Of a DNA stretch of 8,797 nucleotides, positions 1 to 8,797 are shown one piece after another. Below the pieces are notes generated by a model. That model had not been told where the DNA came from and searched no databases. It saw only the letters and a program-made list of their open reading frames with translations. Position 1 is the first letter of the stretch. Every line of letters begins with the position of its first letter. The DNA is from a bacterium (GTDB lineage Bacteria; CSSED10-310; JAJRTK01). A program made the translations under genes and the position numbers. The DNA is taken from the NCBI GenBank assembly GCA_024278345.1, contig JAJRTK010000154.1, forward strand, positions 1 through 8,797. The letters are read 5' to 3'.

Positions 1-117
1 AGCAACGGGTCGTCGTGGGCCACCGCTTTCTCCTTTCCCAAGGTAACGTAGCAGAAAGAAGAGCAGATGCCCAGGGGAAAAGTGCCGGTGGCGCATGATT
101 TTCTGCCGACCCCGTGA

Positions 118-780
118 ACGCTTACGAAGCGCTGGGGGTTCACGCCGCAAAAGCCGCTGCGGCGCGCCTATGAGCAAAACCCGAAGGCAGTCCAGAAGTG
201 GCTGGATGAGGACTACCCCGCCATCGCTGCCCGTGCGAAGCGAGAAAACGCAGAGATCCACTGGGGCGACGAGACGGGACTTCGTTCCGATAGCCAACAT
301 GGACGCTCCTACGCGCCTCGGGGAAAAACGCCTGTGATTCGACTAAACGCCAGGCGTGAGTCCTTCAGCCTGATCTCCAGCATCACGAATCAGGGCAAGG
401 TTCGGTTCATGACGTACCGGGGCGCGATGAACAGCCGAACGTTGATCCGGTTCCTGCGGCGCTTGATCAAGGATGCCGACCGGAAGGTGTTTCTCATCCT
501 GGACAATCTCCGGGTCCACCACAGCAGGCAGGTGAAGGCCTGGCTGGAGGAGCACAAGGAGGAGATCGAGGTATTCTACCTACCCTCGTACTCGCCAGAG
601 CCGAATCCGGACGAGTACCTGAACTGTGACCTCAAGGCTGGTGTGCACTCAGGCCCACCGGCACGCACGGTAGAGCAGTTACGGGCGAAGGCGATCTCCC
701 ACCTGCGCAAGCTCCAGAAGTTGCCCCATCGAGTGCGCTCGTATTTCCGACACCCGAAGATTCGATACGCAGCCGCCTAG
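118..780 (+). pseudogene. IS630-family transposase, N-terminally truncated remnant
   Basis: The frame ending at the TAG at 778-780 is open back to an in-frame TGA at 115-117. It reads KRWGFTPQKPLRRAYEQ, then the IS630 (Tc1/mariner-like) DDE catalytic core. The three catalytic acidic residues are visible: D at 268-270 in WGDETG, D at 502-504 in LILDN, and E at 613-615 in SPEPNPDE, with 36 residues between the last two. About 220 codons remain of a family norm near 340. The DNA-binding helix-turn-helix half is missing: bases 1-117 contain stops in all three forward frames and show no match to it. An ATG at 334 would give a 148-residue product, but it starts after the first catalytic Asp, so any product should be inactive. 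SPEPNPDE replaces the usual SPELNPDE. Family assignment is firm; the cause of the 5' loss is not visible. Confidence 0.9.
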
Positions 781-1193
781 TGCGCCTATCTAGCCGCCGG
801 GTTAATAACCACTTAGCGCCCGAGCCCCCGTGGGCAGCGGCCCTGGCGGGCCTCCCGCCGCGCCTCGATCTTTAGAAACTGCCCTATCTCCAGAGGCCCA
901 TGACGCAATGACTTCGCGGACCCTGGCCGGTCTGGCTTTCGGGTTTCCTCCCAGGGCCACACGCTGCCCGGCCCTTTCAGTAGACCCTGGTCGAGGCGCG
1001 CCGGTCGCTGGCGCACGCGGGCCGGGGAGGCGACGAAGGGGCGCTGGGGCGTGGGTTCTGAGGTCAAGGCGCCCGGCGGCGTGCACCGCGGCATCCAACG
1101 GGGGGCAAGCACATCTCACACCGGGCCCCGGACCCTAACTCCCCCCGCGTTATCCCGCGATCTCACGCACGGACAGACCGCGAAAAGCGATGC
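781..1193. other. GC-rich intergenic spacer, no convincing gene
   Basis: This stretch separates the IS630 remnant from the 3' end of the minus-strand operon, so the two convergent units end facing each other. Frames of about 100 codons exist on both strands, but their translations are rich in Arg, Pro, Gly and Ala, resemble no family I know, and overlap one another as chance frames do in GC-rich DNA. The first 35 bases or so should hold the right end of the IS630 element, but its inverted repeat cannot be identified because the left end is out of view. No clear hairpin followed by a T-run was found after the operon's stop codon. The only symmetric elements are short GC-rich ones, such as a GGGCCC core near 1122-1133. 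Confidence 0.6.
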
Positions 1194-2429
1194 TCATATG
1201 CATTGGCGCCACCGTCTTACGAACTGCTCGTACCGGGAGAGTGCGGTGCTAAGTTCCGTGACTGGAACAACCTCCTTGTGCGCCAAGCGGTTCCGAATAC
1301 CTTTCCAGGCCAGCGCCACAGACCGTGCAGTCGGGAAACCGGGATGATTCCTGGCACGGAGCGGGCTCTTCGGTCCGAATGCGTGGTGGGCAAGCGGTCC
1401 GATCTCTTCCATGACACCCGAAAGATGCCCTTCGTCGGGGGTACACAGATGGATCCAAGTGTCTCCGAAAGCCGAGTTGAGCCAGTCGAGCACTGCTTGC
1501 CGGACATGTTCTACTAAAGGCAGCAGCACTTCAGTCTGTCCTTGCCAGAGTCGTTTGGCGATCGCGTTCCGTCCCCCATGACAAGCAAGCGCGAGGGAGT
1601 GCACTACTATACCTGATCCGTCAATCCACTCTACCAATCCTGCTTTCCACAATCTGGAAAGATTCGGATCCATTTCGGGTGCACGGACGCGGTGTCCGTA
1701 AGGCACAAAGCTATCCATCACCGTTGATGGTGGTACGGCTAGCTTAATACCGTTTGAATCCTCGCCAAGACACTGCACTATATCGTCCACCGAAAGAGGG
1801 CGCTTCTCAAGGATCATCTGGGCCACGTCCGGGTCCCAGCACGCCACCCCCCGGCAGGCAGCGCGCAGCCAGTACGTTTCAGCCGCTCTACGGGGCAGAT
1901 TGGCGGTGAAATACCTCTCCACTGCACATTCCACGTCGACGAGGCGCTGCACGCCCCACCACCGAACCAGCCGCAAAAACACGTTTTCCTTGGGGAGTGG
2001 AAGGGATGGATCCAGAAGGGCCACCAACGAGAATGGTGCCCCCCCGCATGCTTGGGCGTGCTCACCCGCCGATGTGAGTAGGTGTACCCACGCCTCCCGC
2101 ATCTCCCCATCGATCCCCCACAGGTCGTCCAAAGCGACCACGCGGGAAGGGGCATTGCGCGCCGAAAGAATCTCGTCCATTGTCAGGTGAGCATCGGACA
2201 GGGCCAAAGCGCCGCAAAGCAGCGCTTCGGGTGAAACCCCTTTCACGACGGGCACTGACGCCCGCGTGACTTCCCCCACGCCTTCCGTGCGAACCTTCGC
2301 CCGCACAGCCGCCACTGGATTCTTGTCACGAATTCTAGCCGGAATCACCAACACCACGTGCTTCTGGCTCCGAAGCGCGTCCAGCACCCGTTCCAAGTAA
2401 ATCGAGGGCCCAGGAAGCGACCAGAACAC
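1194..2429 (-). CDS. HEPN-domain protein with degenerate ATPase-like N-terminus (putative RNase effector)
   Basis: This is a 411-residue protein with a GTG start at 2429-2427. The start is chosen because a GAGGG ribosome site lies 7 bases upstream and the stop of the giant gene only 3 bases upstream. The N-terminus (FWSLPGP, residues 2-8) leads into a helix, a strand (VVLVIP, 25-30) and a Walker-B-like VVALDDL (97-103). No GxxxxGK[ST] motif is present, so this looks like a P-loop-fold relative that may not hydrolyse ATP. Residues about 220-288 resemble a winged helix. Residues about 295-411 look like a HEPN four-helix domain: LPLVEHVR (303-310) in an early helix and RNRLAH (379-384), the R-x4-H signature with Asn after the Arg that is typical of HEPN ribonucleases. 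No signal peptide or membrane segment is seen, so it is probably cytoplasmic. The role as RNase effector of the neighbouring NTPase is inference. I do not recognise a named family. Confidence 0.8.
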   Translation of the reverse strand: MFWSLPGPSIYLERVLDALRSQKHVVLVIPARIRDKNPVAAVRAKVRTEGVGEVTRASVPVVKGVSPEALLCGALALSDAHLTMDEILSARNAPSRVVALDDLWGIDGEMREAWVHLLTSAGEHAQACGGAPFSLVALLDPSLPLPKENVFLRLVRWWGVQRLVDVECAVERYFTANLPRRAAETYWLRAACRGVACWDPDVAQMILEKRPLSVDDIVQCLGEDSNGIKLAVPPSTVMDSFVPYGHRVRAPEMDPNLSRLWKAGLVEWIDGSGIVVHSLALACHGGRNAIAKRLWQGQTEVLLPLVEHVRQAVLDWLNSAFGDTWIHLCTPDEGHLSGVMEEIGPLAHHAFGPKSPLRARNHPGFPTARSVALAWKGIRNRLAHKEVVPVTELSTALSRYEQFVRRWRQCI

Positions 2430-2432
2430 AGC

Positions 2433-5400
2433 TTATCCCTCAGCCAGCAGCGCTAGCAATAGTTCTGCCAGCATCGGGGATACATGAAAGCAGTCGGATG
2501 CACCTTCCAGGATGTCCAGGTCCAATAAGAACTGCACTGTACGGGCAAGCAATTCCTCGTCGTGCAACTCAGCCGAACCTAGCAGCTCAGCCAGTTCGAC
2601 ACGTCTCAAAGGCTCCCCATACTCAGCGATCACCCCCAAGACCTGGACCGGAAGTGTCCCTGGTGAAAGGCCAATCTCATCAAGGGCACGCAGCTGAGGC
2701 GCCGACCCATTCTCCACTCCAGCTCCCTTGCTCGACCAGAACCTCTCCATCTCCGCCATGAGCGGCCCTAAGTATCCCCCGCTTCGCCGCAGCCACCGCG
2801 TCGGCTGTTTCCCGTCACTAGGCACCCGTTGCACGTCATCGAACCAGTGCCGAAGACCCCGTTCGCGCCAACGCCGCAGACGCACCCACGACACCGGAAC
2901 CCCATGGTGCGGCACCGTCCACCAACCCTCTTCGTATAGAGGCCAAGCGATCCGACTCGGAAGGGGCACAGTGATACGCAAGATGCGTTTCCGGCTCCGG
3001 AGTTTCCTTAAGTGCTCAGCTAAAGCCTCGAGCGCCGGCCGCACCGGGCTCCCAAGCCCGGTGACCAGTATCCGGCTTCCTGTTTTGTCTTTTGGATGCG
3101 CGGCCCATATCTTCCGAATTCGGGCCACCAGCGCCGCTGCATCACCGACCGACTCCCAATCGATTACGCTAAGGGCCCAGTCGGTTCTCATGTCGTTATG
3201 AAGGGTCCTGAGCGATGGCACCACTAGGTCGAGCCCGCTCGCTGCGCTTCCAAGCACGATGTCCAGTCCGTTTTGCGGAGTTAGGAGTTCCGTTTCCTGC
3301 GCAAGGGTGAACGGGCTCGGCGTCCACTCGTTAAACACACGGTGGATAACATGGGGGTCGGCCGGTTCCTCGAACTCGGCGTCCCCGAAGCGACCGAGCT
3401 CCTCCAGAATCTCGTCCTCGCTCCCGAGGAGTCGGAGCACGTTCGGACTCCGGAGGCGGTAACCTCCGCCCCGTTCTTTCAGCAGAATGCCGAGACCCAC
3501 CAGTTCCTCCAAGAGGCCTGCGAGTGCATCCTCGTTCGTGTCACTGAAACCTTTGGGCCACACTTCACGTGCCCGAATCAGGACATCTGAGGGCCTAAGT
3601 CCCCGTCTTGCCGTCTGTTCGTCGCCCGTCAAAGCAATCCATGCAAAAAGGTACCCGATGGCGCGATACCGCTTATCCAAGTCCAGAGTCCAGTCGAAAC
3701 GGTCCCGCATCATCTGGAGCAATTCCATGCCATAATAAACGGAAGCGATAACCTTTTCGTCTATGGTAAGTGGTGGAGTCAGCTCGATGCGTGCCGCTCT
3801 ATTCCTTAGCATCTCCTCCACGAGCTTGTGACAAAACAGCTGAACCAAGCTCGGGTTTCCTCCAGTGTGCGCAAGCACCCTCTGCACCAGTTCTCTTGGA
3901 ACGAATCGATAACCCAGCACGTCGAGGGGCTTTTCGATCAGAGCAGCAGCGTCCCTGGGTTCCAGCGGGCCCACACAGACGGGCTCACCAAAGTGGGCCA
4001 AGGGCTGGTTGGGCAGTCGTTCAAACCTGCGGACACTGTGAAGTCCGGTAAAAACGATCTTGAATCTCCTGCGGGTTTCCACCATCAGATCACGAAACAG
4101 CGCGACGTCCCGGAAACTCTGCTTGCTGTCCTCTTCAAGGAAATGGTCGCACTCATCCAAAAGCACGACGATCCTCCGAGCAGGCTGGTTTTCCAAGTGC
4201 CGTACCAAGTCGCGCTTGATCGTTTCGGGTTTCCAACCTCCGCCCCTCAGAATTCCCGCGTCGACAAGTAGGCTCCTCACGGCCCCCCAAGCGTCCCGGC
4301 GATGCTTGATTGCCGTCGAGAGCACGAATCGGTCGTTTTCAGGACGGTGGTACCGGCGAACCACCTCTTGGAGCAGGGCGGATTTTCCGAGTTGTCGCCC
4401 TCCATACACGATGCACGGTCCTGCGTCCGACCAGAGGGCCTCCACCATGTCCTGCCTTCCGAAGAACATCTCGGGCGGCACGCTGCCGGCCACCTCCGGC
4501 GTGTACGGGTTGATCGGCGCGCCCGCCAGTCCAATGGAGAACAAAGCCTCACTGCGCTGTACAGCGGTGAACTGGCACAGCCAGAGGAGAAGACACGTGT
4601 CAAGGATAAGAGGCGCGAACCGGTTTTTGCGCGCCGCGTGAATCGCCCGGCGACGATCCAGACAATTCCACCGGTCAAAGTAAAAAACAGTAATGGGGCG
4701 GTCTCGGTCCGCGTTACCTTCAAGCCATACCGCCAAGTTTTCCGGCTCCAAACGTCCCCATACAAGCACCAGATCGTGCTGGCCGTGCGCCGAAAACCCG
4801 AATCTGGGAAGCGGGGCTGAGATACTTGCCTTGACTCGGAGGTACTTCCAGTAGTTCGGGGAGCCGTGCGAGGTGATACGATCGAAACGCGCACTTGCAT
4901 CGACTTGGAATCCCAGCCACCGAAGAATCCTGAAAAGACTGCCAAACGCTTTATCGCCCCAAGAGCGTTTTGCTCGTTTCAGAGCATTCCACCCCTCCAT
5001 GACGTTAACAATATTACCTTCTTCGTTTGACGGTACCAAAACTTTTGGAAACACCAACTCACGTTTTGTGCGGATGCGCCGTAGCCACAGATTGAGATCC
5101 ACCGCGTGACCATACAAATCATCAAGTTTGGATATGAAGTCTTCGAACCGTTGTGGCGAAGGCATTCCCGCAAATTGATCCAAGAGATCCGCCTCGCCTG
5201 TGGCTGCAAACTTCTCCAGTCTGGCAAGCAGTTCCTCAGCGACCGCGAGTTCCCCGTGCTGGATGTGAGCGTCCAGCCGCCCTCCTATCTCCGGGGGAAC
5301 CAGCTCCCGCGCCTTCTTATTGGTTTGGAGAAAAGCGTCCACCCGCAGGCGCACCTCGTCCGCGCGTTGGGTCACCTTACGCTGTAAATCTCCACGCAAT

Positions 5401-8369
5401 CTGCTAACTGCGGCAACTACCTCCGCTGGGGCATCCAAATTCTCGGTATCGTCCAAGCTGGTAAATAACCGTTCCAGTTCGGACCCGAGTGAGGCGCGGT
5501 CCAGCTCGGTGATGGCTCCCTTCAGATAAGCCCCCTCGATCTCGTCCCGCAGTTCGTTGATGGTACGACCAGCGTTTCGCACCCAAGCCCGATGCTCGTC
5601 TATGAATCGCTCCTCCCAAGCTGCCAGATCAAAGGCGCTCTCTTTGGAGCAAAACCATTCTGAGAGCCGCCGTGCACTTCCGATGCGCCCTGCCTCCAAG
5701 TGCTTGCGCACTACCGCCTCAGCTTCCAGGGGCGACTCTATGTGCGACAGGATGGCGGTGATCGGGGCATGGTCCGCTTGCTCAAGCGAGGCTCGGCACA
5801 CTCCAGGGATCAAGAGGAGCTCGTTTTCCCAATCCGGTCCTTCTTGCAGGAGTGTGAGGTCCGACGTGTTGTCCGCCCAGCTTCCGCTGAGGCCTACCAG
5901 GGTGGCCTCGAGCATTTTCGCCCCGGCCCTTAGCAAGCGGGGCTGAACGTGTTGCTGGTAGTCACGCAAGCTGTCGATAGCAGTGTGGGCAAGCGAGCGA
6001 ATTTCTTTAAGCACTTGATGTGCATAGCTCGAGTCCTCCGATGAGACCGCCGAGCGTTCTGACCATAACGCCAGCCACTCCTCGATCAGCATCAGGGCCT
6101 GATTCGCGTAGCGCTGCAGCGCCCGTAGTGCACGGGCTTCAATGGGGACCCGACCGGCTCTTTGGTTGACCTCCTGGTTCCGGCGAGCAACGATCGCCTC
6201 AAAACGACCGGGGTCACGCCATTCTTTGACGAAATCCCTGAGAGCTCGGCGGTCCGCTTCAGGCATGGATGCCTCTCGGAGCCTCTCCGACAGATCACCC
6301 GGCTGGCGGACCCATGAAAGCCAGACTTGGGTGGCGGCGTGGTACAAGGTGCTCCGATGCACCGCCTGCTCGAGCCACTCGTTGGTCCGCTGGTCTAACC
6401 TTTCCCGACGCCGCTCCCAGGCGAAGCGGACACCTTTGCCGAACAGAACCTCGTCGGGAAGAGGTCGACCGCGCTCTGAAAAGTCCGCCAGCTTGGTGGC
6501 AAGGCCCGGAAACCCGGCGAGAAAATCGAGTCGGGGGGCCAAGGCCCTGAGGAGAAAGGAGGGGTGAGCCAACGGCATGATGATGGAAGAGGTCACGAGC
6601 GGCGTGGCAAGCAAGAGATCCGTTTCACGGTCCGGCAATTCCGTCTTCGGAGCCAAAGCCTCGAAGCTGTGTCTGAGAACCTCCACAACCGCCTGTGCTC
6701 CGTAGCGGGGAGGCACCGTAAGGCGCAACGCGGTGAAAACTTCTGCCGGGACTTCACCGACCCCGGCCACGGCCAGCCAGTAGGCCCATTCCGGGCGCTG
6801 TTCCAAAAGCAGCGCGCCCATCAACTCCCGCCAAACCTCGGGCGGCCGATGTGTCTGTTTCCGGAGCCACCCTGCCAGCTCCGAACAGTTCAGGCGAGCC
6901 GGGGAAAAGAGCTTCGGCTTGTAGTCTTTCGGCTCCGGCTGGTGTGGCAGAGAGAGCGCCTCGTCCTCGTCAACCGGCCCCTTACCCGAGGGCACAATGA
7001 CCGGCTCCGGCCCCGCCGCTTTCCCCCTGAGGGGCTCTTGATCCACCAGTGGGACAGGAGGCGCCCCCGGCGAGGGCGCTGGCGCCTCCAGGGTACCTCT
7101 TTCTGATGGCTGCGGCGCAGGGGTTCCGCCCGGGGGGCGGCCCGCTTTGGCAAACGGTTGGCTTCCATGCGCTTCCTCCCGTGAAGCCTTGTCGGGTTTT
7201 TCCGGGCGGGCTTCCCGGGGCGGGGGCTCCCTCTCCCCGGGCCAAACGGCGGCCCCTTGCTCCCCTCGGTCGCAAGTTTCCCGGCGGACCTCTTCCGCCA
7301 TCAGATACTGCCCTCTTTGAATTCCCTCGACAAACCGGAAAGACAGATTCTCTTGTATAATTTCCCAGTGCTGATGTGACGCATCTTTCCGGTCTCGGAG
7401 GACATGCCCGAGGGCGGTCAACAAGGGCGCGATCCGCGCCGGCTCGGCACCTTCTGCCTCTCGGAGGCATCCACGCAGGCGGGAAACCTCTTCGCTGAGA
7501 GCCGCTGCATCGCGCCCCGGAGGGCGAGGCACGATCCGATCGGGAAGCCCCAAAAGGAACTCCATCCAGTCTTTGCGAGGACCGGGCCCTGGGGCAGCCA
7601 CCTTGGCTGCAAGACCGTCCCGAAGGGCCTCGACATCCTCGGGGCGAAGATCGAGCAGGCGCCACCCGAGGTCCGCCCCGGAAATGTTGTGGAGCGGTTC
7701 GGGGAGTTTCACCTGCGCACTGGCTGCGAGCGTGACCAGCCGGCGCGTGTGCGGATCCATGAGCTCCCCCACCCGCGCCTTCGTCTTCTGCATTTCTTCG
7801 CCGGCCTGCAGTAATCCCTGCCACAGAACGAAGGCCTCCCCTTCCCGATCAAGGATCGCCAGGCAACGCGTCCTGAGCGCAGAAGCCTCCATTGCCAGTT
7901 TCCCCTCGATCACCTTCAGAGTCACCAATGCCAACGCGGCCTCGCACCACGGGAGAAGCCAGCGCCACATTGGTTCAGGAATCGGGTCGGACACCTGCCT
8001 CACTGCATCCTTCAAACTGCAAAGCACCGGAGTCGGTATAAAGATCTCTCTCTCGTCAGCGAGGCGGAAAAGAACCCCGAGAGCGTCCAACCAGGTTCCT
8101 GGTTCACCGGAAGCCCAGCGTTCCGCGAAGCCATCGCTCCAATCTGCCCACCAAGTCGCCATCAGCAGAGTCGGATCGCGGCGAAACCGCGCGCGCAGGC
8201 GCGGTCTGGCAGCCTTCAGGGCGGCAGGGGTCGATCGCGTCAGCCCTATGCATTCCTTCGCCACAACAATTTGTGTCCGATGTGGCAACGCCTCCCACAA
8301 CGCAGTGACATGCTTCTCGGTGAGCAAGGCTTTCACTTCATCTTCCGAGATCAAGCGTTTCTCCTCCAT
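2433..8369 (-). CDS. Giant STAND/AAA_16-type NTPase, 1978 aa, putative conflict/defence protein
   Basis: ATG 8369-8367 is preferred because GGAGG lies 6 bases upstream. A GTG at 8411 would add 14 residues but lacks a good ribosome site. Residue numbers count from the ATG. Layout: helical domain (1-363); Pro/Glu/Lys-rich linker (363-486); long helical, solenoid- or coiled-coil-like region (490-1140); alpha/beta domain (1140-1283) with LPRFGF and ITVFYF; STAND ATPase (about 1290-1545) with Walker A GGRQLGKS (1323-1330, Lys1329), Walker B IVVLLDE (1400-1406), sensor-like IVFTG and TGGNPSL (GNP 1504-1506, the STAND GxP position); winged helix (about 1585-1650); degenerate nucleotide-binding-like domain (about 1690-1810) with GSAASGLD where a P-loop would lie; C-terminal winged helix (about 1890-1978). 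Core motifs look intact, so an active NTPase is expected. No membrane segments are seen. It is first in the operon, coupled to the HEPN gene. Function in phage or plasmid defence is inference; no named system is recognised. Confidence 0.88.
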   Translation of the reverse strand: MEEKRLISEDEVKALLTEKHVTALWEALPHRTQIVVAKECIGLTRSTPAALKAARPRLRARFRRDPTLLMATWWADWSDGFAERWASGEPGTWLDALGVLFRLADEREIFIPTPVLCSLKDAVRQVSDPIPEPMWRWLLPWCEAALALVTLKVIEGKLAMEASALRTRCLAILDREGEAFVLWQGLLQAGEEMQKTKARVGELMDPHTRRLVTLAASAQVKLPEPLHNISGADLGWRLLDLRPEDVEALRDGLAAKVAAPGPGPRKDWMEFLLGLPDRIVPRPPGRDAAALSEEVSRLRGCLREAEGAEPARIAPLLTALGHVLRDRKDASHQHWEIIQENLSFRFVEGIQRGQYLMAEEVRRETCDRGEQGAAVWPGEREPPPREARPEKPDKASREEAHGSQPFAKAGRPPGGTPAPQPSERGTLEAPAPSPGAPPVPLVDQEPLRGKAAGPEPVIVPSGKGPVDEDEALSLPHQPEPKDYKPKLFSPARLNCSELAGWLRKQTHRPPEVWRELMGALLLEQRPEWAYWLAVAGVGEVPAEVFTALRLTVPPRYGAQAVVEVLRHSFEALAPKTELPDRETDLLLATPLVTSSIIMPLAHPSFLLRALAPRLDFLAGFPGLATKLADFSERGRPLPDEVLFGKGVRFAWERRRERLDQRTNEWLEQAVHRSTLYHAATQVWLSWVRQPGDLSERLREASMPEADRRALRDFVKEWRDPGRFEAIVARRNQEVNQRAGRVPIEARALRALQRYANQALMLIEEWLALWSERSAVSSEDSSYAHQVLKEIRSLAHTAIDSLRDYQQHVQPRLLRAGAKMLEATLVGLSGSWADNTSDLTLLQEGPDWENELLLIPGVCRASLEQADHAPITAILSHIESPLEAEAVVRKHLEAGRIGSARRLSEWFCSKESAFDLAAWEERFIDEHRAWVRNAGRTINELRDEIEGAYLKGAITELDRASLGSELERLFTSLDDTENLDAPAEVVAAVSRLRGDLQRKVTQRADEVRLRVDAFLQTNKKARELVPPEIGGRLDAHIQHGELAVAEELLARLEKFAATGEADLLDQFAGMPSPQRFEDFISKLDDLYGHAVDLNLWLRRIRTKRELVFPKVLVPSNEEGNIVNVMEGWNALKRAKRSWGDKAFGSLFRILRWLGFQVDASARFDRITSHGSPNYWKYLRVKASISAPLPRFGFSAHGQHDLVLVWGRLEPENLAVWLEGNADRDRPITVFYFDRWNCLDRRRAIHAARKNRFAPLILDTCLLLWLCQFTAVQRSEALFSIGLAGAPINPYTPEVAGSVPPEMFFGRQDMVEALWSDAGPCIVYGGRQLGKSALLQEVVRRYHRPENDRFVLSTAIKHRRDAWGAVRSLLVDAGILRGGGWKPETIKRDLVRHLENQPARRIVVLLDECDHFLEEDSKQSFRDVALFRDLMVETRRRFKIVFTGLHSVRRFERLPNQPLAHFGEPVCVGPLEPRDAAALIEKPLDVLGYRFVPRELVQRVLAHTGGNPSLVQLFCHKLVEEMLRNRAARIELTPPLTIDEKVIASVYYGMELLQMMRDRFDWTLDLDKRYRAIGYLFAWIALTGDEQTARRGLRPSDVLIRAREVWPKGFSDTNEDALAGLLEELVGLGILLKERGGGYRLRSPNVLRLLGSEDEILEELGRFGDAEFEEPADPHVIHRVFNEWTPSPFTLAQETELLTPQNGLDIVLGSAASGLDLVVPSLRTLHNDMRTDWALSVIDWESVGDAAALVARIRKIWAAHPKDKTGSRILVTGLGSPVRPALEALAEHLRKLRSRKRILRITVPLPSRIAWPLYEEGWWTVPHHGVPVSWVRLRRWRERGLRHWFDDVQRVPSDGKQPTRWLRRSGGYLGPLMAEMERFWSSKGAGVENGSAPQLRALDEIGLSPGTLPVQVLGVIAEYGEPLRRVELAELLGSAELHDEELLARTVQFLLDLDILEGASDCFHVSPMLAELLLALLAEG
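2436..2440 (-). promoter_or_regulatory. Ribosome binding site GAGGG for the HEPN gene
   Basis: GAGGG (minus strand) sits 7 bases before the GTG start at 2429, inside the last codons of the giant gene. The TAA stop (2435-2433) falls between this site and the GTG. This arrangement implies translational coupling of the two genes on one mRNA and supports GTG 2429 as the true start. Confidence 0.65.
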
Positions 8370-8375
8370 AGGTAT

Positions 8376-8380
8376 CCTCC
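8376..8380 (-). promoter_or_regulatory. Ribosome binding site GGAGG deciding the start of the giant NTPase
   Basis: GGAGG on the minus strand is followed by a 6-base spacer and ATG at 8369. This is the only strong Shine-Dalgarno near the 5' end of the frame and favours a protein beginning MEEKRLISEDE over the longer GTG-initiated form from 8411. Confidence 0.75.
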
Positions 8381-8410
8381 AGTGCCAGACCGACCACATA
8401 CTGTCTTCCA

Positions 8411-8433
8411 CACCTGCACCTGCACCTGCACCT
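8411..8433. repeat. Perfect hexamer tandem repeat, (CACCTG) x 3.8
   Basis: There are three full CACCTG units and one of five bases, without mismatch, just upstream of the giant gene. On the minus strand the unit reads GCAGGT. The repeat runs into the alternative GTG codon at 8411 and is bounded upstream by an in-frame TGA (8435-8433). If translated in that frame it would give Gly-Ala repeats. A change in copy number would add or remove 6 bases, altering leader spacing but not frame. Confidence 0.9.
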
Positions 8434-8536
8434 CAATGGCGTTGACCTAAGGCGCTATAGGTGGCAACTACGCGAAATGACCAAGTTATAGGGCCGCTCA
8501 ACCCTGATCAATTCCTTGAGAAAGGAGAGCCTGGCA
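8434..8536. other. Divergent intergenic segment with the presumed left end of the IS4-type element
   Basis: This roughly 100-base segment lies between the hexamer repeat and the start of the IS4-family transposase. It should contain the left inverted repeat of that element and, if anything remains, the promoter of the minus-strand operon. The exact IS boundary cannot be placed because the other end is outside the window. No clear inverted repeat or strong promoter is visible. Confidence 0.4.
8524..8527 (+). promoter_or_regulatory. Ribosome binding site (AAAGGAGA) for the IS4-type transposase
   Basis: GGAG within AAAGGAGA lies 9 bases before ATG 8537. It identifies the initiator of the transposase even though that frame reads only MILL before a TGA, so the site marks where translation should begin and points to a frameshift just after it. 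Confidence 0.55.
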
Positions 8537-8797
8537 ATGATCTTGCTGTGACAAACTTCACAGCAAGCTTAACTCTGCGTCCGGAAAGCTCCGGCTCCCG
8601 AAAAATGTTGCGACGGCCTCCGTGGCGTTCTTCCACTGGCTGCTTCCGTCGTCGCCCTCGAAGACGGATGCATCGTTCGCGCCGGGGGCGTTCAGCCGGG
8701 AGCGGCGCCTCACCCTGCCCGTTGTGCTTGCGCTCGTGCTCAACATGGTGCGCCCGGGCCGACGGCGGGGCTACCAGGAGGTGATCGACCGACTCTA
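8537..8797 (+). CDS. IS4-family transposase, N-terminal part (cut by window edge), apparent +1 frameshift
   Basis: The frame 8571-8797 reads through FSRERRLTLP, VVLALVLNMVR and GYQEVIDRL. This resembles the N-terminal helical domain of IS4-family DDE transposases; the catalytic domain lies beyond the window. That frame is open back to a TGA at 8538-8540 but has no ATG, and its first GTG is at 8622. The only well-placed ATG, 8537, is in another frame and stops after MILL at TGA 8549-8551. Skipping T8549 joins the two into MILLDKLHSKLNSASG and onward, which looks like a natural N-terminus. This is therefore either a one-base insertion that kills the gene or a recoding site. Start at GTG 8622 is the alternative. 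The gene diverges from the minus-strand operon. Family assignment rests on a short segment. Confidence 0.65.
8542..8567 (+). repeat. Perfect 10-bp inverted repeat (hairpin) at the transposase start
   Basis: CTTGCTGTGA, a 6-base loop CAAACT, then TCACAGCAAG form a perfect stem beginning 5 bases after the A of ATG 8537. No T-run follows, so it is not a standard terminator. Such a structure would sequester the early codons in RNA. IS10 and IS50 of the IS4 family are known to carry inverted repeats that block translation of transposase from read-through transcripts, and this could serve the same role. Confidence 0.75.

Follow-up and report, generated by a model that had tools for sequence, protein, structure and literature searches.

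A Giant STAND/ORC-Cdc6-Type ATPase and a HEPN-Domain Protein Form a Conserved Gene Pair That Is Probably a Portable Defense Module

The genes for a giant ATPase, referred to here as L, and for a small HEPN-domain protein, S, are inherited together as a unit that recurs in defense islands and on plasmids of distantly related bacteria. The best reading of these sequences is that the L-S pair represents a portable defense module that has no name in PADLOC, NCBIfam or the literature searched. We consider it fairly probable that the pair is directed against mobile elements, probably phages, and that L would sense infection and license the cleavage of RNA by S, with an abortive outcome.

RESULTS

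The Operon and Its Genomic Setting

The window, that is, the whole stretch of DNA analyzed in this work, comprises 8,797 b and corresponds to a complete contig from the 550-contig assembly of a fragmented 6.1-Mb genome. As the contig ends there, the wider neighborhood is outside view, and no defense gene accompanies the pair within the window itself; neither a tRNA nor an Rfam RNA was found in it. Both genes are located on the (-) strand (Table 1), and a spacer of only 3 nt (GCT) between the stop codon of L and the start of S defines a tight two-gene operon. L and S are genuine, conserved genes and not chance ORFs, because a tblastn search identified relatives of L in 27 plasmid records, many of which have an S-like gene adjacent to it. 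The longest version of L begins with a GTG, but ATG 8369, which results in a protein of 1978 aa, is the preferred start because a GGAGG sequence is found 6 nt upstream.

The 3' end of the operon adjoins an ORF for an IS630-type DDE_3 transposase (window positions 334-780, + strand) that is apparently 5'-truncated or frameshifted. Window positions 1-127 are shared as a 127-bp fragment with another contig of the same genome (C146, locus L062, 3.2 kb), which codes for a 724-aa protein (408-2582, - strand) assigned as PglZ-like by its motifs. Judging from this common fragment, BREX/PglZ genes may be present near the window.

Table 1. Features of the L-S operon in the window and of related loci (residues of L are counted from GTG 8411; loci are designated L followed by three digits)
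Feature	Position	Strand	Basis or remark
L, large gene, giant STAND/ORC-Cdc6-type ATPase	2433..8411	(-)	ORF; 1992 aa from GTG 8411
L N-terminal half, residues 1-1120, candidate sensor part	5052..8411	(-)	Fast-evolving
L conserved region before the ATPase, residues 1130-1310	4482..5024	(-)	Alignment; invariant G, R, D
L ATPase core with the helical/winged part after it, residues 1320-1720	3252..4454	(-)	Most conserved stretch of L
L Walker A, GGRQLGKS	4380..4403	(-)	Translation
L Walker B, IVVLLDECD	4146..4172	(-)	Translation
L C-terminal domain, residues 1690-1992, without Walker A	2436..3344	(-)	Alignment; winged-helix-like end, read by eye
S, small gene, 411 aa, GTG start	1194..2429	(-)	ORF; relatives adjoin L
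S N-terminal part, residues 1-283, conserved W-x-LPGP start	1581..2429	(-)	Alignments
S C-terminal Swt1-like HEPN domain, residues 284-411	1197..1580	(-)	Profile matches
S HEPN motif RNRLAH (R-x4-H), residues 379-384, predicted RNase active site	1278..1295	(-)	Translation, alignment
pPIWI-RE-L fusions	L003 5973-16157; L005 6957-16727; L017 4861-14163; L022 2771-12304		Followed by HEPN protein
S with added C-terminal AAA_33 (polynucleotide-kinase-like)	L003 16157-17773; L017 14167-15816; L013 14391-15980

Sequence Features of the Large and the Small Protein

Based on the presence of both Walker motifs and on clade similarity, the ATPase of L is classified as a STAND/ORC-Cdc6-type AAA+ domain. 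The only Pfam match obtained for L was AAA_22 (E=1.3e-7, residues 1329-1461), with none to DUF499, and a PDB search with a profile of the core region matched Cdc6 at E=3e-5 and, at E=0.003, the STAND sensor PH0952. The Walker A motif, of the GGRxxGK[ST] type, is intact in all 26 L relatives analyzed, and a pattern search detected Walker B in 24 of them. The ATPase region has a mean column conservation of 0.4-0.6 as compared to about 0.06-0.4 for the N-terminal half, which is a candidate for the sensor. No nuclease motif was recognized in the alignment of the conserved region that precedes the ATPase. No NCBIfam model matches L, and the search of PADLOC-DB 2.0.0 returned SspC alone, with an E value of 0.022 over the ATPase, and no component of a named system.

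The C-terminus of S is assigned by profile similarity to the Swt1-like HEPN domains and is thus predicted to cleave RNA. HEPN domains can also serve for binding instead of cutting. When run over 386 genomes, the S profile gave partial matches that cover its C-terminal ~100 positions, mostly in proteins of ~1110 aa, and the region matched was the HEPN_Swt1 domain of DUF499 proteins (E values of 5e-5 to 7e-4). Two of these ~1110-aa proteins were checked and found to start with HEPN_Swt1 (E values of 8e-41 and 5e-36), followed by DUF499. A profile-profile comparison with hhalign also related the C-terminus of S to Swt1-like HEPN domains (E=2e-5, probability 77%), whereas individual S proteins compared directly to the Pfam HEPN models remained below the gathering score (E values of 0.02-0.03).

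In an alignment of 15 relatives that share about 12-24% identity with the S protein of the window, R379 and H384 are the sole invariant columns (15 of 15) and N380 is nearly so, resulting in the motif R-N-x-x-x-H. If R-x4-H had occurred at random, it would not be all that stays constant among 15 proteins with ~20% identity. An S alignment proved too divergent to serve for pattern scans. In the AlphaFold models, pLDDT was 38 for the whole of S and 59 for the HEPN part (3 sequences), which is helical, and a PDB fold search gave no significant match. No match to the S protein of the window, and none in the N-terminal part, was obtained in Pfam, NCBIfam or PADLOC-DB 2.0.0. A likeness of this part to the C-terminal domain of L or to a degenerate ATPase, noted by eye, was unsupported by profile comparison.

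A sequence-only reading of the window had proposed a two-gene operon with a 3-base gap, coding for a 1978-residue STAND-type ATPase and a 411-residue protein with an R-x4-H HEPN motif. Both ORFs are real and conserved and lie on the (-) strand, which this reading did not specify; the length of 1978 residues corresponds to the ATG start, the ATPase assignment agrees with the AAA_22, Cdc6 and PH0952 matches, and the HEPN motif is that of the S family. Its description of the small protein as a HEPN protein applies to the C-terminus but is incomplete, since S also contains a conserved N-terminal part of ~280 residues.

Co-inheritance of L and S

Clear evidence for a link between both genes emerges from their joint occurrence. 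In 16 of 26 divergent, non-redundant loci, the gene directly after L is S; L037 was left out of this count because its similarity is distant and limited to the ATPase. The strains and species with this arrangement belong to Salinibacter, Thiodictyon, Microvirga, Azospirillum, Bradyrhizobium, Agrobacterium and Methylocystis and include Streptomyces fungicidicus. Following the construction of the first S profile, S was found next to L in 7 of the 10 loci identified by the L profile alone (L021, L022, L033, L034, L036, L044 and L045). Beyond the 16 loci, L047 has an adjacent divergent protein of 427 aa with RNNVSH (RNxxxH) near its end. Conversely, full-length S was present in 4 of the 386 genomes, with every copy abutting L, and in each of the 12 plasmid records that contain S, L lies upstream, in one of them only as a remnant. 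The distance matrices of L and S are correlated (Mantel r=0.81, p=1e-4). Taken together, the adjacency, the occurrence of full-length S beside L and the correlated distances establish L-S as a co-inherited unit and not as chance neighbors. Scans of genome contigs with single S and L sequences found no relatives, and S was absent from the seven other genomes of the phylum of the window that were searched.

In L047 (34-12514), the divergent L is accompanied by an FHA protein and a kinase-like RyR-domain protein in addition to the RNNVSH protein, and this locus is possibly a phospho-signaling version.

Such a tight two-gene operon would also be compatible with a toxin-antitoxin system that stabilizes plasmids or islands, in which L would inhibit S, an RNase toxin with constitutive activity. 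HEPN proteins are the classic toxins of the HEPN-MNT pairs (PMC7641770), which likewise are two-gene units, and many L-S members are plasmid-borne. However, the partner of S is a giant ATPase and not a nucleotidyltransferase, and an ATPase of 2000 residues would be a costly antitoxin; furthermore, S sits downstream of its partner and not before it, and L is frequently found without S. Another argument stems from a plasmid of Bradyrhizobium sp. 186 (L063, 12854-15632), on which an L remnant that consists of the last 367 residues, lacks the ATPase and is 94% identical to L017 is located directly upstream of an intact S. The persistence of S at this site suggests that S alone is not lethal, and assuming that it is expressed there, activation by L is mildly favored over the neutralization of a toxin. 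A toxin-antitoxin function is therefore improbable in our view.

Distribution and Defense Neighborhood

L was detected in 5 of 386 genomes of a broad set and in 5 of 346 genomes of one phylum, corresponding to ~1% in both surveys. It is spread over many lineages and plasmids, and its occurrence is rare, patchy and highly divergent. Decayed copies were noted on Streptomyces and Sinorhizobium plasmids. No L-S match was found in 50,697 phage records, and two contigs of a viral collection carry L, although their status as phages is uncertain.

Neighboring genes were inspected in selected loci. Among the unfused pairs, that of L044 adjoins Druantia DruE1, a DruK-like nuclease and PDC-S68, that of L033 adjoins DSR2, that of L010 adjoins DruE3 and a GajB-like helicase, and that of L004 adjoins PDC-S37/Hhe and has type I-E cas genes in its vicinity. 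In Agrobacterium, a gene for a WYL regulator is directly upstream of L-S, and ThiF and patatin genes are downstream. WYL regulators of the BrxR type co-localize with defense systems (PMC9122601).

The distribution of L fits a mobile defense gene and not a housekeeping gene. That L-S forms a housekeeping or metabolic operon without any link to defense is highly unlikely, since a gene of such rarity, patchiness and divergence that is plasmid-borne, lies in defense islands, is fused to a defense protein and has decayed in some of its Streptomyces and Sinorhizobium copies does not behave accordingly.

Fusions to pPIWI-RE and Other Partners of L

In Microvirga, Azospirillum, Bradyrhizobium and one contig of the viral collection, pPIWI-RE forms the N-terminus and L the C-terminal part of a single protein of 3100-3400 aa, with S adjacent. 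The fused part includes the N-terminal region of L, so that the whole of L is joined to pPIWI-RE. Two genes precede the fusion in Microvirga, Azospirillum and Bradyrhizobium, and those of Microvirga code for PprRE and PprDinG. In the L tree, the unfused L of Agrobacterium is placed inside the pPIWI-fused set, implying repeated gain or loss of the PIWI part, whereas L and S stayed together. The S proteins of the pPIWI-RE-fused loci possess an additional C-terminal AAA_33 kinase-like domain, identified by Pfam in Microvirga and by alignment in the other three. By analogy, this domain could perhaps be an RNA-end kinase beside a HEPN nuclease, reminiscent of Las1-Grc3.

About one-third of the L loci lack S, and in these L has a different partner or stands without one. 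In L015 (7456-17111), the gene for a giant L relative is directly followed by that for a protein of 933 aa that matches DrmE_C and HEC-07; in L016 (7666-17003), the partner of the L relative was assigned to the same DrmE_C/HEC-07 type only by its sequence resemblance to that of L015. Both loci hint at a DISARM-like variant. In other loci, L is found beside a BrxD-type ATPase and BrxHI (L035), an HKD-SNF2 helicase (L006), a DinG/RecQ-type fusion (L046) or a TPR protein (L012), and no partner was recognized in L008, L009 and L014. The module L thus occurs in several settings, most often with S as its partner. A further contig of the genome of the window (C455; L038, 8413-12254) carries adjacent genes for a TPR-nSTAND1 protein and an ATPase-protein kinase fusion, a possible further signaling or conflict pair.

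The variety of these partners raises the question of whether L is a general adaptor of restriction-like systems, that is, an ATPase that would remodel DNA or complexes as a loader or scanner, like BrxC or the DUF499 ATPases. S would then be an interchangeable effector serving as a back-up RNase, and the recognition of foreign DNA would be due to the system. The fusion to pPIWI-RE, the DrmE_C/HEC-07, BrxD/BrxHI, HKD-SNF2 and DinG/RecQ-type neighbors, Cdc6 as the best match of the ATPase profile, and the presence of the same HEPN type on DUF499 ATPases are all in agreement with this idea. Nevertheless, the commonest, standalone form has S as its only partner, so that S must be capable of serving as the main effector in this form, and in the loci examined, no DNA-modifying gene lies beside the standalone pair. 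We regard an adaptor role as rather unlikely, while giving it serious consideration.

With less confidence than its role in the pair, and as a tentative proposal that may well prove incorrect, L could be a portable sensor or switch platform of prokaryotic immunity that was not described before. The effectors joined to it would be of at least four kinds, namely, S, pPIWI-RE restriction, DrmE-type DISARM-like genes, and helicase-nucleases; L-S would be its minimal form, and L would supply the missing sensing and abortive arm of pPIWI-RE systems.

DISCUSSION

As a general kind, systems that combine a HEPN nuclease with a STAND/AAA ATPase are already known. The nearest known case is the single-protein HEPN-DUF499 ATPase, in which a DUF499 ATPase with an N-terminal Swt1-like HEPN domain (Ava_2192 type; Hma and BREX-related Type-1 systems; PMC3710099, PMC12839542) shares with L-S the STAND/ORC-Cdc6-like ATPase, the R-x4-H HEPN motif and the defense context. 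However, in the DUF499 systems the HEPN domain and the ATPase form one protein of ~1100 aa that is accompanied by a methyltransferase and a helicase, whereas in L-S the HEPN domain is part of a separate small protein encoded after a different ATPase of ~2000 aa that lacks DUF499. As far as the short contig of the window extends, the two-gene form is without the methyltransferase and the helicase of Hma and BREX-related Type-1.

L relatives are fused to PprPIWI of the three-gene pPIWI-RE (Ppr) system (PMC3702460), with S after the fusion, but genes for PIWI, REase and DinG are all absent from the window. The part of the 2013 description of pPIWI-RE covered here (PMC3702460) mentions only a rare Zincin-like fusion. 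STAND proteins of the Avs and bNACHT types likewise are large NTPases with an effector and, by their size, a likely sensor, but L matches no PADLOC Avs or NACHT model, its ATPase is AAA_22/Cdc6-like, and its effector is encoded separately. As for the DISARM class with DrmE and for BREX, L relatives adjoin a DrmE_C/HEC-07 protein and BrxD/BrxHI, respectively, yet the window pair is accompanied by none of the core genes of these systems, and L is not a described component of them in the literature searched. A keyword search of open papers on pPIWI-RE, HEPN, NTP-dependent conflict, Dnd and BREX systems gave no description of an L-S pair or fusion, although an earlier description is possible.

The sequence-only reading had further proposed a candidate conflict system in which trigger sensing by the large protein would license RNA cleavage by the small one, and had named a conserved pairing in defense islands without a match to a named system as what would support it. 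Such support was obtained: adjacency was found in the 16 loci and one divergent case, Druantia, DSR2 and other defense genes lie beside pairs, and none of the named-system models of PADLOC or NCBIfam fits L or S. The pairing holds, but L is not restricted to HEPN partners and also occurs with pPIWI-RE as a fusion and with DrmE-like, BREX-like and helicase partners; the L-S pair is therefore one use of a wider module.

In the mechanism that we favor, the fast-evolving N-terminal half of L, perhaps together with other parts, would recognize an infection trigger, and the STAND/ORC-Cdc6-type domain of L, on binding or hydrolyzing ATP, would bring about a changed state or oligomerization. L would then activate S by direct contact, and the Swt1-like HEPN domain of S would cut tRNA, mRNA or rRNA, leading to the arrest of the cell or the phage. 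At the pPIWI-RE loci, the L-S cassette fused onto an Argonaute-like restriction system would probably add an RNA-cutting fail-safe arm.

If this reading is correct, L-S would add an immune module that is missed by PADLOC-DB 2.0.0, and a single giant ATPase would have been put to use repeatedly, in Argonaute-like, DISARM-like and HEPN-based systems. Furthermore, pPIWI-RE systems would gain a plausible sensor and a fail-safe arm.
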